The translations under genes were made by a program, and so were the position numbers. This document shows positions 1 through 64,000 of a DNA stretch of 64,000 nt, piece after piece. Source of the stretch: Pelotomaculum schinkii (GTDB taxonomy: Bacteria > Bacillota > Desulfotomaculia > Desulfotomaculales > Pelotomaculaceae); the NCBI RefSeq assembly GCF_004369205.1, contig NZ_QFGA01000001.1, positions 1,860,001 to 1,924,000 on the forward strand. The letters are read 5' to 3'. The notes beneath the pieces are model-generated. The model worked only from the letters and a program-made list of their open reading frames with translations. It ran no database searches and was not told the DNA's origin. Position 1 is the first letter of the stretch, and each line of letters starts with the position of its first letter.

Positions 1-682
1 AATCCCTGTACATGTCACCGTTGTTAAACACCCGGATCGGCCTATCCTCCAGGATCGCTTTGGTAAACGAAAAATACGCCATGTCCGGCCTGCCGTACGG
101 CCCGTAGACGGTGAAAAACCGCAGGCCCGTGGCGGGTATCCGGTAGAGGTGGCTGTAGGTGTAGGCCATCAGCTCATTGGATTTCTTGGTGGCCGCGTAG
201 AGGCTGACCGGGTTATCAACGGGATCGTCCGTGGCAAAAGGGACTTTTTTGTTGTTGCCGTAGACAGAGCTGGACGACGCGTACAAAAGATGCCGCACCG
301 GGTGGCGCCTGCAGCATTCCAGGATATTAAAAAACCCCACGATGTTGGACCGGATGTAGGCTTGCGGGTGTTCAATGCTGTATCGCACGCCGGCCTGCGC
401 CGCCAGGTTGATGACCACGTCGATGCTGTTCTCAGTGAACAGGGTCTCAAGAGTGTCCTTTTCAGACAGATCTATTTTGTAAAAGGTGAATTGATTATAC
501 TGCTTGAGAATATCCAACCTGGCATATTTCAGCCGGACGTCGTAATAGTCATTCAAATTATCCAGGCCGATGACGGCGCAGCCCAGCTCCAAAAGCCTTT
601 GCGAGAGATGCATACCGATAAACCCGGCCACTCCCGTCACCAAGTATGTCTTTTTATCATCTACTGATTTTAGCTTCTTCAT
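1..682 (-). CDS. UDP-glucuronate 4-epimerase, copy 1 (3' end beyond the window)
   Basis: The visible part is the N-terminal 227 residues of an extended short-chain dehydrogenase/reductase. It matches the complete gene at 6077-7087 base for base in length, with no indels. It carries the Rossmann glycine motif near residue 17, the SSSSVYG segment and the YxxxK catalytic pair (YAATK). By family it interconverts UDP-glucuronate and UDP-galacturonate, which fits its place directly behind UDP-glucose dehydrogenase. Its ATG shares one base with the stop of ugd copy 1 (position 682), so the two are translationally coupled. The start MKKLKS is the same as in copy 2. Whether this copy is intact cannot be judged because the C-terminus lies off the window. 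Confidence 0.85.
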   Translation of the reverse strand, partial: MKKLKSVDDKKTYLVTGVAGFIGMHLSQRLLELGCAVIGLDNLNDYYDVRLKYARLDILKQYNQFTFYKIDLSEKDTLETLFTENSIDVVINLAAQAGVRYSIEHPQAYIRSNIVGFFNILECCRRHPVRHLLYASSSSVYGNNKKVPFATDDPVDNPVSLYAATKKSNELMAYTYSHLYRIPATGLRFFTVYGPYGRPDMAYFSFTKAILEDRPIRVFNNGDMYRD

Positions 683-2004
683 TAAACACCTACGCCATAG
701 TATTTGAAGCCCTTTTCGACCATGCTCTTTTTATCATAAATATTCCTCAAATCAAAGAAATAGTCGCCGGCGCCGATTTCCTTAAATTTATCAAAATCTA
801 GGTTCCTGAATTCATTCCACTCGGTCAGGATCACCGTGGCGTCAGTATGCGCCAGGGCTTCATAAGCATTGTCACACCAGGTGAGGCTGTCCTTGATCCC
901 TGCAAAACGCCAGTTCCCCTCTTTACGGCCCGCAGGGTCATACACCTTGAGCTTTGCGCCGCGTTTTACCAGTTCCGGCAGGATCACCAGCGACGGCGCC
1001 TCCCGCATGTCGTCCGTGTTCGGCTTGAAGGTCACGCCGAGCACGGCCAGGGTTTTATCGTTCAGCTCCCCCAAAGCTCCTGCAATTTTATCCACCATTT
1101 TCAGCTTCTGGCGGTCATTGGCAGCGACTGTCGCTTCCACGAGGGATATGGACTCCCCGCAGTCCCGGGCTATTTTCACCAGAGCCCTGGTGTCTTTGGG
1201 AAAGCAGCTCCCGCCGAAACCGGGGCCGGCGTGCAGGAACTTCGGGGAAATGCGCCCGTCCCGCCCCATCGCCTTGGCTACCTTCTGCACGTCCGCGCCG
1301 ACCTTTTCACAGACGTTGGCTACTTCATTGATGAACGTGATCTTCATGGCCAGGAAGGCGTTTGACGCGTACTTGATCATCTCCGCGGTTTCGATGTTGG
1401 TCTCAACAAAGGGGGTTTCGTTGAGATAAAGGACCCGGTAAACTTCCTTCATGACGCTGATGGCCCGGTCGCTTTCAGCGCCGAGGATAACCCGGTCGGG
1501 ATGCATGAAGTCCTGGACAGCGGAGCCTTCCCGCAGGAATTCAGGATTGGACACCACATCAAAGGCATAGTCTACCCTTCTTTCAGTAAGGATAGCCTGC
1601 ACCGCCGCCTTGACCTTTTGGCCGGCGCCCACCGGCACGGTGGACTTGTTCACGATGACCTTGTAGCCGTCCATATGGGTGGCAATGTCTTTTGCCACAG
1701 CGAGCACATACTGCAAGTCCGCGCTGCCGTCGTCCGCCGGGGGAGTGCCGACGGCGATGAAAATAACGTCGTTGTTCTGGACGGCGGACTGGATGTCCGT
1801 GGTAAAGTCAAGGCGTTTGTAGTAGTAGTTGTTCTTGACTATGCGCTCAAGCCCCGGCTCAAAGATGGGGATGACGCCTTCTTTTAGGCCGTTGATCTTA
1901 TTTTCGTCGACGTCTACGCAGGTTACATTGTGGCCGAAGTCGGAGAGGATTGCGCCGGAGACGAGGCCGACGTAGCCGGCGCCGATTACCGCTATTTGGG
2001 GCAT
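682..2004 (-). CDS. ugd: UDP-glucose 6-dehydrogenase, copy 1
   Basis: A 440-residue protein of normal family length that oxidises UDP-glucose to UDP-glucuronate with two NAD+. It has an N-terminal Rossmann motif (GAGYVGLVSG), the central helix region, the catalytic cysteine in GPGFGGSCFPKD at about residue 260, and the C-terminal UDP-binding domain (GVTFKPNTDDMREAPS). The ATG has GAGGTGTCC upstream. It differs from copy 2 at about 11 residues by eye, five of them within residues 30-45, so divergence is concentrated at the N-terminus. The product feeds the epimerase that overlaps its stop codon. Cytoplasmic. Confidence 0.95.
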   Translation of the reverse strand: MPQIAVIGAGYVGLVSGAILSDFGHNVTCVDVDENKINGLKEGVIPIFEPGLERIVKNNYYYKRLDFTTDIQSAVQNNDVIFIAVGTPPADDGSADLQYVLAVAKDIATHMDGYKVIVNKSTVPVGAGQKVKAAVQAILTERRVDYAFDVVSNPEFLREGSAVQDFMHPDRVILGAESDRAISVMKEVYRVLYLNETPFVETNIETAEMIKYASNAFLAMKITFINEVANVCEKVGADVQKVAKAMGRDGRISPKFLHAGPGFGGSCFPKDTRALVKIARDCGESISLVEATVAANDRQKLKMVDKIAGALGELNDKTLAVLGVTFKPNTDDMREAPSLVILPELVKRGAKLKVYDPAGRKEGNWRFAGIKDSLTWCDNAYEALAHTDATVILTEWNEFRNLDFDKFKEIGAGDYFFDLRNIYDKKSMVEKGFKYYGVGV

Positions 2005-2079
2005 GGTTTGGACACCTCAATTTGTCATTTAGCATACTAATCTTCAATAAAATCATCCTGTAAATAGGCTTCAATTTTA

Positions 2080-2262
2080 TTATTTCTCAAGAGCAACTTC
2101 TTCGCAATCAGGTAACAACCCAACTATTTCTAAGCTATTGCGAGCAGCCCTCTATGTTCCAGGCGGTATTGTTTCACCCTTATGGGTTGCGACCACGGCG
2201 AAGCGGCCGGGGTCTTTAAAATGGCGGAGAAAACTGTGGTTGCCTTTTTTGCGGTGGGACAT
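2080..2262 (-). pseudogene. HicA-like mRNA interferase remnant
   Basis: Translating the minus strand from the ATG at 2262 gives a peptide with the HicA core: KKGNHSFLRHFKDPGRFAV followed by HKGETIPPGT. This corresponds to the GSHH...P...TVPxHxGxxIPPGTLR pattern of the family's double-stranded-RNA-binding fold. Right after PPGT the reading frame hits TAG (2152-2154), where the family has leucine, and then continues in the same frame as RAARNSLEIVGLL to a TAA at 2080. The N-terminal residues cannot be recognised, and there is no hicB beside it. So I read this as a decayed toxin gene with an amber mutation. It is short, and the assignment rests on motif resemblance only. Confidence 0.5.
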
Positions 2263-2314
2263 AGATAGGAACTTTTTTCGTTTATGAGTCTGTTGGGCTA
2301 CCCTTCTGTGTTCA

Positions 2315-3229
2315 TTAATTCTCCTCGTAATGTTTTATCCACTCAAGAGCATCCTTGTCCCACTGGCCGAAAAACTCCTTATCGCCCAGCACACATTCAT
2401 AAATAGGTAAAAGAAATATTTTAATCAGCAAAACTATGCTACCAAAGCTGGCATCAATTTTAGTTCCAATTCTGCGTTTAAAAGCATTCCATTGCATTTG
2501 TTTATCTTTAAGTGTCTGGAAGCTTTCAGAAAACACCGTCGGCGTTTTGGAGAGAGGTGTCCCACGTCGTTGTATCGTCTGATTTATGGCTTCATATAAC
2601 ACCCGTCCATCAAAGTCAAAGGTTCTGCAAAGCATGTAAACATCATAAAAATCCTTCATTCGGCTGTTGGCTTCAGCCAAATAAAGCATCGCCTCAAACT
2701 TTTCTGCGATTACTGACTCCATGGAATAAGCTTTAATTCTTGGGAGATCCATATCAAGAAGAGAAGGATACTCCATATCAACTGCTTTGGGCACGATTAC
2801 GTCTCCGAACCCAATGTCAAACTGCAAAATCTTTTTTGACTTGTCCAAAAAAGCGGTAACTTTTATTCTAACACCTTCATAGTCGGCATCCTCTTTAATG
2901 CGTTCCGCACTGATTGTTTCCGTGTCGAAGTAAATTGCATCATCGGCTTCGATGCTGCAGATTTCTTTAAAAATTTGTTGAAGACCATCCAATGTACTTG
3001 CCAATTCCTTTGCGAGCAGATCAATATCCTTTGTAGCTCTTGCCTTGTCATCAAGGATAGTATAAAGGAGCAAACCTCCCTTTAAAACAAAAATATCCCC
3101 ATACTTTGAGATGGATAGGCGATATAAGATCCGCTCAATAAAATACAGCATCAAAAGATAATCAAATTGTTCTTGCTTTGCAATAGCAAGATTTTTAAGC
3201 CTTGCTTTAATGCTATCCGCCTTGCTCAT
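2315..3229 (-). CDS. AbiEii-type nucleotidyltransferase toxin
   Basis: A 304-residue DUF1814/AbiEii family protein, the toxin of a type IV toxin-antitoxin and phage abortive-infection system. Family motifs are visible: LKGGLLLY followed by ATKDIDLL near residues 50-70 (the GG...DxD nucleotidyltransferase site), a QFDIGFGD strand near 140, and EKFEAMLYLAEANSRMKDFYD near 185-205, matching the conserved K...R.KDxxD motif. Its start overlaps the stop of the upstream antitoxin by 4 bases (3226-3229), the usual AbiE operon arrangement. Cytoplasmic. Known AbiEii relatives transfer nucleotides to tRNA; the target here is unknown. Confidence 0.88.
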   Translation of the reverse strand: MSKADSIKARLKNLAIAKQEQFDYLLMLYFIERILYRLSISKYGDIFVLKGGLLLYTILDDKARATKDIDLLAKELASTLDGLQQIFKEICSIEADDAIYFDTETISAERIKEDADYEGVRIKVTAFLDKSKKILQFDIGFGDVIVPKAVDMEYPSLLDMDLPRIKAYSMESVIAEKFEAMLYLAEANSRMKDFYDVYMLCRTFDFDGRVLYEAINQTIQRRGTPLSKTPTVFSESFQTLKDKQMQWNAFKRRIGTKIDASFGSIVLLIKIFLLPIYECVLGDKEFFGQWDKDALEWIKHYEEN

Positions 3230-3831
3230 AGCATTGCCTCCAGATAAGGTCTGATTTTTGTTTTTATGCGAAGCCTGGCTGCATACTCCATGAGTTTTTG
3301 CAGATTTTTATTTTTGCGTGCCATGTAGTTTTTTAGCACCTCAAAAGCCACATCTTCGCCCAACTGATACCTTAATCTAAAAAAGTCACAAACAGTTCTT
3401 TCCCGATCATAAATTCTGATTTTCGTATAGGAAAGCTGCTCCGAGGTTTCCCCCAGAGAAAAGAATGTTTTGCTAAAAACATACAGTTCAATTGGCGGAT
3501 ACTCCGGCAATTGAGGTTTAACGGTGCTGGATGGAACGGCAACACTTACTATGGTAGGGTTTATTGTAGTGAACTCGTGATGGACTGCCGCAGAGTAAAG
3601 GCAAATCACTCCGTTTGGAACCAGACTTGATGCCAGTTCAATATCCGACATGTTATAGTCAGAGCTAGCCCATGAATAAAAACCAGTCCTGTGTTTTTTA
3701 ACAAAACCTGCTTCTATAAGTTCTGTGATATCTCTGCTGCAAAGCTTGTTTTCTCGGAGAATGGACGCCTTGACAATAGGACCGTTATCATCAAATATCT
3801 TTTTAATTTTTTTACGCCTTGTCTCAGTCAT
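3226..3831 (-). CDS. AbiEi-type antitoxin / transcriptional regulator
   Basis: A protein of 201 residues from the ATG at 3831 (an upstream ATG at 3855 would add 8 residues, but only 3831 has a GGTGAT-type ribosome site at good distance). The N-terminal 50 residues look like a winged helix (VKASILRENKLCSRDITELI). The rest matches the AbiEi antitoxin family, with LYSAAVHHE in the middle and YDRERTVCDFFR near residue 150. In characterised AbiE systems this protein represses the operon and neutralises the toxin without forming a stable complex. It is the first gene of a two-gene operon; the AT-rich upstream region is the likely site of autoregulation. Confidence 0.85.
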   Translation of the reverse strand: MTETRRKKIKKIFDDNGPIVKASILRENKLCSRDITELIEAGFVKKHRTGFYSWASSDYNMSDIELASSLVPNGVICLYSAAVHHEFTTINPTIVSVAVPSSTVKPQLPEYPPIELYVFSKTFFSLGETSEQLSYTKIRIYDRERTVCDFFRLRYQLGEDVAFEVLKNYMARKNKNLQKLMEYAARLRIKTKIRPYLEAML

Positions 3832-3855
3832 GATTATCACCAAATCAATAGGCAT

Positions 3856-4240
3856 TAAGATTTATTTTCTGTTTTTTTGTGCATATTTATTTTACAATAT
3901 TTTCTAAGTAGTTGTCAATATAAAACTTATCTTTAAAAAAATCAGGAACGCAGCTGGTATATGATGCTCTCTTTGGAGTCACGAAATAATCAGGCCCCCA
4001 GGACACTGGGCAACCTTTTTTATATATGCTGCGATGAGATGCAGGACATCAGCTTTACTCAGGCAGTCTTGCTGATAATTGACCTTCTAAGGCAGTCTTT
4101 GGTTGATTTCTTATTTTTGTCGGAACAGCAGGTCAATGCGTTCTTGAACCATTTTTGTGCTTCTCTATCCTTGATATTTAAAAAACGCCTGAAATTTTCA
4201 ATATGCGAAAGTTGAGTTAGTTGACAGGCGCCGTAGATTT
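3856..4240. other. Intergenic region without a recognised gene
   Basis: 385 AT-rich bases between the AbiE pair and the membrane-protein gene at 4241-5233. The minus strand reads SQLSHIENFRRFLNIKDRE around 4150-4215 and then meets stops, which could be a decayed coding sequence, but I cannot name a family. An open frame on the plus strand (3961-4215) has no ribosome site and is probably accidental. The promoter of the AbiE operon should lie just upstream of 3855. Confidence 0.4.
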
Positions 4241-5233
4241 TTATTTAGTTTTTGAAGGGGACAACCCAGACAATCCTTCTTGCCACCCAAGAATATCAAC
4301 TGCATAAGCAAGAAATTCCTTTAACGTGTTATCACGCTGTTCTTCGAATTCCTGAAAATACGCTGAACTTAATGACGCCAATGCATGTATCAACTGTGGA
4401 AATTTGTTTATGAGAATTGTTTTATCTAATGCCTTATTTTGTAAACGCTGCCTTGTTTTTATTTTTCTATAATTTTTTTCCTTTCGCTCAAATCTTGGTT
4501 TTGAAGCTTTATGAATAACCATTTCCTGCAATTTATCAATCATATTCTGGTATTCGTTATTTAGAACTATGGAAAGATGCAGAAAATAATATTCACTAAT
4601 CTGATTTATATCCTCAGTGGTTGCAATTTTAACTTCTTTTCTGTCTTCATTATTTTCTTCTCGTCTATTATCTCCTAAGATTTTCTTTCTGATATTTTTC
4701 TTATTTTCATAATATCCACGCAGAAGGATGGAAAACATATTAAGATTCATGATATATATTTTGATTTGTAAAAGCATGCCGAGAACATCATCATCTAAGA
4801 TATATAAACCGTTCATTGTAAGATTTTCAAGTTTAACAAGAGCCTGAATAATTTTCTGCTCAGTTGCTATTCCTTGACTGGAATAACAGTTTTCATTATC
4901 CTTTAAAGATAAACCGCTTATCTCAAAGTTGTTTTTCACGGCATCAATGTTTTCCGGAAATGCAGCCGTCTTGCTCTGGTCTTCAACAAATGACCTAATA
5001 GCATCATATTGTTCAAGGCGCAAATCTAGTACCCGCGCTTTAACCTTTTGTATTTCTCTTTTCTTGTCAACAAATAATGTTGAAAATATTGCAACAAGAA
5101 CCGACGCGAATAAGACACCCAGTAGTTCTATAAGGTTTCCTACCATAAAATCCGGTAATTTATTCAGCAATGCTGAAAATTCCGAAGCCGCATGTGAAAA
5201 CCAACCAAATATGTATTCAAATAAAACCTTCAT
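4241..5233 (-). CDS. Uncharacterised single-pass membrane protein, downstream partner
   Basis: A 330-residue protein I do not recognise. One transmembrane helix (about residues 33-55, LIELLGVLFASVLVAIFSTL) follows a short N-terminal segment; the rest is charged, helical and probably cytoplasmic. A lysine/arginine-rich stretch (RKKILGDNRREENNEDRK) near residue 185 may be a linker. The ATG at 5233 has AGGAGG seven bases upstream and overlaps the TGA of the preceding gene as ATGA. It therefore pairs tightly with the membrane protein encoded at 5230-6084. Both sit next to an AbiE pair between repeated copies of ugd, so an accessory or defence role is possible, but nothing in the sequence proves it. 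Confidence 0.7.
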   Translation of the reverse strand: MKVLFEYIFGWFSHAASEFSALLNKLPDFMVGNLIELLGVLFASVLVAIFSTLFVDKKREIQKVKARVLDLRLEQYDAIRSFVEDQSKTAAFPENIDAVKNNFEISGLSLKDNENCYSSQGIATEQKIIQALVKLENLTMNGLYILDDDVLGMLLQIKIYIMNLNMFSILLRGYYENKKNIRKKILGDNRREENNEDRKEVKIATTEDINQISEYYFLHLSIVLNNEYQNMIDKLQEMVIHKASKPRFERKEKNYRKIKTRQRLQNKALDKTILINKFPQLIHALASLSSAYFQEFEEQRDNTLKEFLAYAVDILGWQEGLSGLSPSKTK

Positions 5234-6084
5234 TGCCACACCTCCTGATCATGGAGGAATGGTGTCACCACATACTCATTTGCTTTGAAATGCTTACATA
5301 ATATATCAAATGAAGTACCGGTTTTCTCTGCAATTATATCTATTAGCATCCGAAAGAGCCCTATCTCATTCACAGCATATAATGTTTCGCGAAATTTTCC
5401 ATAAAAGAACCTGACTTTTTCCTCTTCATTTTTAAACGGAGGTTTGCTGCAGGATCTTAAATTATACAGTTCACCAACTAAAGCACGCTCAAAATCGGCT
5501 TGCATTTTTACCATATCGAAGTCTATTACCATACCGACTTTTGGAAGAAACTCTTTTAAAATCTCATCGGTGGTTGACTCATCTAAAAGCGTCCCATCAG
5601 GCATTGGTGTAGTCATTAAATATTTGTAGTATCCATCAAGCTTTGACAGATACAGATAAACATATATAAATTGCTTATAAGATTTAGGACCTACCAAATG
5701 GAGCTTGTTGGTATAAAAACTGTCAAGTGACTTAACAATAGTTTGAAGTTTTTCTCTGCCCTCAAGGAAAGGAGGATACTCTACTGCAGGTCTATCCTTA
5801 AGTGTCGCAACCCCATACTTATCTAATTCACTACGGATATCCAATTCAGTATCCAGAACAATGGTTCTTTCGTTGATTCTTGCCATTGAATCCAGTATTT
5901 CAAGATAAGCGGTTATTCGGTCATTAAGAATTTTCCCTTCACGTTCATTCAAAGCTTCTTGCTTTGACAACCAATGAATTGTAATAAACCCTACAGCTCC
6001 TGCAACGATAATTGTAGAAAGGAAACCGAAGATGCCCTGCCATATACTTTCTGATAACCCAAGAAAAACTGTCTGGTCAATCAA
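5230..6084 (-). CDS. Uncharacterised single-pass membrane protein, upstream partner
   Basis: A 284-residue protein starting at a TTG (6084) that has GGGAGGAGG six bases upstream. The ribosome site lies inside the epimerase gene and the two genes overlap by 8 bases. Residues about 13-35 (WQGIFGFLSTIIVAGAVGFI) form one transmembrane helix, followed by a soluble helical domain with no motif I recognise. Its stop overlaps the start of the gene at 4241-5233. The layout (N-terminal helix plus cytoplasmic domain, repeated in two neighbours) suggests a membrane-anchored heteromeric complex. That is inference; the family is unknown to me. Confidence 0.7.
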   Translation of the reverse strand: MIDQTVFLGLSESIWQGIFGFLSTIIVAGAVGFITIHWLSKQEALNEREGKILNDRITAYLEILDSMARINERTIVLDTELDIRSELDKYGVATLKDRPAVEYPPFLEGREKLQTIVKSLDSFYTNKLHLVGPKSYKQFIYVYLYLSKLDGYYKYLMTTPMPDGTLLDESTTDEILKEFLPKVGMVIDFDMVKMQADFERALVGELYNLRSCSKPPFKNEEEKVRFFYGKFRETLYAVNEIGLFRMLIDIIAEKTGTSFDILCKHFKANEYVVTPFLHDQEVWQ

Positions 6085-7087
6085 CTGTGGCCTCCTCCCT
6101 CGTATACCACGCCACAAACCTGCCGATGCCTTCATAGATACTGGTGCTTGGCTTAAAACCGACGTCCCTCACTAAATCCGTCACGTCAGCGTAGGTTTGA
6201 TACACATCGCCCGGCTGCATGGGGTAAAACTCCTTGACCGCCTTTTTGCCCACGGCGTTTTCAATGGCCCCGATGAAATCCATCAGTTTCTCCGGCTTGT
6301 TGTTGCCGATGTTATACAGCTTATACGGGGCATCCGGCATGGTGAGCACGGGGGAGTTCTCGATCAAAGGCAGGATCCCGCCGACAACGTCGTCGATATA
6401 GGTAAAATCCCTGTACATGTCACCGTTGTTAAACACCCGGATCGGCCTATCCTCCAGGATCGCTTTGGTAAACGAAAAATACGCCATGTCCGGCCTGCCG
6501 TACGGCCCGTAGACGGTGAAAAACCGCAGGCCCGTGGCGGGTATCCGGTAGAGGTGGCTGTAGGTGTAGGCCATCAGCTCATTGGATTTCTTGGTGGCCG
6601 CGTAGAGGCTGACCGGGTTATCAACGGGATCGTCCGTGGCAAAAGGGACTTTTTTGTTGTTGCCGTAGACAGAGCTGGACGACGCGTACAAAAGATGCCG
6701 CACCGGGTGGCGCCTGCAGCATTCCAGGATATTAAAAAACCCCACGATGTTGGACCGGATGTAGGCTTGCGGGTTTTCAACGCTGTAGCGCACGCCGGCC
6801 TGCGCCGCCAGGTTGATGACCACGTCGATGCTGTTCTCAGTGAACAGGGTCTCAAGAGTTTCCTTTTCAGACAGATCTATTTTGTAAAAGGTGAATTGAT
6901 CATACTGCTTGAGAATATCCAACCTGGCATATTTCAGCCGGACGTCGTAATAATCATTCAAATTATCCAGGCCGATAACGGCGCAGCCCTGTTCCAAAAG
7001 CCTTTGTGAGAGATGCATACCGATAAACCCGGCCGCGCCCGTCACCAAATATGTCTTTTTAGCATCAACTGATTTTAGCTTCTTCAT
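6077..7087 (-). CDS. UDP-glucuronate 4-epimerase, copy 2
   Basis: A complete 336-residue extended SDR epimerase. It has the NAD-binding motif TGAAGFIGMHL at about residue 17, SSSSVYGNNKK near 130, the catalytic YAATK near 157 and RFFTVYGPYGRPDM near 185, typical of the CapI/LpsL group that makes UDP-galacturonate from UDP-glucuronate. The start codon overlaps the stop of ugd copy 2 by one base, so the pair forms a dedicated uronic-acid cassette. The TTG start of a membrane protein lies inside its last codons. Cytoplasmic. Activity on UDP-glucose instead is possible but less likely given the ugd neighbour. Confidence 0.9.
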   Translation of the reverse strand: MKKLKSVDAKKTYLVTGAAGFIGMHLSQRLLEQGCAVIGLDNLNDYYDVRLKYARLDILKQYDQFTFYKIDLSEKETLETLFTENSIDVVINLAAQAGVRYSVENPQAYIRSNIVGFFNILECCRRHPVRHLLYASSSSVYGNNKKVPFATDDPVDNPVSLYAATKKSNELMAYTYSHLYRIPATGLRFFTVYGPYGRPDMAYFSFTKAILEDRPIRVFNNGDMYRDFTYIDDVVGGILPLIENSPVLTMPDAPYKLYNIGNNKPEKLMDFIGAIENAVGKKAVKEFYPMQPGDVYQTYADVTDLVRDVGFKPSTSIYEGIGRFVAWYTREEATVD

Positions 7088-8438
7088 TAAACACCTACGC
7101 CATAGTATTTGAAGCCCTTTTCGACCATGCTCTTTTTATCGTAAATGTTCCTCAAATCAAAGAAATAGGCGCCGGCGCCGATTTCCTTAAATTTATCAAA
7201 ATCTAGGTTCCTGAATTCATTCCACTCGGTCAGGATCACCGTGGCGTCGGTATGCGCCAGGGCTTCATAAGCATTGCCGCACCAGGTGAGGCTGTCCTTG
7301 ATCCCTGCAAAACGCCAGTCCCCCTCTTTACGGCCCGCAGGGTCATATACCTTGAGCTTTGCGCCGCGTTTTACCAGTTCCGGCAGGATCACCAGCGACG
7401 GCGCCTCCCGCATGTCGTCCGTGTTCGGTTTGAAGGTCACGCCGAGCACAGCCAGGGTTTTATCGTTCAGCTCCCCCAAAGCGCCTGCAATTTTATCCAC
7501 CATTTTCAGCTTCTGGCGGTCATTGGCAGCGACTGTCGCTTCCACGAGAGATATGGACTCCCCGCAGTCCCGGGCTATTTTCACCAGAGCCCTGGTGTCT
7601 TTGGGGAAGCAGCTCCCGCCAAAACCGGGGCCGGCGTGCAGGAACTTCGGGGAAATGCGCCCGTCCCGCCCCATCGCCTTGGCTACCTTCTGCACGTCCG
7701 CGCCGACCTTTTCACAGACGTTGGCTACTTCATTGATGAACGTGATCTTCATGGCCAGGAAGGCGTTCGACGCGTACTTGATCATCTCCGCGGTTTCGAT
7801 GTTGGTCTCAACAAAAGGGGTTTCGTTGAGATAAAGGACCCGGTAAACTTCCTTCATGACGCTGATGGCCCGGTCGCTTTCAGCGCCGAGGATAACCCGG
7901 TCGGGATGCATGAAGTCCTGGACAGCGGAGCCTTCGCGCAGGAATTCAGGATTGGACACCACGTCAAAGGCATAGTCAGCCCCCCGCTCAGCAAGGATAG
8001 CCTGCACCGCCGCCTTGACCTTTTGGCCGGCGCCCACCGGCACGGTGGACTTGTTCACGATGACCTTGTAGCCGTCCATATGGGTGGCAATGTCCTTTGC
8101 CACAGCGAGCACATACTGCAAGTCCGCGCTGCCGTCGTCCGCCGGGGGAGTGCCGACGGCGATGAAGATAACGTCGTTGTTTTGGACGGCGGACTGGATG
8201 TCCGTGGTAAAGTCAAGGCGTTTGTAGTAGTAGTTGTTCTTGACTATGCGCTCAAGCCCCGGCTCGAAGATGGGGATGATACCGTTTTTTAAGCTGTTGA
8301 TCTTGTCCTCGTCAATGTCAACACATGTTACATTGTGGCCGAAGTCTGAAAGAATTGCGCCGGATACAAGGCCGACGTAGCCGGCGCCTATTACTGCTAT
8401 TTGGGGCATGGTGTGATCACCTCAATTTTTCATTTAGC
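6406..8438. repeat. Direct repeat of the ugd-epimerase cassette, right copy
   Basis: This is the partner of the repeat at 1-2033, in the same orientation. The 4.4 kb between the two copies (2034-6405) holds unrelated genes (hicA remnant, AbiE pair, two membrane proteins) and the last third of this copy's epimerase. Recombination between the copies would delete the whole intervening cargo as a 6.4-kb circle. Confidence 0.95.
7087..8409 (-). CDS. ugd: UDP-glucose 6-dehydrogenase, copy 2
   Basis: A 440-residue UDP-glucose dehydrogenase with the same motifs as copy 1: GAGYVGLVSG at the N-terminus, catalytic cysteine in GGSCFPKD, and a C-terminal UDP-binding domain. It supplies UDP-glucuronate to the coupled epimerase. 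A GAGGTGATCAC sequence precedes the ATG. Unlike copy 1 this one directly follows the wbp genes, so it is likely the ancestral position and copy 1 the derived duplicate (inference from context). A feedback tyrosine kinase (CpsD) is known to activate such enzymes in Bacillus; two CpsD genes lie upstream in the locus. Confidence 0.95.
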   Translation of the reverse strand: MPQIAVIGAGYVGLVSGAILSDFGHNVTCVDIDEDKINSLKNGIIPIFEPGLERIVKNNYYYKRLDFTTDIQSAVQNNDVIFIAVGTPPADDGSADLQYVLAVAKDIATHMDGYKVIVNKSTVPVGAGQKVKAAVQAILAERGADYAFDVVSNPEFLREGSAVQDFMHPDRVILGAESDRAISVMKEVYRVLYLNETPFVETNIETAEMIKYASNAFLAMKITFINEVANVCEKVGADVQKVAKAMGRDGRISPKFLHAGPGFGGSCFPKDTRALVKIARDCGESISLVEATVAANDRQKLKMVDKIAGALGELNDKTLAVLGVTFKPNTDDMREAPSLVILPELVKRGAKLKVYDPAGRKEGDWRFAGIKDSLTWCGNAYEALAHTDATVILTEWNEFRNLDFDKFKEIGAGAYFFDLRNIYDKKSMVEKGFKYYGVGV

Positions 8439-8483
8439 ACGGATAACAAATTGGACATTGTATTTACAATCTCCTCAAGTGAA

Positions 8484-9611
8484 TTATAATATATATGCTT
8501 TAATCGCATCACACACGGCATCAACATCCTCTTCACTTAAATAAGGATGCATCGGCAGAGAAAGAACAACATCACAAAGTTCATTTGTCACTTCGTAATT
8601 ATTCTCATCAAACTCTAAATCCGCAAACGCCCCTTGTTTATGCATCGGCTTAATATAATAAATCATGCTCGGAATACCCTGCTCTTTTAGCCTGGTCTGC
8701 AGACCATCACGCTGCTCTTTATCTTTCAACTTGATGGTATACTGAGCAAAGCTTGAATAGAACCCATCCGGTATTACAGGTATTTCAACAACACCTTTGA
8801 GTCTTTCGTTGTAAAGCCGGTATATCCTGTTCACATCTTCCAGTTCATGGTCAATGAAGGCTTTCAATTTCACTTTTAATATGGCGGCTTGAATAGTATC
8901 CAATCTTGAATTAACGCCAATTCTCACATTGTCATATTTATTATCGCCTTTGCCGTGGACCTTGAGGGATTTGATAAGCTGTGCCAGCTTGTCATTATTG
9001 GTAAACACAGCTCCGCCGTCTCCATAGCATCCCAGCGGTTTTGCTGGGAAGAACGAAGTAGTCGCTGCTTCGCCAAAGCTGCAGGCCCTCCGTCCATTAA
9101 TATTGCCACCGAAACCCTGAGCGCCGTCTTCCAGCACCCACAGATTATACTTCTTCGCTACTTTCTCTATTTCAGGAAAGTTTGCGGGTAGGCCGAATAA
9201 ATCGACAGGAATAATTACTTTTGGTGTTAATTTTCCTTCCGCTATTGTCTTCTGAATTGCTTTCTCCAGTTTTGCCGTGTCTAAGTTGAAAGTGCCTCTG
9301 TCTACATCCACAAATATTGGAGTCGCTCCTTCAAAAGAAACGATCTCCCCCGTGGAGAAGAACGTAAAGTCGGGTACGAAAACCGCGTCTCCTTCTTTAA
9401 TACCCCATGCCATCGCCACAAGTGTCATTGCCTCGGTTCCGTTGGCACAGGAGATGCAGTGTTTAACGCCAACATAGTCTGCCAATTGCGATTCCAATTC
9501 ACCAACATCTTTGCCGCCGATGAAGTTGGCATTTAATAACACTTCCTGTATTGCAGAATCAATCTTAGCTTTATATTCCTGGTATTGCGCTTTTAAATCT
9601 CTAAATTGCAT
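8484..9611 (-). CDS. wbpE: DegT/DnrJ/EryC1 aminotransferase, WbpE type
   Basis: A 375-residue PLP-dependent sugar aminotransferase of usual length. SCANGTEAMTLVAMAWGI near residue 58 is the PLP-phosphate region, LEDGAQGFGG holds the conserved Asp near 160, and the PLP lysine is in TTSFFPAKPLGCYGDGG near 190. In the WbpABDEI pathway it converts UDP-3-keto-GlcNAcA to the 3-amino sugar using glutamate. It is the last of a five-gene set encoding that whole pathway, about 100 bases behind the wbpD acyltransferase. Cytoplasmic. Confidence 0.9.
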   Translation of the reverse strand: MQFRDLKAQYQEYKAKIDSAIQEVLLNANFIGGKDVGELESQLADYVGVKHCISCANGTEAMTLVAMAWGIKEGDAVFVPDFTFFSTGEIVSFEGATPIFVDVDRGTFNLDTAKLEKAIQKTIAEGKLTPKVIIPVDLFGLPANFPEIEKVAKKYNLWVLEDGAQGFGGNINGRRACSFGEAATTSFFPAKPLGCYGDGGAVFTNNDKLAQLIKSLKVHGKGDNKYDNVRIGVNSRLDTIQAAILKVKLKAFIDHELEDVNRIYRLYNERLKGVVEIPVIPDGFYSSFAQYTIKLKDKEQRDGLQTRLKEQGIPSMIYYIKPMHKQGAFADLEFDENNYEVTNELCDVVLSLPMHPYLSEEDVDAVCDAIKAYIL

Positions 9612-9711
9612 TTTAGTTGGTCCTCACCTTTTATGATTTGGTGCTTTATCTTATTGGGGTGTTATTATGACGCCGATTTTATTGAAATATGTTCAAACCA
9701 ACGTATTCTTT

Positions 9712-10284
9712 TTACACGATTTCATTCTCCTCCAGATTGCCATTCACCAATACATACTCTCTAGTGCAATCCTTGCATTTAAGCCCATCTTTCAGCGGCA
9801 TGCCGCATTCACATACCCAACATATCTGTTTGGCCGGCACCCCTGCCATCAAAGCATAGTCCGGCACATCCTTAGTCACAACCGCACCGGAAGCAATCAT
9901 CGCCCACCTGCCGACAGTATGACCGCAAACAATAGTGGCATTGGCGCCGATTGAAGCGCCATATTTAATCAGCGTCTTTTTGTACCCGGCGCTGCCTTTG
10001 GGGTATTTACTTCTCGGCGTCAAGTCATTGGTGAACACACAAGACGGCCCACAGAATACGTAGTCCTCCAGTTCAACGCCTTCGTATACAGAAACGTTGT
10101 TCTGGATTTTCACGCCGTTACCGATCCTCACGTTATTCGACACATTCACGTTCTGACCAAGAGAACATTTCTCGCCTATTTGCGTTCCTTTTTGGATGTG
10201 GCAAAAATGCCATATCTTTGTGCCATTGCCTATAGATACACCTTCATCTATATAACTGCTTTCATGTACAAAATACTCTGCCAT
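9712..10284 (-). CDS. wbpD: Left-handed beta-helix N-acetyltransferase, WbpD type
   Basis: A 190-residue hexapeptide-repeat acyltransferase. Repeats such as [26 protein letters not shown] and [13 protein letters not shown] run from residue 17 to about 150. [13 protein letters not shown] at the N-terminus is typical of the WbpD/WlbB group. The C-terminus carries a CxC...CxxC cluster ([17 protein letters not shown]), which may bind zinc and is often seen in this group. It should acetylate the 3-amino group to give UDP-2,3-diacetamido-glucuronic acid. Trimer, cytoplasmic, from family knowledge. It lies 17 bases behind the wbpB gene. Confidence 0.9.
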
Positions 10285-10301
10285 TGCTTCTTACTCCTAT
10301 C

Positions 10302-11261
10302 TCATTCATTTTTACTTATTAACTCTTGTACTGTTTCCAGTACTTTGACCACTTCGTGCCCGGTTTTTCCACTGGCAAATTCAATTTTTTGATCAAGGTT
10401 GTTAACAAAGTATTTCAGCTCTTCAGTCAATGGCATCGCTTTATCATAAACGATGATTTCATCGGGCTGCTCTACTTTAACCGGTTTACCTTCTACCCAA
10501 TCAATGTGTTTGTTATAATACAGAATGTTCTTGTCCAAAGAAGAATCATCAAAAGATACCATTCCCTGGCTGCCCACCACAACTAGTCTTTGTTCCTTGA
10601 AGGGATGTAACCAGGAAACAAAGATATGCGCATGCACATTGCCCGGGTAAGTAAACTGAGCTATTGTCACATCATAGATTTTATCCTGGAGGAATTTTGC
10701 TCCTTTAGCTTCTATCTTAGTGGCGGGGCGCCCGATGAAATAATCCAAGATCGAAATGTCATGAGGCGCAAACGACCAAAAAACATTCTCCTCAGTTCTG
10801 ACTGTCCCCAAGTTTAACCTGGTTGAGTATATATAGTAAAGCCGGCCAATTTTGCCGCTTTTGATGACCTCTTTGATTTTTTTAATGGCCGGATGGAAAA
10901 GTAAGAGATGCCCCACCATAAGCCTGGCCCCTGTTTGCCCTGCAAGCTCAACAAGATGACGGGAATGCTCTGAGGAAAGGGCCATTGGTTTTTCAATAAG
11001 TACGTTCAAGCCCTTTTCAAGTAGCTTTTTTCCCACAGGATAATGGGTCTCAGCAGGAGTGGCCAATATGTATCCGTCAAAACCTTGCTGGATTGCATCA
11101 TCAAGTTCGGTGAAACCCTTTACTGGATATGGCTCTAACAGTTCTTCCAGTCTCTGCTGGTTGGTTTCCACAATGCCCGCCAGGTTACCAATTTGAAAAA
11201 GAGTTCTGATGTGGTTTTGTCCCCAACGTCCCCCTCCGATTACGCATATTTTTTTCCCCAC
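10302..11261 (-). CDS. wbpB: Gfo/Idh/MocA oxidoreductase, WbpB type
   Basis: A 319-residue NAD-dependent oxidoreductase. The Rossmann motif CVIGGGRWGQNH lies at the N-terminus and the family signature EKPMALSSEHS near residue 90. The substrate-side helix carries WSFAPHDISILDYF (His/Asp pair) near 165-175. In the pathway it oxidises the 3-OH of UDP-GlcNAcA before transamination by WbpE. Its place between wbpA and wbpD in a colinear set supports this assignment. Cytoplasmic. Confidence 0.9.
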   Translation of the reverse strand: MGKKICVIGGGRWGQNHIRTLFQIGNLAGIVETNQQRLEELLEPYPVKGFTELDDAIQQGFDGYILATPAETHYPVGKKLLEKGLNVLIEKPMALSSEHSRHLVELAGQTGARLMVGHLLLFHPAIKKIKEVIKSGKIGRLYYIYSTRLNLGTVRTEENVFWSFAPHDISILDYFIGRPATKIEAKGAKFLQDKIYDVTIAQFTYPGNVHAHIFVSWLHPFKEQRLVVVGSQGMVSFDDSSLDKNILYYNKHIDWVEGKPVKVEQPDEIIVYDKAMPLTEELKYFVNNLDQKIEFASGKTGHEVVKVLETVQELISKNE

Positions 11262-11317
11262 AGTTAAATGCTCCTTAATTATTTTTCTGGTGTTTATCCC
11301 TTCTGGTTATTAGTCAT

Positions 11318-12625
11318 TTATAACACTTCTATATTTTCTCTGTTTTTTATTTCCTTCATTACATTCTTTGTATCGAAAATTATTTTCGCATGCTTCTGAA
11401 CAAAGTCGTAATCGACGCTGGAATGCGCTGTTGTAATCACAATCAAATCCACACTTTCTATCAGGGCTGTGGTCAACTCCGGTTCACCTTTTACAACTTT
11501 TCCATGCTCACGATACTCCGGTATGTAAGGATCAAAATAAACAACCTCAGCGCCCTCTTTTTCTAGTTCGTCAATCACTCTGATAGCAGGGCTTTCTCGA
11601 TAATCGTCAATATCTTGCTTATAAGCTACGCCAAGCACCAATACTTTTGAGCCGTTCATCGCTTTCTTGTATCTGTTGAGTATCTTGCTTGCCCTCTCCA
11701 CACAGTATTCCGGCATACGGTCATTTACCATCATGGAGGCTTCAATCATTGATGTATGAAAGCCATATTCGCGGGCTTTCCATGATAAATAGTAGGGATC
11801 AAGTGGGATGCAGTGACCACCTAAACCGGGTCCCGGATAGAATGCCTGGAATCCATATGGTTTTGATTTTGCGGCATCTATGACTTCCCAGATGCTAATA
11901 CCCATTTTATTGCATAGGATGGCAAGTTCATTGACAAGGCCAATATTAATATTTCGGTAAGTATTCTCCAATATCTTTTCCATCTCAGCAACGGCAGGGG
12001 TAGATACACGGTGAATAGGCGCTTCCAGAATACTCTCGTATAAAGTAGCAGCTATATCAGTACACGCTGGGGTTATACCTCCCACGACTTTTGGTGTGTT
12101 CTTAGTCTTATAGATGAGATTACCAGGGTCAACACGTTCCGGTGAAAAAGCGAGATAAAAATCCTCCCCGCATTTTAAACCGGACTTTTCAAGTATCGGC
12201 TTAAGCAACTCCTCTGTGGTTCCTGGATATGTAGTTGATTCCAACACTATCAGCATATCCTTATGCATGTATGGAACGATGCTCTCAGCAGATGCCCTAA
12301 CATAACTGATATCTGGTTGTTGATGGGCATCCAATGGTGTTGGTACGCATATACAAATGCAGTCAGCTTTAGCTACCTGGGCAAAGTCGGTAGTAGCCGA
12401 AAGGAAGCCTGAATCAACGATAGCTTCAAGGTCTTCGTTTACTACATCGCCAATGTAGTTCTTGCCTGCGTTGACCATATCAACCTTGGCTTCTTGCACG
12501 TCAAAACCAATTGTTCTATAGCCAGCCTTAGCTTTCTCCACTGCTAATGGTAGACCAACGTAACCTAAACCAATAACACCTAGAGTTGCTGTTTTATTTA
12601 ACAGCTTTTGTTTTAAGTTGCTCAT
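11318..12625 (-). CDS. wbpA: UDP-N-acetylglucosamine 6-dehydrogenase, WbpA type
   Basis: A 435-residue nucleotide-sugar dehydrogenase of the WbpA/WecC group. It has GVIGLGYVGLPLA at the N-terminus, FSPERVDPGN near 160, and the catalytic cysteine in GPGLGGHCIPLDPYYL near residue 265, where HCIP replaces the SCFPKD of UDP-glucose dehydrogenases. This sequence difference argues for an N-acetylated substrate. It makes UDP-GlcNAcA, the first step of the diacetamido-uronic acid pathway. The start overlaps the stop of the upstream 2-epimerase by one base. Confidence 0.9.
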   Translation of the reverse strand: MSNLKQKLLNKTATLGVIGLGYVGLPLAVEKAKAGYRTIGFDVQEAKVDMVNAGKNYIGDVVNEDLEAIVDSGFLSATTDFAQVAKADCICICVPTPLDAHQQPDISYVRASAESIVPYMHKDMLIVLESTTYPGTTEELLKPILEKSGLKCGEDFYLAFSPERVDPGNLIYKTKNTPKVVGGITPACTDIAATLYESILEAPIHRVSTPAVAEMEKILENTYRNINIGLVNELAILCNKMGISIWEVIDAAKSKPYGFQAFYPGPGLGGHCIPLDPYYLSWKAREYGFHTSMIEASMMVNDRMPEYCVERASKILNRYKKAMNGSKVLVLGVAYKQDIDDYRESPAIRVIDELEKEGAEVVYFDPYIPEYREHGKVVKGEPELTTALIESVDLIVITTAHSSVDYDFVQKHAKIIFDTKNVMKEIKNRENIEVL

Positions 12626-13725
12626 TAAAATTTTCCTCCATTTACTATAGCCTGGTAAATATATTTTGCTGCGTGACCATCACCAAACAAAGAAGGTTGT
12701 GGATACTTTTGGCAGTCAAGTGGCCGATTTGCACATTTAATTATGCTATCGGCATATATTGGTGTTAAGACATTCCATCCATTTTCCAACGTCTCAACCC
12801 ATTCTGTCTGGTCACGAAGTGTCGTACATGGAGTTTTAAGAAAATATGCTTCCTTTTGAAGGCCGCCTGAATCGGTAAGCACCATATAGGCATTAGCTGT
12901 AAGATACAACATCAGCAAATAACCAACTGGCTGAATAATAATTATATTGCTTATTAATATATCCAGCTCATCTAGCAACTTACGTGTACGAGGATGAAGC
13001 GGCAGCAAAACAGGCTTGTCCAGTTTTTCAAAGGCATTGAAAATTTCACGTAATTTATTGGGATTATCAGTATTTTCTGCTCGATGGATAGTTGCTAAAT
13101 AAAAGTTTTTATCCTTAAGGCTTGATATATATGGGTTTTCGTTGCGCAACTCCGCAAGCCAGGCTCCACTGGCATAACGCTGTTTGGATATGGTAATATT
13201 TTGTAGAACAGCATCATACATAATATCACCTGTGTTATAAACACCTTTCGTGATACCCTCTTTACGAAGATTCTCAACTGCCGTTTTTGTTGGGCATAGC
13301 AGCAATGTTGAAATATGGTCGGTTAGTACACGGTTCTGTTCCTCCGGCATACGCATGTTGTAGCTACGCAGACCAGCTTCTACATGAAACACGGGAATAT
13401 GAATCTTGCTCGCTGCCAAAGCCCCGGCCAAGGTAGAATTGGTATCTCCGTATACAAGCACACCATCCGGGTTTTCTTTAAGGAGCAGCTCTTCTATTTT
13501 CTCCAGCATGCGTCCAGTTTGTGCTCCATGCATACCGGATCCTACTCCTAGATTATAATCTGGTTTGGGGATGCCCAACTCAGCAAAAAATATGTCTGAC
13601 ATATTAGTATCGTAATGTTGCCCTGTGTGGACGAGAATTTCTTTGTGCTGTTGTCTGAAAACAGTTGAAAACGGTGCAGCTTTTATGAATTGCGGTCGGG
13701 CGCCAATGATTGTTAGTAATTTCAA
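12625..13725 (-). CDS. wbpI: UDP-2,3-diacetamido-glucuronate / UDP-GlcNAc 2-epimerase, WbpI type
   Basis: A 366-residue non-hydrolysing 2-epimerase. The TTG at 13725 has AAAGGA eleven bases upstream and gives the normal start MKLLTIIGARPQF; an ATG four codons earlier lacks room for a ribosome site. Motifs: IGARPQFIKAAP, HTGQHYDTNMS, VYGDTNSTLAG, EAGLRSYNMRMPEEQNR and ATIHRAENTDNP. In the Pseudomonas pathway WbpI performs the last step to UDP-ManNAc(3NAc)A. Because wbpA, B, D and E follow directly, this role is preferred over plain WecB activity. Cytoplasmic. Confidence 0.87.
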   Translation of the reverse strand: MKLLTIIGARPQFIKAAPFSTVFRQQHKEILVHTGQHYDTNMSDIFFAELGIPKPDYNLGVGSGMHGAQTGRMLEKIEELLLKENPDGVLVYGDTNSTLAGALAASKIHIPVFHVEAGLRSYNMRMPEEQNRVLTDHISTLLLCPTKTAVENLRKEGITKGVYNTGDIMYDAVLQNITISKQRYASGAWLAELRNENPYISSLKDKNFYLATIHRAENTDNPNKLREIFNAFEKLDKPVLLPLHPRTRKLLDELDILISNIIIIQPVGYLLMLYLTANAYMVLTDSGGLQKEAYFLKTPCTTLRDQTEWVETLENGWNVLTPIYADSIIKCANRPLDCQKYPQPSLFGDGHAAKYIYQAIVNGGKF

Positions 13726-13804
13726 GTGGAGTATCATCCTTTCTTCGTGGTTAATTATTCAAAAGCGTTTTAAACAACACTCATTATTCTCCTAATAGCT
13801 TAAA

Positions 13805-15259
13805 TTAATAGCTCTTTAAAACTTTCCATTTTGTTTTAATCGTTTTCAACATTATAAGAAAATAAATAATCCCCCAGGCAATTCCAAGTACAATAGATTC
13901 CATAATTTCGCCAGTAAAAGTTTCTAATTGTATTACCTCTTTAACAAGAGTAAAAGACACACCAAAAAAAATATTTATCATTGTAATAATTGCAAGGAAC
14001 TTCCATGGAAATATATTAATAAAGGAAATAGAAATACTCTTTGATGAAACTATGAGTTGGCACATATTCACTGCCGCTATAGATATAAAAGTTGCAATTG
14101 CAGGACCAATGAAACCGAACATGAGATAGAATAGATAGCTTAATATTACATTTAACCCTAGTGATGCTATTGAGCTATAAAATATAAATTTTGTTTTACC
14201 TATAGAATTCAATATCATACCAAAATAAGTACATCGCAGCAACAGAACAACATTAAATACACGAAATACTGCAACTCCTGATAAATATTTATCTGAATAT
14301 AACAGTGAAATAAATTCTGATGCAAAAACAAATAAACCCGTGGCAAAGAAACATATACAAATGTAAGATAGGGTTATGGCATGTTTCCATAATGTAATCG
14401 CTTCATCGTTTTTATTATTTTTCAAAAGCTTTACAAGTTCCGGCATAATTACAGCCGTGAGCGATGATGATATTATTGTAACAGGCATTTCTCTGGCAGC
14501 GTTCGTATATATTGCAAGTTGCTCAGTATTAAAAAAGTAACCTATAACGAGCTTATCCAATTGTATACTTAATGTTCCAACCGTTGTAGCTAAACCAATT
14601 GGAAGAGAAAATTTTAATATGCTTTTTACTAAATCTTTCTCGACATAAATTCTAATTTTTCCTGTGAGATTGCCCACTATAATATAAACAATTATTGCAA
14701 ATACAGCTTCTCCGGTTACAAAAATAGCCATATATGCTGCAAAACTTAATCCTAAAATTTGCACAACGATGATAGCAAATAATAAAAATAAACTATTGAG
14801 AATAGTAAAAAGCATTAAACTGGAAACCTTCTTGCAAACTACCAATATATTTCCTATACTTGCAATAATTATTTTTGTCCACGGATAAACAGCCAATACA
14901 TACCAAAAACTTTTTATAAGTTCATTTTTGAAGTATTGTGCTATTAGAGGAGTAGCCGCTACTAAAACCAGGCCAGTTATAAAACTCAATAAGGTATTTA
15001 ATGTGTAGTAAGTTGATATGAACTTTTCTTTTTCTTCATCGCTTTCCGCTCTTGCTAAAAAGAAATTAATGCTATTGGGTAACCCTAACATAAAAATAGT
15101 GGTAACAATGTTAACAACTAAGAGAAGTTGAGAATACGTACCATACTCTTCTAATGTGCGAAAGCGTGATAACAGCATTGCTGTTATCATTGATATAATC
15201 ATGGTAATAATTTTTGACGTGGTTAATTTTAAAGCATCATTCGCAATTGAAGACTTCAA
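13805..15259 (-). CDS. wzx: Wzx-type polysaccharide flippase
   Basis: A 484-residue integral membrane protein of the MATE/MVF-like oligosaccharide flippase family, with about 12-14 predicted helices. The N-terminal TTSKIITMIISMITAMLLSR and the repeated serine/glycine-rich helices are typical. It should move undecaprenyl-linked repeat units across the membrane for the Wzy polymerase encoded further right. Low GC and isoleucine-rich composition differ from the ugd and wzz genes, in line with horizontal origin of the inner part of the locus. Confidence 0.88.
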   Translation of the reverse strand: MKSSIANDALKLTTSKIITMIISMITAMLLSRFRTLEEYGTYSQLLLVVNIVTTIFMLGLPNSINFFLARAESDEEKEKFISTYYTLNTLLSFITGLVLVAATPLIAQYFKNELIKSFWYVLAVYPWTKIIIASIGNILVVCKKVSSLMLFTILNSLFLLFAIIVVQILGLSFAAYMAIFVTGEAVFAIIVYIIVGNLTGKIRIYVEKDLVKSILKFSLPIGLATTVGTLSIQLDKLVIGYFFNTEQLAIYTNAAREMPVTIISSSLTAVIMPELVKLLKNNKNDEAITLWKHAITLSYICICFFATGLFVFASEFISLLYSDKYLSGVAVFRVFNVVLLLRCTYFGMILNSIGKTKFIFYSSIASLGLNVILSYLFYLMFGFIGPAIATFISIAAVNMCQLIVSSKSISISFINIFPWKFLAIITMINIFFGVSFTLVKEVIQLETFTGEIMESIVLGIAWGIIYFLIMLKTIKTKWKVLKSY

Positions 15260-15289
15260 AAATGCCTCCCTCTATAATCTAAGGTTTTC

Positions 15290-17267
15290 TTAAAATATCT
15301 CGTATCTTAGATTTTCACATTTCCAATAATGAGCCTCATGGACGGGATTTGAATTATTGCATTATTATGGATGGTCATGTGTATCTCAATGAAACTGCGT
15401 TATTTTCGAGTATTGCGGCCATTGGAATCCACATTTCTCCGGTAGCGTACCCTCCCATGTCTCACAGGGTCATATTGCCCTAAATTCCTTCGTCCTGCCT
15501 GCCCAGGAGGTGGATGTCAGTCATGCTCCTAAACGGGGGCTTCGCCCTCATGGTGATTATTCAACCTGACTAATCCCGGCTCATTTTGTCAATGTGCGAT
15601 CAAATGTCATGAACCCTCTGTTTTATTGGTATTCTCCGGTTGAACAACCGTCGCCAGGTCGCAGTATTACCTATGGCGACGTGTTAATATTTTTGTACAG
15701 TTACCCTTATGCCGCCTGGATTTCAGGCCTTTTTATGTCCCTCATCATTTTTTCCGGATCATATGCGACCTTCTTTGTCATGAGGGTGAAGAATATCCTG
15801 ATCAGCTTACAACACAGTAGTATCAACGACTGCTTCTTCTTTAAAGGGTTGTTAGCCCTTGTGTTGTAGTACTGGTGCAGTTCGCTGAACTCATTGTTCT
15901 TGGCTACTATGGGCATTATCCCCTGGAACAGTATGGCTCTTAGCCGCCTTCTTCCCCGCTTGCTGATGGTGGTTTTGCCCTTGTGCTTGCCGGAGCTGTT
16001 TTCCTTGAGGTTCAGTCCTGCAAGTTTCTGCAACTGCCTTGGGTGCTTGAACCTTGTTATGTCTCCACCTCGGCTACGAACCCTGCGGCAATTATCAGCC
16101 CGACTCCTTTTATCTTCAGCATTTCCTCTACGCCAGGCACCTGCATGGCCAGTTCTTCAATCAGGGCCATTGTAGTTTCATATTGCCGCATCAACAGCTC
16201 ATATTCTTCCAACAGGGATTTGAGATCGTTTTCCGCTGCTCGAAGTCCCTGGCGTATACCTACAGTGCCTTTGGCAGCCTCAATCAGTCTTTTTGCGCGC
16301 TTTACTCCAACCGCCCGGCTGATTTCCCTTCTCCAGCTGGCTACGATCCCTTCCAGGCCCAATTCAAGTATCCTGGCGGGGGTGGGGAATTCCTTCAGGG
16401 CCATCAAGGCGGCTTTGCCTTCCCATTTCCCGAACACCTGGTTAAACTCGGGAAAGTAGATGCTTATCCAGCGTTTAACCCGGTTCCGGATGCTGTTTAG
16501 CCCTTTTACCAGCCTCCAGCGGGTATCCATTGCGTTGCGCAGTTCGCTGTATATTCCTTCAGGCATGTACGGCTCCATATATCTGCCGTCTTTGACCAGC
16601 ATGGCGATGGTCTTGGGGTCTTTGCGGTCATTCTTGGTGGGATTGTTGTCATCCAGTTCCTTGCTCCGCTTTACATGAAACGGATTCACCAGCACTATTT
16701 TTGTCCGGTGATCCTTAAGATGTTGGGCAAATGTGAACCAGTAATGACCTGTGGGCTCCATCCCAACTATGATATGATCTTTGCTGTGAGCTGCCCTCAG
16801 CTTTCCAATCCACTCAACGAATGCGGCAAACCCATCCCCATCATTGCTAAACTTCAACAGCCGGCCATACTCAATTCCTCTGAAATCGAAAGCTCTGGCG
16901 TAATGGAGCTCACTGGCAACATCAACTCCTATCACCAATGTGTTTTCCGTGATTTGCATTATTTTGGCGTTTTGGGTATACTTCATTTTGGGTACCTCCT
17001 TGGTTAGTCTTATTAATTAGGGGTAAACTTTCCAGAAGCTTTACACCCTGTATTCTAACCGGAGGTGCCTTTCTTTTTCAAAGCTCATTTTGTTTTATTA
17101 CAGGAATGCTCCTAATTAATGTTTAATTCTTCAGGATTCGGGATTAACTTTACATTAGTCCCTGGCAAAGGCACTTCCTTCAAGTGCCATAATTACCATT
17201 CAGTTTTCGTTTAATTATTTAGGGATCATATGTTTGCCCACACATTCTATCGTAGAACCAACTTTTC
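15290..17267 (-). mobile_element. IS110-family insertion sequence (limits uncertain)
   Basis: The element contains one transposase gene at 15707-16986, broken by a frameshift, between wzx and the 3' fragment of a glycosyltransferase. IS110 elements lack clear terminal inverted repeats, so the ends are only bracketed by neighbouring genes. Long non-coding flanks are present: about 280 bases upstream (with hairpin GGCACTT/AAGTGCC near 17160-17185) and about 415 bases downstream. One of these could encode the bridge RNA now known for this family. Confidence 0.75.
15707..16986 (-). pseudogene. IS110-family transposase, frameshifted
   Basis: The N-terminal 309 residues (16057-16986) hold the DEDD RuvC-like domain: VIGVDVASELHYARA, VGMEPTGHYWF and KNDRKDPKTIAMLV. 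The C-terminal 108+ residues (serine-recombinase-like Transposase_20 domain, with KLAGLNL and KRGRRRLRAILF) continue in another frame. The break is at about 16061-16067: reading ...FVAEVET then stop, while adding one base to the GTGGAGAC run gives FVAEVGDITRFKHPRQLQKLAGLNL without interruption. A single-base loss therefore explains it. ATG at 16986 has AAGGAGG eight bases upstream. Either a dead copy or a sequencing error. Confidence 0.85.
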
Positions 17268-17999
17268 TTAACTAATTTCTATACTTGTTACTTTTGTATC
17301 AACAACAGCTTCATGGAACCAATTTTCCCTCAATTTATTAACAACAGCAAGCTCGGCATTCATTCTTTCATTCCAACTCCAAAAGTTTTGTTTTGCATAT
17401 TCTTGTGCATTGCAGCCAAGATATTTTCTTAGTTTCTCATCTGACAGCAAATACACAATAGTTGCTGCAATTCTGTCAGATTTATTTACAGGTAACAGAA
17501 TACCATTGAATTCATTTTTAATTACTTTATATGTATCACCAATATCAAGTGTTATGATAGCTTTTCCGTATCGCATTGCTTCTATCAAGGGGTTTCCTAC
17601 ATTGCTTAAATCATATAAAGAAAGAAATATATCTGCTATGGCATAATATTTCCAAACATCTTTCTGTTTAACTGCGCCTGTAAAGATTACACTTTTCTCT
17701 ATTCCGAGCTGCTTTGCTAACGATTGTAACTTATCCCGTTCAGTACCATCACCAACAATCATTAATACGCAATTTGGAAAGCTCTTTAATACATCAGGCA
17801 TAGCGCTTATAGCACGATCAACTCTTTTCCAGCCAGCTAGTCTTGATACAGTCAGCAGAATAGGTACAGTATGGGCAATGTTTAACTTATCTCGGAGGGC
17901 ATACCTTGTTTCTGAATAAGAAACATCAGAATCGTGAGCTTGCCCCATTAAAATAGACATAGAAAATGGCGGATTATCTTCTGTTTTCACAGATTTTCA
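17268..17999 (-). pseudogene. GT4 glycosyltransferase, C-terminal fragment
   Basis: A fragment of about 240 residues holding the C-terminal Rossmann domain of a GT4 enzyme: LLTVSRLAGWKRVDRAISA, GDGTERDKLQSLAKQLGI and SNVGNPLIEAMRYGKAII (the donor-binding E...E region). No N-terminal acceptor domain precedes it here; that part is at 19424-20027 on the far side of an IS3-family element. The open frame starts with GTG, but there is no ribosome site. The two halves join sensibly at ...YDKPDP / KTEDNPPF, so one intact gene was split by insertion. Confidence 0.85.
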
Positions 18000-18065
18000 A
18001 TTTTAGGCTGGGAATGAGGCTTAGCAAATTCTTTCTCATGTTCGACCAAGTATCGAATAAGAGCC

Positions 18066-18210
18066 GTGGCCGCCCTTGACATGGAGCCTCGCACCCGTGT
18101 TGCCAAGGACCAAGGGGCCAGTATCGCTTTGCTTATGGCCCTTGCCAATCAAGGCTAACACGGGCATTCTCCATGTAAAGGGTCTTCGCTTCGCTACGAT
18201 GAACGGCCAC
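18066..18210. repeat. Long imperfect hairpin between IS3 orfB and the interrupted gene
   Basis: Nested inverted repeats: GTGGCCG (18066-18072) with CGGCCAC (18204-18210); CCCTTgACATGGAG (18073-18086) with CTCCATGTaAAGGG (18169-18182); CCCGTGTT (18094-18101) with AACACGGG (18157-18164). The hairpin starts right at the orfB stop codon. It may be part of the IS end or a separate small element that landed there. Confidence 0.8.
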
Positions 18211-19035
18211 TTACGCTGCTGTTTTAAAGGATTGTTCGTATTCGACTGGCGACATATATCCAAGGGCTGAATGCAGCCGAACCCGGTTGTAAAAGACTTC
18301 AATATATTCAAAGATGGCTTGACGGGCTTCAGCTCTTGTTTTAAATCGGGTACCATAAATCAGTTCCCTCTTCAGGGTTCCAAAAAACGATTCCATACAG
18401 GCGTTGTCATAACAATTACCTTTGCGGCTCATACTGGCGTTCATTTCGTAGTCCTTTAAAGCTTGCTGGTATTCATGACTGGCATATTGACTCCCGCGGT
18501 CTGAGTGATGAATAAGTCCTGCTGATGGCCGATACCGCCAAACTGCCTGTCTGAGAGCATCCAGGACCAACTGGCGAGTCATTGTACTGTCCATAGCCCA
18601 GCCCACAATCTTTCTTTGGAACAGGTCTTCAATAGCTGCAAGGTATAACCACCCTTCATCCGTTGCGACATATGTAATATCAGCAACCCAGACCTGATTA
18701 GGATGGCTGGCAGTAAAGTTCTGATTAACAATGTTTTCAGCAACCGGATAATGGTGCTTTGAGTTAGTGGTAGCCTTAAATTTTCTCCTTGTCTTGGCGG
18801 CTATATCGTTCTCCCGCATCAGGCGGGCCACCCGGTTCCGGCTGCAAGTAATGCCTTGTTTCTTCAAGGTCCTGGTTATTCTCGGACTACCATAAGTACC
18901 CCGGGAAATCTGATGAACCTTACGGATCTTTTTAATTAGTTCTTTATTCCGGATTTTTCGCCGGCTTTCCGGCCTTTTCAGCCAAGCATAGTAACCGCTT
19001 CGAGAGACTCCAAAAACCTGGCACATCTTCTCCAC
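18211..19035 (-). CDS. IS3-family transposase OrfB (DDE integrase domain)
   Basis: A 274-residue protein with an HTH_21-like N-terminus (KKIRKVHQISRGTYGSPRIT) and an rve integrase core: VWVADITYV with the first Asp, HHSDRGSQYAS with the second, and the Glu in ACMESFFGTLKREL. The C-terminus YNRVRLHSALGYMSPVEYE is typical of the family. The frame is open further upstream to the AAAAAAG site in orfA, so the active protein is probably an OrfAB fusion made by -1 frameshifting. It appears intact. Confidence 0.93.
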   Translation of the reverse strand: MEKMCQVFGVSRSGYYAWLKRPESRRKIRNKELIKKIRKVHQISRGTYGSPRITRTLKKQGITCSRNRVARLMRENDIAAKTRRKFKATTNSKHHYPVAENIVNQNFTASHPNQVWVADITYVATDEGWLYLAAIEDLFQRKIVGWAMDSTMTRQLVLDALRQAVWRYRPSAGLIHHSDRGSQYASHEYQQALKDYEMNASMSRKGNCYDNACMESFFGTLKRELIYGTRFKTRAEARQAIFEYIEVFYNRVRLHSALGYMSPVEYEQSFKTAA

Positions 19036-19073
19036 CCGAAATTTGAAGCGGTGCTGATTAATAAACTTATAAG

Positions 19074-19358
19074 CTATTTCTGGTGTCTTGCGAAGATGGC
19101 CGTGGCCTTTTTTAGAATGGCGTTTTCCTCTTGTAAATCAGCTATCATTTTTTTTAAACGCCTGGTTTCTGCGTCCTCTGGCAGTAGATTGCCGCTGCCT
19201 GGAAAAGCGTTTTCCTTATGTTCTTTATACTGACTAACCCATTTGTGCAGGGTGTTCTCATGGATACCGAGTTCTTTGGCCACCGTTGCCACGGATCGCC
19301 CCAACTCTACTACCAGGCGGACCGCTTCTTCTTTAAAATGCTTATCGTAACGTTTCAT
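19074..19358 (-). CDS. IS3-family transposase OrfA
   Basis: A 94-residue HTH_8-type protein (MKRYDKHFKEEAVRLVVE...) with a helix-turn-helix over residues 10-50 and a leucine-zipper-like C-terminal coil (RRLKKMIADLQEENAILKK). The ATG at 19358 has GGAGG eight bases upstream. Near the 3' end is A AAA AAG (19113 down to 19107). A -1 shift there leads without a stop into GHGHLRKTPEIAYKFINQ and on into OrfB, the standard IS3 arrangement. Confidence 0.92.
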   Translation of the reverse strand: MKRYDKHFKEEAVRLVVELGRSVATVAKELGIHENTLHKWVSQYKEHKENAFPGSGNLLPEDAETRRLKKMIADLQEENAILKKATAIFARHQK

Positions 19359-19423
19359 GATGGACACCTCCACTGGTTTTATTGTACCAGCCATTTACCG
19401 TGTCCATCAAATCGGGTCAGGTT

Positions 19424-20027
19424 TATCGTATACATTATGGCCGTTTTTCCAGAAATATATATTTTTAGTAGGGTTTCCTAATCCCTTTAGCACTTTATCA
19501 CCTTCTGTACCGTCGTCAGTCATGATAATCATATCACTCTTCTGCTCCAAAGCATGAAAATGTGGGTACATTTTTAATCTATTTAACCATGTATTTTCAT
19601 ATTCTTTTAATACTGTTCCTTGAAACCTCGTAATCAAAGGTAAGCCAAATTTCTTGCTCAGATTTTTACCAGCCTGTACCGCATGAACTTCATATGCATA
19701 TATCACACATTCACTAACACTCTTTTTAAGCAGTTTGCAAGCAAGATTGTAAAATTTGAAGGTGCAATAATGAGCAGAAATAATCCTGGCAATAAAACTC
19801 ACTTTTTTTATGCTGCATAGCTTCTCTAGAAATGTATTGTTAAACTTAATCATCTTACAGCCCTCAACGTTGCAAGACGGTCTCATCGTGCTAGTTGGTT
19901 GGATTAGAGTTATATCCCAACCATTATCAACATAAGCCTTCACAGTATTATAAAACGATGGAGCTCCTTGCCCTTCACCAATAGACCATATATCCAAATA
20001 TGACATCATTATCATTTTCTTATTCAC
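19424..20027 (-). pseudogene. GT4 glycosyltransferase, N-terminal fragment
   Basis: About 200 residues of the acceptor-binding half of a GT4 enzyme. It starts at MNKKMIMMSYLDIWSIGEGQ and includes CVIYAYEVHAVQAGKNLSKK and PLITRFQGTVLKEYENTW; it ends at NVYDKPDP where the IS3 element begins. The rest of the gene is at 17268-17999. The gene is disrupted, so one sugar may now be missing from the polymer unless the element has excised in part of the population. Confidence 0.87.
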
Positions 20028-20085
20028 GACATATAAGCCCCTTTTTCAATATGTTTGGATTAAGTTTCTTTATTGTTTACATGGT

Positions 20086-21351
20086 CTACTTTAACACATT
20101 AGCGCTCTCTTTCTTATACAAACTTATCGCCAGATACATAATAGTTATTAAAATCCAAGTAGTCCTAATTCTATTAGCTCCGCTGGATGAAACACCTATG
20201 AGAACAAATGCTGGAGTAAAAGACAATATGCAAAGGGTTAAGAGTTTAGGTAATTTCCACCTATATGCTCTAAGAAGATATATGAATATCATAAGGATTC
20301 CGCTTATTATTATGATGCCGTATTCACACATAATTTCTAAAAAAAAGTTATGTACATTGGTACCCAATAGTACTATACTTTGACCTGGGCCTATACCTAA
20401 AAAAAAGGAATTAAAAAACAATTGAAGAGCTTCTCCCATGAGACTTAACCTAAATAAATCACTGCTTTCATTACCCGGTGAGCTTATCATTAACACCAAG
20501 TCTATTAATGTATAATTTGAAAGCACGATAAATCCTATTATTACACATACTACACATAACAAATATAACACAATACTAAAGGAAGCTTTACTAATGCTAT
20601 ATAGCTTTATCAATATACAAAAAAAGGCAAAACATAATCCGTAAACTATCATGCCGTATAACGCACCTCTTGCACCAATTCTGATAATAATATACATTGA
20701 TGCAGTAATTATAATAAGTGCTGGCACCTTGTTTTTGTTAGTAAATGCATATTGCAATAACACTGCTATAATGCCAAAACAAATGAATGTTGCTAAATCA
20801 TTTCCGTTCCCGAATACGCCAAGAGCTTTATCAGAATAGTATAACATATTTCGTTCATTTAATAAGACCAAGTGGTTACCCGTAAACAACTCCCAATAAG
20901 CAATAAGTAGATTTATTATCAATCCAAGAACAAGCCCTTTATTGAGAAAGATTATATCTTTTTTACTTTGAATGTTAAGTGTCAACATTGTTATTGTAAA
21001 CAAATTTACCAATAATGATATATAATTAGATACAGCGTAATCGTTTTTCAATATAAAAGCAGTTTGAACCGTTGCGTAAACACCCCAAATAATAAAAAAA
21101 TAGAAAAATAGTTTTATGTCATAAGTTGGTATTTTGATTTTTAAACTGTTATGCTCTCCTATAAAAAAAACTATCGTCAATAAAGCCATAATCCAACTTA
21201 GTTTTATACCATAGATATTGATTACTTCACCTAAGCAGCATGCTACTATCAATCCAAATAAAGCGTATTGTGTTTTGGTGTGCCTATTAATTTTTTCGGT
21301 TGTTCTACATTTAATTGAATAATTATTCTTGGTATAAACACCTATTGTCAT
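20086..21351 (-). CDS. wzy: Wzy-like O-antigen/exopolysaccharide polymerase
   Basis: A 421-residue membrane protein with roughly 11-12 hydrophobic helices, AT-rich and isoleucine-rich. The ligase/polymerase signature region is around residues 300-345 (a large loop SSPGNESSDLFRLSLMGEAL then FFLGIGPGQSIVLLGTNVHN with the conserved H). This fits the O-antigen ligase/polymerase superfamily; beside a Wzx flippase the polymerase role is preferred. The ATG at 21351 overlaps the stop of the upstream glycosyltransferase as ATGA; a GTG four codons earlier has no usable ribosome site. Confidence 0.82.
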   Translation of the reverse strand: MTIGVYTKNNYSIKCRTTEKINRHTKTQYALFGLIVACCLGEVINIYGIKLSWIMALLTIVFFIGEHNSLKIKIPTYDIKLFFYFFIIWGVYATVQTAFILKNDYAVSNYISLLVNLFTITMLTLNIQSKKDIIFLNKGLVLGLIINLLIAYWELFTGNHLVLLNERNMLYYSDKALGVFGNGNDLATFICFGIIAVLLQYAFTNKNKVPALIIITASMYIIIRIGARGALYGMIVYGLCFAFFCILIKLYSISKASFSIVLYLLCVVCVIIGFIVLSNYTLIDLVLMISSPGNESSDLFRLSLMGEALQLFFNSFFLGIGPGQSIVLLGTNVHNFFLEIMCEYGIIIISGILMIFIYLLRAYRWKLPKLLTLCILSFTPAFVLIGVSSSGANRIRTTWILITIMYLAISLYKKESANVLK

Positions 21352-22502
21352 TCCTGAATACACCTTTCGTATATACCATTCAGCTTTTTAACAACTGAGA
21401 TTTCTGAGTATTGACTAATCGTTTCTTTGCTTATATCTTCTTTTCTGTAATTTTTATAGCGTGTTATCATACGCTTCATAGCTTGTACTAACTGCTCTTT
21501 ATTATCAACATCAATTAAGATACCATTGTTTTTATTTATAATCCAGTCGGCTCCACCATTACGTGTTCCAATAACAGGCTTACCGCAGGCCATTGCTTCA
21601 ATATACACAACTCCGAAAGTCTCATATGCACTTACAAGAATAAAAGCATCGCAATCTTGCATCTGCTGTGCCGTTTCTTCTCTTGATAATGCACCTAATA
21701 AAGTTATTTGCTTACTCATGTTAGATTTATCTATTTGATTCTTTAGTTCATCATAAAGCGGACCACCGCCAACTATTTTCAATTTGACATTTTCGTTGCC
21801 TTTAAAAGCTTCTATGAAAGCATCTATGGTCATCCCAAATCTTTTTCTTGCTGTCAAGTTACCGACAGCAAGAAAAAGAAAGTTTTTTGCTTGCTTACTT
21901 TTCTCTTTGTATTTAAATAACGGTGACACCATGTTTGGTATTACATGAATCATCTTATTAGTTTTCGTGAGCTCAATAACTCTTTTTTTTAATCCTTCAC
22001 CCACGCAAATAAAACTCGCGGTTCCATCTACACATTTTTTAAGCAAATTAATTTCAAAAGGTGAAATATTTTTGTTAATGACCCCACTCGAATGCTCAGT
22101 AACAACAACGGGTATATCATAAACTTTGCCTAATTTATAAGCACCATATCCTGCCGGCATAAATGAATGTGCGTGAATTATGTTAATCTTTTCTCCGTCT
22201 GCAATTATTCGATGATATATTCTTCTTATACGCCTAAAAAAGTTCCAGCACATCAATCTTTTTGCTCTAACAATCCCAAACGAAGGTGTGACGTAGGAGT
22301 ATACTTTAACACCTTCATCGTTTAATATTTTCAACTTGAAATTGTCCGAATCAAAATAACTGCTTTTTCTCTGATAAGTTGCATTTAGGATAATTACATG
22401 ATGCCCGGCTCTTTGTAAAGCAATAGCTTGTTCCCGAAAAAAAGAACCTATATGCGGATTGCTTTTGCTCGGATACCAGGAAGGTATAATTAAAATATTC
22501 AT
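21348..22502 (-). CDS. GT4-family glycosyltransferase
   Basis: A 384-residue GT-B enzyme. The N-terminal domain begins MNILIIPSWYPSKSNPHIGS and contains IIHAHSFMPAGYGAYKL. The C-terminal donor domain has AVGNLTARKRFGMTIDAF, IVGGGPLYDELK and the EAMACGKPVIGTRNGGAD motif. It retains the nucleotide sugar's configuration by family. It is translationally coupled to the Wzy gene behind it. The sugar transferred is unknown. Confidence 0.9.
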   Translation of the reverse strand: MNILIIPSWYPSKSNPHIGSFFREQAIALQRAGHHVIILNATYQRKSSYFDSDNFKLKILNDEGVKVYSYVTPSFGIVRAKRLMCWNFFRRIRRIYHRIIADGEKINIIHAHSFMPAGYGAYKLGKVYDIPVVVTEHSSGVINKNISPFEINLLKKCVDGTASFICVGEGLKKRVIELTKTNKMIHVIPNMVSPLFKYKEKSKQAKNFLFLAVGNLTARKRFGMTIDAFIEAFKGNENVKLKIVGGGPLYDELKNQIDKSNMSKQITLLGALSREETAQQMQDCDAFILVSAYETFGVVYIEAMACGKPVIGTRNGGADWIINKNNGILIDVDNKEQLVQAMKRMITRYKNYRKEDISKETISQYSEISVVKKLNGIYERCIQE

Positions 22503-22721
22503 GACTTTCCCACCGATTTATTTATATGTCACCATAAATAATAACCATGCTGGTTAGAAGAACCGTACAAATCAGTTGTATTGTTACATAGATGTAGGTA
22601 TTATTTTTGTATCATAAATAACGATATTAAGATTATTTGCAAACTTCCCCGCTACTTTACTAAGTGTTTCACAAATTTCGCATTCTTATTTAGTATAATT
22701 GAAAATCGAACAATTTACATC

Positions 22722-23906
22722 TTACATTACCTGCCCTTTAATAATAATCATATACTTTTCATACAATTTGCTGTAATTATATTTTGTTTGTATGTACTTT
22801 ACAGCATTATTAGCATATAACTCAAACTGTTCTTTTGGTGTTCGAACTAACCTTAATATTTTATCACGAAAATCTCGTATATTTCCTTGCTTGAAACAAA
22901 ATGCCCCCCCGTGTGTGGTTCTTTTTATATTAATTTCATTATCCTCAAACAATACAGGCAAACCACACGCTTGAACGTCATAAAAGCTAAGACTGCACTG
23001 TTTAGGGAAGAGAGCCATATCTGCACATTGATAATACCGATTTATTTTTTTATATGGTTGAGTAGGTAACCGTTTAATCTTATTTTGTGATCTACTAAAG
23101 AGACTCTCTATTTCATCTCCGTAAACGCCGCTCGTGTTTCCAATAATCAAAAATACTATTTCTTTGTGCACAGAAAATTTTTCAAATATGGCATTTGCTA
23201 AAAACATCCCCCCTTTAGATTCATCCAATTTACCTGCGTACAATATAACGAAAGCTTCATTACTTATTCCTAGCTCCTTCCGTACATAATATCGAGCATT
23301 TTTATCAGGATGAAAAACAAGAGTGTCACTGCCCATTCCAACAATAGGGGATAAATTCTCTGGCACTCCGAACCTTCGTTGAATATAATCTGAATCAACT
23401 GTCCTGATAACAGGTATTTGATGTTTTTTAATTATAGGAGTGCAAATATTTCTATAGAAAAAGTAAAATAACTTACGTAATTTGTTTTTGGAAGCCATAT
23501 CAAGCATATGATTATCTAAGACTATGTGATAATTAAGTTTCCTTGCTTGAATGATATACCTAATTGCAATATATGTATCACTTCCATGTACATAAAGAAT
23601 ATCTGGCTCTAATTTTTCTACTATCCGAAAGATATCATTTTTGTAAATTGAGCGTCCAGATATATAACATTTCAGTGGAACTCTAATGATCTTAACGCCA
23701 GTTTCTTGAAAGAAAAACTCATCTTTTTTTTTCAAATCATTAGTACCAAAAAAAACTGTTAATTGCTTTGGCATTTTTTTTAATTCGCTAGTCACCACAA
23801 AAACTTCATGACCGTCTAATGCCATATATTTAGATAATATATTCACCTGGTATCCCGCATCAGGATGAAAAAAATCCTCTATATGTACTATTCGCAATAT
23901 ACTCAC
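22722..23906 (-). CDS. GT4-like glycosyltransferase
   Basis: A 394-residue GT-B protein. It begins with RIVHIEDFFHPDAGYQVNIL, has YVHGSDTYIAIRYI in the acceptor domain and VILYAGKLDESKGGMFLANA plus QACGLPVLFEDNEIN in the donor domain. The second half of the EX7E motif is less typical than in the neighbouring enzyme. Spacing to the gene behind it is about 220 bases, in which I see nothing recognisable. AT-rich composition matches the surrounding glycosyltransferases. Acceptor and donor unknown. Confidence 0.85.
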   Translation of the reverse strand: MSILRIVHIEDFFHPDAGYQVNILSKYMALDGHEVFVVTSELKKMPKQLTVFFGTNDLKKKDEFFFQETGVKIIRVPLKCYISGRSIYKNDIFRIVEKLEPDILYVHGSDTYIAIRYIIQARKLNYHIVLDNHMLDMASKNKLRKLFYFFYRNICTPIIKKHQIPVIRTVDSDYIQRRFGVPENLSPIVGMGSDTLVFHPDKNARYYVRKELGISNEAFVILYAGKLDESKGGMFLANAIFEKFSVHKEIVFLIIGNTSGVYGDEIESLFSRSQNKIKRLPTQPYKKINRYYQCADMALFPKQCSLSFYDVQACGLPVLFEDNEINIKRTTHGGAFCFKQGNIRDFRDKILRLVRTPKEQFELYANNAVKYIQTKYNYSKLYEKYMIIIKGQVM

Positions 23907-23912
23907 TTCCTA

Positions 23913-24520
23913 TTATAAAAAATTATATTGTGAAAAATCATCGATTCTGTTACCATGCATTCGCTCATAATAATCCCGATAATCCCTTAAAGGATATTAC
24001 CATCCACGAACGATTATCTAGATATCATTTAATAGTCAATATAATTCCATCAACAAAACTTGTAGATGGTAACATATCCCAACTCGCTTTTTGTCTTTTT
24101 TGTTCTGATGGCATAACGTAAAGCATGTCCAAGAGGAGCCACTACGAATGATATTAATCTACCAGTTTTCCCTAATATTAAGGATCATTTTAACTACTCC
24201 GATATTAGAACGTTCATTGTGGCAACCAATTTTTATACATCACAAACATTTCCAGCTCTCATTACCTGATTAATAGCGAAACATTAATCTTTAACATACA
24301 TCCAATTAAGGATATTCGCTCCTTTACCGTAGATAGGAAGTGGTTGCTCATTCAGTGTGCGAATTATAATGAGAGAAATTATTTTTCAGGGAAATGGTAG
24401 GGAAAATAATTAGTAGAGCAGATTGTTATTGTTACTAGCAATTGATATGCGCAATGGTAGATAACACCAATAAATCTATAACTGTTTTACTTGCTGAGTA
24501 TAGCGAAGAGCAGCAAATTA
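23913..24520 (-). pseudogene. Decayed dTDP-glucose 4,6-dehydratase (rmlB) remnant
   Basis: The whole gap between two glycosyltransferases is an RmlB C-terminal half in ruins. Read on the minus strand in shifting frames it gives YSASK (catalytic pair, about 24485-24500), VTITICSTNYFPYHFPEK, RTLNEQPLPIYGKGANIL, GCHNERSNIGVVKMIL, MLPSTSFVDGIILTIK, YLDNRSW and DYRDYYERMHGNRIDDF, ending at TAA (23913). These follow the order and spacing of RmlB residues from about 155 to the C-terminus. Several frameshifts and stops separate the blocks. No rmlA, C or D genes are in the window, so the dTDP-sugar route seems lost here. Confidence 0.85.
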
Positions 24521-24542
24521 CATTGCATGATTGTCAATAAAA

Positions 24543-25751
24543 TCAATGATTGCTTTTTCTATAACAATCATCGTATATATCTTGGTATCTGGATAACATC
24601 TTACTCCTATCAAACAATTTTGCTCTTTCTAAACAGAAATTAGTTGAATAATTATAATTTATCTGCTTGATAGCATCAAATAGCGAGGTTACCTCCCTTT
24701 TATCAACAACAATTCCGCAGCATTCATCAATACTTTCAATACCACCACCAGTATTAAAGGTTATCAAAGGGGTTCCACAAGCTAGACTTTCCAAGTTAGT
24801 TGTTGGAAAGTTATCCTCAAGTGTAGGGTTTATAAACACATCTGCAGCTGAATAAATTTTAGCAAGTTCTTTCACTTTAATAATTTTTGTTATTCCAACA
24901 ATATTTTTTGGCAATCTTTCTTTTTGCTTTTTCGTTAATCCAACAAGTACTATCCTGAAGCTATCATCCAATATGTCAGCAAGTTCCAGGAAATACTGAT
25001 ATCCTTTACGTTTACCCCATCCATTGGCTACACCTAATATGATGAATTTATCCTGTAAACAATTTGTTTTTCTAAAATCACTTTCAGTAGGTTTAAACAC
25101 ATTTAGGTCAATACCATTAGGAATCACTTTTACCGGATATTTATTTAAATATGATTCCTGTATCAGATTGGCCAACCAATTACTCGGGGTCACAATTGTC
25201 ATGTTACTAAGGGATGTAAACAATTCCCTTTTACTATCGAAATTCTGTTTTGAGCGATCAAATATAAGGCTTCCTGGGTAACCTCTTTTCTGAGGACAAT
25301 CATTACAACCCCATTTCCATTTATCACATTGCACATAACTAAAATACGCACAATGCCCAGTAAAGCTCCAGCAATCATGCAGCGTCCAAACAACTGGTTT
25401 TCCTGATTCCTTTAAATAATCAAAAAGAATCTTTATATTGATATAATAGCCATGCAGATTATGTAAATGTATAACATCCGGGTCTATCTCTTTAACTTTC
25501 TTTATAAACTCGCGTGTTGCTCTTGCAGAACCCCAAAGTGCATGGGTGTCAAAAATCCTTGTGAGACCTCCGTGTATGAAATAATCGGGTTTGGTCCCTA
25601 TTTTAATAATATGATCTCCAACAACAGAAGTCTCCCTGCCATATGCAATATAACTTTCGATATTGTTACTTTTTAAAATCGAATGAATATCGGTTACTAT
25701 TCTTCCAGTGCTACCGACACCACATACTGAATTAATTTGTAGTACTTTCAT
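24543..25751 (-). CDS. GT4-family glycosyltransferase, cysteine-rich WcaC-like type
   Basis: A 402-residue enzyme. The N-terminal domain has MKVLQINSVCGVGSTGRI and the HLHNLHGYYIN and WTLHDCWSFTGHC segments, followed by CDKWKWGCNDCPQ, a cysteine cluster typical of this subgroup. The donor domain has VIPNGIDLNVFKP, GVANGWGKRKGYQYFLEL and NLESLACGTPLITFNTGG. The ATG lies 4 bases inside the stop of capG, so it is coupled to UDP-FucNAc synthesis and may use that donor (inference). Confidence 0.9.
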   Translation of the reverse strand: MKVLQINSVCGVGSTGRIVTDIHSILKSNNIESYIAYGRETSVVGDHIIKIGTKPDYFIHGGLTRIFDTHALWGSARATREFIKKVKEIDPDVIHLHNLHGYYINIKILFDYLKESGKPVVWTLHDCWSFTGHCAYFSYVQCDKWKWGCNDCPQKRGYPGSLIFDRSKQNFDSKRELFTSLSNMTIVTPSNWLANLIQESYLNKYPVKVIPNGIDLNVFKPTESDFRKTNCLQDKFIILGVANGWGKRKGYQYFLELADILDDSFRIVLVGLTKKQKERLPKNIVGITKIIKVKELAKIYSAADVFINPTLEDNFPTTNLESLACGTPLITFNTGGGIESIDECCGIVVDKREVTSLFDAIKQINYNYSTNFCLERAKLFDRSKMLSRYQDIYDDCYRKSNH

Positions 25752-26878
25752 TCATTCTTTCTCCAAATAACCTCATTCACTATCTTCGTATAACTCTGAA
25801 TTATTTTTACAACCTTGACCGATACATTATCATCTTTGTAATCCGGAGCCAACACAGTTCGCTCAGCATTATCCTGCATAGCCTTGGCCAACTCTATGGC
25901 CTGCTCTATATCAATGCCTTTAATACCACCTATTATGACTGTACCTTTATCCAATACTTCCGGGCGCTCGGTGGAAGTCCTCAATAATACTCCCGCAAAA
26001 CCCAGGATGGCGCTTTCTTCAGAAAGGGTGCCGCTGTCGGATAACACACAGAAGGCATTCTTCTGGAGCTTGTTGTAATCCAAAAAGCCAAAGGGCTGTA
26101 TACTCTGCACCATTGGATGGAACTGAAAATTACGTTGCTCGATAATTTTCTTACTCCTCGGGTGTGTTGAATAGATAACTGGCATCTGATAGCGCTCAGC
26201 AATATTATTAATCGCAGTCATTAGGGACATGAAGTTGGTTTCGTTATCAATATTCTCTTCTCTATGGGCGGAAACCAATATATACTTTCCTGCCTGAAGC
26301 TCCAATCTCTCTAAAACCTTGCTGGCATTGATTTTCTGCATATGCTCCTGCAAAACCTCCTGCATAGGTGACCCTGTAACAAATATGTGCTCTTTTCTAA
26401 AACCTTCAGCTAACAGATACCGTCTCGAATGTTCCGTATATGGCAGATTAATATCGGAAATATGGTCCACAATCTTGCGATTGATTTCTTCAGGAACATT
26501 CTGGTCAAAACAGCGGTTCCCCGCTTCCATATGGAAAATAGGCACTTTCAGCCTTTTAGCCGAAATTGCAGAAAGTGCGGAATTTGTATCGCCAAGTATA
26601 AGCAATGCATCAGGCTTTTCCTTTTGCAACACCTCATATGACTTAGCAATAATATTTCCCATTGTCTCACCGAGGTTTTTGCCTGCGCTGTCCAGATAAT
26701 AATCCGGCGCTCTTAATCCCAAATCATCAAAGAAAACCTGGTTTAGCGTATAGTCCCAGTTTTGTCCAGTATGGACTAGGATATGGTTAAAATATTTATC
26801 GCATGCCTTGATACAAGCTGAGAGTCTGATAATCTCCGGCCTTGTCCCTAAAATTGTCATTACCTTTAATTTGCTCAC
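25748..26878 (-). CDS. capG: UDP-2-acetamido-2,6-dideoxy-L-talose 2-epimerase (CapG/FnlC type)
   Basis: A 376-residue non-hydrolysing 2-epimerase. Motifs include TILGTRPEIIRL, HTGQNWDYTLNQVFF, LILGDTNSALS, MEAGNRCFDQNVPEEINR and SAHREENIDNE. The GTG start at 26878 has GGAGG at good distance. With capE and capF directly upstream it completes the route from UDP-GlcNAc to UDP-N-acetyl-L-fucosamine. NWDYTLN in place of HYD is a feature of the FnlC/CapG group and separates it from the WbpI-type enzyme elsewhere in the locus. Cytoplasmic. Confidence 0.9.
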   Translation of the reverse strand: MSKLKVMTILGTRPEIIRLSACIKACDKYFNHILVHTGQNWDYTLNQVFFDDLGLRAPDYYLDSAGKNLGETMGNIIAKSYEVLQKEKPDALLILGDTNSALSAISAKRLKVPIFHMEAGNRCFDQNVPEEINRKIVDHISDINLPYTEHSRRYLLAEGFRKEHIFVTGSPMQEVLQEHMQKINASKVLERLELQAGKYILVSAHREENIDNETNFMSLMTAINNIAERYQMPVIYSTHPRSKKIIEQRNFQFHPMVQSIQPFGFLDYNKLQKNAFCVLSDSGTLSEESAILGFAGVLLRTSTERPEVLDKGTVIIGGIKGIDIEQAIELAKAMQDNAERTVLAPDYKDDNVSVKVVKIIQSYTKIVNEVIWRKNE

Positions 26879-26880
26879 AA

Positions 26881-27990
26881 CTAAACCTCCAAGAAATACG
26901 TATCCGGCTTTTCCGGATTATATGGTTCATTCGCCCACATTATCGTCACCAAATCTGTATCGCCAGTGTTTTCAATATTGTGGGTGTAACCAGGTGGGAT
27001 ATCAACAGTTTCCATTTTATCTCCGCTGACGTGGTACTCGAGCACCTCATCTGCCCCAACTTTTCTAAATCTAATCACGCCGGTCCCGCTTACCACCAGG
27101 AACTTCTCGTTCTTGCTGTGGTGCCAGTGATTGCCCTTCGTAATACCAGGCTTTGTAATGTTGACTGACACCTGCCCGCGCTCCGGGGTACGGATGATTT
27201 CAGTAAAGCTGCCTCTATTGTCCACATTCATTTTAAGCGGGTAACTGAAAGCATCTTCCGGCAGGAAACTCAAATACGTGCTGTATAGATTCTTCACCAA
27301 TGGGTTCGACATATCAGCAATGAAGAGGTCATTTCTGCTCTCTTTAAAGCTGCGTATGGTGTCAGCTAAAGCACCAACCGTGATGGGATGGCTAACCGGT
27401 ACAATGCAGTGATCTCCTTGCACTGTTGGATTACCTTCCAGCGCCCTCAAGAATTCCTCCACAACGTCGTCTATATAACAGAGGTTAATCTCCGCATCCG
27501 AATTGTCGATTTTAATTGGCAGGTCTCTGGCTATGTTATGGCAAAAGGTTGCTACCACTGAATTATAATCCGGCCTGCTCCACTTGCCGTAAATATTAGT
27601 CAGCCTGTAGATATATACCGGAGCGCCAGTTTTGGCATATTCCAAAAGGGCTTGCTCTCCAAGCTTTTTACTCTGTCCATATGGATTATCCCTATCCACC
27701 TGGATACTGGAGGTATACACGATGGGAACTTTACGGTTATTTTCTTTTAATATCTGCACTAACTGGGCCGTAAAGTCAGCATTTACTTCGAAGAACTCCT
27801 TTTCATCTTGCGGCCTGTTAACCCCGGCAAGATGAAAGATAAAATCACATTCTTTAAGGTAACCGTATAATACCTCAGTAGTTGTTTTGCGTGTCACTTT
27901 TAACAATTGATACTCACCCTGCTGCTGCAGGGTAGCGCAGAGGTTTTTGCCTATAAAACCATTAGCCCCGGTAACCACTACCGTCTTCAT
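26881..27990 (-). CDS. capF: Bifunctional reductase/epimerase CapF (FnlB type)
   Basis: A 369-residue two-domain enzyme. The N-terminal SDR domain (residues 1-245) has VVVTGANGFIGKNL and the YGQSK catalytic pair. The C-terminal cupin domain (about 250-369) has KGNHWHHSKNEKFLVVSGTG with the metal-binding histidines, and PPGYTHNIENTGD. It epimerises the CapE product at C-3 (cupin) and reduces it (SDR). Two bases separate it from capG. This domain pair is diagnostic for the UDP-FucNAc pathway. Confidence 0.93.
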   Translation of the reverse strand: MKTVVVTGANGFIGKNLCATLQQQGEYQLLKVTRKTTTEVLYGYLKECDFIFHLAGVNRPQDEKEFFEVNADFTAQLVQILKENNRKVPIVYTSSIQVDRDNPYGQSKKLGEQALLEYAKTGAPVYIYRLTNIYGKWSRPDYNSVVATFCHNIARDLPIKIDNSDAEINLCYIDDVVEEFLRALEGNPTVQGDHCIVPVSHPITVGALADTIRSFKESRNDLFIADMSNPLVKNLYSTYLSFLPEDAFSYPLKMNVDNRGSFTEIIRTPERGQVSVNITKPGITKGNHWHHSKNEKFLVVSGTGVIRFRKVGADEVLEYHVSGDKMETVDIPPGYTHNIENTGDTDLVTIMWANEPYNPEKPDTYFLEV

Positions 27991-27993
27991 ATT

Positions 27994-29013
27994 TTAACCT
28001 CTCCAGTCCTCAAGTTCATGCCTGATATAACCAAGCGTAAGTAGCAACTCCTTGACCTGTTCTACATTCAGCCGCTCAGTATTATGGGAAGTATACTCCC
28101 AGCCATAGCTTATCTGTTCATCGCCTTTAACAAAATATTTATCGTAGTTCAGGCTGCGGGTATCGGCGGGGATACGATAATAACGTCCCAGATCCTCTGC
28201 GTGTGCCATTTCCTCACGTGTGAGCAAGGTTTCATATAATTTCTCACCGTGGCGTGTACCTATAATCCTTATCTCATTGTCGGCATGGAAAAGCTCCTTT
28301 ATAGCCTGGGCCAGGTCGCCAATCGTCGAAGCTGGCGCCTTTTGCACAAATATATCGCCCTGGTTGGCGTTTTTGAACGCAAATACGACCAGTTCCACTG
28401 CATCGTCTAATGACATAAGGTAACGGGTCATATTGGGATCGGTTACGGTTAACGGTTGACCCGATTTAATCTGCTGGACAAAAAGCGGTATGACCGAACC
28501 GCGTGAAGCCATGACATTGCCGTAGCGCGTGCAGCATATGGTAGTCTTTTCCGGATCTACAGTACGTGACTTGGCAACTGTGACCTTTTCCAGCATTGCT
28601 TTAGAGATGCCCATCGCGTTTATCGGATAAACTGCCTTATCAGTTGACAGACAAATTACCTTTTTTACCCCGTAGGCTATAGCCGCATTAAGCACGTTGT
28701 CAGTGCCGATTATATTGGTCTTGACCGCCTCCATAGGGAAAAATTCGCAAGACGGCACCTGTTTTAAGGCCGCAGCGTGAAATATGTAATCGACACCATA
28801 CATAGCAGAGGCTATACTATTGTAGTCCCGCACATCTCCGATGTAAAACTTGACTTTGTCATCTTGGAGCGCTTTGCGCATATCATCTTGTTTCTTTTCA
28901 TCCCGAGAGAAAATGCGGATTTCACCGATGTCGGTTTCAAGAAAACAATTTAGTACGGCATTTCCGAAAGAGCCAGTACCACCGGTTATTAATAATGTTT
29001 TTCCTGTGAACAT
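27994..29013 (-). CDS. capE: UDP-GlcNAc 4,6-dehydratase/5-epimerase CapE (FnlA type)
   Basis: A 339-residue soluble SDR of the CapE/FnlA/FlaA1 group. It has LLITGGTGSFGNAVL, HAAALKQVPSCEFFPMEA, and MGISK in place of YxxxK, as in characterised CapE enzymes where methionine replaces the catalytic tyrosine. The latch region TDPNMTRYLMSLDDAVELV is also present. It performs the first, inverting 4,6-dehydration of UDP-GlcNAc. Three bases separate it from capF. Cytoplasmic. Confidence 0.92.
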   Translation of the reverse strand: MFTGKTLLITGGTGSFGNAVLNCFLETDIGEIRIFSRDEKKQDDMRKALQDDKVKFYIGDVRDYNSIASAMYGVDYIFHAAALKQVPSCEFFPMEAVKTNIIGTDNVLNAAIAYGVKKVICLSTDKAVYPINAMGISKAMLEKVTVAKSRTVDPEKTTICCTRYGNVMASRGSVIPLFVQQIKSGQPLTVTDPNMTRYLMSLDDAVELVVFAFKNANQGDIFVQKAPASTIGDLAQAIKELFHADNEIRIIGTRHGEKLYETLLTREEMAHAEDLGRYYRIPADTRSLNYDKYFVKGDEQISYGWEYTSHNTERLNVEQVKELLLTLGYIRHELEDWRG

Positions 29014-29037
29014 AGCCTCGCTACCTCGTTAATTAGT

Positions 29038-30234
29038 CTAATTGAAATGCTTCTCTAATATTTCAACTGATCGTTTCACGTTAAAATTATTTTCCAAATA
29101 TCTCCGTCCTTTGGCTCCCATGTTATGAAGCTCTTGAGTTATAGCGATCTCTTTTACCATGCTGACAAAACCTTCCGTATCCCCTGACCACACCCATTTA
29201 CCACACTGAGCTTCTTCTATTAAATCTTTAATATCTGTGACTTCGTCTGTGGCTGCTAATACGGGTTTTGCGTATTCCATGTATGACAGAATACGTGATG
29301 GGTAATTCGGTATTGTAAATCTTGGATCAAGTACGATTAAACCCACATCACATTCTTGTGTAATCTTTTCATACTTCTCACGTGGTAGATCTTCAACTAC
29401 GAGAGCGTTAGTAATATTGTTTTCTTTAACTGTCTGTTCCAATTTATATCTATCTGTTCCCCTGCCAATAAACAAGAAAAATATGCTGGGGCTATCTTTA
29501 CATCTCTTAATTGCCTCGCAAAGCAGGTCAATGTACTGAGGTTTCCCCATATTGCCGCCAAATAGAAAGACACATGCTTCCTGGGGAATACCAAGTTGTT
29601 CTCTCATTGACACCCCAAAAGGTTTTATGTTATTAGATAACTTTTTAGTATTCGGGAAGATCTCCACTTTTTGAGGATTTAGCCAAGGGTTATGCTCTAA
29701 GACATACTGCCGGTTAGCCGGTGACATGCAACCTATATAGTCTGGTATTTGATATAACTTCTTCTCTTGCATTGAGAAATAATGAAAGAATAGACTATTC
29801 TTTTTCAGGATTCCTAAGTCAACTGCATTTTGAGGAAAGATATCTTTAAGCATTAAGTATGCCGGACAATTAAATTGCCTTTTTGCCCACGCCACCAATC
29901 CTGCGTTTGTAACCGGTGGGGCTTCAAATAAAATGAAGTCAAAATCCTTTTTGCTCAGATACTTTTTAATTGCTTGACGCATTAATACGGGAATTCTTAA
30001 AGTAGTTATCCCCTTTTCGAGAAATCCAACATCATAATAGTTGCCGGTGACGATCCTCAAAACATCAAAACCGCGTTCCTTTTTCATTTCAGACAGCTGC
30101 ATATTCCTGGGCTGTTCGGAAACAGCTACAGTTATTTCATGGCCTGCTTCATGCAATGCCTCAGCCAAATCTGTATATATCGTCTCCCCTATTGAGGGCT
30201 CAGGAAATGATGTCGCAATATATAGCACTCTCAA
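29038..30234 (-). CDS. GT4-family glycosyltransferase, WbuB-like
   Basis: About 398 residues from a TTG at 30234 (GAGGA eight bases upstream), giving the common start MRVLYIATSFPEP; an ATG-like start eight codons earlier has no ribosome site. The donor domain shows FLFGGNMGKPQYIDLLCEAI, FIGRGTDRYKLEQ and LSYMEYAKPVLAATDEVTD. The sequence resembles WbuB-type FucNAc transferases, and the gene lies immediately upstream of capE. This makes a FucNAc (or other HexNAc) transferase plausible, but the donor is not provable here. Confidence 0.85.
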   Translation of the reverse strand: MRVLYIATSFPEPSIGETIYTDLAEALHEAGHEITVAVSEQPRNMQLSEMKKERGFDVLRIVTGNYYDVGFLEKGITTLRIPVLMRQAIKKYLSKKDFDFILFEAPPVTNAGLVAWAKRQFNCPAYLMLKDIFPQNAVDLGILKKNSLFFHYFSMQEKKLYQIPDYIGCMSPANRQYVLEHNPWLNPQKVEIFPNTKKLSNNIKPFGVSMREQLGIPQEACVFLFGGNMGKPQYIDLLCEAIKRCKDSPSIFFLFIGRGTDRYKLEQTVKENNITNALVVEDLPREKYEKITQECDVGLIVLDPRFTIPNYPSRILSYMEYAKPVLAATDEVTDIKDLIEEAQCGKWVWSGDTEGFVSMVKEIAITQELHNMGAKGRRYLENNFNVKRSVEILEKHFN

Positions 30235-30281
30235 AACAATCTTCCTCGTTTTCAGCACACGTTATCCCCTATGATCGTCTA

Positions 30282-31013
30282 TTATAAATTCCAAAGATGG
30301 TAAACCTGGTGGCAACCCACCTGCTTGCAACCGCATTTTTGGTAGAAGTTTATGGCACCCATATTCCGCAACTGAGTTCCGACTTTAAGTTCATCACACC
30401 CGCGTTGACTAGCTGCGTATTCTACAGCCTTCATTAAGCTCGAGCCGATGCCGCCTTTAGCCAGTTTACTTGAAACGCCAATCAACTCAACGGTGCAGGT
30501 TTTATCTAAATAGGAGTGCAGTAAGTACCCATTGAGCTGACCATCACTTCCCTTAGCTACAGCGTAGAATTTGTCAGCCTTCCCAAATGCATTTATCAGC
30601 CACTGGCGGTAAACTTCTGCTCCATCCCTCCTGGCAAGCTTAGGATCTTCTGTGAACTTCGAGAACGGGAAGTCTGCCATATCAACGATTCGTTCATCCC
30701 GCTCCATTGCTTGATATATCTTAATGCCTTCCGGCATAGTAGAAGGAGCGTCAATCTTTTTTTTAAACTGAATATTAACATCAGCCAGGAACGCCGTTGT
30801 CTCTCTTCCAATAAGTTGGGCATTGATAGGCTCTGAATTGCGATTCTCAATAGATATGAACTGGTAGTTTCCAAACCTTTCTCTTAAGCAATCCCATTCT
30901 AATCTCGTGACCGGCTTATGTAATATCGCTTTAGCACAGGTTACACTAAAAAAATCTGTATCCCATTGCAAATCATGGAAGGTGACCGCACTCTCTATAA
31001 CCTCATCTTTCAT
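30282..31013 (-). CDS. GNAT-family sugar N-acetyltransferase (WecD-like)
   Basis: A 243-residue protein starting at the ATG at 31013. The N-terminal region contains LQWDTDFFSVTCAKA, a WDSxFFG-like motif shared with WecD/RffC, the dTDP-4-amino-fucose acetyltransferase. The C-terminal GNAT core has VELIGVSSKLAKGGIGSSLM (acetyl-CoA binding) and NMGAINFYQKCGC. Next to a 4-aminotransferase, a 4,6-dehydratase and a PglC-like transferase, it should acetylate a UDP-4-amino sugar, replacing the hexapeptide-type PglD found in Campylobacter. The substrate is inferred from context. Confidence 0.82.
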   Translation of the reverse strand: MKDEVIESAVTFHDLQWDTDFFSVTCAKAILHKPVTRLEWDCLRERFGNYQFISIENRNSEPINAQLIGRETTAFLADVNIQFKKKIDAPSTMPEGIKIYQAMERDERIVDMADFPFSKFTEDPKLARRDGAEVYRQWLINAFGKADKFYAVAKGSDGQLNGYLLHSYLDKTCTVELIGVSSKLAKGGIGSSLMKAVEYAASQRGCDELKVGTQLRNMGAINFYQKCGCKQVGCHQVYHLWNL

Positions 31014-31029
31014 AGGTATTTCAACCCCT

Positions 31030-31671
31030 CTACATTCCAACTCCGACGCTATCTTTAGTCACTCCCGCCTCAACACCACACGAAGGTGCTACATAGATAT
31101 CTTCACGCTTCAGAACTGATACAGCCGTCTTGCAAAATATCTTTATATCAAGCCACAAGGACAGATGATCAATATAGTAAATGTCGTGCTGGATGCGCTC
31201 TTTCCAAGGTATTGTGTTCCGGTAATACGCCTGGTTGTACCCTGAAACCCCAGGTCTAACCTCCAGTTTACGTTCTTCATTTCCCTCATATAGCTCACGA
31301 TGCTCCGGCAAATCCGGTCTGGGTCCGATAATGCTCATATCCCCTTTGATGATATTAAGTAGCTGAGGTGTCTCATCAAGGCTGGCCTTACGAATAAACT
31401 TTCCTATCTTGGTCAGTCTTGGGTCGTCCTCTGAATTAAATGTTGAGCCATCCTCATTTCTGATGTCCGGCGAATTCATCTTCATAGAACGAAACTTGTA
31501 CATCTTAAATACTTTCCCGTCCTTACCCAGTCGTGGCGCGTTATAAAAGATTGAGCCTTTGTCCTGGAAATAGATGATTGGGCCGATGACAACCAATATA
31601 ATGAACCAGAATGGCAGTGCAATTAAGGCTAACATCACATCAAATAATCTCTTAAAAAAGTATCTGTACAT
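31030..31671 (-). CDS. Small monotopic phosphoglycosyl transferase (PglC-like initiating enzyme)
   Basis: A 213-residue bacterial sugar transferase with only the catalytic domain and one N-terminal re-entrant helix (residues 10-30, DVMLALIALPFWFIILVVI). Motifs are KMYKFRSM, SLDETPQLLNIIKGDMSIIGPRP (given in parts: the DE dyad then GPRP) and EVRPGVSGYNQAYYRN. It loads a phospho-sugar onto undecaprenyl phosphate and so starts the repeat unit. Its neighbours suggest the substrate is a UDP-diacetamido-trideoxyhexose. Confidence 0.92.
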   Translation of the reverse strand: MYRYFFKRLFDVMLALIALPFWFIILVVIGPIIYFQDKGSIFYNAPRLGKDGKVFKMYKFRSMKMNSPDIRNEDGSTFNSEDDPRLTKIGKFIRKASLDETPQLLNIIKGDMSIIGPRPDLPEHRELYEGNEERKLEVRPGVSGYNQAYYRNTIPWKERIQHDIYYIDHLSLWLDIKIFCKTAVSVLKREDIYVAPSCGVEAGVTKDSVGVGM

Positions 31672-31692
31672 TTATAACACCTTGTAGTTTGT

Positions 31693-32910
31693 TTATAATA
31701 CATCTGCCAGAGTAGTTTTAAATGTCTCTATCACATACCCCACATCCTCATCACTAAGCAACGTATGAAGCGGCAGAGTTATCTCATTCTCATACTGGTT
31801 ATAAGCATTCGGATAATCACCTATATCAAACCCCAGCTCCTTATAAGCAGTCATCATCGGCAGCGGCTTGTAATGCACGTTTGCTGACACTCCGGCTTCA
31901 GCCATTTTTACTATCAATGCATTACGCTGTTCCTCTCCTATTCCTGGGATCCTAGCTAAATAGAGGTGGCCGCTAGACCTGCCGTCTTCATAATGTCTTA
32001 TCGATTTTACGCCCAGCGGCAGCAATGCCCGATCATATCTCTCAACAATCTCACGCCTGCGTTTTAGCATCCCATCGTACCGCTCCAGCTGTGCCAATCC
32101 GAACGCAGCCATGATATCCGTCATGTTGCATTTATAGCCTAGATGTACAATGTCGTACTCCCACGCGCCAATCTTGTTCTTGGCCAGAGCGTCCTTGGAC
32201 TGCCCGTGCAGGGAGTAGACCATGTACTGGTTGTAGAGCTTATCGTTCTCAAGGTCAGGGACGTCTCTCCATACCACAGCGCCGCCTTCTGCCGTTGTCA
32301 GGTTCTTCACGGCATGAAATGAGAAACAGGTAAAGTCCGCGGCCACGCCGCTCTTCTTTCCTTGACGCTCCGCGCCAAAACCGTGGGCGGAATCAGCCAC
32401 GACAATAACACGGTTGAAAATTTCCTGGAGCAGGCTGTTGGCGCGGAAAAGCTCCCGCTTGCTTTCCACGGCCTCGAATATCTTATCGTAATCACACATC
32501 TTGCCGGCAATATCCACCGGGATGATCGCTTTGGTTTTTTCCGTTATGGCATCGGCCAGCTTGTCATAGTCCATCTCAAATGACTCAGGCGCAGTGTCCA
32601 CAAGTACAATCTTTGCGCCAACATGGTTTATAACAGATGCGGATGCGGTATATGTATAAGCGCTTGTGATGACCTCGTCACCAGCGCCGATCCCCAGGAT
32701 GCGTAGGGTAAGCTCCATTGCCGCCGTAGCCGAACTCAAGGCTGCGGCTTTAGACGTGCCGGTGTACGCAGCTATCTTTTGCTCAAAAAGCTTCGTCCTC
32801 GGCCCTGTGGTAATCCAGCCGGACTTCATTGCTTTTGCTACTTCCTCTATCTCAGCGTCAGTAATATCCGGCGGTGAGAACGGGATGTTCCTGATTTTGG
32901 TGTTTTCCAT
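31693..32910 (-). CDS. DegT/DnrJ/EryC1 4-aminotransferase (PglE-like)
   Basis: A 405-residue PLP aminotransferase, ATG at 32910. It opens with IPFSPPDITDAEIEEV, typical of PglE/perosamine synthase enzymes. The PLP lysine is in FSFHAVKNLTTAEGGA near residue 200, and VADSAHGFGAERQGKKSG lies before it. It should aminate the 4-keto-6-deoxy sugar made by the dehydratase encoded at 33190-35016. Relative to the wbpE-type enzyme at 8484 it is longer and in a different subgroup. Cytoplasmic. Confidence 0.9.
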   Translation of the reverse strand: MENTKIRNIPFSPPDITDAEIEEVAKAMKSGWITTGPRTKLFEQKIAAYTGTSKAAALSSATAAMELTLRILGIGAGDEVITSAYTYTASASVINHVGAKIVLVDTAPESFEMDYDKLADAITEKTKAIIPVDIAGKMCDYDKIFEAVESKRELFRANSLLQEIFNRVIVVADSAHGFGAERQGKKSGVAADFTCFSFHAVKNLTTAEGGAVVWRDVPDLENDKLYNQYMVYSLHGQSKDALAKNKIGAWEYDIVHLGYKCNMTDIMAAFGLAQLERYDGMLKRRREIVERYDRALLPLGVKSIRHYEDGRSSGHLYLARIPGIGEEQRNALIVKMAEAGVSANVHYKPLPMMTAYKELGFDIGDYPNAYNQYENEITLPLHTLLSDEDVGYVIETFKTTLADVL

Positions 32911-32960
32911 TACAGCGGCACTCTCCCACAAAACTATACTGTAACATTAGGACTACGTAA

Positions 32961-33011
32961 GTTCGGCGCCGGCGCGCCGTGTGCGATTGAAATGGCGGCT
33001 ACATTGCTGGG
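32961..33011 (+). repeat. Dispersed GGCGCG/TGTGCGATTGAAAT element
   Basis: A copy of a repeat also found at about 57799-57850, in reverse at 43243-43283 and partly at 49690-49722. It has a GC-rich palindromic head (GGCGCCGGCGCGCC) followed by GTGTGCGATTGAAATGG and CTACATTGCTGG. It lies in the 279-base gap between the aminotransferase and the dehydratase genes. I see no gene in the rest of the gap. Confidence 0.75.
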
Positions 33012-33189
33012 TTCCACTTTCTGCTGGTGTGTGAGCAGCATGATCGTCTAAGGTTTTGAAAATCAGATAACCAAATATAGACAATCCATCCCCCTACCAA
33101 AAAAGACTGCCGCAAGCCCCAAGCCACATACAGTCCAATCAGCCTTTGAAATTACAACAAAGCACTCTTCCCATGCATGTCCCGGGAAC

Positions 33190-35016
33190 CTATCCAGCCT
33201 GCACTTTCCTGTAGCTCCTGAACCTCGGTATAATAGCCCCCAGCGCGTTGAAGATGTCCTCGGCGGTGCACTGCAGCCCCTTGCGGGAGAGGTTGACCAG
33301 CTCGCTCTCCAGCGCTTCCACGTCGACGAGTGAAGGCCGCACGGTAAAGATGCGCTTGTGCTCGGTGGCGCTGGAGCCTTCCTCGGCGGTCAGCAGTTCT
33401 TCAAAAAGCTTTTCTCCCGGCCGTACGCCGGTGAACTTGATTTGGATATCCTTGTCGGGCTCCAGGCCCGACAGCTTGATCATATCACGGGCCATGTCCA
33501 CGATCTTCACCGGCTCGCCCATGTCCAGGACAAAGACCTCCCCGCCCCTGGCCATGGCCCCGGCCTGGATCACCAGCTGCACGGCCTCGGGTATGGTCAT
33601 GAAGTAGCGCTTCATCTCGGGGTGGGTGACGGTGACCGGGCCGCCCCTGGCGATCTGCTTCTTGAAAAGCGGCGCCACGCTGCCGCTGCTGCCCAGCACG
33701 TTGCCGAAGCGCACGGCGGTGAATATTGTTATGCCGGCCATATTTTCCCGGGCGATGATCAGTTCGGCCATGCGCTTGGTCGCGCCCATGACGCTGGACG
33801 GGTTCACCGCCTTGTCGGTGGAGATCAGGAGGAACCCGCTCGCCCCAAAGCGGACGGCTGCCTGCGCCAGGTTGCGGGTGCCGAAAACATTTGTCTTCAC
33901 CGCTTCGGCGGGGTGCAGCTCCATCAGGGGCACGTGCTTGTGCGCCGCGGCATGGAAGACCACGTCGGGGCGGTGTGTTTGGAATACGTCTTCGACTCTG
34001 GGCTTGTCCCTGATATCCGCTATCTCGATCGCCAGGGCGACGCCGGGAAATTTCTCCTCCAGCTCCAGCCAGATGCTGTGGACGCTGTTTTCACCGTGGC
34101 CCAGGAGCACCAGTTTTCTGGGGCCGACGGCGGCCACCTGGCGGCACAGCTCGGAGCCGATGGAGCCTCCGGCGCCGGTGATCAGGACGGTCTTGCCCCC
34201 CAGGTAGCCCGCGATTTCCTTCAAGTCCACCCGCACCGGCTCGCGGCGCAGCAGGTCCTCCAGCTGCACCGGCCGCAGGTGGTTCACGGAGACCTGGCCG
34301 TCGATGATCTGGTACATGCCGGGCAATATCCTCAGCTCGGCCTTGGTGCCGCGGCAGATCTCCACGATATCCCGGACGACGGAAGCTTCCACCGAGGGCA
34401 TGGCGATGACCACCAGGCTGATCTTGAGCCGCGCTACCACCTCTGGTATTTGCTCCCGCGTGCCCAGCACGGGCAGGCCCAGCACGGTGACGTTGCGTTT
34501 CATGGGGTCGTCGTCGATGAAGCCGACCGGGATAAAGCTGCTCTTGCTGCCCTTCAGCTCCCTGGCCACCATCGCCCCGCCGTCGCCGGCGCCGATGATC
34601 AAGGCCCGCCGGCTCGGCTTGTGTCCGTTGGTTTTCAGGTGTTCCACGGCGTATCGCCACAGCAGCCGGGAGCCCCCCATCAACAATATGGCGAAGGCCC
34701 AGTGCATGGCCACGATGCTGCGCGGCAGCGGCGCGTGGGCGAAGAAGGATATCGCGATGGCCGCCAGGCTGCCGAGCGTGACCGCCTGGATCACCGCGAA
34801 CAGCTCGCCCGTGCTGGCGTAGGCCCAGATCCGGTTGTAGAGCTTGAAAACGTAGAATATGGCGATGAAGGTTATTGTTATCCATGGGGCGAGGCTTATA
34901 TAGGAGCGCAGGTACTGGCTGACGCCGTCGTTTTCGTAAAAGCGCAGCACGAAAGGGATGGCCATGGCCAGGTTGATGATGGCGGCGTCGCAGAGCATTA
35001 GGAGTATTGTTCTCAT
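33190..35016 (-). CDS. Membrane-bound UDP-GlcNAc 4,6-dehydratase (PglF/WbpM/CapD type)
   Basis: A 608-residue protein with four N-terminal transmembrane helices (residues 1-110), a CoA-binding-like Rossmann domain (ALIIGAGDGGAMVARELKG near 140) and a C-terminal SDR domain from about 280 (VLITGAGGSIGSELCRQV). HAAAHKHVPLMELHPAEA and MGATKRMAEL follow; methionine replaces the usual catalytic tyrosine, as in WbpM and PglF. It makes UDP-4-keto-6-deoxy-GlcNAc for the aminotransferase. Acts at the cytoplasmic face. It is the first sugar-synthesis gene of the locus after the wzz/cpsD genes. Confidence 0.93.
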   Translation of the reverse strand: MRTILLMLCDAAIINLAMAIPFVLRFYENDGVSQYLRSYISLAPWITITFIAIFYVFKLYNRIWAYASTGELFAVIQAVTLGSLAAIAISFFAHAPLPRSIVAMHWAFAILLMGGSRLLWRYAVEHLKTNGHKPSRRALIIGAGDGGAMVARELKGSKSSFIPVGFIDDDPMKRNVTVLGLPVLGTREQIPEVVARLKISLVVIAMPSVEASVVRDIVEICRGTKAELRILPGMYQIIDGQVSVNHLRPVQLEDLLRREPVRVDLKEIAGYLGGKTVLITGAGGSIGSELCRQVAAVGPRKLVLLGHGENSVHSIWLELEEKFPGVALAIEIADIRDKPRVEDVFQTHRPDVVFHAAAHKHVPLMELHPAEAVKTNVFGTRNLAQAAVRFGASGFLLISTDKAVNPSSVMGATKRMAELIIARENMAGITIFTAVRFGNVLGSSGSVAPLFKKQIARGGPVTVTHPEMKRYFMTIPEAVQLVIQAGAMARGGEVFVLDMGEPVKIVDMARDMIKLSGLEPDKDIQIKFTGVRPGEKLFEELLTAEEGSSATEHKRIFTVRPSLVDVEALESELVNLSRKGLQCTAEDIFNALGAIIPRFRSYRKVQAG

Positions 35017-35154
35017 GCCGGTTTTCAGAGGTGATCACTCCAGTGCTGTAAGGTAACAGATTCTACAAAGAAAGCTTGGTTAAAGGGCTTGGGCGCTGAC
35101 GCGCCCTGTGCGAATGAATTATTGTTAATTTTGCGCTCATATTTTTGCGCAGGT

Positions 35155-35877
35155 TCAGGGCTCTGCGGCCTGTTTTTCCTCGGAGGGGGCGTCTTTGGCG
35201 CCGTAGTAATAATAGTAGTTGCCGTCGCCGTGCATACGGGCTTCGTTCAGCACCACGCCGATGCTTTTGGCGTTGGCTTTCTGCAGCTGGTCCCTGGCCG
35301 CCCGGGCCATTTCGATGCGCGATGAGCCGGACTTGAGCACCAGGAGCACGCTGTCGGCCATGGGCGCCAGCAGGGCGGCGTCGGTCACGGCGATCACCGG
35401 CGGCGCGTCAAGCAGAGCCACGTCGTACTCCGCCGATACCCGGGCCAGGATCTCGGCCATTTTGGCGGAGCCCAGCAGCTCCGACGGATTGGGCGGGATC
35501 GGGCCGCTGGTGATCACGTGGAGCCCTTCCACCCCGGTGGCGTTGACGGCCTCGTCCAAAGCCAGGTCCTGGACCAGCAGGTTGGTGAGCCCGACGCGGT
35601 TGTCCAGGTCAAAATACTTGTGCATCACAGGTTTTCGCAGGTCGCAGTCGACGATCAGGACGCGGCTTTCGGCCTGCGCTATAACCACCCCCAGGTTGGA
35701 GGTAACCGTGGACTTGCCGTCCTCCGGGCCGGGGCTGGTGACCAGGATCGTCCTGTTCAGTCCACTGGAAGAGGAAAAAGATATATTGGTCCGCAGGGTC
35801 CGGAACGCCTCCGCTATTGCCGATTTGGGCCGGATATGCGAGAAAAGCTTTCTTTCCTTCCCGTCGCTTCTAGACAT
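35155..35877 (-). CDS. cpsD: Bacterial tyrosine kinase CpsD/YwqD, copy 1
   Basis: A 240-residue BY-kinase. Walker A is SPGPEDGKSTVTSNLG near residue 50, Walker A' VLIVDCDLRKP near 75 and Walker B VALLDAPPVI near 150. The C-terminal tail has a tyrosine cluster (GNYYYYYGAKD) for autophosphorylation. It works with the membrane adaptor Wzz encoded immediately upstream (16 bases) to control chain length and polymer export, and in Bacillus also phosphorylates UDP-glucose dehydrogenase. It has a close paralogue at 39548-40255. ATG preceded by GAGGTGCAGCA. Confidence 0.93.
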   Translation of the reverse strand: MSRSDGKERKLFSHIRPKSAIAEAFRTLRTNISFSSSSGLNRTILVTSPGPEDGKSTVTSNLGVVIAQAESRVLIVDCDLRKPVMHKYFDLDNRVGLTNLLVQDLALDEAVNATGVEGLHVITSGPIPPNPSELLGSAKMAEILARVSAEYDVALLDAPPVIAVTDAALLAPMADSVLLVLKSGSSRIEMARAARDQLQKANAKSIGVVLNEARMHGDGNYYYYYGAKDAPSEEKQAAEP

Positions 35878-35893
35878 TGCTGCACCTCGTTGT

Positions 35894-36823
35894 TTAGTCG
35901 CTGCCGTAATAGGTCCTGGCGCGGCTGTCCGCGGACGGGATCGTCCCCATCACGGGCAGGTCCAGGTGCCTGGCCACGTCCTCGGGGTTTTTGATCGTGT
36001 TGTCCAGGAACTCCAGCGCGAAAGCCAGAGCCACCGCGGCCAGCAGGCCCAGCAAAAAGGCCACGGCTATGTTCATCTGCTTGTTGGGCTTGACCCGGAC
36101 CGCCGCCATGGCCGGTGAGACGATCACCACGCTGGTGCTGCCCAGGTCGAAGGAACGGGTGATCTGCGTCTTGGTGATGCCCTCGGACAACAGCGTCAGC
36201 ATGCCCTGCAGGCGGTCGCGCTCGGACTGCGTCGTGGCGGCGTCCAGTTCCTTCCGCACCTCCTCCATCTGCTGCTGCAGGAACGCCACGGAGCGGTCCA
36301 TCACTTCCTGGTTCCTCTCCGTAATCGACCCGATAAATTCCTTGCTCAGCGTATTGGCGATGTCCACGGCCAGCTGCGGGTCGTGGTTGCTGACGCTCAC
36401 TTCGAGCAGGTAGGAGTCCTTGGCGGACGAGGCCTTGACCTGCTGAGCCAGACTGCGGGGCGTAAAACCGTAGGGCTCCAGGCCCATTTGCTCGATGACC
36501 CGCCTCATCAGCTCGTCGCTCTTGACCTGGCCGACGTAGGTGTTCATGGTCAGCACGGGGATGCGGGAGACGGTATTGAGCAGATCGTCCGGGTCATTGC
36601 TCCGGGTCGTCGTCTGCAGCTTGTCCGCCGCCTGGGTGACCAGGAGGACGGTCTTGGCCTCGTAGACGGGCTTCAGCACAAAGAAGCTCAAAATGGCGCT
36701 TACAAGCGCCGCCAGCAGGGGGAGCAGGACGACCAGGGCGCGGCGCTTTTTCAGGAGTTGTATGTACACGCGCAGGTCTATTTCCTGCCCGTCGATACCG
36801 GCCGGGGTGTTTTGATTGGGCAA
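35894..36823 (-). CDS. Wzz/YveK chain-length adaptor, copy 1
   Basis: A 309-residue polysaccharide co-polymerase with two transmembrane helices: residues about 30-50 (ALVVLLPLLAALVSAILSFF) and about 255-275. An extracytoplasmic coiled region lies between them. The start is a TTG with GGAGG upstream, aligning exactly with the paralogue at 40278. The C-terminal stretch NPEDVARHLDLPVMGTIPSA is the usual cytoplasmic segment that activates the kinase. Together with cpsD1 it forms one of two complete adaptor-kinase pairs in the locus. Confidence 0.92.
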   Translation of the reverse strand: MPNQNTPAGIDGQEIDLRVYIQLLKKRRALVVLLPLLAALVSAILSFFVLKPVYEAKTVLLVTQAADKLQTTTRSNDPDDLLNTVSRIPVLTMNTYVGQVKSDELMRRVIEQMGLEPYGFTPRSLAQQVKASSAKDSYLLEVSVSNHDPQLAVDIANTLSKEFIGSITERNQEVMDRSVAFLQQQMEEVRKELDAATTQSERDRLQGMLTLLSEGITKTQITRSFDLGSTSVVIVSPAMAAVRVKPNKQMNIAVAFLLGLLAAVALAFALEFLDNTIKNPEDVARHLDLPVMGTIPSADSRARTYYGSD

Positions 36824-36864
36824 ACGCTTCTTACCTCCAGTATTGCCGCGTTAAAGCATATGGG

Positions 36865-36960
36865 AAAAAACAAAAAACCAGCAGAAGGAGCTGCCGGTTG
36901 CGTCACTGGCTCAAACTGGTTTCAGACGCCCAAAATAAGATACCAGCTTCATCACCTTCA
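36865..36960 (-). ncRNA. Structured leader with intrinsic terminator upstream of wzz1
   Basis: On the minus strand the leader has GCTGGT (36941-36946 region), GGGCGTC...GACGC around a loop, then ACCGGCAG-loop-CTGCTGGT followed by TTTTTTG (36870-36898), a good rho-independent terminator. ACCGGC can pair either with the upstream GCTGGT or with the terminator's 3' arm, so the two states exclude each other. The same segment (GGGCGTCTGAA..CCAG...GAGCCAGTGACGCAACCGGC, cited in parts) is conserved upstream of wzz2. This looks like a transcription-attenuating leader of unknown ligand or factor. Confidence 0.6.
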
Positions 36961-37029
36961 GCCTGCATATGATATTGTTCTTTTTCCTCAATTGTTATAT
37001 TTCGACATGGCTTTGTCTACTCCTTCAAG

Positions 37030-37066
37030 GGTAACAAAAAAAGGTAACAAAAAAAGGTAACAAAAA
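37030..37066. repeat. Short tandem repeat, about 13 bp x 3
   Basis: Three consecutive GGTAACAAAAAAA units just beyond the left end of the IS605-type element and upstream of wzz1. Likely replication slippage. On the minus strand it gives T-runs that could weaken transcription reading into wzz1. Confidence 0.85.
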
Positions 37067-37230
37067 AAAGAAATTACCAGATAAAAAAAATTTATCATCT
37101 CTCGGCAGAAGACCCCCACTTCCAAAGCGGGGATGAATGCCGGTTCCTGTTCCAGAACATATGTTCCAATCGCTGGCATTTTGTGGTACAATGAAAGTGG
37201 TCGATACGCGATAAAAAGAGGTGAAAAGCT

Positions 37231-38436
37231 ATGATACGCGTTCTTAAGACCACTTTCCGGACATCAAAACACGAGATGGACAGATTGTTTGCCTGCAACC
37301 GGGAATCGGCAAAAGCATGGAACGACTGCCTCAACTATGCCAGGGAATACCACAAAACCAACGGTAAGTGGATCGGCAAGAATGACTTGCAAAAACTTAC
37401 TAAGGGTCGGTATCATCTGCATAGCCAGAGTATCCAAGCTGTGCAGGAACGCTACCTGGATGCCAGGACCAACGCCAACAGAGCCAAACAAGCAGGGCAT
37501 GGACATGTCCGCTACCCATGGCGGCAGAAAAAGAATTACCCGACCCGGTGGAAAAAAGACGGTTTCACCATCCAGCCTAACGGCAAGATCGAGCTATCCA
37601 TGGGCATCCACAACGGTAAACGGGAGAAACCTATCATTGTTCATGTCCACCGCATCCCTCCATGAAAAGTCAAAGAGATTGAACTTGTCTGGGACCGCAA
37701 GCTGACACTGGCGATAAGCTACGATGATGGTACCCAGCCCCGGGAAAACCTCAATCGAGGCATCGCCGCCATCGATATGGGCGAAATTCATGGGATTGCC
37801 GCTGTAGCCGACACGGGTGAGGCGTTGGTTGTCACATCCCGGAAACTGCGCAGTGTCAAACGGCTGCGCAACAAGAAATTCAAGGAAATATACCAAAAGC
37901 GCAGCCGGTGCAAAAAAGGCAGCCGGAAGTGGAAGAAATACACCTGTGCCATTGCTCGCATAGGCAGCAAGACGGACAACCAGCAGCGGGACATTTTGCA
38001 CAAGATGAGCCACAAGTTTGTCGCCTGGGCCAACGACCAGGGGGTCAAAACAACCGTAGTCGGCGACGTAGAGGGCGTGCAAAGGAACACGTCCAGGCGC
38101 AATAAGAAAAACCTTAAGCAGAAACGTCATTCCCGCGGCTTAAACCAAAAGATGAGCCAATGGCCATTCGGGTTGTTGCTGGCTTACCTTACATACAAGC
38201 TGGCTGCTCTTGGTATCGACCTGATCAAGATTGATGAGAGTTACACTACGCAGACATGCCCTGTCTGCGGTCGGAAGAAGAAGCCTTCCGGCAGGATGTA
38301 TCAGTGTCATTGCGGGTACACATGCCACCGGGATGTGCATGGCGCAAGGAATATCTACGCCAAGCACAAATATGGCGAGATTCGCGCACTGGATTGGAGT
38401 ATCGAAAACATCAAGTATCTACGGCCTGCTTCATGA
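37231..38436 (+). pseudogene. tnpB: TnpB RNA-guided nuclease gene with an in-frame stop
   Basis: 401 codons, all in one frame, interrupted only by TGA at 37663-37665 (codon 145, in RIPP-stop-KVKEIEL; CGA would be one change away). The N-terminal part has an OrfB_IS605 helix-rich domain. The nuclease part shows RuvC-I IAAIDMGEIHGIAAV, RuvC-II VVGDVEGVQR, zinc finger CPVCGRKKK...CHCGYTCHRD, and RuvC-III with the last Asp in RDVHGARN. ATG with GAGGTGAAAAGCT upstream. Without suppression the protein is truncated before the whole RuvC domain; an internal restart at ATG 37777 would keep RuvC-I onward. Confidence 0.9.
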
Positions 38437-38627
38437 GAAGTAGAAAGTAGTAGAAGCCTGGAACCGGGCCCGATGGGAGGCAAAAGCCGTTTGTACCATT
38501 GTTGTCGGGAGAATCGGCAGGAAGGAAAGCATCCTTTGTGGATGAGGCTACCTGAACAGGTTGCTGCCAGAAATTCTTACCGGTAAGCTCCCTGAAGCCC
38601 CCACTTCTACAAGCGGGGGAGGTTCAC
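38437..38627 (+). ncRNA. Probable omega-RNA (reRNA) region of the IS605-type element
   Basis: In this family the guide RNA of TnpB is transcribed from the 3' part of tnpB and the right end, with the guide read from the flanking DNA. The 190 bases after tnpB are GC-rich, have no open frame, and end in the right-end foldback and TTCAC. The adjoining bases beginning at 38628 are the end of cpsB, so any guide made would match the insertion site. Assigned by position only. Confidence 0.5.
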
Positions 38628-38628
38628 A

Positions 38629-39423
38629 CTACTTTGGAAGGTATTTTCTGAAAAAGCTAAAAATGCCTCGCCCGGCTGGACGCAAATCCTTGATTTCACC
38701 GGTCTCGATCCGCTCGCCCCGGATCGCCCGGCGCGGGTTGCCGGTTACAAGGCTTATGCCTTCCTCCTCGCCTGCCAGCCGCGCCGCCTCCCTGGAGGCG
38801 GTCGAAAGGACGGGCGCCCGGTCACTGCTGGCGTGCGCGTCGGTCGCTATAAAGTGGACGCAGCCCTGCCTGAGGAAAGCCCTGGCGTTGGCCGCGGCCG
38901 CGGAGCCCAGGAGGCCGGTCAGGCTGCCGGCGGTAATCTGGACCAGGGCGCCGTGTGAGACCAGCTCGTGGAGGAGGCCGTGGTCGCGGGCAAAACCCTC
39001 GTTTCGCTCGGGATGGGCGATGATGGGCGTCAAGCCCTGCAGCTGGAGCTCGTAGAACACCTGGCCGGTATAGTCGGGCACGAGGGCTGCGGGCATTTCC
39101 ACCAGCAGGTAGCGCCCGCCGTCGTTGACGGTCAGGAGTTCGCCCCGCGCCATCCGCTTAGGTAAGTCGGGCTCCAGGCGGTACTCCGCTCCGGGCAGGA
39201 TTGGCAGGTCTATGCCGTTGTCCTCAAAAACCCTTTGCAGCTGCTCTACCGCGGAAAGGATGGTCTCCCTGCCGTTGGGGTACAGGCCTGTTATCACATG
39301 GGGTGTGGCCACCATCATCCGGATGCCGTCGGCGGCGGCGCGCCGGGCCATGGCCAGGGACTCCTCCACGCTGCCGGCGCCGTCGTCCAGCCCCGGCAGG
39401 ATGTGGCTGTGGATGTCGATCAT
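38629..39423 (-). CDS. cpsB: PHP-family tyrosine-protein phosphatase CpsB/YwqE
   Basis: A 264-residue PHP-domain phosphatase. Metal-binding motifs are MIDIHSHILPGLDDG at the N-terminus, VATPHVI near 40, IIAHPERN near 135 and FIATDAHAS near 195. It removes phosphate from the CpsD tyrosine tail and so resets the export machine. It is the third gene of the wzz2-cpsD2-cpsB set and serves both kinases, since the wzz1-cpsD1 pair has no phosphatase of its own. The stop codon abuts the IS605-type element, which apparently inserted just past the gene without harming it. Confidence 0.93.
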   Translation of the reverse strand: MIDIHSHILPGLDDGAGSVEESLAMARRAAADGIRMMVATPHVITGLYPNGRETILSAVEQLQRVFEDNGIDLPILPGAEYRLEPDLPKRMARGELLTVNDGGRYLLVEMPAALVPDYTGQVFYELQLQGLTPIIAHPERNEGFARDHGLLHELVSHGALVQITAGSLTGLLGSAAAANARAFLRQGCVHFIATDAHASSDRAPVLSTASREAARLAGEEEGISLVTGNPRRAIRGERIETGEIKDLRPAGRGIFSFFRKYLPK

Positions 39424-39547
39424 CGAAGGGATCCTCTTTAAGCTGGTTTTTGTGTGCCGGAGTTGAGTTTTTCTACATGCCCCCTTGATTTTCCTCTTTA
39501 TGCAAAAAAAAACCGCGCCTTTTCGCGCGGCAATAAGTTCAACGCGG

Positions 39548-40255
39548 CTAATTGACGGCTCTCTTTTCGTCTTCGCCGCCGTAATAATAGTAGTAACCGC
39601 CCCCCCGGTTCAGCCTGGCTCCGTTCAACACCACGCCGATGCTTTTGGCGTTGGCCTTGACCAGCTGGTCCCTGGCGTCCCTGGCCATTTCGATGCGTGA
39701 CGAGCCGGCCTTGAGCACCAGGAGGACCCTGTCTACCAGGGGCGCCAGCAGGGCGGCGTCTGTTACGGCAATGACCGGGGGCGCGTCAAGCAGCACCACG
39801 TCGTACTGCTCCGCCACCCTGTCGAGAAACCCGGCCATTTTGGCTGAGCCCAGCAATTCCGACGGGTTGGGCGGGATCGGGCCGCTGGGGATCACGTAGA
39901 GCCCCGCCACCTCTGTCGGGCTGACGACCTCGCCGGGGTCCAGGTCCCGGGCCAGCACGTTGGTCAGCCCGCTGTCCCTGTCCAGGTTGAAACAGCTGTG
40001 CATCACGGGTTTTCGCAAATCACAGTCGACGATCAGGACCCTGCTTTGCGCCTGCGCCAGGACCACCCCCAGGTTGGAGACGACCGTCGACTTGCCGTCT
40101 TCCGGGATAGGGCTGGTGATCAGGATCGTCCTGTTCCGCCCGGCAGGGGAGGAAAAAGCTATGTTCGTGCGCAGTGTCCGGAACGACTCCGCGACGGCGG
40201 ATTTCGGCATGATATGGGAGAAGAGCTTCCTGTCTTTTTTATAGCGTCCAGCCAT
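39548..40255 (-). CDS. cpsD: Bacterial tyrosine kinase CpsD/YwqD, copy 2
   Basis: A 235-residue BY-kinase paralogous to the one at 35155. It has Walker A SPIPEDGKSTVVSNLG, VLIVDCDLRKP, VVLLDAPPVIA and a C-terminal tyrosine cluster (GGGYYYYYGGED). It lies 22 bases behind wzz2 and upstream of cpsB. The N-terminal RTLRTNIAFSS motif marks the interaction surface used for oligomer rings. Having two kinases with slightly different tails may allow graded control or pairing with two different polymers (inference). Confidence 0.93.
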   Translation of the reverse strand: MAGRYKKDRKLFSHIMPKSAVAESFRTLRTNIAFSSPAGRNRTILITSPIPEDGKSTVVSNLGVVLAQAQSRVLIVDCDLRKPVMHSCFNLDRDSGLTNVLARDLDPGEVVSPTEVAGLYVIPSGPIPPNPSELLGSAKMAGFLDRVAEQYDVVLLDAPPVIAVTDAALLAPLVDRVLLVLKAGSSRIEMARDARDQLVKANAKSIGVVLNGARLNRGGGYYYYYGGEDEKRAVN

Positions 40256-40277
40256 TTGAGCACCTCGCTTGTCTTCA

Positions 40278-41204
40278 TTACTCTCCGTAATAGGTCTCGT
40301 CCCGGCTGTCCGCCGCCGGGATCATCCCCATCACGGGCAGGTCCAGGTAACGGGACACGTCCTCCGGGTTTTTGATCGTGTTGTCCAGGAATTCCAGCAC
40401 CAAGGCGAGCGCCACCGACGCCATCAGGCCCAGCAAAAAGCCGACGGCAATGTTCAACTGCTTATTGGGCTTGACCTGGACGGCTGCTATGGCCGGTGAT
40501 ACGACGACCAGGCTGGTGCTGCCCAGGTCAAAGGAACGGGCGATCTGCGTCCTGGTGATACCCTCGGACAACAGCGTGAGTATGCCCTGCAGGCGGTCGC
40601 GCTCGGACTGTGTCGCGGCGGCGTCCAGTTCTTTTCTTACTTGCGCCATCTGCTCCTGCAGAAACGCCACGGACCGGTCCATTACTTCCTGGTTCCTCTC
40701 GGTAATCGACTGGATAAATTCCTGGCTCAGGGTATTGGCGATGTCCATGGCCAACTGCCGGTCGTTGTTGCTGACGGTCAATTCGAGCAGGTACGAGTCC
40801 TTGGCGGCCGAGGCCTTGACCTGCGCGGCCAGCCCACGGGGCGTGACGCCGCGGGGCTCCAGGTCCAGGCGCTCGATGACCCGCATCATCAGTTCGTCGC
40901 TCTTGACCTGGTTGACGTAGGTGTTCATGGTCAGCACGGGGATGCGGGTCATGCCGTTGACAATATTGTCCAAACCGTCCTTCTGGCTTGACACCTGCAG
41001 CTTGTCCGCCGCCTGGGTAACCAGCAGGACGGTCTTGGCCTCATAGACGGGCCGCACCACAAAAAAGCTCAGGATGACGCTGGCAAGCACCGAGAACAGC
41101 GTAACCAGGGCTATCAGGACGCGGCGTTTTTTTAAGATCTGCACGTATACTCGCAGGTCTATGGCCTGATCGTCGATATCAGCCGGGGTGTTTCGACTGT
41201 TCAG
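40278..41204 (-). CDS. Wzz/YveK chain-length adaptor, copy 2 (CTG start)
   Basis: A 308-residue protein with two transmembrane helices near residues 30-50 and 255-275 and a C-terminal NPEDVSRYLDLPVMGMIPAA. Upstream in-frame TTG or GTG codons have no ribosome site. The CTG at 41204 has GGAGG seven bases before it and aligns exactly with the TTG start of copy 1 (LNSRNTPA against MPNQNTPA). So CTG is probably the initiator. It is the first gene of the exopolysaccharide operon. Confidence 0.88.
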   Translation of the reverse strand: MNSRNTPADIDDQAIDLRVYVQILKKRRVLIALVTLFSVLASVILSFFVVRPVYEAKTVLLVTQAADKLQVSSQKDGLDNIVNGMTRIPVLTMNTYVNQVKSDELMMRVIERLDLEPRGVTPRGLAAQVKASAAKDSYLLELTVSNNDRQLAMDIANTLSQEFIQSITERNQEVMDRSVAFLQEQMAQVRKELDAAATQSERDRLQGILTLLSEGITRTQIARSFDLGSTSLVVVSPAIAAVQVKPNKQLNIAVGFLLGLMASVALALVLEFLDNTIKNPEDVSRYLDLPVMGMIPAADSRDETYYGE

Positions 41205-41254
41205 AACCTCACCTCCAGTACTTTTGCACACGGCAAAAAAAATAGACAAAAAAA

Positions 41255-41340
41255 ACTCTGAAAAGGATAGCCGGTTGCGTCACTGGCTCCTGCTGGCTTC
41301 AGACGCCCAAGTAAGAAGCCGGATTCATCGCCTCGTCTTT
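41255..41340 (-). ncRNA. Structured leader upstream of wzz2
   Basis: The minus strand repeats the leader seen before wzz1: GGCGATGAATCCGGC, then TTGGGCGTCTGAAGCC, then GAGCCAGTGACGCAACCGGC (41260-41335). GCGTC and GACGC pair around the loop. A run of eight Ts follows (41249-41258), but here the terminator stem is poor. Conservation across two separate wzz leaders, while the flanking bases have diverged, argues for an RNA function. It lies about 75 bases after the predicted promoter. Confidence 0.6.
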
Positions 41341-41415
41341 CCAGCGGTTTAAAAGTCCATTAACCACCAGATCATATGTGATTTTGATATTCAACATATT
41401 TTTACCTACCGTTAT

Positions 41416-41444
41416 ATTTTAATAGAAATATAGATAAATTACAA
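41416..41444 (-). promoter_or_regulatory. SigA-type promoter of the exopolysaccharide operon
   Basis: Minus strand: TTGTAA (41444-41439), 17 bases, TAAAAT (41421-41416). Transcription would start near 41409 and run about 200 bases through the leader to the wzz2 start. No other equally good promoter was noticed before the locus, so it may drive most of the 40-kb cluster together with internal promoters. Confidence 0.65.
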
Positions 41445-41520
41445 CATTTAAATACATTGAGCCTCTGGCAAAGTCCCCCATCGGCCGCCGCGCCGGCGGA
41501 TGAGGGCATCCGAGGGAAAA

Positions 41521-41595
41521 GAAAAAACCGCCGAAAGCTGAGGCGGTCATCAAAAAGGAGAATGGTTTCTCCGATGAGTATGGCAAAATTATTTT
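41521..41595 (-). ncRNA. Candidate small RNA unit 0
   Basis: Minus strand: TAAAAT (about 41594-41599), then a hairpin GGAGAA/TTCTCC, the stretch TTCTCCTTTTTGATG, and a terminator ACCGCC/GGCGGT with six Ts (41521-41547). It shares the pyrimidine-rich CTCCTTTT directly before a terminator with units A and B to its right. Shorter and more diverged than those. Confidence 0.4.
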
Positions 41596-41660
41596 ACCAT
41601 AATTTAAAAGAATATACTATAGGTAATAGTACTATCATGTAAAATAGTTTTTAGAAATTT

Positions 41661-41768
41661 AAAAAAATGCCTGCCTTACGAAGGCGGGCAACACAGAAAA
41701 GGAGGTTCCATTATTAAGTTGTGGGACTTGCATATATGCAATCCGGCCAATAGCCGGTGATTGTCCTT
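41661..41768 (-). ncRNA. Candidate small RNA unit A
   Basis: Minus strand: TACAAT box (41776-41771), AGGACAATCACCGGC, a hairpin CCGGC/GCCGG (about 41743-41757), a single-stranded-looking GGAACCTCCTTTTCTGTG, and a strong terminator (TGCCCGCCTT/AAGGCAGGCA, seven Ts, 41661-41691). The CCTCCTTTT segment is complementary to Shine-Dalgarno sequences. No coding frame. Confidence 0.5.
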
Positions 41769-41844
41769 TGATTGTATTTTAACCCGCTATTCTTAAATCA
41801 ACCTGAGGAAAAGATGAATATTTGCTGAATGTATCTATGAAAAT

Positions 41845-41975
41845 TTAAAACCCGCCTTAAAAAGGCGGGTCACAAAAGGAAGGAAAAGGAGGTTAGGAGG
41901 ATGGTCCTGGTATATAATCCGGCGGCAGCCGGTTATTGTCCTGCTTAAAAAAGCGGTGCGACTCTGGATTGGTTG
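41845..41975 (-). ncRNA. Candidate small RNA unit B
   Basis: Minus strand: TACAAT box (41982-41977), then AGGACAATAACCGGC, hairpin CCGGC/GCCGG (41919-41932), CCATCCTCCTAACCTCC followed by TTTTCCTTCC, and terminator ACCCGCC/GGCGGGT with a T-run (41845-41870). The order and several blocks match unit A, so the two are tandem duplicates. The C-rich region is longer here, with two anti-Shine-Dalgarno stretches. On the opposite strand the same bases give a GGAGG site and a 15-codon frame, which I consider accidental. Confidence 0.5.
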
Positions 41976-42025
41976 TATTGTAACCTTATTTCCTTAAATT
42001 AAGCTGAAGAATATATTAAATTTTC

Positions 42026-42059
42026 GTTAAAACCGCCAATCAACAAGACTGGCGGTTTA
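42026..42059 (-). terminator. Hairpin terminator in the tandem RNA region
   Basis: AACCGCC(42031-42037) pairs with GGCGGTT (42051-42057). On the minus strand it is followed by TTTTAACG. It is the fourth hairpin of this type in 540 bases and may mark the end of a further, degenerate unit. Confidence 0.6.
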
Positions 42060-42115
42060 TGAAATAGGGATCTATCAGATTTCTATTCAACCCCGGTAAT
42101 TATTTGTAAGATATA

Positions 42116-42144
42116 TTGACTAATACGTAATATACGTATATCAT
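42116..42144 (+). promoter_or_regulatory. Promoter with palindromic operator for hicB
   Basis: TTGACT (42116-42121), 17 bases, TATCAT (42139-42144). The spacer contains TACGTA-ATA-TACGTA (42124-42138), two palindromic half-sites. Antitoxins with ribbon-helix-helix domains usually bind such sites to repress themselves, so this is the likely operator. Confidence 0.7.
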
Positions 42145-42166
42145 ATTAAGTATAGGGAGGGTGGCA

Positions 42167-42577
42167 ATGAAAGGTAATAGGAGTGATTTTATCATGTTAA
42201 CAATTTATCCAGCTGTTTTCCATCAAGAAGACGGAGCGTTTTGGGTTGATTTTCCGGATCTTGAGGGTTGCCAGACCTATGGGGAGACATTGCAAGAGAC
42301 AATGGCCTTGGCACAAGAGGCATTGGGGCTTTATCTTGCGTCCCTGGAGGAAGCAGGAACCACAGCGCCAACAGCAACAGAAATCAAGAAAATTATTACT
42401 CCAGAGAATGCTTTTGCGACCCTTGTATCTTGTAACGTTGATCATTATCGGCGCAAAACCAAGGCGATAAAGAAAACTCTTTCAATTCCCGAATGGCTGA
42501 ACGAAGAAGCGGAAAAAAGGCATATTAATTTTTCATCTGTACTCCAGAACGCATTAAAACAGGAATTGGCAAAATAG
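42167..42577 (+). CDS. hicB: HicB-family antitoxin-like protein, no HicA partner
   Basis: A 136-residue protein from the ATG at 42167 (GGAGGG seven bases upstream; an internal ATG at 42194 is also possible). Residues 11-75 form the HicB partial-RNase-H fold: LTIYPAVFHQEDGAFWV, FPDLEGCQTYGETLQETM and ALGLYLASLEE. The C-terminal 30 residues (SIPEWLNEEAEKRHINFSSV) resemble a ribbon-helix-helix DNA-binding domain. The gene is alone on the plus strand, followed directly by a terminator, so no hicA is present. It may be an orphan repressor; a HicA remnant lies 40 kb away at 2080. Confidence 0.88.
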   Translation: MKGNRSDFIMLTIYPAVFHQEDGAFWVDFPDLEGCQTYGETLQETMALAQEALGLYLASLEEAGTTAPTATEIKKIITPENAFATLVSCNVDHYRRKTKAIKKTLSIPEWLNEEAEKRHINFSSVLQNALKQELAK

Positions 42578-42602
42578 TGAACGTGGGGCAAAAAAGTTTA
42601 GA

Positions 42603-42636
42603 AAAGTCGCCGGCTGGTGAAGCCGGCGACTTTTTC
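42603..42636 (+). terminator. Strong rho-independent terminator after hicB
   Basis: GTCGCCGGCT (stem) - GGTGA - AGCCGGCGAC followed by TTTTTC. A preceding run of As makes it usable in the other direction too, where it would end transcription from yvrJ. Confidence 0.9.
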
Positions 42637-42653
42637 TTTCTACAGTTATTTTT

Positions 42654-42806
42654 CTACTCCTGCCGCCGCTCACCGGCTACCGCTTCGGCCAACCTGGCAA
42701 TGCTGGCGGCCAGGGCCTCCAGTTTGCTCTCGATGCGCACCAGCAGGTACGCGGCCACGGCTATGGGAAACCCGACATTGCCCACCGCCTGCAGGATTAA
42801 ATCCAG
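42654..42806 (-). CDS. yvrJ: YvrJ-family small membrane protein (CTG start)
   Basis: A 50-residue protein, (M)DLILQAVGNVGFPIAV then AAYLLVRIESKLEAL, matching the YvrJ family of about 45-50 residues with one N-terminal transmembrane helix and a charged coil. GGAG lies eight bases before CTG at 42806, and the family normally begins MDLxLQ, so CTG is the likely initiator; an in-frame GTG three codons earlier is too close to the ribosome site. Function unknown. It usually occurs with DUF2922 and DUF1659 genes, as here. Confidence 0.85.
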   Translation of the reverse strand: MDLILQAVGNVGFPIAVAAYLLVRIESKLEALAASIARLAEAVAGERRQE

Positions 42807-42938
42807 TGGTATCACTCCTCATTTAGTTAGTGAGCGGGGGGGGGCTGCCCCCCCGTCTTATACAGTTGACAGATTATGCTGCATTGGGACGTATCCCTCT
42901 GGGCAGCGGGAACCATTCCGACAATGAGAAGTCAATTT

Positions 42939-42967
42939 GGAAGCAAAAGAACCGTCCCCCTGCTTCC
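42939..42967. repeat. 29-bp GGGGACGG hairpin repeat, isolated copy
   Basis: GGAAGC...GCTTCC flanks with the core AAAAGAACCGTCCCCC. The repeat ends exactly at the TAG stop codon of the DUF2922 gene. Eight more copies lie between 59.2 and 62.6 kb. Confidence 0.9.
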
Positions 42968-43197
42968 TAGGCGGGGTCGTAGAGGTCGTCGGTGGTGCTG
43001 TCGATGATGCGGATGTCCTGCTTGGACACCAGGTCCCCGCCTGAACTGGTAAAAATGTTGCGGGCGATCACCAGGTCCATGGCCGCTTCGATCTCGGCGG
43101 GGGTCACGTCACTCCTGGGGCTGTCCAGTGAAATGGTGACGTTTTTACCTGCCTGGTTGCGAAAAACCATGCGCAGGGTTTTGGTGTTGGTGGCCAA
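42967..43197 (-). CDS. DUF2922-family small protein
   Basis: A 76-residue protein starting with TTG (AGGAGG about six bases upstream): MATNTKTLRMVFRNQ ... ISLDSPRSDVTPAEIEAAM ... IIDSTTDDLYD. The family is found in Clostridia and Bacilli next to DUF1659 and YvrJ; its role is unknown. It should be cotranscribed with yvrJ (160 bases apart). The stop codon abuts a GGGGACGG repeat. Confidence 0.85.
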   Translation of the reverse strand: MATNTKTLRMVFRNQAGKNVTISLDSPRSDVTPAEIEAAMDLVIARNIFTSSGGDLVSKQDIRIIDSTTDDLYDPA

Positions 43198-43242
43198 TCA
43201 ATCTCCTCCTTTCTGTAGAGAATTAAACTTCACTTTTCAGGC

Positions 43243-43440
43243 GGCATTTCAATCGCACAACGGCTCGTTAGCGCCGGACTTGTTGGAAGCGCTCCAAAAG
43301 ACTCCCTCCAAGCCCTGCATAATGCATTTCTCCGGGGCTGATGTGCGAATGAATTCGCACCTGCATTTTTTGAAGTACTGCTCGGTGTGCATTTTCATGG
43401 ATAGTTTCACAAGCCGCTTTCCGGGCGTCACGTATCATGA
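43243..43440. repeat. Dispersed-repeat block separating DUF1659 and DUF2922
   Basis: It contains the reverse form of the GGCGCG/TGTGCGATTGAAAT element (43243-43283) and the palindrome GTGCGAATgaATTCGCAC (43343-43360). Such small-gene trios are normally packed tightly, so this block looks like inserted material. No coding frame is credible in it. Confidence 0.7.
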
Positions 43441-43456
43441 CACAAGTGTCCTGATG

Positions 43457-43681
43457 CTACGCGCTGATCAGAGCGCTGTTGTCGACACGGGTAATCCCGT
43501 TGAGCGGGTACTGCTGCAGCCCGGCCAGGGCGGTGGCGACGTCAAACAGGTCCTGATCGGCCGCTGCCGGCTTGATCCCGTTGAGGCTCCGGCTCCGCAA
43601 AACCGGACTGCCGGTAGCGCTGTCGCCGACATGGAGCGCCAGCTTGAGCACGGAATTGCCGGGGACGTTGTTTACAGCCAT
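43457..43681 (-). CDS. DUF1659-family small protein
   Basis: A 74-residue protein from ATG 43681 (GAGGAGGTGAAT-type ribosome site upstream): MAVNNVPGNSVLKLALHVG ... RSRSLNGIKPAAADQDLFDV ... YPLNGITRVDNSALI. The LxLxFxxG...GxPxxxxRSxSxI pattern is DUF1659. The first gene of the trio DUF1659-DUF2922-YvrJ. Function unknown; no signal peptide. Confidence 0.85.
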   Translation of the reverse strand: MAVNNVPGNSVLKLALHVGDSATGSPVLRSRSLNGIKPAAADQDLFDVATALAGLQQYPLNGITRVDNSALISA

Positions 43682-43858
43682 GTATTCACCTCCTCTTTGA
43701 GAATTCATTTGTCTTGAGGAGGGACTGGGTGTAAACATTTTAGGGCAGGTAAAATGTTTAAAACACTTTGTCCCTGCCCCAAACATATGTTCTGTATATA
43801 TATTAGCAGAATGGTAATAAGGTGTCAATACCCTTTTTTGGGAATTATATTTTTTCTT

Positions 43859-44671
43859 TTAGGGCCGCAGGCCCTTGGTGGCGTTCTCCTTAAAGGTCTT
43901 GATTATTTCCTCCCTGCCCGTGGTCTCCCGGGCGGGCGGCCCCTGCTCGCTGAAATATTTTACCAAACCTGCGTATATGGCCCAGGCGACCTTGCCCTGG
44001 TAGGCGGGGTCCCCCAGCAGTTTGGCCTCCGCGTCGTTGGTGAGGAACCCTATTTCCACGACTACTGCCGGCATGGCGGTGTTTTTGGTGACGTAGTAGT
44101 CTACTTCCGCCGGCTGGCGGGTGGTGTTGCGGAGCAGCCTGGCCAACTCCGCCTGGATGTACCGGCTTGCCTTCAGGCTGTCCTCCTTGCCCGGCTGGAC
44201 GAAGGTCTGGGCGCCGCGCCGGTCGGGGGAGGCAAAGCTGTTGACGTGGATGCTGACATACAGGTCGGCCTGGTTGTCGTTGGCCAGCGCCACCCGCCTC
44301 TGGAGGTCCTCCCTCTTTTTGGCGGCGGCTCCGAGGGTGGTGGAGTCGCTGAGGTCGGTGTCGGTCTCCCTGGTCAGCAGCACCATGGCCCCGGCCTGGC
44401 CGAGGTTGGCGGCCAGCCTTTTGCCTACCGTCAGGGTGATGTCTTTTTCGAGGAGCCCGTCCTTGCCCACCGCGCCGGGGTCGATCCCGCCGTGGCCGGG
44501 GTCGACCACAATAACCCGGTTGGCCAGGGCCGGGGCCATGGCCGCCACGGCCTGCCGGCTGTTCCTATCCTCGATCAGCCGGGCCAGAAAAAATGAAAGG
44601 AACAACAGGGCCGCCAGGGCGGCCAGGTGTCGCTTGCGGATCCGGAAGGCGGTGACGATGGTGGGAGACAT
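43859..44671 (-). CDS. cwlD: Sporulation N-acetylmuramoyl-L-alanine amidase CwlD
   Basis: A 270-residue Amidase_3 enzyme with an N-terminal signal anchor (residues 15-35, LAALAALLFLSFFLARLI). Zinc and catalytic motifs are VVDPGHGGIDPGA near 53, LLEKDITL near 72, YVSIHVNSF near 140 and VVVEIGFLTND near 205. CwlD removes stem peptides to form muramic-delta-lactam in the spore cortex, needed for germination. In Clostridia cwlD commonly lies just behind rplM-rpsI; here about 13.6 kb of accessory genes lie between rpsI and cwlD. ATG with AGGGGG seven bases upstream. Confidence 0.9.
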   Translation of the reverse strand: MSPTIVTAFRIRKRHLAALAALLFLSFFLARLIEDRNSRQAVAAMAPALANRVIVVDPGHGGIDPGAVGKDGLLEKDITLTVGKRLAANLGQAGAMVLLTRETDTDLSDSTTLGAAAKKREDLQRRVALANDNQADLYVSIHVNSFASPDRRGAQTFVQPGKEDSLKASRYIQAELARLLRNTTRQPAEVDYYVTKNTAMPAVVVEIGFLTNDAEAKLLGDPAYQGKVAWAIYAGLVKYFSEQGPPARETTGREEIIKTFKENATKGLRP

Positions 44672-45208
44672 AGGTAAACCCCCTTATTATCGGCTCTGGT
44701 TCGCGGCAGAGGCGCCGTCGCGCGAATGAACCCGGACAGCCCTCCTAATATATGGTATGCGGGTCTGAGGGGGGATATGAAGTTGTTGGTGTCTACTCCA
44801 GTATGTTTTTTTATGGATGCAGGCGATTCCAAAAAGCTTTAGCTATAAGAAGATCTTTTAAGATTTTAGGCTGATAGTATTTGTATTGGTAAAAATTGTT
44901 ATTCGTCTAGACCAAAACTATTATAATGTAAATAAAGTACCCTTTTAAGGGTAGTAGGGCATGTATGCGGTTGGGGGGACTTTCAGCGGGTCTTGAGACT
45001 CAGCTTAGTACCAAGACCTTATAGGGCTGGAGCAAACACCCGCTGAGCGGGTGGTTATGATTTGAACGGAGCGGTTTAGGGGGCTTCTACGAGTCTTCGC
45101 ATATTTGCATTCCTTTGAGGTATTTTTGCGAATGAATTCGCACCCGCACCTTTTGGGGTGTCGCTTCGTATGCCGGACACATGTATTCAAGGTAGTACTC
45201 TGGGGTGG
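44672..45208. other. Intergenic region with repeats and a hairpin
   Basis: 537 bases without a credible gene. It holds a tight hairpin ACCCGCT-G-AGCGGGT (45038-45052) and the palindromic repeat TGCGAATGAATTCGCA (45127-45142) with a 45-bp extension that recurs in reverse at 57732-57775. The cwlD promoter, probably sporulation-specific, should be close to 44680-44720, but I could not assign it. Confidence 0.6.
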
Positions 45209-47020
45209 TTAAGGGCTGTCGCCGGGCTCGGCCTGGCCGAATTGTTTTCCCGACACAAACAGGGCGTAGCGCTGGTAGCCCATCGGGACGTGGCTGCCGC
45301 TGACGGTCACCTTGTAGATCCCGGTTTCCGGGGCTGAAAACACCACCTGTTCAACGTTGTTGACATGGTCACCGGGGCTGAAGGCCTGACCGGAAGGGCT
45401 TTGCACGGTAAGGTCGAGGTCGTTGACCAGGGTGGCTGCGGCGTTAACCTGCGCCGGGTAATCCGTCCAGGCCAGGGTTATTTTCAATGGTCCGCCCGTC
45501 TCGCTCAACAGGTATTCATACGTTTTGCTTTCACCCGTGGCCAGCTTCGTTTCCTGGTTGACGAATAAACATTCCCTGGCGGAATCGATCGCCGGTTCGG
45601 GCGCGTTGATCCGCCCCCAGCCCTCATCGTTTTCCATATAGCCGGGCAGGGCGAAGGCCCCGTCGAGCAGGGCCGCTTTGAGCAGCGCGGCGGAAGGCTT
45701 GCAGCCGTGGATCCGGATGAAATACTCCCGCACCAGGGCGAGCATCCCCGTGACAATGGGGGTGGCCATGCTGGTGCCGCTGTGATAGGCGTAGTATTCG
45801 TCCTCAATCCCCCAAAAATTGTCGTCCTGCGCCAGGGATGACCTGGTTGAGAGAATCCAGGTCCCCGGAGCGACGACGTCGGGCTTGCTGCGGCCGTCGC
45901 TGGTCGGGCCGCGGCTGCTGAAAAAGGCCAGCTCGGCTGGGTTGTCGGCATAGTTGCCTTTATCCGGACGGTTGTTCTCGCTGGCGCCGACGGTAATCAC
46001 ATTTTTGGCCGTGCCGGGAGCGGTAATGGACCCGGCCTGCCCGCTATTGCCGGCCGCTATGGCCACCGCCATGTCGTCGTATTCCCAGACAAACCTGTCC
46101 AGCTGGGCAGACGCGTAATTATAGGCGCCGTTAACGCTCATACCCCAGGAGATGTTGTAGAGCCTCGCCCCTGCCTCGTAAGCCTGCTTGAGCAGGACGC
46201 CGAGGTCGCCGGGCGCCCCCGTAAGCTTGCCGTTTTTATCCATAATGGACTGGAAGACCAGAGACGCTTCGGGCGCCATCCCCCGGTAAAGGCCCTGGGA
46301 AGCGCTTCCGTCGCCATAAGCGGACCCGGCTACATGCGTGCCGTGCCCGTTGAAGTCGCTGGCGTCTTCTTTTCTGCCGAGAGCGTATATGGCCACCACC
46401 CTGCTTTTCAAGTCGGGGTGCATGGTTTCCGGGACACCGGTGTCAAGCCCGGTATCCGCGATGCCGATGACCTGTCCGGCGCCGGATAACCCTGTGCTCC
46501 ACAGCGACGGGACCCTGATAATTTCCCCCGCGCGGTTGTTGAGGAGCTCATATTCCCCTTTTTCCTCGATGCATTGCACCTCGTTGAGTCCGGCCAGTTC
46601 GGCCAGTTGCTCCGGCAGCAGCTCTATTTCCAGCCACTGGCTGTCATGCCCGGCCACACTGCCTCCATTCATCCTGACGAAGTCTACAACTGCCTCAGCC
46701 CCGGTATTTTCAAAGAGTTTTACGATGACTTGCTTTTTTTTGTCCGAGCCGTCCGGTGTCATCTCCAGGGTCTTCATCAGACCGCTTGTGAATTTTTGTT
46801 CGGCCCCGAAAAGGCTGGCGTCAGCCACGAAGGGCAATTTTTTTACAGCCTCCAGCCGCTCTTCGCGCACTCTGGCCAGAAAGGCGCTGCCCGGAAAATA
46901 CTCGCACAGGAGGACCTCCAGGGCTTCCAGCTGCCGTCTCTCAGGCAGGCCAATGCGGCCGCTGCATTGGATTACGTAAGGCTTATATACTGAGGCTTGC
47001 TGCCTTTCCACTTTTACCAA
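45209..47020 (-). CDS. Subtilisin-like serine protease (S8 family)
   Basis: Up to 603 residues from TTG 47020; GTG three codons later (47011) has better spacing to AAGGTGG. Residues 1-160 form an N-terminal extension without a signal peptide. The peptidase domain has Asp in IGIADTGLDTG (about 190), His in FNGHGTHVAGSAYG (about 228) and Ser in HSGTSMATPIVTG (about 415). The C-terminal 110 residues form a beta-rich jelly-roll (LAWTDYPAQVNAAATLVNDL) like that of KP-43-type subtilases. Probably a cytoplasmic or non-classically exported protease; the target is unknown. It stands alone, with a repeat-laden flank on its left. Confidence 0.9.
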   Translation of the reverse strand: MVKVERQQASVYKPYVIQCSGRIGLPERRQLEALEVLLCEYFPGSAFLARVREERLEAVKKLPFVADASLFGAEQKFTSGLMKTLEMTPDGSDKKKQVIVKLFENTGAEAVVDFVRMNGGSVAGHDSQWLEIELLPEQLAELAGLNEVQCIEEKGEYELLNNRAGEIIRVPSLWSTGLSGAGQVIGIADTGLDTGVPETMHPDLKSRVVAIYALGRKEDASDFNGHGTHVAGSAYGDGSASQGLYRGMAPEASLVFQSIMDKNGKLTGAPGDLGVLLKQAYEAGARLYNISWGMSVNGAYNYASAQLDRFVWEYDDMAVAIAAGNSGQAGSITAPGTAKNVITVGASENNRPDKGNYADNPAELAFFSSRGPTSDGRSKPDVVAPGTWILSTRSSLAQDDNFWGIEDEYYAYHSGTSMATPIVTGMLALVREYFIRIHGCKPSAALLKAALLDGAFALPGYMENDEGWGRINAPEPAIDSARECLFVNQETKLATGESKTYEYLLSETGGPLKITLAWTDYPAQVNAAATLVNDLDLTVQSPSGQAFSPGDHVNNVEQVVFSAPETGIYKVTVSGSHVPMGYQRYALFVSGKQFGQAEPGDSP

Positions 47021-47362
47021 CCACCTTATAGTGGCAATGGAGCGTCAGTTCTCATGGTGACAGTGGAGACGGTTTTCGCTGTCACCCGGTGTACCCGGTG
47101 TCACCCATTGCTGCTGATAAACGGGTGTAACCAACCCGTATTACAATATATTCCAGCCAGCCCGATTCGGTACCGCTGAAATAAAAAACGGACCTCCCGA
47201 AAGAGATCCGCCTGCTGCCGCGCAGTACAAGTGCGATTGTGATTGAAGTTGTCAACAATCCTTGTCAACCATTCCATAAATCAAGTTTCACTCTCATAAA
47301 GATCCAAACAAATGCACAAAAAAAAAGAAGTTGACAACAACCTTCGCCCCATTGTCAACCTT
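47021..47362. other. Intergenic region between protease and Amj-type gene
   Basis: 342 bases without a gene. It contains a short direct repeat (ACCCGGTGTxxCCCGGTGTCACCC near 47090-47106) and a degenerate TGCGATTGTGATTGAA element at 47231-47246. Nothing else was recognised. Confidence 0.5.
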
Positions 47363-48235
47363 TCAGGAAATCCAGCGGGTGAGGAGCATGAGGCCGCGCG
47401 ATACCGGCTCGAAGATGGCCTGGGCCAGGATCGTGCCGAGCAGGTTTGAGACGGCCAGGTAGAAGACAATTTGCTTCAGCTCGAGCTCCTTTTCTTCGCC
47501 CCGGGCTACGGCGTCGGTGACCTTGGCCAGGACCGGGTCGACCATCATCACGTTGACCACGATGGCCGCGTTCCCGACAATGGCCGCCATCATCACCGCG
47601 GTCCCGCGGAACTCGGGGTAAAGGGCGCCGGCATAGAGGCCGGCCAGCACGTTGCAGGTCCACAGGCTGTAGCTGGCCAGGTTCCAGAGCAAAAAGGACT
47701 TCGGGGTAGTCATCCTGGTGGTGACGATCTCCCTCAAGGTGGCCAGGGAGGACATGCGCAGCTTGAGGATGCCGCTGCCCGGCTTGAATAGCGAGACGAG
47801 GATGAGGGGGATGACCTTAAAGACCGAGCCGGTCCTGCCGAAGGCGTTGATGGCGTTGGCAAAGGAGGTGACAAAGCTGGGGATCACCAGCATCCCCGCC
47901 ACAGTGCCGAGCGAGGCTCCCGCGATAACGAAGCGCAGCTTGTAGTTGAGCCCCATCAAGGCCTGCTGGTAGACCTGGGTACCGGTGGCGTCCGCAGCCG
48001 CCGCGATGCCGAGGGCCTGGTTATAGGCGTTCTTGATGATCAGCTCCACCGTCGAGGCCAGCAATGGGGCCTGCAGTGTGTTGGCAAAGCTGGCGGCCAG
48101 GTAAACCACTCCGAAAAGGGATATGGCCGTGGCCAGGCTGCCGGTCCTCACCCCGGACAGGCGCGAGGACCGGGTGAGGGTGTTGATCAGGTTGATAAAG
48201 GCCGTAAGCAGAAAAACAAACAGTAAACGCTCCAA
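47363..48235 (-). CDS. amj: Amj-type lipid II flippase family protein (DUF2837)
   Basis: A 290-residue membrane protein with about 6-8 helices. The N-terminal segment NLINTLTRSSRLSGVRTGS followed by ATAISLFGVVYLAASFANTLQ in the second helix fits the DUF2837/Amj (YdaH) family, an alternative lipid II flippase in Bacillus. Here it may supply or back up peptidoglycan precursor export; a MurJ homologue is not in the window. ATG at 48235. A terminator-promoter repeat lies about 100 bases upstream and could supply its promoter (TGGTATAAT on the minus strand). Confidence 0.72.
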   Translation of the reverse strand: MERLLFVFLLTAFINLINTLTRSSRLSGVRTGSLATAISLFGVVYLAASFANTLQAPLLASTVELIIKNAYNQALGIAAAADATGTQVYQQALMGLNYKLRFVIAGASLGTVAGMLVIPSFVTSFANAINAFGRTGSVFKVIPLILVSLFKPGSGILKLRMSSLATLREIVTTRMTTPKSFLLWNLASYSLWTCNVLAGLYAGALYPEFRGTAVMMAAIVGNAAIVVNVMMVDPVLAKVTDAVARGEEKELELKQIVFYLAVSNLLGTILAQAIFEPVSRGLMLLTRWIS

Positions 48236-48334
48236 AGGGTTCCTCCGTTATTAACAACAAATCAATTGCACACCCGCTTTCTCAAATGCGGTGTGGACAC
48301 ACATTCAAACCATGGGATGCCAGCATACCGGCTT

Positions 48335-48429
48335 TCATGCACGCGTCACTTTTTTCCAGATCATTATACCATATATCCGCTTATAAAAAAGGAAGAGGGG
48401 GCTCCCTTCCTTCATAATCGAGCTCATTC
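48335..48429 (-). repeat. Terminator-promoter repeat, left of MntA-HepT
   Basis: Minus strand: hepT stop region, then GGAAGGGAGCCCCCTCTTCC with a T-run (terminator), then TATATGGTATAAT (extended -10) and CTGGAAAAAA. A near-identical copy is at 49512-49606, so the toxin-antitoxin pair is framed by two direct copies. This copy ends hepT transcription and could start transcription of the Amj-type gene. Confidence 0.85.
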
Positions 48430-48855
48430 CCCTTCTTGTTTTTCTATAAAATATACAGATGCCCTGGCAAACTCATCAAAATCATTAAAACTATGCTTCA
48501 GAATACCATACACTTTTTCCGGATTAATTTCCATGTAATCATGTACAAGTATGTTCCTGAAACTCACAATGCCTTTTATTCTGTTAGCCAAATCATTGGG
48601 TATTATACCTGCCTTGCCGAGCAATAAAAAAATGTTTTCTTGCTCGAAAGGAAAGCTCAATCTCTTTCTGGCAATAATATAATTCGCAATATCGATGCAA
48701 ACCTGTATAGATAACTGGAGGTACCTTTCCACAACCGCCTGCATGTCCTGGTTACCAAGATATTCCTGCAAACCAACCGGTTCGAATCGTTTTAGCCGGC
48801 TGACGTACTCATCCAGTTTTGCCAGGCGCAAAAGGACGACGCTTTTATCGAACAC
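48424..48855 (-). CDS. hepT: HepT-type RNase toxin (DUF86/HEPN)
   Basis: A 143-residue HEPN protein starting with GTG 48855 (AAGGAGG nine bases upstream), giving (M)FDKSVVLLRLAKLDEYVS. The active-site motif RX4HXY is RNILVHDY near residue 105. It overlaps mntA by 11 bases. In the characterised system HepT is an RNase that MntA silences by adding AMP to the tyrosine of this motif. The motif is intact. The 3' end lies inside a repeat. Confidence 0.9.
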   Translation of the reverse strand: MFDKSVVLLRLAKLDEYVSRLKRFEPVGLQEYLGNQDMQAVVERYLQLSIQVCIDIANYIIARKRLSFPFEQENIFLLLGKAGIIPNDLANRIKGIVSFRNILVHDYMEINPEKVYGILKHSFNDFDEFARASVYFIEKQEGE

Positions 48856-49267
48856 CAAGCCCGACCTCCTTGATTCTTTCGGCGAGATGCCGTGCATGAT
48901 AATCAAAGTAGCGCTTGTAATCATAATACCTGCCGGCTACAGACATTACAAAAACCGCCCTCTTGTCGGCGTCTCTTTCAAAAACCACTTTGCCCTTCTG
49001 TATAACCTGGAACTGCAGCATTATGGGCGCTTCATTGAGGACAATAATGTCCGCGTCCAACCCGGTCAGCCTCTTAATATCCTCCATTACAGCCAGACGA
49101 TACTCCATTGTGTCTCTGGAAACAGGCTCCATTATAACCGCAATGTCAATGTCGCTGTCCGGCCTGGCTACATCCTCTGCATATGACCCAAAAACATAGG
49201 CTGCCATAACCTCGTTGTTCTTCGAAAAATATTCGGCCAGTAAGGAAAAAATACGGTGCTGATGCAT
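48845..49267 (-). CDS. mntA: MntA-type nucleotidyltransferase antitoxin
   Basis: A 140-residue minimal nucleotidyltransferase. The signature GSYAEDVARPDSDIDIAV is GSX10DXD, the MntA motif. A longer reading starts at ATG 49306, but TGGTATAAT (49319-49311), an extended -10, lies only 5 bases before it, so the transcript probably starts too late; ATG 49267 has a GGGTGAAG site upstream and gives the usual family length. MntA AMPylates HepT. First gene of the pair, so antitoxin precedes toxin. Confidence 0.88.
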   Translation of the reverse strand: MHQHRIFSLLAEYFSKNNEVMAAYVFGSYAEDVARPDSDIDIAVIMEPVSRDTMEYRLAVMEDIKRLTGLDADIIVLNEAPIMLQFQVIQKGKVVFERDADKRAVFVMSVAGRYYDYKRYFDYHARHLAERIKEVGLGVR

Positions 49268-49306
49268 TTTCTGCTTCACCCAAATCCAATCGTAAATATT
49301 TACCAT

Positions 49307-49511
49307 TTATATTATACCACAATTTTCAGCATCCAGAGGACTTAGCCGCTTGAACTGCTTCGCAGTGCAACTGCGAATGAACCAATCATGATTTTCAATC
49401 GCAAACTACCAATGAAAATATGTGGGTCTGTGCGAATGAATTCGCACCTCGTTTTCCACATTAATTCGCACTTGCATTTCAATGCTGTTTCAAGGTCTCA
49501 TGTCCTGGAAC
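49307..49511. repeat. Dispersed palindrome region upstream of mntA
   Basis: Contains GTGCGAATGAATTCGCAC (49430-49447), a half copy ATTAATTCGCAC just after it, and TGCGAATGAACC near 49370. No gene seen. Confidence 0.7.
49311..49319 (-). promoter_or_regulatory. Extended -10 promoter of mntA-hepT
   Basis: TGGTATAAT on the minus strand. No clear -35 box is present. The same nonamer occurs inside both flanking terminator-promoter repeats. Confidence 0.55.
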
Positions 49512-49606
49512 TCATGCGTAACTTTTTTCCAGGCAATTATACCATATATCTGCTTATGAAAAAAAGGAAGGGGGGTGCCCTTCCTTCATAGTGTAAGCTC
49601 ATTCTC
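49512..49606 (-). repeat. Terminator-promoter repeat, right of MntA-HepT
   Basis: Second copy of the module at 48335-48429, with a GGAAGGGCACCCCCCTTCC hairpin, a T-run and the TATATGGTATAAT box. On its right the bases read GGAGAATGA on the minus strand, matching the last codons and stop of hepT. So this copy seems to keep a scrap of a second hepT-like gene end. Confidence 0.85.
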
Positions 49607-49730
49607 CTTAGGAACACCACCGGAAATATTTCTCCGGGGGGTCCGCCAGTTTAATCGCATATCTAAACATCCATCTTAAAAAACAACGTCCAGGCGCCGT
49701 GTGTGATTGAAATGCCGCCGGCAAGAGCGA

Positions 49731-52700
49731 CTACCATCCAAGCGCTTTTACTATGATCGTAACCGCTTCCGCTCTGGTCGTATCTGCTTTTGGCCGGAAG
49801 GTGTTGTCCGGATATCCATTGATCACCCCGTTCTGCACGGCTGCGGCCACTGCACCTGTCGCCCAACCGGAAATTTCCGCACTGTCGGTAAAAGATGTGC
49901 CGTTAGACAGCGGCGCGGCAAGCTTAGCGGCTTTTACAACCATCACCGCCGCCTGCTCCCTGGTCACCGGGTCGTCCGGACCGAAGGCCTCGTCGCTGTA
50001 GCCGTCAATTATGCCGTGGAAACTGGCGGTGGAGATACTATCCTTCGCCCAGTGCTCTTGTGTGTCGGCAAATATTTTACCTTGTTGTGGCTCCAGTTTG
50101 CAGGCCTTCACCAGGACGGTGACGAACTCCGCCCGGGTGATGGAGCTGTCCGGCCTGAAGGTGTCGTCGGGGTAGCCGTTGACGGCGCCTGTGGCCACCA
50201 ATTTTTCTATATTCTCTTGTGCCCAGTGGCCGGCGATGTCGGCAAAGGCGACGGCTCTTTTAGCCATCACGGCGTACAGGGTGAAGTGGTCCACGGTTAT
50301 CGTGATGGTATTTCCCGCGACCTCGCCGCCCAGGCTGATCCACTGCGCGCTCTCCTCATCGTAGTAGAACACCTCCGGCTTTTCGCCGGGAGCCAGGGCC
50401 GCCGGATCAAATATGAAGGTCAGGGTGACCGGCTTATTGAAATTGTAGTGACTCTGGCCGTTCACGCTAAGCTCGTAATGGCCGCCCAGTACGGTAAAGC
50501 CTGCGGGCGCCGGCGGGGGATTATCATGTCTGACAATGCTTACGTTAACATTGGTGTACCCGGTCAGGGCTCCGGCCGGTATGGATACCGACACCTCGTT
50601 GCCCAGGCTTACGGTCCCGCCAACGCTTGACTTTATCACGGCCGACCCGGTGGCGGAAGATGACGGGGAGGAAACATGTCCTCCACTACCGCCCCTGTCG
50701 TTGTCGGTGATGCTTACGCTGAGGTCCGGCGCCGCTATAGCGTCGTAGTCCGGGTCGTTGCTGGAAACGCTGTGCTTTATGGCGCCGGTGTGCGGTCCCT
50801 CAACAGCGTTGTCGTCAACAGCCGTCACCGTGACCTCCTGCGGCACGTTCCAATCGTTTGGCGAGAAAGTCAAGGATCCAGGCGACACGCTTACCTGAGC
50901 GTCCCCGTACACATTGACCACCACGCTGGCCGACGGCTGAGTGGCAAGCACAATGGGGTATTTGACTGAAGCCCCGCCCTCCGTCACGCTGACAGAGCCG
51001 CTGTTGTCACCTATGATCACCGCCGGTGTATCGTTATCGGTGATGTAAATGGTCAATGGCTGCACCGGGATGCCGTTGTAATCCGGATCCGGACTGTAAA
51101 CAGAATGGGTCACGGACACGGAGCGCGATCCTTCGGCCGTAAAGTTATCCACCGCTGTGACCGCGACCTCCTGCGGGAGGCTCCAATTATGAGGTGAAAA
51201 GGTAATTTCTGTTGGATACAAATCCAACTGGCTGTCTCCATAAACCTTGACAGTAACACTATCCGCCGGCCGGGTGGTAAGTACAACCGCGTACTTGCCC
51301 GGCTCTCCGCCCTCCGTCACGCTGGTGGAGCCGCCGGTCTGGACTATGCGCACCGCCGGAGAGTCGTTGTCGGTGATGTGGACGACCACGGGGTCCGCTA
51401 TGACGCTGCTGTAATAAGGATCGGAGCTGTATACCCCGTTTGTGACCGTTAGGTCGCGGGGGCCCTGGTTTACATTATCATCAACAGCGGTTACCGTCAC
51501 CGTCTGGGGGACATTCCAGTTGCCGCCATTGAACGACAGGGACGCAGGGGCCACGGCTGCCTGGCTGCCGCCATATACATGGATGGTCACCGTGTCTGCC
51601 GGCTGGGAACCCAGTGCCACGGAGTAGCCGGCATGCTCACCCTCGGTGAGGCTTAAGCCGGTGGGACTGACGCTTACTCCCCCCGTAAAGGTTACCTGGG
51701 CGCTCTGTGCCAGGGTCACACCGGCTGATATGTCTGTGGCCGTATACGTCACCGTCTCCGCACGGATGCTGTGTACGCTGAAGACAGCCCGGCCGTTTTG
51801 GTCGGACACCGCGGTTGCCGGCGTGATGACCGAACTGCCGGAGCCTTGATTGAGCTCTACGGTTTGCCCGCCGACAAGGTTGTCAAAATGGTCTCGCAAG
51901 GTTACCGTGATGGTGGAGACGCCTGTTCCGTCACCCGGGACGGTGGTGGGACCGGCTGCTACCGCGGACCTGTCCGGGTCCGTGACGCCGTTTGTCACCG
52001 TTATTGCCGGAGACGCTCCCAGGTCGATTAATGTCCCGCCGGAGGTGGACTTTGTTGCAGCCTGCCAGGTCACCGTGCCCGGTGTCGTGGCGGCGGTGGC
52101 GCCGGGTCCCCCCATCGCCTTGTCGCCGTAGCTCACCGTAAGGGATTCGCCGCCCGCCAGGTTTAGGCCGGAGACTGTAATGGTGCGGCCGGCGACAGTT
52201 ACACTCCCTTTGCTGGCCGTACTGTAGCCCGCTCCCGCGGGGTCGGTGCCAGGGACACTCCAACCGTCCGGAACGGTGATGGTTATGGCGCCGTTATTTA
52301 ACCCGCCGGCGTCCGCCACATAGGTGAAAGTCAAGGTTACCCCTGTCTGTCCCGCGGTTACGCTGCCGGGAAAGACCGTCAGCGCGCCGCCGCCGTCCGC
52401 CGCGTATACCTGGAACACTACGAATTGAGAAGCCGAGGTGTCAACGCCGCCGTTGGCCGTCCCGCCGTCATCCGTTAAACAAAAGGCTACTGTTGCGCTT
52501 CCGGTGGCGCCCGGCGCAGGGGTGTACGTAAGTGTTCCGTCTGCAGCCACAGCCGGCGGAACTGCAAATAGCGCGGGATTATCGTTGCTGTACACAGAGA
52601 AGGTCATCGTCTGACCCGCCTCGTCGGCAGGCCCCGCTATAATGTCCGTGGCCCAGTTTGCCATGGTCTGTGGCCCCGCATTGGCCGAAACAGCCTGGTC

Positions 52701-55700
52701 CGGACCTTTGGTGAAAGAGGGCGCGTCGTTGACGGGGTCGACATGAACCGTAACGTTCGTTACGCCGGACTCCAGGGCGCCGCCCGGGCCGGTGTGGCCC
52801 TGGTCATTGACTGAAACGCTTAAGCTTGCGTCGCCGGTGTCGTTCAGGGCGGTGGTATAGCGTAGGTTGCCGCCGCTGATAAAATTGTTAATATCCGCGA
52901 CTGTCCCGGTCAGGGTCAGAGCGGCTGCCGTACCGCCCACGGTTACCCCGCCCCCGGATGCTGCCGACAGTATACCGAAATCAACCGTAAAAGTGGCTAT
53001 CACATTATTTGCCCCCGCGTCCATGTCCGCCACTGAAATACCGGTAATCGGGCTTAGCACATCCTCAGTGACCGTAACAGCCGCCGGTGCGGAAACCGAA
53101 GGGGGTTCGTTGACATTGTCGACATCGACGGTCACCGTCTGCGCGCTGTTGTTGCTCCCGTCCGTGGCCTTAACGGTCAGTGTAAAGCTTGCCGCAGTCT
53201 CGTAGTCGATGGCGTCGGCATTGTTCACGGTAATCTCTCCGGTGGATGCGTTGATAGCAAAGGCGCCGCCGGTGTTGCCGCTTTCGATGGAGAAGGTCAG
53301 CGAGTCGTCGTCGCCGGTAACCGCGACGGCGCCCACCGATGTGCCTGCGGCGGCTGTTTCGCTTACCGTAAACGATTGGCCGGGAGTAACAACCGGGGCG
53401 GCGTCACTTACGTTGACGGTGACGGCCTGGCTGGAGTTGTTGCTACCGTCCGTGGCCTGAATGGTTAGTGTAAAGCTGGCGGCGGCCTCGTAGTCGATGG
53501 CGCCGCTATTGTTCACGGTCATCTCACCGGTGGATGCGTTGATGGCAAAAGCGCCGCCGGTGTTGCCGCTTTCGATGGAGTAGGTCACCGAGTCGTCGTC
53601 GCCGGCGGCTACGACGGCGCCCACGGATGTACCGTCTGTGGCTGTTTCGCTTACCGTAAACGATTGGCCGGGGGTAACAACCGGGGCGACGTCACTTACG
53701 TTGACGGTGATGGTCTGCTCGGTGATGTTGTTGGTTGCCTGGCCGTCGTCGGCGCGAACCGTCAGCGTGTAACCGGCGGCCGATTCGTAATCGAGGGCCG
53801 CCGCGCCGGCGGCACTGAGGGTAATCTCCCCGGTTGCACCGTTGATGGCAAAGTAGCTTTGGCCGGTCCCGCCTGCTATGCTGTAGGTCAGGTTGGCGTC
53901 GTTGGCGCCGCCGTCTCCGTCGTCGGCCTGGACGTCGTGCAGCACGGCGCTGTCCGCCTGGGCGGTTTCCGGTACACTAAAGCTCGCAGCCGAATGGAAT
54001 ACGGGCGGCAGGTTGGCGGCCTGGGGATTGGCAATGGTAAAAGAATCCAGCCCCAGGTTTGACACGTCCTGGAAGCCTGAAACCCGTACGATTTGAACGT
54101 CAAACGAAGTCAGGCCGGTCATGCCGCTCAAGTTTATCGCGTTGAATGACACCGTGTCGCTGCCGGTGGCGCTGGTAGTGACCGTGCCCCCACCGGCCTT
54201 GTGTCCCGTGACAGTGGCGGTATAGATGTTACCGCTGCCATATAAGTCGAACACAATGCCGGCCAGGTCAAACATGCCTCCCTCGAATTGTTCGGCGGCA
54301 GTGATGGTTAACGAGGCCGGACCGGCGCCTCCGCCAGTTAGCCATATGGATGACGCGTCACCGGCCAGGGTCACGCTGCCGTTGGCGGCAACCGTGAAAC
54401 CGTTGTTGAGATCGTCCACCCAGTCCGGATAACTGAGGTCCTGGGTCAGAGCCGGGCTGTCGACTCCGGACTCTGCCTGGCCGGACACCGATATCCTGGC
54501 CGTAGCCGCCGTACTGGTGCCCCCGTCGCCGTCGCTGACGGTAACGGAGATGGTGCGGTAACTGGCGGGCTCATCAGAAGTGTTCCGGTAAGTGAGCGCG
54601 CGCAGCAATTCTGTAACCCGCACCGGTGTGGTGACGGAGTTGAGGGAAATCACCAGGCTGGAACCGTTGGCTCCGCCGCTCATTGTGCCGATCTGACCGG
54701 CGCCGGCATAGTTGACGGCGCTGCCCGCCACGGAAATATTGCCGATATTGCCGACGGACAGCTGGTCCTCCGGCAATCCCGCGGAAGTGTAGGAGACCGT
54801 GACCTGCCCGCCGTCGAAGTCCTCGGAGTCGCTGTCGGTTACCGTGATGTCCGCGTCAATCTGCTGCGGCGCGGCATTGACGGTGTTCTCCTGAAAGGCG
54901 GTGTCGTTAAGGTTGGAAATACTTGGCGGCAGGTTTCCCGCGCTGGTCTGGGGGTTGGCGATGGTAAACGAATCCAGCCCCAGGTTATACACGTTAGCGG
55001 TGCCGGAAATTTGAACATCAAAAGAATAGATATGGGTCATGCCGCTTAAGTCTATCGCGTTTAATTCCGCCGCAGTGCCGCCGGTTACGTCGGCTGTGAC
55101 CGTACTGCCCCCGGCCTTGTGACCGGTGATGGTGACAGTGTAGGTATTCCCGCTGCCGGCCAAATCGAATACCAGCCCGGCCAGGTCGAACATGCCTCCC
55201 TCGAATTGTTCGGTGGCAATGATGGTTAAGGAAGCCGGACCGGTGCCGCCATTTTCTAACCAGATACTCGTAGCGTTACCGTTCAAGGCCGCGCTGCCGT
55301 TGGCGGCAATGGTGAAACCGTTATTGAGATCGTCCCACCAGGCCGGGTAACTGAGGTCCTGTGTCAACGCCGGGATCTCGACGCCGGACTCCGCCTGGCC
55401 GGACACCGATATTTTGGCCGTCACCGCTGCACTGGTACCCCCGTCGCCGTCACTGACGGTGATGGAGATGGTGCGATGGCTGGCGGGCTCATTGAAGGTG
55501 TTCCCGTAGGCCAGCGCGCGCAGCAATTCTGTAACCCGCGCCGGGGTGGCGGTGGCATTGAGGGAGATCACCAGGTCGGCGCCGTTGGTACCGCCACTGA
55601 TCGTGCCGATCTGGCCCACGCCGGCATGGTTGACGGCGCTGCCAGCCACGGAAATATTGCCGATATTGCCGATGGACAGCTGGTCTTCCGGCAGCCCCGC

Positions 55701-56411
55701 GGCGGTGTAGGAGACCACGACCTGTCCGCCGTCGAAGTCCGCCGAGTCACTGTCGGTCACCGTGATATCGGCGTCAATCTGCTGCGGCGCGGCATTGACT
55801 GTGTTCTCCTGAAAGAGGGCGTCGCTGAGGTTGGAGATAGTGGGCGCCTGGTTTCCTGCGTATAACTGGGGATTGACAATGGTAAAAGAATCCAGAGCCA
55901 GGTAGGACAGATCATCGTCGCCTGCTGTTCGAACTAATTCAACATCAAAAGAAGTCAGTTGGGTCATGCCGCTTAAATCAATCGCATTAAATTCCGCCGT
56001 GCTGCCGCCGGTTACACCGGCGGTGACCGTGCTCCCACTAGCCTTATAACCTGTGACAGTCACGTTGTAAGTGCTCCCGGGTAACAAATCGAACGCAATG
56101 GCGGTCAGGTCGAACACGCCCCCCGCAAAGTCTTCGCCGGCACTGATGGTCAGCGAGGCCGGCCCGGCCCCGATGGGGCCTTCGTCGGGACCTGCCAGCC
56201 AGATAAACGACGGGTCGCCGCTCAATCTTGCGTTGCTGCTGGCGGTGATCGTAAAACCGTTGTTGGAATCGTTCACCCAGTCCGGGTAACTGAGGTCCTG
56301 AGTCAGCGCCGGAATCGTGAAGGCCTCTGCTTTGGGCGCATTTTCAAACACAGCTGTAAAAATGGATATCAATATAGAAAATACAAGAAGTAACTTCAGT
56401 CTATGGCTCAT
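49731..56411 (-). CDS. Giant secreted SLH-anchored repeat adhesin
   Basis: 2226 residues. Signal peptide 1-31 (LLLVFSILISIFTAVF, cut after KAEA). Then a 150-residue lectin-like module in three copies (starts near 33, 345 and 650, each PALTQDLSYP...), two intervening 155-residue modules (ENTVNAAPQQIDADITVTDSD), cadherin-like repeats (about 803-1240, VVTPGQSFTVSETA), a beta domain to 1475, an invasin/Big_1-type domain (about 1478-1575), three Calx-beta-like repeats (1580-1900, VTAVDDN), a ZU5-like domain (about 1923-2050) and three SLH domains (2053-2226; GHWAQENIEKL, YPDDTFRPDSS) for S-layer or wall-polymer anchoring. ATG with GGAGGTGAAAA, overlapping the GNAT gene by 11 bases. Likely surface adhesion; the ligand is unknown. 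Confidence 0.93.
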   Translation of the reverse strand: MSHRLKLLLVFSILISIFTAVFENAPKAEAFTIPALTQDLSYPDWVNDSNNGFTITASSNARLSGDPSFIWLAGPDEGPIGAGPASLTISAGEDFAGGVFDLTAIAFDLLPGSTYNVTVTGYKASGSTVTAGVTGGSTAEFNAIDLSGMTQLTSFDVELVRTAGDDDLSYLALDSFTIVNPQLYAGNQAPTISNLSDALFQENTVNAAPQQIDADITVTDSDSADFDGGQVVVSYTAAGLPEDQLSIGNIGNISVAGSAVNHAGVGQIGTISGGTNGADLVISLNATATPARVTELLRALAYGNTFNEPASHRTISITVSDGDGGTSAAVTAKISVSGQAESGVEIPALTQDLSYPAWWDDLNNGFTIAANGSAALNGNATSIWLENGGTGPASLTIIATEQFEGGMFDLAGLVFDLAGSGNTYTVTITGHKAGGSTVTADVTGGTAAELNAIDLSGMTHIYSFDVQISGTANVYNLGLDSFTIANPQTSAGNLPPSISNLNDTAFQENTVNAAPQQIDADITVTDSDSEDFDGGQVTVSYTSAGLPEDQLSVGNIGNISVAGSAVNYAGAGQIGTMSGGANGSSLVISLNSVTTPVRVTELLRALTYRNTSDEPASYRTISVTVSDGDGGTSTAATARISVSGQAESGVDSPALTQDLSYPDWVDDLNNGFTVAANGSVTLAGDASSIWLTGGGAGPASLTITAAEQFEGGMFDLAGIVFDLYGSGNIYTATVTGHKAGGGTVTTSATGSDTVSFNAINLSGMTGLTSFDVQIVRVSGFQDVSNLGLDSFTIANPQAANLPPVFHSAASFSVPETAQADSAVLHDVQADDGDGGANDANLTYSIAGGTGQSYFAINGATGEITLSAAGAAALDYESAAGYTLTVRADDGQATNNITEQTITVNVSDVAPVVTPGQSFTVSETATDGTSVGAVVAAGDDDSVTYSIESGNTGGAFAINASTGEMTVNNSGAIDYEAAASFTLTIQATDGSNNSSQAVTVNVSDAAPVVTPGQSFTVSETAAAGTSVGAVAVTGDDDSLTFSIESGNTGGAFAINASTGEITVNNADAIDYETAASFTLTVKATDGSNNSAQTVTVDVDNVNEPPSVSAPAAVTVTEDVLSPITGISVADMDAGANNVIATFTVDFGILSAASGGGVTVGGTAAALTLTGTVADINNFISGGNLRYTTALNDTGDASLSVSVNDQGHTGPGGALESGVTNVTVHVDPVNDAPSFTKGPDQAVSANAGPQTMANWATDIIAGPADEAGQTMTFSVYSNDNPALFAVPPAVAADGTLTYTPAPGATGSATVAFCLTDDGGTANGGVDTSASQFVVFQVYAADGGGALTVFPGSVTAGQTGVTLTFTYVADAGGLNNGAITITVPDGWSVPGTDPAGAGYSTASKGSVTVAGRTITVSGLNLAGGESLTVSYGDKAMGGPGATAATTPGTVTWQAATKSTSGGTLIDLGASPAITVTNGVTDPDRSAVAAGPTTVPGDGTGVSTITVTLRDHFDNLVGGQTVELNQGSGSSVITPATAVSDQNGRAVFSVHSIRAETVTYTATDISAGVTLAQSAQVTFTGGVSVSPTGLSLTEGEHAGYSVALGSQPADTVTIHVYGGSQAAVAPASLSFNGGNWNVPQTVTVTAVDDNVNQGPRDLTVTNGVYSSDPYYSSVIADPVVVHITDNDSPAVRIVQTGGSTSVTEGGEPGKYAVVLTTRPADSVTVKVYGDSQLDLYPTEITFSPHNWSLPQEVAVTAVDNFTAEGSRSVSVTHSVYSPDPDYNGIPVQPLTIYITDNDTPAVIIGDNSGSVSVTEGGASVKYPIVLATQPSASVVVNVYGDAQVSVSPGSLTFSPNDWNVPQEVTVTAVDDNAVEGPHTGAIKHSVSSNDPDYDAIAAPDLSVSITDNDRGGSGGHVSSPSSSATGSAVIKSSVGGTVSLGNEVSVSIPAGALTGYTNVNVSIVRHDNPPPAPAGFTVLGGHYELSVNGQSHYNFNKPVTLTFIFDPAALAPGEKPEVFYYDEESAQWISLGGEVAGNTITITVDHFTLYAVMAKRAVAFADIAGHWAQENIEKLVATGAVNGYPDDTFRPDSSITRAEFVTVLVKACKLEPQQGKIFADTQEHWAKDSISTASFHGIIDGYSDEAFGPDDPVTREQAAVMVVKAAKLAAPLSNGTSFTDSAEISGWATGAVAAAVQNGVINGYPDNTFRPKADTTRAEAVTIIVKALGW

Positions 56412-56946
56412 TTTTCACCTCCGGTTCACACTGCATTTCACAGTAAGCTCCCCCATCTTCGACCACACGGAACCCAAGCCTTTCATAAAGGGCACGGGCG
56501 GCGTAGTTGTACCAGGCCACATGGATACGCACCGGCTTGCCCGCCTTGGAGGCGTCCCGCAGCATACCGTTGATCAACTCACTCCCGATTCCCATGTTGC
56601 GGAATTCAGGGAGCAGGGTGATGGCGAGACCGCGAAACTCTTCTTTCCCGCGGTGAACGTACAACCTTCCCACGGGTTCTCCTTCCAGAAGTACAATGCA
56701 AAACTGCGCATCGGGGTAGTTTTTTTTGAACTGCTCCTGCTCGCACCGGAACTGCCGGCGATAAAGCTCCGTCTTCTGCTCCTCGCTGAGATAAGTGATC
56801 CACTCCAGATCCGGACGGCCGCCGGCAAAGAGACGGAAGAGAAACGGCTCATCCGCCGGACATGCCGGACGCAGGGTTACCCGTACCGTCTCCTCCCCGC
56901 CGGAAGCACACCTGTTTATCTCCCGTCCTTCAGCGGCGGCGTTCAT
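56401..56946 (-). CDS. GNAT-family N-acetyltransferase
   Basis: A 181-residue RimI-like protein. The N-terminal VTLRPACPADEPFLFRLFAG begins the fold at about residue 22. The acetyl-CoA loop is LLPEFRNMGIGSELI near 115-130, and NYAARALYERLGFRVV closes the domain. A start further in (at VRVTLRP) cannot be excluded. It lies between a tail-collar protein (10 bases upstream) and the giant adhesin (overlapping), so the three form an operon. It may modify one of them, for example an N-terminus, but the substrate is unknown. Confidence 0.87.
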   Translation of the reverse strand: MNAAAEGREINRCASGGEETVRVTLRPACPADEPFLFRLFAGGRPDLEWITYLSEEQKTELYRRQFRCEQEQFKKNYPDAQFCIVLLEGEPVGRLYVHRGKEEFRGLAITLLPEFRNMGIGSELINGMLRDASKAGKPVRIHVAWYNYAARALYERLGFRVVEDGGAYCEMQCEPEVKNEP

Positions 56947-56956
56947 TCGTTTCGCC

Positions 56957-57508
56957 TTAATCCCTGGGAGGGAAAATGCCCTGCAGGGCTATAATGTAAT
57001 TGATAGCCAGGTAGGGCGGCATATTGTTATGGGGTTGACCACCCCCGGCGGTGCCGGTGGGAGAGGCCGGCTTAAGGGTTGTATTGGCGTCAGCCTCGGG
57101 CGAATAGATGTTGTAATACTGGCCCCTTTCCTTTTCATAGGAACCCGGCACCACCGCAGGACCGGGCTGTCCCACCGTTGCCGTTTTAGTGGAAGCGGGA
57201 ATCCCGGCCGAAACATGATTATGAGCAGGCATCTCATTAACTGAAAGGGCAACTTTTTCAGAGCCGGCGCTCTCGCCAAGACTTCGCGGTGTCAGGCCGG
57301 GTCCCTGCCCCGCTCCAAGGGGAACGCGCCCGCACAGGTTTGGCAGGGCAAAAGTGTTAATTCCATCACCCCCGTAAGTAGTCCCGATAAGAGCAAATAA
57401 CGCCTGGTTCGTCCTGATCTGCAGGAGCTGGCCATTGCAGAACGCCCATCCCATTGGTGCGAAATTACATGGCCAGGCTATGATTGTACCTAAAAACGGA
57501 TCGGACAT
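56957..57508 (-). CDS. Phage tail collar-domain protein (microcystin-dependent protein family)
   Basis: A 183-residue protein from ATG 57508 (AGGAGAG upstream): MSDPFLGTIIAWPCNFAPMG, then GWAFCNGQLLQIRTNQALFA, LIGTTYGGDGINTFALPNLCG and the end NNMPPYLAINYIIALQG. This is the Tail_Collar/MdpB family seen in phage fibres and as chromosomal copies in bacteria. There are no other phage genes nearby. First gene of the collar-GNAT-adhesin operon. It has no signal peptide. Confidence 0.9.
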   Translation of the reverse strand: MSDPFLGTIIAWPCNFAPMGWAFCNGQLLQIRTNQALFALIGTTYGGDGINTFALPNLCGRVPLGAGQGPGLTPRSLGESAGSEKVALSVNEMPAHNHVSAGIPASTKTATVGQPGPAVVPGSYEKERGQYYNIYSPEADANTTLKPASPTGTAGGGQPHNNMPPYLAINYIIALQGIFPPRD

Positions 57509-58224
57509 AATAAAATCTCTCCTTTCTTTTTGGCAGATTAACAGAGCAAAAATCCATTCGGACATAACCCCTTAGAATTGCAAGTTATGCGCCGGACCGC
57601 CGCCCGCCGGCACGGGAAGTCTGCCTGCCATTCCCTGCGGTCTGCCCGGATAAAATCGAACGAATCATCAACTCCTTTCCCTTTAACATTACCTTAGATA
57701 TAGACGCTGCCTTAAAAGCAGTTGTCCATCATACGAAGCGATACCCCAAAAATGCAGGTGCGAATTCATTCGCACAAATGCAACATTGGCTGCCACAAGT
57801 TTGGCGCTGGCGCGCCGTGTGCGATTAAAATGGCGCCTACATCGCTGGTGTTTTCATAATATTCAGCAGCATGTTGTATAAGCTCGCAGATAGACAAGGC
57901 AACTTTATGTATAATACAGATCACTTACCAATATTTTTTAGTTGAATAATAAAAAATTTTATAAATTTTTCAATAATTCCTCACCTATTGGATCGTTTTC
58001 CTGCTGGTTAACCGAAAAAAAATCTCAATACATATAATATTATCGACATAAAAAGTAAAAGTTGTAGCTTATTTTCATGAACGACATTCTTTTCGCACTG
58101 ATTTACATAAGGACTATTCCGAAAAAGATCATGTAAACAAAAAAGAAAGGGAGACTCCCTTCCTTCATTCGCACATAATCCCACAAAGGGATGAGCAAAA
58201 AATCTCTTAGGACCTGTTTACGCA
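57509..58224. other. Repeat-rich intergenic region
   Basis: 716 bases without a gene. It has the palindrome GTGCGAATTCATTCGCAC (57758-57775) with its 45-bp extension, the GGCGCTGGCGCGCCGTGTGCGATT element (57799-57850), and an AAGGGAGACTCCCTT hairpin near 58146-58161 that resembles the rpsI terminator. The rest is AT-rich. The promoter of the collar operon should lie near 57520-57700. Confidence 0.65.
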
Positions 58225-58254
58225 TAAAAAAAGGAAGGGTTTCCCTTCCTTTTT
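58225..58254 (-). terminator. Rho-independent terminator of the ribosomal operon
   Basis: Minus strand: AAGGAAGGG-AAA-CCCTTCCTT followed by TTTTTATG, a few bases after the rpsI stop. It ends the ecf-truA-rplM-rpsI transcript. Confidence 0.92.
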
Positions 58255-58255
58255 G

Positions 58256-58648
58256 TTAACGTTTTGAGAACTGGGACGCTTTGCGGGCTTTTTTGAGGCC
58301 GTATTTGCGGCGCTCTTTCATACGCGGGTCCCTGGTCAAGAAACCGGCCCGTTTTAAAGGGGGGCGAAGATTGGGGTCGGCCTGTATCAGCGCGCGTGCG
58401 ATGCCCATTTTGATTGCTCCGGCCTGGCCGCTGATGCCGCCGCCGAGAACTTTGGCCTGGATGTCGAACCGGGCTGACGCCCCGGTAAGCTCCATGGGCT
58501 GGCGTACGATCATTTCCAGGGTCTTGCGGCCGAAGTATTCGCTTACCGGCCGGTTGTTGATGATCACGTTGCCTTCACCTGGTACGAGGAATACCCGGGC
58601 AATGGCATTTTTCCTGCGGCCTGTGCCGTAAAACATTACCTTTGCCAT
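58256..58648 (-). CDS. rpsI: 30S ribosomal protein S9
   Basis: A 130-residue S9: [20 protein letters not shown] at the start, [16 protein letters not shown] in the middle and the basic tail [18 protein letters not shown] ending in KR, which reaches the ribosomal P site. Normal length. It follows rplM by three bases in the universal bacterial order. Confidence 0.98.
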
Positions 58649-58651
58649 GCT

Positions 58652-59107
58652 TTATTCCTCCTTCCCGATGGTCTGCCACTGCCAGGCCTCGGGTTTTTGG
58701 GCCTGGTGCGGGTGTTCGGCGTCTTTATATACTTTAAGCTTTCTGGCCATATCGGCGCCAAGTTTGTTATGGGGCAGCATGCCCACGATGGCCTTTTCGA
58801 CGGCCAGTTCGGGCCTGGTTTTAAGTAAAGTGCCGTAGTCGACCGTTTTCAAACCGCCGGGATAGCCGGAGTGCCTGATGTACTTCTTGTCCTGCAGCTT
58901 CTTGCCGGTCAGCCTGATTTTGGACGCGTTGATCACAATCACGTGGTCACCGGTGTCGACGTGGGGGGTAAAATTGGGACGATGCTTCCCCCTCAAGATT
59001 TTCGCCGCCTCCACCGCCAGTTTGCCGAGAACCTTGCCTTCAGCGTCCAGGACAAACCATTTGCGGTTCATCTTTATATCTTCAGCCTTGGCCATAAAGG
59101 TCTTCAT
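58652..59107 (-). CDS. rplM: 50S ribosomal protein L13
   Basis: A 151-residue L13. [20 protein letters not shown], the [18 protein letters not shown] segment and [18 protein letters not shown] are typical. The ATG at 59107 has GGAGGGAAAG upstream. It is the first gene after its own strong promoter and cotranscribed with rpsI. Confidence 0.98.
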
Positions 59108-59109
59108 TT

Positions 59110-59193
59110 AAAATCTTTCCCTCCTTAAGTCAACAAACAAGGCAAAAACCTTTGTTTTTACCGGCCCGGGGCTGGGAACCGCTAAAAACCACA
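59110..59193 (-). ncRNA. Possible L13 leader
   Basis: The 85-base 5' untranslated region of rplM has AAAACAAAGG and CCTTGTTTGTT flanking TTTTTG (about 59133-59160), able to pair just before the ribosome site. L13 leader autoregulatory RNAs are known upstream of rplM in Firmicutes. The match is by position and general shape, not by a model search. Confidence 0.45.
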
Positions 59194-59199
59194 TTTAAC

Positions 59200-59228
59200 A
59201 TTATAATACACACAATTACAAGTGTCAA
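59200..59228 (-). promoter_or_regulatory. Consensus SigA promoter of rplM-rpsI
   Basis: Minus strand TTGACA (59228-59223), 17 bases, TATAAT (59205-59200): a perfect match to the vegetative consensus with ideal spacing. The -35 box starts only 15 bases from a GGGGACGG hairpin repeat. Confidence 0.92.
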
Positions 59229-59242
59229 GGAAGAACCATATA

Positions 59243-59313
59243 AGGAAGCAGGGGGACGGTTCTTTTGCTTCCTTTTTGAAAAAGGAAGCAAAAGAACCGT
59301 CCCCCTGCTTCCT
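59243..59313. repeat. GGGGACGG repeat, inverted pair (near-perfect palindrome)
   Basis: Two 29-bp units face each other with T5/A5 extensions and a single-base centre, giving 35-bp arms. It lies between truA and the rplM promoter. The RNA hairpin on either strand would be very stable and could act as a terminator for truA. Confidence 0.95.
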
Positions 59314-59322
59314 CCCCCTGCA

Positions 59323-60072
59323 TCATGTATGGTACTCAACCTTCTCCAGGCAGAGTCCCCTCGCCGGGGCGGTGGGGCCGCCCCTGAGGCTGTCGCCTTC
59401 GAACAGAATATCCTCCACCTCGCCCGGGGGAATTTTGCCTTTGCCAACCCGGATCAGAGTTCCGGCAATCATCCGCACCATGTGATAGAGGAAGCCATCC
59501 CCCCGCACGTCGATGTAGATCAGGTCGCCTACCCGGTTTACCCGGCTTTCGAGGATAGTGCGGACGGTGCTCTTGACCGGCGTGCCAAGAGCCCGGAAAG
59601 CGCTGAAGTCGTGCCGGCCGAGCAGGTATTTAGCCCCCTCCCGCATCGCCCCATCATCCAGTGGGTTGGGTACGTGATAGCTGAACAGGCGGAGGAATGG
59701 AGACGGGTATTTCCCGTTGTAGATGGTATAGCGATAGGACTTGGATACAGCAGAAAAACGGGCGTGGAAGGCGGGGTCGACCTCCACCGATTCCAGAGCC
59801 ACGATGTCCTCCGGCAGCAGGCTTCTCAGGGCGTAAGCCACCCGTTCCGCCCCTATCTTCCAGGAGCCGGCGTCGAAATTGACTACCTGGCCACGGGCGT
59901 GCACGCCGGTGTCGGTGCGCCCGGCCCCGATTACCCGGATCTGTCTTTTAGCCAGCCGGGACAGCCTGTCCTCGACGACTCCCTGGATGGTCTGATACGG
60001 GGTGCCGCGCTGCTCCTGGAAGCCATAATAGTTTGTGCCGTCGTAGGCCAGGGTAACCTTAATGTTGCGCAT
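59323..60072 (-). CDS. truA: tRNA pseudouridine(38-40) synthase TruA
   Basis: A 249-residue TruA from ATG 60072 (AAAGGA nine bases upstream): MRNIKVTLAYDGTNYYGFQ. The catalytic aspartate lies in VIGAGRTDTGVHARGQVVNF near residue 52, and HDFSAFRA and FLYHMVRMIAGTLI near 195 are conserved. It modifies the anticodon arm of tRNAs. A longer in-frame reading upstream runs through a GGGGACGG repeat and is not likely to be translated. Standard position between ecfT and rplM. Confidence 0.96.
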   Translation of the reverse strand: MRNIKVTLAYDGTNYYGFQEQRGTPYQTIQGVVEDRLSRLAKRQIRVIGAGRTDTGVHARGQVVNFDAGSWKIGAERVAYALRSLLPEDIVALESVEVDPAFHARFSAVSKSYRYTIYNGKYPSPFLRLFSYHVPNPLDDGAMREGAKYLLGRHDFSAFRALGTPVKSTVRTILESRVNRVGDLIYIDVRGDGFLYHMVRMIAGTLIRVGKGKIPPGEVEDILFEGDSLRGGPTAPARGLCLEKVEYHT

Positions 60073-60104
60073 GGACAGATTTCCTTTTTGCTGGAATGTG
60101 TTTT

Positions 60105-60133
60105 GGAAGCAAGGGGACGGTTCTTTTGCTTCC
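60105..60133. repeat. GGGGACGG repeat, single copy
   Basis: GGAAGCAAGGGGACGG followed by TTCTTTTGCTTCC, one base different from the consensus, 30 bases upstream of the truA start. A looser echo (GTGGACGGTTCCC) follows near 60160-60172. Confidence 0.92.
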
Positions 60134-60183
60134 TTTTTGACAATGCGGTTCGAAACAATGTGGACGGTTCCCAATACTTCCAT

Positions 60184-60582
60184 TGCTATTTAGCTGTCTA
60201 ACAACGTGGGAGCAAATTCTTTTCTTAGTGCCGCTACAAGCCGCTATCACGACGCCAGCAGTGGATGAATCTAAGCGGTGCGGGGTGCGATGTCAACTGC
60301 ACACTGCACGTTAGGCGAATTTGTGTGATACTAATGGGAAGCAGGGGGACGGTTCTTTTGCTTCCCTATCTACTACACCAAACTGCTCAAAAGAAATACA
60401 ACAAATATTGCTATAAATTCCGTTTTGATTGTTAATCCCTTAAACAGCTTTGCAGCGCAATTATGATTGAAATCGTCCACATCGGGCAGGAGCTCAATTT
60501 ACTCGTACTGTTAAAGACAGAGGACTTTGCTTTGCCTCATTTTTGGAAGCAAAAGAACCGTCCCCTTGCTTCCTTTTTCTGA
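60184..60582. other. Intergenic region between ecfT and truA with repeats
   Basis: 399 bases. They hold two single GGGGACGG repeats in opposite orientation (60337-60365 and 60545-60573) and a degenerate CAGCGCAATTATGATTGAAAT element near 60451-60475. No gene. ecfT and truA are normally adjacent, so most of this is probably inserted repeat material. Confidence 0.75.
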
Positions 60583-61371
60583 TCACCTTAAAACAAGCGT
60601 GCCCGCCAGGGCGGCCAGGCATACCGCGACTGCGGCGTAGTCGGCGGGGCCGGTGTGAAGGCTCCTGATCCTGGTGCGGTTCACGCCGCCACGGTAGCAG
60701 CGGGCTTCCATGGCCGTCGCCAGGTCCTCGGCCCGCCGCAGCGCCCCTGCAAAAAGAGGGACAAGCAAAGGGAGCATGTTTCTGAGCCAGCCGGCCGGGC
60801 CTCCTGCCAGTCCCGCCCCGCGCGAACGCTGGGCCTTGACCAGTATATCAGCTTCCTGCATCAGGGTTGGAATAAAACCCAGGGCTATGGTCATCATCAT
60901 GGCCAACTCATGTGCCGGGACCCCCAGGCGAGTGAGCGGCGACAGCACGCTTTCCAACCCGGCGGTCAGGCTGACCGGCGAGGTAGTTTGAGTCAGCAGG
61001 GAGGCCAGAAAAATCAATAGGGCCAGGCGCAGGAACAACTGGCTGCCGGCCTCCAAACCTTCCCGGGATATTTTCAGTGGCCCCAGCGCAAGCAGGAGCT
61101 CTCCCGGAGTCAGCAGCAATTGCAGCAGGAAGGTGACGGTCAGGATCAGCCAGAGAGACCGCAACCCTCCTAAAATAAACCGGGGAGAAAAACCCGACAA
61201 AGCGACGGCCGCTATGGTAATCAGCGCTGCCGGAACGAATCCCGCCCAGCCGGAGGCGAGCAGAACAGCGACGGCAACAACCAGTACGCACGCCACCTTG
61301 GTCCTGGGATCAAGGCCGTGCAAAAGAGATTCACCCGGGATATATTGTCCCATAGTGAGTTTTAAAGACAT
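60583..61371 (-). CDS. ecfT: ECF transporter transmembrane component EcfT
   Basis: A 262-residue CbiQ/EcfT-family membrane protein with about five to six helices. YIPGESLLHGLDPRTKV at the start is the family opening. The coupling motifs are MQEADILVKAQRSRGAG (A-R-G type) near 175-190 and AEDLATAMEARCYRGG near 215. It links the ATPases EcfA1/A2 to exchangeable vitamin-binding S components. ATG at 61371; it follows ecfA2 in the canonical order. Confidence 0.95.
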   Translation of the reverse strand: MSLKLTMGQYIPGESLLHGLDPRTKVACVLVVAVAVLLASGWAGFVPAALITIAAVALSGFSPRFILGGLRSLWLILTVTFLLQLLLTPGELLLALGPLKISREGLEAGSQLFLRLALLIFLASLLTQTTSPVSLTAGLESVLSPLTRLGVPAHELAMMMTIALGFIPTLMQEADILVKAQRSRGAGLAGGPAGWLRNMLPLLVPLFAGALRRAEDLATAMEARCYRGGVNRTRIRSLHTGPADYAAVAVCLAALAGTLVLR

Positions 61372-61385
61372 AGCTACTCCTTAAG

Positions 61386-61449
61386 GGAAGCAGGGGGACG
61401 GTTCTTTTGCTTCCGAATTCGGAAGCAAAAGAACCGTCCCCCTGCTTCC
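61386..61449. repeat. GGGGACGG repeat, perfect 64-bp palindrome
   Basis: Two units meet at GCTTCCGAATTCGGAAGC with no loop. It fills nearly the whole gap between ecfA2 and ecfT, leaving only a few bases beside each gene. Confidence 0.96.
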
Positions 61450-61453
61450 TTGT

Positions 61454-62407
61454 TTAGGTTGATGCTGCGCCTGACAGTAGTTTTGCGATTTCTTCTTCGG
61501 CTTCGGTGTTGGACAGGATACCGGTCCGGACCGGATTGCCGGCGGCTCGCAACCGGTCCATGATCGCGGTGGGGACGGGAACGTCAAGTCCCATCCCGCG
61601 CAATTCTTCGGCCCTGCTGAAAATTTCACGGGGTGCACCGATCATGGCCAGGCGGCCCCGGTTCAGGACGGCCACCCGCTCTGCCAGGAGCCCCACCTCT
61701 TCCATGCTGTGGGTTATAAAAATGATGGTAACCCCCCACTCGCGGCGCACATTTTCCAAACGGTCCAAGAGCTGCCGCTTGCCCTGCGGGTCCAGGCCTG
61801 CGGTGGGCTCATCCAGGGCCAGCACTTCCGGGCGCAGAGCAAGTACGCCTGCAATGGCTGCTCTTCTTTTCATGCCGCCGCTGAGACGGTAGGGGGAGAG
61901 CTGCCCAACCTGAACGGGATCCAGGCCGGCTAACCGTAAGGCGTCCTCGACCCGTTCTTTCACTTCATCCCTGCTCAGGCCCATATTTCTGGGCCCGAAG
62001 GCCACATCATCAAAAACCGTCTCCTCAAAAAATTGCTGTTCCGGCCGTTGGAAGACCAATCCTACTTTGCGCCAGAGCGTACGCCCCGCCTGCTTATCCG
62101 AAACATCCCGGCCGCACACCGTTACCTTGCCGCGCGTGGGTTTGAGCAGGCCGTTGAAATGCTGGACGAGTGTGGACTTGCCGGAGCCGGTGGCGCCTAC
62201 CACCGCAAGGAATTCGCCTTTGGCTATCTCAAGGGATACATTATCAAGAGAGGTTACCTGAAATGGCGTCCCCGGCGCGTAGACGTGGGTGAGGTTTTCA
62301 ACCTTGATGACAGGAGGAAGCAGGGGGACGGTTCTTTTGCTTCCTTTCGGGAAGCAAAAGAACCGTCCCCCTGCTTCCTCGTATCCATTTTGTTTATCCT
62401 TTGACAT
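61454..62407 (-). CDS. ecfA2: ECF transporter ATPase EcfA2 with a repeat inserted in frame
   Basis: 317 residues from ATG 62407 (GGAAG seven bases upstream). Walker A is VVGATGSGKSTLVQHFNG, the Q-loop FQRPEQQFFEETVFDDVAFG, signature LSGGMKRRAAIAG, Walker B VLALDEPTAGLD, and the switch His in FITHSMEEV. The ATPase proper starts at VIKVENLTHVYAPG; the nine to ten residues MSKDKQNGYE come first, and between them about 21 residues (EAGGRFFCFPKGSKRTVPLL) are encoded by a GGGGACGG palindrome (62315-62379). The insertion keeps the frame, so the protein should carry an extra N-terminal loop. If instead translation starts after the repeat, no start codon is evident. Confidence 0.9.
   Translation of the reverse strand: MSKDKQNGYEEAGGRFFCFPKGSKRTVPLLPPVIKVENLTHVYAPGTPFQVTSLDNVSLEIAKGEFLAVVGATGSGKSTLVQHFNGLLKPTRGKVTVCGRDVSDKQAGRTLWRKVGLVFQRPEQQFFEETVFDDVAFGPRNMGLSRDEVKERVEDALRLAGLDPVQVGQLSPYRLSGGMKRRAAIAGVLALRPEVLALDEPTAGLDPQGKRQLLDRLENVRREWGVTIIFITHSMEEVGLLAERVAVLNRGRLAMIGAPREIFSRAEELRGMGLDVPVPTAIMDRLRAAGNPVRTGILSNTEAEEEIAKLLSGAAST
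62315..62379. repeat. GGGGACGG repeat, inverted pair inside ecfA2
   Basis: 30-bp arms around TTTCG. It lies within the 5' coding part of ecfA2 and is translated if the start at 62407 is right. The only copy of the nine that lies in a coding region. Confidence 0.95.
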
Positions 62408-62510
62408 GAGACCACTTCCATAAATTAGTTGGACATAGGCTGATTGCATTCCTCCGGGACCTTGTGCGAATGAATTGGCGCCTGAATTTTAGAAAAGGTT
62501 GAAGGCGTCG

Positions 62511-62602
62511 GTAGCAACAAGAACCGCCCCCATGCTTCCTCCCCGTGCATCCTCTGCTTCTTTGTGATCTTTTGGAAGCAAAAGAACCGTCCCTCTGCTT
62601 CC
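62511..62602. repeat. Two GGGGACGG repeats, one degenerate
   Basis: 62511-62539 reads GTAGCAACAAGAACCGCC and CCCATGCTTCC with several changes; 62574-62602 is close to consensus (GTCCCTCTGCTTCC end). A degenerate TGTGCGAATGAATTGGCGCC palindrome (62463-62482) lies beside them. Confidence 0.88.
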
Positions 62603-62611
62603 CTATTCATG

Positions 62612-62824
62612 TCACTTGGGATCATGCGAATAATCTGTCACACTGGCCAGCTCACCAGCGTCAAGCTCTACAGTTTTCAAAATATACTTAAACTTATCGG
62701 ATTCATCCTTCCTCCTGGGACTGACCACCTTGTCGTGGTAGGTAAACCCCACCTTTCCTCCCTCTTTATAGTCAAGTGCAAGTCCATAAAGGTACACTGT
62801 CCCATTTCTGAGTGTAACTTTCAT
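62612..62824 (-). CDS. Small uncharacterised protein between the ECF ATPase genes
   Basis: A 70-residue protein starting MKVTLRNGTVYLYGLALD, with GKVGFTYHDKVVSPRRKDES and a C-terminal VELDAGELASVTDY. The ATG has GGAGGTGAACTC upstream, a strong ribosome site, so it is probably a real gene. No signal peptide or transmembrane helix; predicted small beta-rich fold. I do not recognise the family. ecfA1 and ecfA2 are normally adjacent, so this gene is an insertion in the operon. Confidence 0.7.
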   Translation of the reverse strand: MKVTLRNGTVYLYGLALDYKEGGKVGFTYHDKVVSPRRKDESDKFKYILKTVELDAGELASVTDYSHDPK

Positions 62825-63001
62825 GAGTTCACCTCCATTCCTTCTCGGCCTGAATCGAGGATTTTAGCAGAAAGTATCACGTCCATTCGCACCCACATTG
62901 TTGGCCGTGTGACGCAAGTGTAAGGAAGGTGTATGTATTCCCCGGGTCGGGCGCCAATGAATTCTGCCAAGTTTCATAAAACGGCAGTGTTATGTGGTTT
63001 C

Positions 63002-63937
63002 TCACGTCTCACGTCCCACGACCGCTTTTACCAGGTCGTCGGGGGTCAGGATTGGTTGGGGTATTAAAAAGCCCCGCCTTTTCAGGCCGCGGGCAATTTG
63101 GGTGGGAGCGGGCAGTTCCAGTCCCAGCTCTTCCAATATTGTATCCTGGGAGAATACTTCGGCCGGCGTACCCGCGAGGACGGTCTTGCCGCCGGCAAGG
63201 ACCAGGACCCGGCCGGCCCGGGCGGCCTCTTCCATGAAGTGGGTTACCAGGACCACCGTGATCCCAAGGGAACGGTTAAGCCTCTCCAGGGTATCCAACA
63301 GTTCCCGGCGGCCGGCGGGGTCGAGCATGGCGGTGGGCTCGTCCAGGACCAGGCAGGTTGGCTGCATCGCCAGCACGCCGGCAATGGCCAGCCGCTGTTT
63401 TTGGCCGCCGGACAGAAGGTGGGGGGCATGCTGGCGGAACCGGGTAAGCCCGGTCTGTTCCAGCGCCTCCGTCACCCGGGCGCGTACTTCCGAAGGCTCC
63501 AACCCCAGGTTTTCCGTACCAAACGCAACGTCTTCCTCCACCAGTGAACTTACAATCTGGTTGTCCGGATTTTGAAAAACCATGCCCACCCTGCGGCGAA
63601 TTTCCCAGGTGTCCTCCGGACGGCTGGTATCCAGACCGTCTACCAGGACTTTGCCCGTCGAGGGCAGCAGCAGGGCGTTAAAATGCCTGGCCAGGGTGGA
63701 TTTGCCCGAGCCGTTCGGGCCGACCACGGCCAGGTATTCGCCTTTGTTGACGGTGAGGTCAACTCCGGACAGGGCACGGCACTCGCCGGGCTTGCCGCGG
63801 TTGTATATATGGGTGAGACCGGTTACCTCAATAAAGCAGCCGTGCGTCGAGGAAGCCGGGACATGAGAAACAGGATTGTTCCGTACGGAACCGTTGCCCT
63901 CTGTAACAATGCCTGTTACCGGCATCTTATCTCTCAC
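63002..63937 (-). CDS. ecfA1: ECF transporter ATPase EcfA1
   Basis: 311 residues from GTG 63937 (an ATG four codons later is equally possible). An unusual 35-residue N-terminal extension (NGSVRNNPVSHVPASSTHG) precedes the ABC domain. Walker A is VVGPNGSGKSTLARHFNA, Q-loop FQNPDNQIVSSLVEEDVAFG, signature LSGGQKQRLAIAG, Walker B LVLDEPTAMLD and the switch His in VTHFMEEAA. It pairs with EcfA2 to energise vitamin uptake through EcfT. It is the first gene of the block visible here; rplQ would be expected upstream. Confidence 0.94.
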   Translation of the reverse strand: MRDKMPVTGIVTEGNGSVRNNPVSHVPASSTHGCFIEVTGLTHIYNRGKPGECRALSGVDLTVNKGEYLAVVGPNGSGKSTLARHFNALLLPSTGKVLVDGLDTSRPEDTWEIRRRVGMVFQNPDNQIVSSLVEEDVAFGTENLGLEPSEVRARVTEALEQTGLTRFRQHAPHLLSGGQKQRLAIAGVLAMQPTCLVLDEPTAMLDPAGRRELLDTLERLNRSLGITVVLVTHFMEEAARAGRVLVLAGGKTVLAGTPAEVFSQDTILEELGLELPAPTQIARGLKRRGFLIPQPILTPDDLVKAVVGRET

Positions 63938-64000
63938 GTCTCACACCGTCCCTTTCATCACAGAAAAATATTTCTACTCTACTCTAAAAACAAGTGTTCG

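Follow-up and report, generated by a model that had tools for sequence, protein, structure and literature searches.

Cyclic di-GMP class II riboswitch aptamers predicted in the leaders of two paralogous wzz operons of Pelotomaculum schinkii

Two wzz operons and their common leader element

The window (the whole 64,000-nucleotide stretch of Pelotomaculum schinkii DNA that was analyzed) encodes two minus-strand operons that begin with genes for Wzz/PCP chain-length determinants. In the first, wzz1 (35894–36823; Pfam PF02706, E 7.3e-12) is followed by the gene for BY-kinase 1, a polysaccharide biosynthesis tyrosine autokinase (35155–35877; NCBIfam TIGR01007, 198 bits, over cut-off), and then by that for a CapD-like sugar-nucleotide 4,6-dehydratase (33190–35016; Pfam PF02719, E 5.8e-119); in the second, wzz2 (40278–41204; PF02706, E 1.6e-12) is followed by the genes for BY-kinase 2 (39548–40255; TIGR01007, 188 bits, over cut-off) and a CpsB/CapC-type phosphatase (38629–39423; Pfam PF19567, E 2.9e-53). 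The start of wzz2 is likely the CTG at 41202–41204, which is preceded by GGAGG; an ORF call limited to ATG, GTG and TTG starts runs to 41249. By sequence comparison the operons are paralogous (768 of 927 positions are identical in the wzz1 and wzz2 coding regions); a Wzz tree, in which two of nine inner branches are supported, is too poorly resolved to place the duplication.

On the minus strand, the wzz1 and wzz2 leaders have one conserved, structured element in common. GAGCCAGTGACGCAACCGGC is present exactly twice in the window (36893–36912 and 41270–41289, both on the minus strand; 0.01 matches are expected by chance), and the same two sites are obtained even when three mismatches are allowed. 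When the leaders are aligned, 53 of 63 positions are identical in the core and 61 of 83 in the whole element, as compared with 30 of 54 in the spacer to the gene and 86 of 171 in the upstream DNA; conservation of the element is thus clearly higher than that of the DNA on either side, and the core comes close to the wzz coding sequence in this respect. The preliminary description of this DNA, which reported the same element before both genes, its diverged flanks, and the Wzz/BY-kinase genes downstream, is borne out on these points; however, its estimate of about 60 nt was too short, because the element reaches further in the 5' direction (GAGGCGATGAA... and AAGGTGATGAA... form the 5' parts of the copies) and spans 83–87 nt.

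Family assignment, fold, and ligand contacts

Judged by model matches and conserved bases, the leader element belongs to Rfam family RF01786, the aptamer of cyclic di-GMP class II riboswitches, and ligand binding is predicted for it. Copy 2 in the wzz2 leader (41260–41342, minus strand) and copy 1 in the wzz1 leader (36883–36969, minus strand) both match the full length of the 84-position model (model 1–84; 46.8 bits, E 3.2e-8 for copy 2; 38.1 bits, E 9.5e-6 for copy 1, at 36885–36968). Both scores are under the Rfam gathering cut-off (53.5 bits), so default annotation misses both copies; a scan of the window at the gathering threshold gave no Rfam match, and in a sub-threshold scan RF01786 is the top match among all 4227 Rfam families at both places. 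We also used R1, a model constructed from the copies in 23 relatives with the window copies left out; R1 identifies copy 2 with 55.6 bits (E 1.6e-11) and copy 1 with 45.2 bits (E 7.1e-9), and these are its sole matches in the 4.4 Mb genome, window included.

The R1 alignments place helices P1, P2, and P3 in both copies. Copy 1 deviates by an A.A mismatch in P3 and by a single A inserted after model position 11 (before position 12); copy 2 deviates by an internal loop in P1. The 'CCAG-containing loop' of the preliminary description corresponds for the most part to the 3' side of stem P3. The strands of the P4 pseudoknot, read from the sequence on the minus strand, are GCGUC at 41302–41306 and GACGC at 41277–41281 in copy 2, and GCGUC at 36925–36929 and GACGC at 36900–36904 in copy 1. 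In the 23 relatives' copies the same pairs (model 39–43 with 63–67) are formed in 100% of the cells, with two-sided change at four of the five. In the Rfam consensus P4 is GCAC/GUGC; both strands are altered in the window copies and the pairing is kept, so P4, as read from these sequences, has changed in a compensatory way. Over the whole fold, two-sided change is found at 25 of 27 pairs in the 23 rows, and the covariation score is 0.621, as compared with 0.254 for shuffled rows (none of 500 shuffles reaches 0.621) and 0.11–0.16 when slid. Minimum free energy (MFE) folds of the whole leaders, in which the pseudoknot is not representable, are no better than those of shuffles (z −0.69 and −0.83).

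Thirteen ligand-contact positions are named for the crystal structure 3Q3Z (PMC7288161); we placed these on the model with a numbering offset of −1. Copies 1 and 2 are identical to 3Q3Z at all 10 of the best-conserved positions, and at the remaining three (13, 59, and 73) both carry the commonest base of 48 distinct rows. From family membership, intact contact bases, and covariation we infer that both copies bind c-di-GMP. In the full 84-position match, P1–P3 with P4, and the contact bases, the wzz leaders are like the class II switches of Clostridium acetobutylicum (3Q3Z) and C. difficile (Cdi-2); they are unlike the class II consensus in the letters of P4, in scoring under the cut-off, and in having Wzz/BY-kinase operons downstream.

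Expression platforms of the two leaders

Copy 1 overlaps an intrinsic terminator that was located by a terminator scan (AACCGGCAG-CUCCUU-CUGCUGGUU plus a U-run; 36876–36899, minus strand; −12.2 kcal/mol, z −4.4). The 5' arm of the terminator serves in the aptamer as the ligand-binding strand and as the 3' side of P1. This arrangement, which copy 1 shares with the known class II switches, is found in 32 of 50 class II matches (the two window copies included), with 7.1 expected from shuffled downstream DNA; the count of 32 is for an anchor taken from the model alignment, and a crude anchor gives 21 of 50. Promoter scans of both leaders gave no convincing site.

The aptamer would fold into P1, P2, P3, and the P4 pseudoknot, and c-di-GMP would sit in a junction built by the AACCG strand. 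Ahead of wzz1, this AACCGGCAG strand could alternatively be the 5' arm of the terminator. In the absence of ligand the terminator would form and transcription would stop; in the presence of c-di-GMP the AACCGGCAG strand would be kept in the aptamer, and RNA polymerase would read into wzz1, the tyrosine kinase gene, and the sugar-dehydratase gene. The reuse of the ligand-binding strand by the terminator predicts an ON switch for the wzz1–kinase operon; we infer this from the anatomy of the leader and from C. difficile, in which all four class II switches are ON switches according to PMC6366702. Among these, Cdi-2-4 precedes pilA1 and is described there as ON by preventing termination; the wzz1 leader is like Cdi-2-4 in its predicted mechanism and in having surface/aggregation genes as targets, although the target of Cdi-2-4 is type IV pili and the target here is polysaccharide chain-length control.

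The ON mechanism is not carried over to copy 2 because no terminator using its AACCGGC strand is found (−0.1 kcal/mol; the terminator search was negative). It is conceivable but unlikely that copy 2 is an OFF switch in which a long P1 (CUGGAAAG/CUUUUCAG), followed by AG and U8, becomes a terminator stem once ligand stabilizes P1: eight possible P1 pairs followed by a U-run can be read from the sequence and no alternative terminator was found, but the terminator loop would hold the entire aptamer, the long-P1 stem is absent from the RNAfold optimum, and the G021 leader has a similar downstream sequence yet a different P1. We consider it very probable that a c-di-GMP-II riboswitch heads each wzz operon, with a terminator-based ON switch for wzz1 and, for wzz2, the same aptamer with no competing terminator. 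A more elaborate proposal, which we regard as doubtful, is that one sensor serves different platforms (terminator ON for wzz1; for wzz2, which probably starts at CTG, a leader that has no terminator or acts in the opposite sense). The level of c-di-GMP would then decide which chain-length system is made and, through it, the length or type of the surface polysaccharide.

Class II switches in relatives and alternative readings

With the window copies counted, 50 class II matches were found in 30 of 100 genomes; 26 of these are under the Rfam gathering score, so annotation often overlooks the class II riboswitches of this lineage. Four of the 50 are located ahead of wzz, that is, the two in the window, L049, and L059. 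Others precede S-layer, chemotaxis, LuxR, GGDEF, and sugar-transferase genes; the scan covered 36 first-downstream ORFs for 38 of the 48 non-window matches (the other ten are L039, L044, L046, L057, L063, L065, L071, L074, L077, and L078), and the downstream ORF was picked mechanically, so a few may differ from the regulated gene. Among the eight closest Wzz matches in 60 relatives, the element is present in only four, a decayed remnant in one, and no element in three. A search of the 100 genomes with an exact-match pattern, which is too narrow, gave only three matches.

The preliminary description, which had compared the element with the c-di-GMP-I core only, recognized no known riboswitch class and suggested an undescribed regulatory RNA tuned to chain-length/kinase genes. 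The lack of gathering-threshold matches in the window and the location of both copies before wzz genes are compatible with that suggestion, but the significant full-length matches to RF01786 and R1, the intact contact bases, and the many other genes that class II precedes in relatives make it extremely improbable; we dropped a new RNA class after the sub-threshold Rfam scan and wzz-specific tuning because of the 4/50 count. A class II fold that senses another nucleotide, like the c-di-GMP-II-GAG and c-di-GMP-II-GCG variant families named in PMC12452182, is also very unlikely: four same-clan matches overlap the RF01786 matches, and relatives vary at contact positions 12 (38 A, 9 G, 1 gap of 48) and 60 (37 A, 10 G, 1 T of 48); however, the same-clan matches all score lower than RF01786, the window copies agree with the crystal structure at each of the 10 conserved positions compared, and the genome is rich in c-di-GMP machinery. 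Only slightly less improbable is simple duplication, in which the element was copied with the wzz–kinase operon and lost its function. The paralogy of the operons, the lack of a terminator at copy 2, and the decayed remnant before wzz in L089/L101 would be consistent with such a history; against it, the spacer and the upstream DNA are far less conserved than the core, P3 differs in a compensatory manner between the copies (GGU/ACC vs GGC/GCC), and the element is found ahead of many unrelated genes. The preliminary description had reasoned that restriction to the two paralogous leaders without compensatory change would imply duplication; both the element and two-sided changes are seen in relatives, which also sustains its view that the element is under selection.

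The wzz leaders, identified as class II members by their model matches and bases, are a fresh, easily overlooked instance of a known switch class, and the result is chiefly an annotation correction and a simple prediction, that is, that high c-di-GMP gives more polysaccharide. If so, an RNA would tie c-di-GMP directly to the Wzz/BY-kinase control of polysaccharide in a bacterium of the Desulfotomaculaceae type. Our literature search, for which subscription papers were mostly out of reach, gave no report pairing class II switches with Wzz or exopolysaccharide or with Desulfotomaculum/Pelotomaculum, which is no proof of absence. High c-di-GMP, possibly from the genome's GGDEF-domain proteins (13 GGDEF matches), would favor assembly of capsule or exopolysaccharide. 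The wzz leaders show no match to the c-di-GMP-I (GEMM; RF01051) riboswitch model: the window has no gathering-level match to it, and the 11 RF01051 matches in the genome are all located outside the window. Ten of the genome's class I riboswitches are over the cut-off; their ligand is the one predicted for the wzz leaders, and their fold is unrelated.

A c-di-GMP-II riboswitch before both wzz genes

The element in the leaders of wzz1 and wzz2 is a c-di-GMP-II riboswitch, that is, a known class in a new setting, which default annotation overlooks: scanning the window with Rfam at the default threshold gave no match. At a lowered threshold, the Rfam model of the class (RF01786) matches both leaders at full length (model positions 1–84), copy 2 (wzz2) at 41260-41342(-) with 46.8 bits (E 3.2e-8) and copy 1 (wzz1) at 36885-36968(-) with 38.1 bits (E 9.5e-6); both scores fall below the gathering score of 53.5. 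In the window's own genome and those of 99 relatives, 100 in all, the same model gives 50 matches in 30 genomes, 24 of them above the cut-off; in 14 control genomes it gives none. A covariance model (R1) trained on 23 RF01786 matches, with the wzz-linked loci L049 and L059 of relatives included and the window copies excluded, assigns 55.6 bits to copy 2 (E 1.6e-11) and 45.2 bits to copy 1 (E 7.1e-9), and finds no additional match elsewhere in the window or the 4.4 Mb genome. Genome-wide, the class is represented by the two window copies only; the third RF01786 match (15.3 bits, E 5.86) is at noise level. The preliminary description, in which class I alone was compared, had proposed a new RNA class; the full-length matches of both copies contradict this.

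Two copies of the 20-mer GAGCCAGTGACGCAACCGGC are present in the 64 kb window (chance expectation, 0.01 matches), one in each wzz leader on the minus strand, and allowing up to three mismatches adds no further site. When the two leaders are aligned, 53/63 positions of the core and 61/83 of the whole element are identical, compared with 30/54 in the spacer and 86/171 in the upstream DNA, so the element is indeed better conserved than these flanks, as had been claimed; the wzz coding DNA is identical at 768/927 positions.

Covariation and ligand-contact bases

In the 23-row alignment, 80.4% of the cells are paired and 25 of the 27 pairs show two-sided changes; the covariation score is 0.621, compared with 0.254 for shuffled alignments (0/500 reach the observed value) and 0.11–0.16 for slid structures. 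Pairing is complete (100%) in pseudoknot P4 and lowest, at 59%, in P1. For the full set of 52 model matches, of which 48 are distinct (the set counts the window copies and also one and the same stretch recurring in overlapping loci), the score is 0.636 versus 0.225, in an alignment fitted to the structure. P4 is GCGUC/GACGC in the window copies and GCAC/GUGC in the Rfam consensus; what looks like a departure from the family at this place is therefore a compensated helix. Between the copies, P3 shows a compensatory pair difference (GGU/ACC and GGC/GCC). That the element is real thus stands: it is not confined to two copies, and compensatory changes are present.

According to PMC7288161, 13 nucleotides contact c-di-GMP in 3Q3Z. 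That numbering was mapped at an offset of -1, chosen to bring the letters into agreement; on this mapping, the conserved 10 of these 13 positions are identical in both window copies, and the same 10 bases are present in 22 of the 48 distinct rows.

Expression platform

In copy 1, the stretch 36899-36876(-) folds into a terminator (9 bp, -12.2 kcal/mol, z -4.4, then a U-run). The 5' arm of this hairpin, AACCGGCAG, consists of the ligand-binding strand and a portion of the P1 3' strand; because this arm is common to both structures, aptamer and terminator are mutually exclusive. From this exclusion, we predict that c-di-GMP would turn on the wzz1 operon. In C. difficile, all four class II switches are ON switches (PMC6366702). 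A terminator overlapping the ligand-binding strand (hairpin of -6 kcal/mol or lower, three or more 5'-arm pairs within the 8 nt that begin at model position 68, and a U-run end) accompanies 32 of the 50 class II matches, compared with 7.1 expected when the downstream DNA is shuffled 20 times per match. For copy 2, neither hairpin folding nor this class-wide count found a terminator of the copy 1 type; a U8 tract lies directly after its P1 strand.

Genes and genomes associated with the class

Both wzz genes encode Wzz-type chain-length determinants (PF02706), and the BY-kinases of both operons match TIGR01007 above the cut-off; a CapD-like dehydratase follows wzz1-kinase 1 and a CpsB/CapC phosphatase follows wzz2-kinase 2. 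The apparent start of wzz2 is CTG at 41202-41204(-), with a well-placed GGAGG, and may lower translation; at the matching place, wzz1 and the relatives' loci L049, L059 and L089 have TTG.

Of the Wzz matches from 60 genomes, the eight closest (E up to 4.2e-139) comprise four with a switch, one with a remnant and three with neither. The named relatives with a wzz-linked switch are a Bacillota MAG (L087) and Pelotomaculum sp. SL1-B34.2 (L088). The latter has two copies: in its locus L059, the aptamers (4715-4799 and 6678-6762) lie 2 kb apart in one cluster, one of them preceding wzz and the other the CapD-like gene. The remnant, in Desulfotomaculaceae STF2_125 (L089:2908-2958, equivalent to L101:2086-2136), is a decayed class II element before wzz; its 5' half is mostly gone, GAGCTAGTGACGCAACCGGC is retained, and a strong terminator-like hairpin and then wzz follow. 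No wzz-linked switch was found in Desulfocucumis palustris (L090). The leader of the Wzz homologue in genome G020 (L103) reads TTTGGGC...GCCACTGCAAACC and then a terminator-like hairpin; it looks like a degenerate class II element and gives no match to R1.

Elsewhere in the relatives, the genes downstream of class II matches encode sugar transferases (L042, L043), glycosyltransferases (L051, L062, L073), S-layer-domain proteins (L037, L040, L048, L054), MCPs (L045, L075), LuxR-type regulators (L047, L056), histidine kinases (L036, L069) and GGDEF proteins (L053, L064); the remaining ORFs include other types, several without a Pfam match. Identical aptamers occur in three genomes (L063, L064, L065), and the next gene in L064, encoding a GGDEF protein (diguanylate cyclase), suggests c-di-GMP feedback. 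Tandem aptamers precede one gene at L066:5001-5309 (225 nt start to start) and at L072:3238-3401 (80 nt).

The P. schinkii genome has 13 GGDEF matches and 10 class I riboswitches above the cut-off; three of class I lie on one strand within 1.1 kb at 1829524-1830627 of the contig, ~30 kb outside the window. Between the wzz operons, at 37231-38436(+), is a TnpB/OrfB-like gene (IS605 family) seemingly split into two ORFs, 37231-37665(+), without a Pfam match, and 37777-38436(+), with OrfB_IS605 and Cas12f1-like TNB domains.

Follow-up and report, generated by a model that had tools for sequence, protein, structure and literature searches.

What is encoded by the repeated hairpin-and-terminator units that lie on the minus strand between hicB and a polysaccharide operon in Pelotomaculum schinkii? 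The original prediction saw in them a tandem family of small regulatory RNAs (sRNAs) carrying an unpaired anti-Shine-Dalgarno (anti-SD) stretch beside the terminator. We examined this proposal in the window (the whole 64,000-nucleotide stretch of DNA that was analysed), in the rest of the genome and in the genomes of relatives. Two of the units, A and B, are probably tandem paralogous genes of a new family of trans-acting sRNAs of about 110-130 nt, predicted to be controlled by a response regulator and to block SD sequences.

Anatomy of the locus

Units A (42023-41845) and B (41822-41662), taken with their promoters, are paralogous, and both lie on the minus strand between hicB and the polysaccharide operon, which runs on the same strand and encodes Wzz, a BY-kinase-like ATPase and CpsB (Table 1). 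In both units, three T-rich half-sites are followed in the 5' to 3' direction by a -10 box without a -35 box, a leader of variable length, a CCGG hairpin, a pyrimidine tract containing CCUCC and an intrinsic terminator. Among the direct repeats found inside an 800-base span are stretches of 56 nt (73%), 34 nt (74%) and 16 nt (94%). The elements that the two units had been said to share, namely the AGGACAAT.ACCGGC block, the CCGGC/GCCGG hairpin, CCTCCTTTTC ahead of the minus-strand terminator and a TACAAT box, were all recovered. Both units are real, and with the conserved promoter, which is part of them, they reach further upstream than first drawn.

Table 1. Positions of the features described in the text (window coordinates, except for the last row)
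Feature	Positions	Strand	Remarks
hicB (HicB_lk_antitox)	42161-42577		one flank of both units
Stable hairpin between unit A and hicB	42030-42058	unassigned	four T only; weak terminator at best
Unit A promoter	41976-42023	-	TTTAAT (42020-42015), CTTCAG (42009-42004), TTTAAG (41998-41993); 11-bp steps
Unit A -10, TACAAT	41982-41977	-	without -35 hexamer
Putative sRNA, unit A	41845-41975	-	about 125-130 nt, with the -10 used to place the 5' end
Unit A 5' hairpin, CCGGC-UGCC-GCCGG	41919-41932	-
Unit A pyrimidine tract, CCUCCUAACCUCCUUUUCCUUCCUUUU	41874-41900	-	anti-SD-like
Unit A intrinsic terminator	41841-41871	-
Unit B promoter	41776-41822	-	ATTCAT (41819-41814), CCTCAG (41808-41803), TTTAAG (41797-41792)
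Unit B -10, TAAAAT	41781-41776	-
Putative sRNA, unit B	41662-41770	-	about 109 nt; about 25 nt of unit A's 5' part missing
Unit B 5' hairpin, CCGGC-UAUUG-GCCGG	41743-41757	-
Unit B pyrimidine tract, CCUCCUUUUCU	41695-41705	-
Unit B intrinsic terminator	41662-41690	-
Unit C, separate short terminated element	41520-41615	-	non-member; promoter-like stretch TATGGTAAAATAATTTTGCCATACTCAT
Wzz homologue of polysaccharide operon	41249-40278	-	other flank of both units
Apparent gene fragments, Desulfoscipio geothermicus	L060 ~5160-5480; L061 ~5720-5840, 6296-6400

The tandem family comprises two units and not three. The presumed third copy (41594-41521), unit C, has no family promoter, CCGG hairpin or free CUCC; its CUCC is paired, forming the 3' arm of the hairpin GGAGAAACCAUUCUCC. 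It is of a separate type with another promoter-like box, and clear relatives were seen only in L003 and L100. In the window and at both of these loci, the near-palindromic ATGGTAAAATAATTTTGCCAT is followed by CTCAT and a terminator in the space of about 70 nt, and this is a second small element type. In L003, the unit C paralogue lies directly upstream of a HesB/IscA-like ORF (MLKVEFTDDAMDYILQKNADSITVDMMNLGG; ~1200-1325, minus strand, near 731055 of G000:C2) that meets an in-frame TGA, followed by GGNFWEP, and possibly encodes a selenoprotein. Of the four hairpins that had been read as minus-strand terminators, those at A, B and 41547-41523 have T-tracts, whereas the one at 42058-42030 has only TTTTAACG; it belongs to no unit.

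Range of the family and conservation of its hairpin

When the genome was searched with the region, a third paralogue was found at C2:1012604-1012782 (E 2e-28), and copies are present in both other genomes of the genus (E 1e-17 to 1e-22). A covariance model, R1, consisting of the promoter plus the hairpin and trained on eight copies, was searched in 113 genomes representing the whole order (the class comprises the identical 113). Untrained matches were obtained twice in Desulfoscipio geothermicus (G049; E 1.4e-9 and 5e-9), in G043 (E 2.7e-6), in G053 (E 2e-5) and at a third locus of G001, a Desulfotomaculaceae bacterium (E 2e-4); weaker ones came from Pelotomaculum terephthalicicum (G003, twice, E 2-3e-4), G020 (E 1e-3) and G079 (E 3e-3). 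The copies recovered in this way thus include ones from further genera and families within the order. The resemblance between A and B is beyond chance, as the third copy, the copies in the genus and the untrained copies recovered in another family demonstrate, and conservation in related genomes, one of the checks proposed with the original prediction, was confirmed by the covariance search across the order. A wider model run on 398 genomes of the phylum, under strict filters and with limited sensitivity, yielded nothing new beyond the order/class, and a plasmid collection contained no match to the region; as far as searched, the family is confined to this order/class, the Desulfotomaculum-Pelotomaculum group. 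No Rfam family reached its gathering score in the window, in line with the earlier statement that no family name could be assigned. Weak matches to VqmR, RAGATH-9 and anti-hemB, far under gathering and mostly matching the terminator, were rejected.

The genomic neighbours of the copies vary, including a DUF1657 gene, tRNA/5S genes, small membrane-protein genes and apparent recA fragments. The copies in D. geothermicus are flanked by apparent gene fragments (a recA C-terminus and a small MARKKDS-type protein), and two copies (L017 and L020) adjoin genes for small proteins (GNWGFIIFLIFILFIFGVGF) that we take, by eye only, to be YjcZ-like.

In the CCGG helix, 97% of alignment cells are paired; seven additional types of pair occur, and there are compensatory changes such as ACAGG/CCUGU in L057 and CCGGA/UCCGG in L020. 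The covariation score was equalled by 1 of 500 shuffled sets and slid-structure controls were far lower, in an alignment whose fitting to the model somewhat favours structure and in a helix with only five pairs, of which two never vary. The CCGG hairpin is maintained by compensatory changes. The z-scores of the free energy are modest, lying between -2 and -4 (one copy is at -0.5 because its terminator was cut off), and the minimum-energy folds of L002, L010 and L011 favour other pairings over the CCGG hairpin.

The promoter and a candidate response regulator

Upstream of the -10, the promoters carry no -35 box and instead have three direct half-sites (TTTMAG) at an exact spacing of 11 bp; in the aligned promoters these read NTTTMAK, the last standing about 10 bp ahead of TAAAAT. 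Autocorrelation at a lag of 11 was 0.476 versus 0.321 expected (5 of 1000 column shuffles), other lags being unremarkable. Half-sites at such a spacing before a -10 are typical of activation by OmpR/PhoB-type response regulators, and the promoter anatomy would be the signature of such a regulator.

In the 4.4 Mb of the genome there are three exact matches to the half-site motif CAGSTTRATTTAAGRAW, each of which precedes one of these RNAs. Promoter matches with two or three mismatches are about as frequent as in the reversed control, those with two lying in other contexts, and so no wider regulon can be claimed in this genome beyond L068 (C1:1517152), where a promoter with three half-sites stands before the gene for a 148-aa putative membrane protein with no Pfam family. 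A response regulator encoded at C2:903675-904379 (Response_reg plus Trans_reg_C) has TTTCAG-type repeats upstream, and its Desulfoscipio orthologue is preceded by TTTCAG-N5-TTTCAG-N10-TAAAAT, laid out as in the RNA promoters. RNA-model matches were found in 3 of 9 genomes carrying this regulator (L072/L119) versus 7 of 104 non-carriers (Fisher p 0.03, confounded by kinship); several carriers are without the RNA, and the two distributions agree only partly. We offer the L072/L119-type regulator as a candidate controller of the RNAs, that is, as a lead. At L072/L119, L120 and L121, an OmpR-type two-component system has upstream arrays of TTTCAG half-sites, both direct and inverted. In both G000 and G001, the upstream region of this system is shared with a divergent ORF that resembles a VTC-type polyphosphate polymerase, with DUF4956 after it.

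The family promoter also precedes a DUF2680 protein gene in G043, an arrangement that by eye recurs at the match in G079. In G003, both the promoter and the hairpin stand at the head of an mRNA for a secreted protein containing a Cu_amine_oxidN1 domain. Promoter and hairpin alone therefore do not define an sRNA; they constitute a module that can be joined either to an sRNA body or to an mRNA. A more speculative and rather doubtful extension is that one response-regulator regulon of the class shares this start module between mRNAs for secreted proteins and sRNAs mimicking the 16S 3' end: the signal would make new surface proteins while lowering SD-dependent translation, and the sRNAs would have arisen when a CU tract and a terminator took the place of the mRNA body. 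At L045 and L047 (G028 and G053, ~1590-1800), the promoter of the family is followed by a longer CCGG hairpin and then, with no terminator, by about 130 nt that are conserved and seem to be structured (GACAAAAG.TATCCCGGA..GATCAGCC...GACCCGGG.GTGGGCCGATAA). This is possibly another RNA, and in L012, which covers the place of L045, it had no Rfam match at gathering.

The pyrimidine tract and the probable mode of action

Between the hairpin and the terminator, 11 of the 12 terminated copies have a pyrimidine-rich tract (fraction 0.60-0.88, longest runs 9-23 nt). In the 30 nt ahead of the terminator, the pyrimidine fraction is 0.81 for 11 members versus 0.44 for 47 other terminators of the same genome, none of which reaches 0.75, and CCTCC is present in 7 of the 11 versus 0 of the 47, a statistic that overstates independence because the family members are related. 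Structure ensembles leave the tract mostly unpaired (0.57-0.96). The 3' end of the genome's own 16S rRNA reads GGATCACCTCCTTTCT / CACCUCCUUUCU, to which the CU tract ACCUCCUUUUCU is almost identical; the anti-SD letters fade with distance, the tracts of Desulfoscipio and P. terephthalicicum having CUCC or CCUUU, not ACCUCCUUU. Since the tract is mostly unpaired and so close to the 16S 3' end, pairing with SD sequences would be its natural reading. Conservation, covariation, the statistics of the tract and the lack of an Rfam match all speak for the core of the original prediction, a small regulatory RNA of no named family with an unpaired anti-SD tract beside its terminator.

Units A and B have their own promoters, a conserved structure, a terminator and a locus independent of the neighbouring genes, as is characteristic of intrinsically terminated trans-acting sRNA genes. 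The sequence features suggest that: each unit would be transcribed leftwards from its own promoter; an OmpR/PhoB-family regulator, bound to the three direct half-sites one helical turn apart, may switch this promoter on; the conserved 5' CCGG hairpin would leave the 3' CU-rich tract single-stranded; the RNA would end at the strong terminator; and the free CU tract is predicted to cover the ribosome-binding sites of target mRNAs.

All of the terminators lie on the strand of the polysaccharide operon and upstream of its Wzz/BY-kinase/CpsB genes, and the units might be a leader/attenuator or insulating terminators of that operon (wzz starts at 41249) rather than free sRNAs. We consider this improbable, as every unit has its own conserved promoter, attenuation needs no two full promoter-to-terminator units, and homologous units elsewhere adjoin unrelated genes, none having been seen upstream of a polysaccharide operon. 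The suggestion that the units control the adjacent polysaccharide operon or sporulation genes is unsupported, since homologues at other loci adjoin unrelated genes. On the plus strand, AAGGAGG could be a genuine SD for a tiny ORF, with the minus-strand CCUCC as its mere complement; unit A has AAAAGGAGG...ATGGTCCTGGTATATAATCCGGCGGCAGCC there, and a frame (Y/C)NP....RLF is open in several copies. However, there is no common start codon (the L044 and L054 frames are preceded by a stop without a start), the frame shifts after NPA in unit A and ends at CNPANSR in unit B, the SD would lie directly behind a hairpin with no space for a promoter, and the conserved promoter points the opposite way. With its missing shared start, broken frames and lack of promoter space, the peptide is extremely improbable and was rejected. 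It is somewhat less unlikely that the transcripts work by means of their 5' hairpin or its sequence (by protein binding, or as a sponge or decoy), the tract serving stability or protein binding: conservation of the hairpin and of the flanking AAUAACCGG...CCGGAUUAYAUA extends to more copies than that of the precise anti-SD letters, and both also lead an mRNA in G003. Against this, all but one of the terminated copies keep the pyrimidine tract, and seven keep CCUCC.

RoxS/RsaE is a small trans-acting RNA whose unpaired C-rich regions pair with SD regions and whose transcription is activated by the two-component response regulator ResD/SrrA, and CsfG is a small RNA with C-rich regions in its single-stranded parts (PMC4409812). 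FsrA of B. subtilis pairs with its targets via C-rich regions, and CsfG is under sigma F and sigma G control in the B. subtilis forespore (PMC8216469). The layout of A and B is alike, with unpaired C-rich regions near the terminator, and RoxS is activated by a response regulator, ResD (PMC4409812, PMC8216469). Yet membership in any of these families by descent is very unlikely: no Rfam model, that of RoxS/RsaE included, matched at gathering in the window, a permissive scan of 41300-42300 gave no RsaE/CsfG match up to E 5, and nothing was found outside the class among the 398 phylum genomes (limited sensitivity). As in RoxS/RsaE, an unpaired C-rich region would be free for SD pairing, here as one CU tract, not four CRRs. 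In contrast to RoxS/RsaE of Bacillus and Staphylococcus, units A and B combine a single 3' CU tract containing CCUCC with a 5' CCGG hairpin, their half-sites directly replace the -35 box instead of lying near -65, and several paralogues occur per genome, in another class. As regards activation by ResD/SrrA, OmpR-type 11-bp half-sites are present here, and their regulator may or may not be of that kind. FsrA, a member of the Fur regulon, shares the C-rich pairing region; no Fur-like site was recognised here, and there was no covariance match. CsfG likewise has a C-rich single-stranded region and gave no covariance match, and the original comparison with it fails on the promoter, where we saw response-regulator-type half-sites and a TAAAAT -10 instead of a sigma F/G promoter (compared by eye with the sigma F/G consensus). 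RoxS/RsaE, FsrA and CsfG would thus be the closest analogues in the way they work, relation by descent being unsupported; as membership is not supported by the covariance search, A and B are filed as a new sRNA family.

Literature searches on sRNAs of Pelotomaculum or Desulfotomaculum returned nothing relevant; as far as searched, the family is previously undescribed and SD-blocking sRNA control, a style known elsewhere, is unrecorded in this class. With the RNA family defined, its promoter signature described and a candidate for the regulator named, two-component control of sRNAs becomes testable in these syntrophic and sulfate-reducing anaerobes. The family also suggests that C-rich, SD-blocking sRNAs may have originated independently more than once in the Firmicutes.
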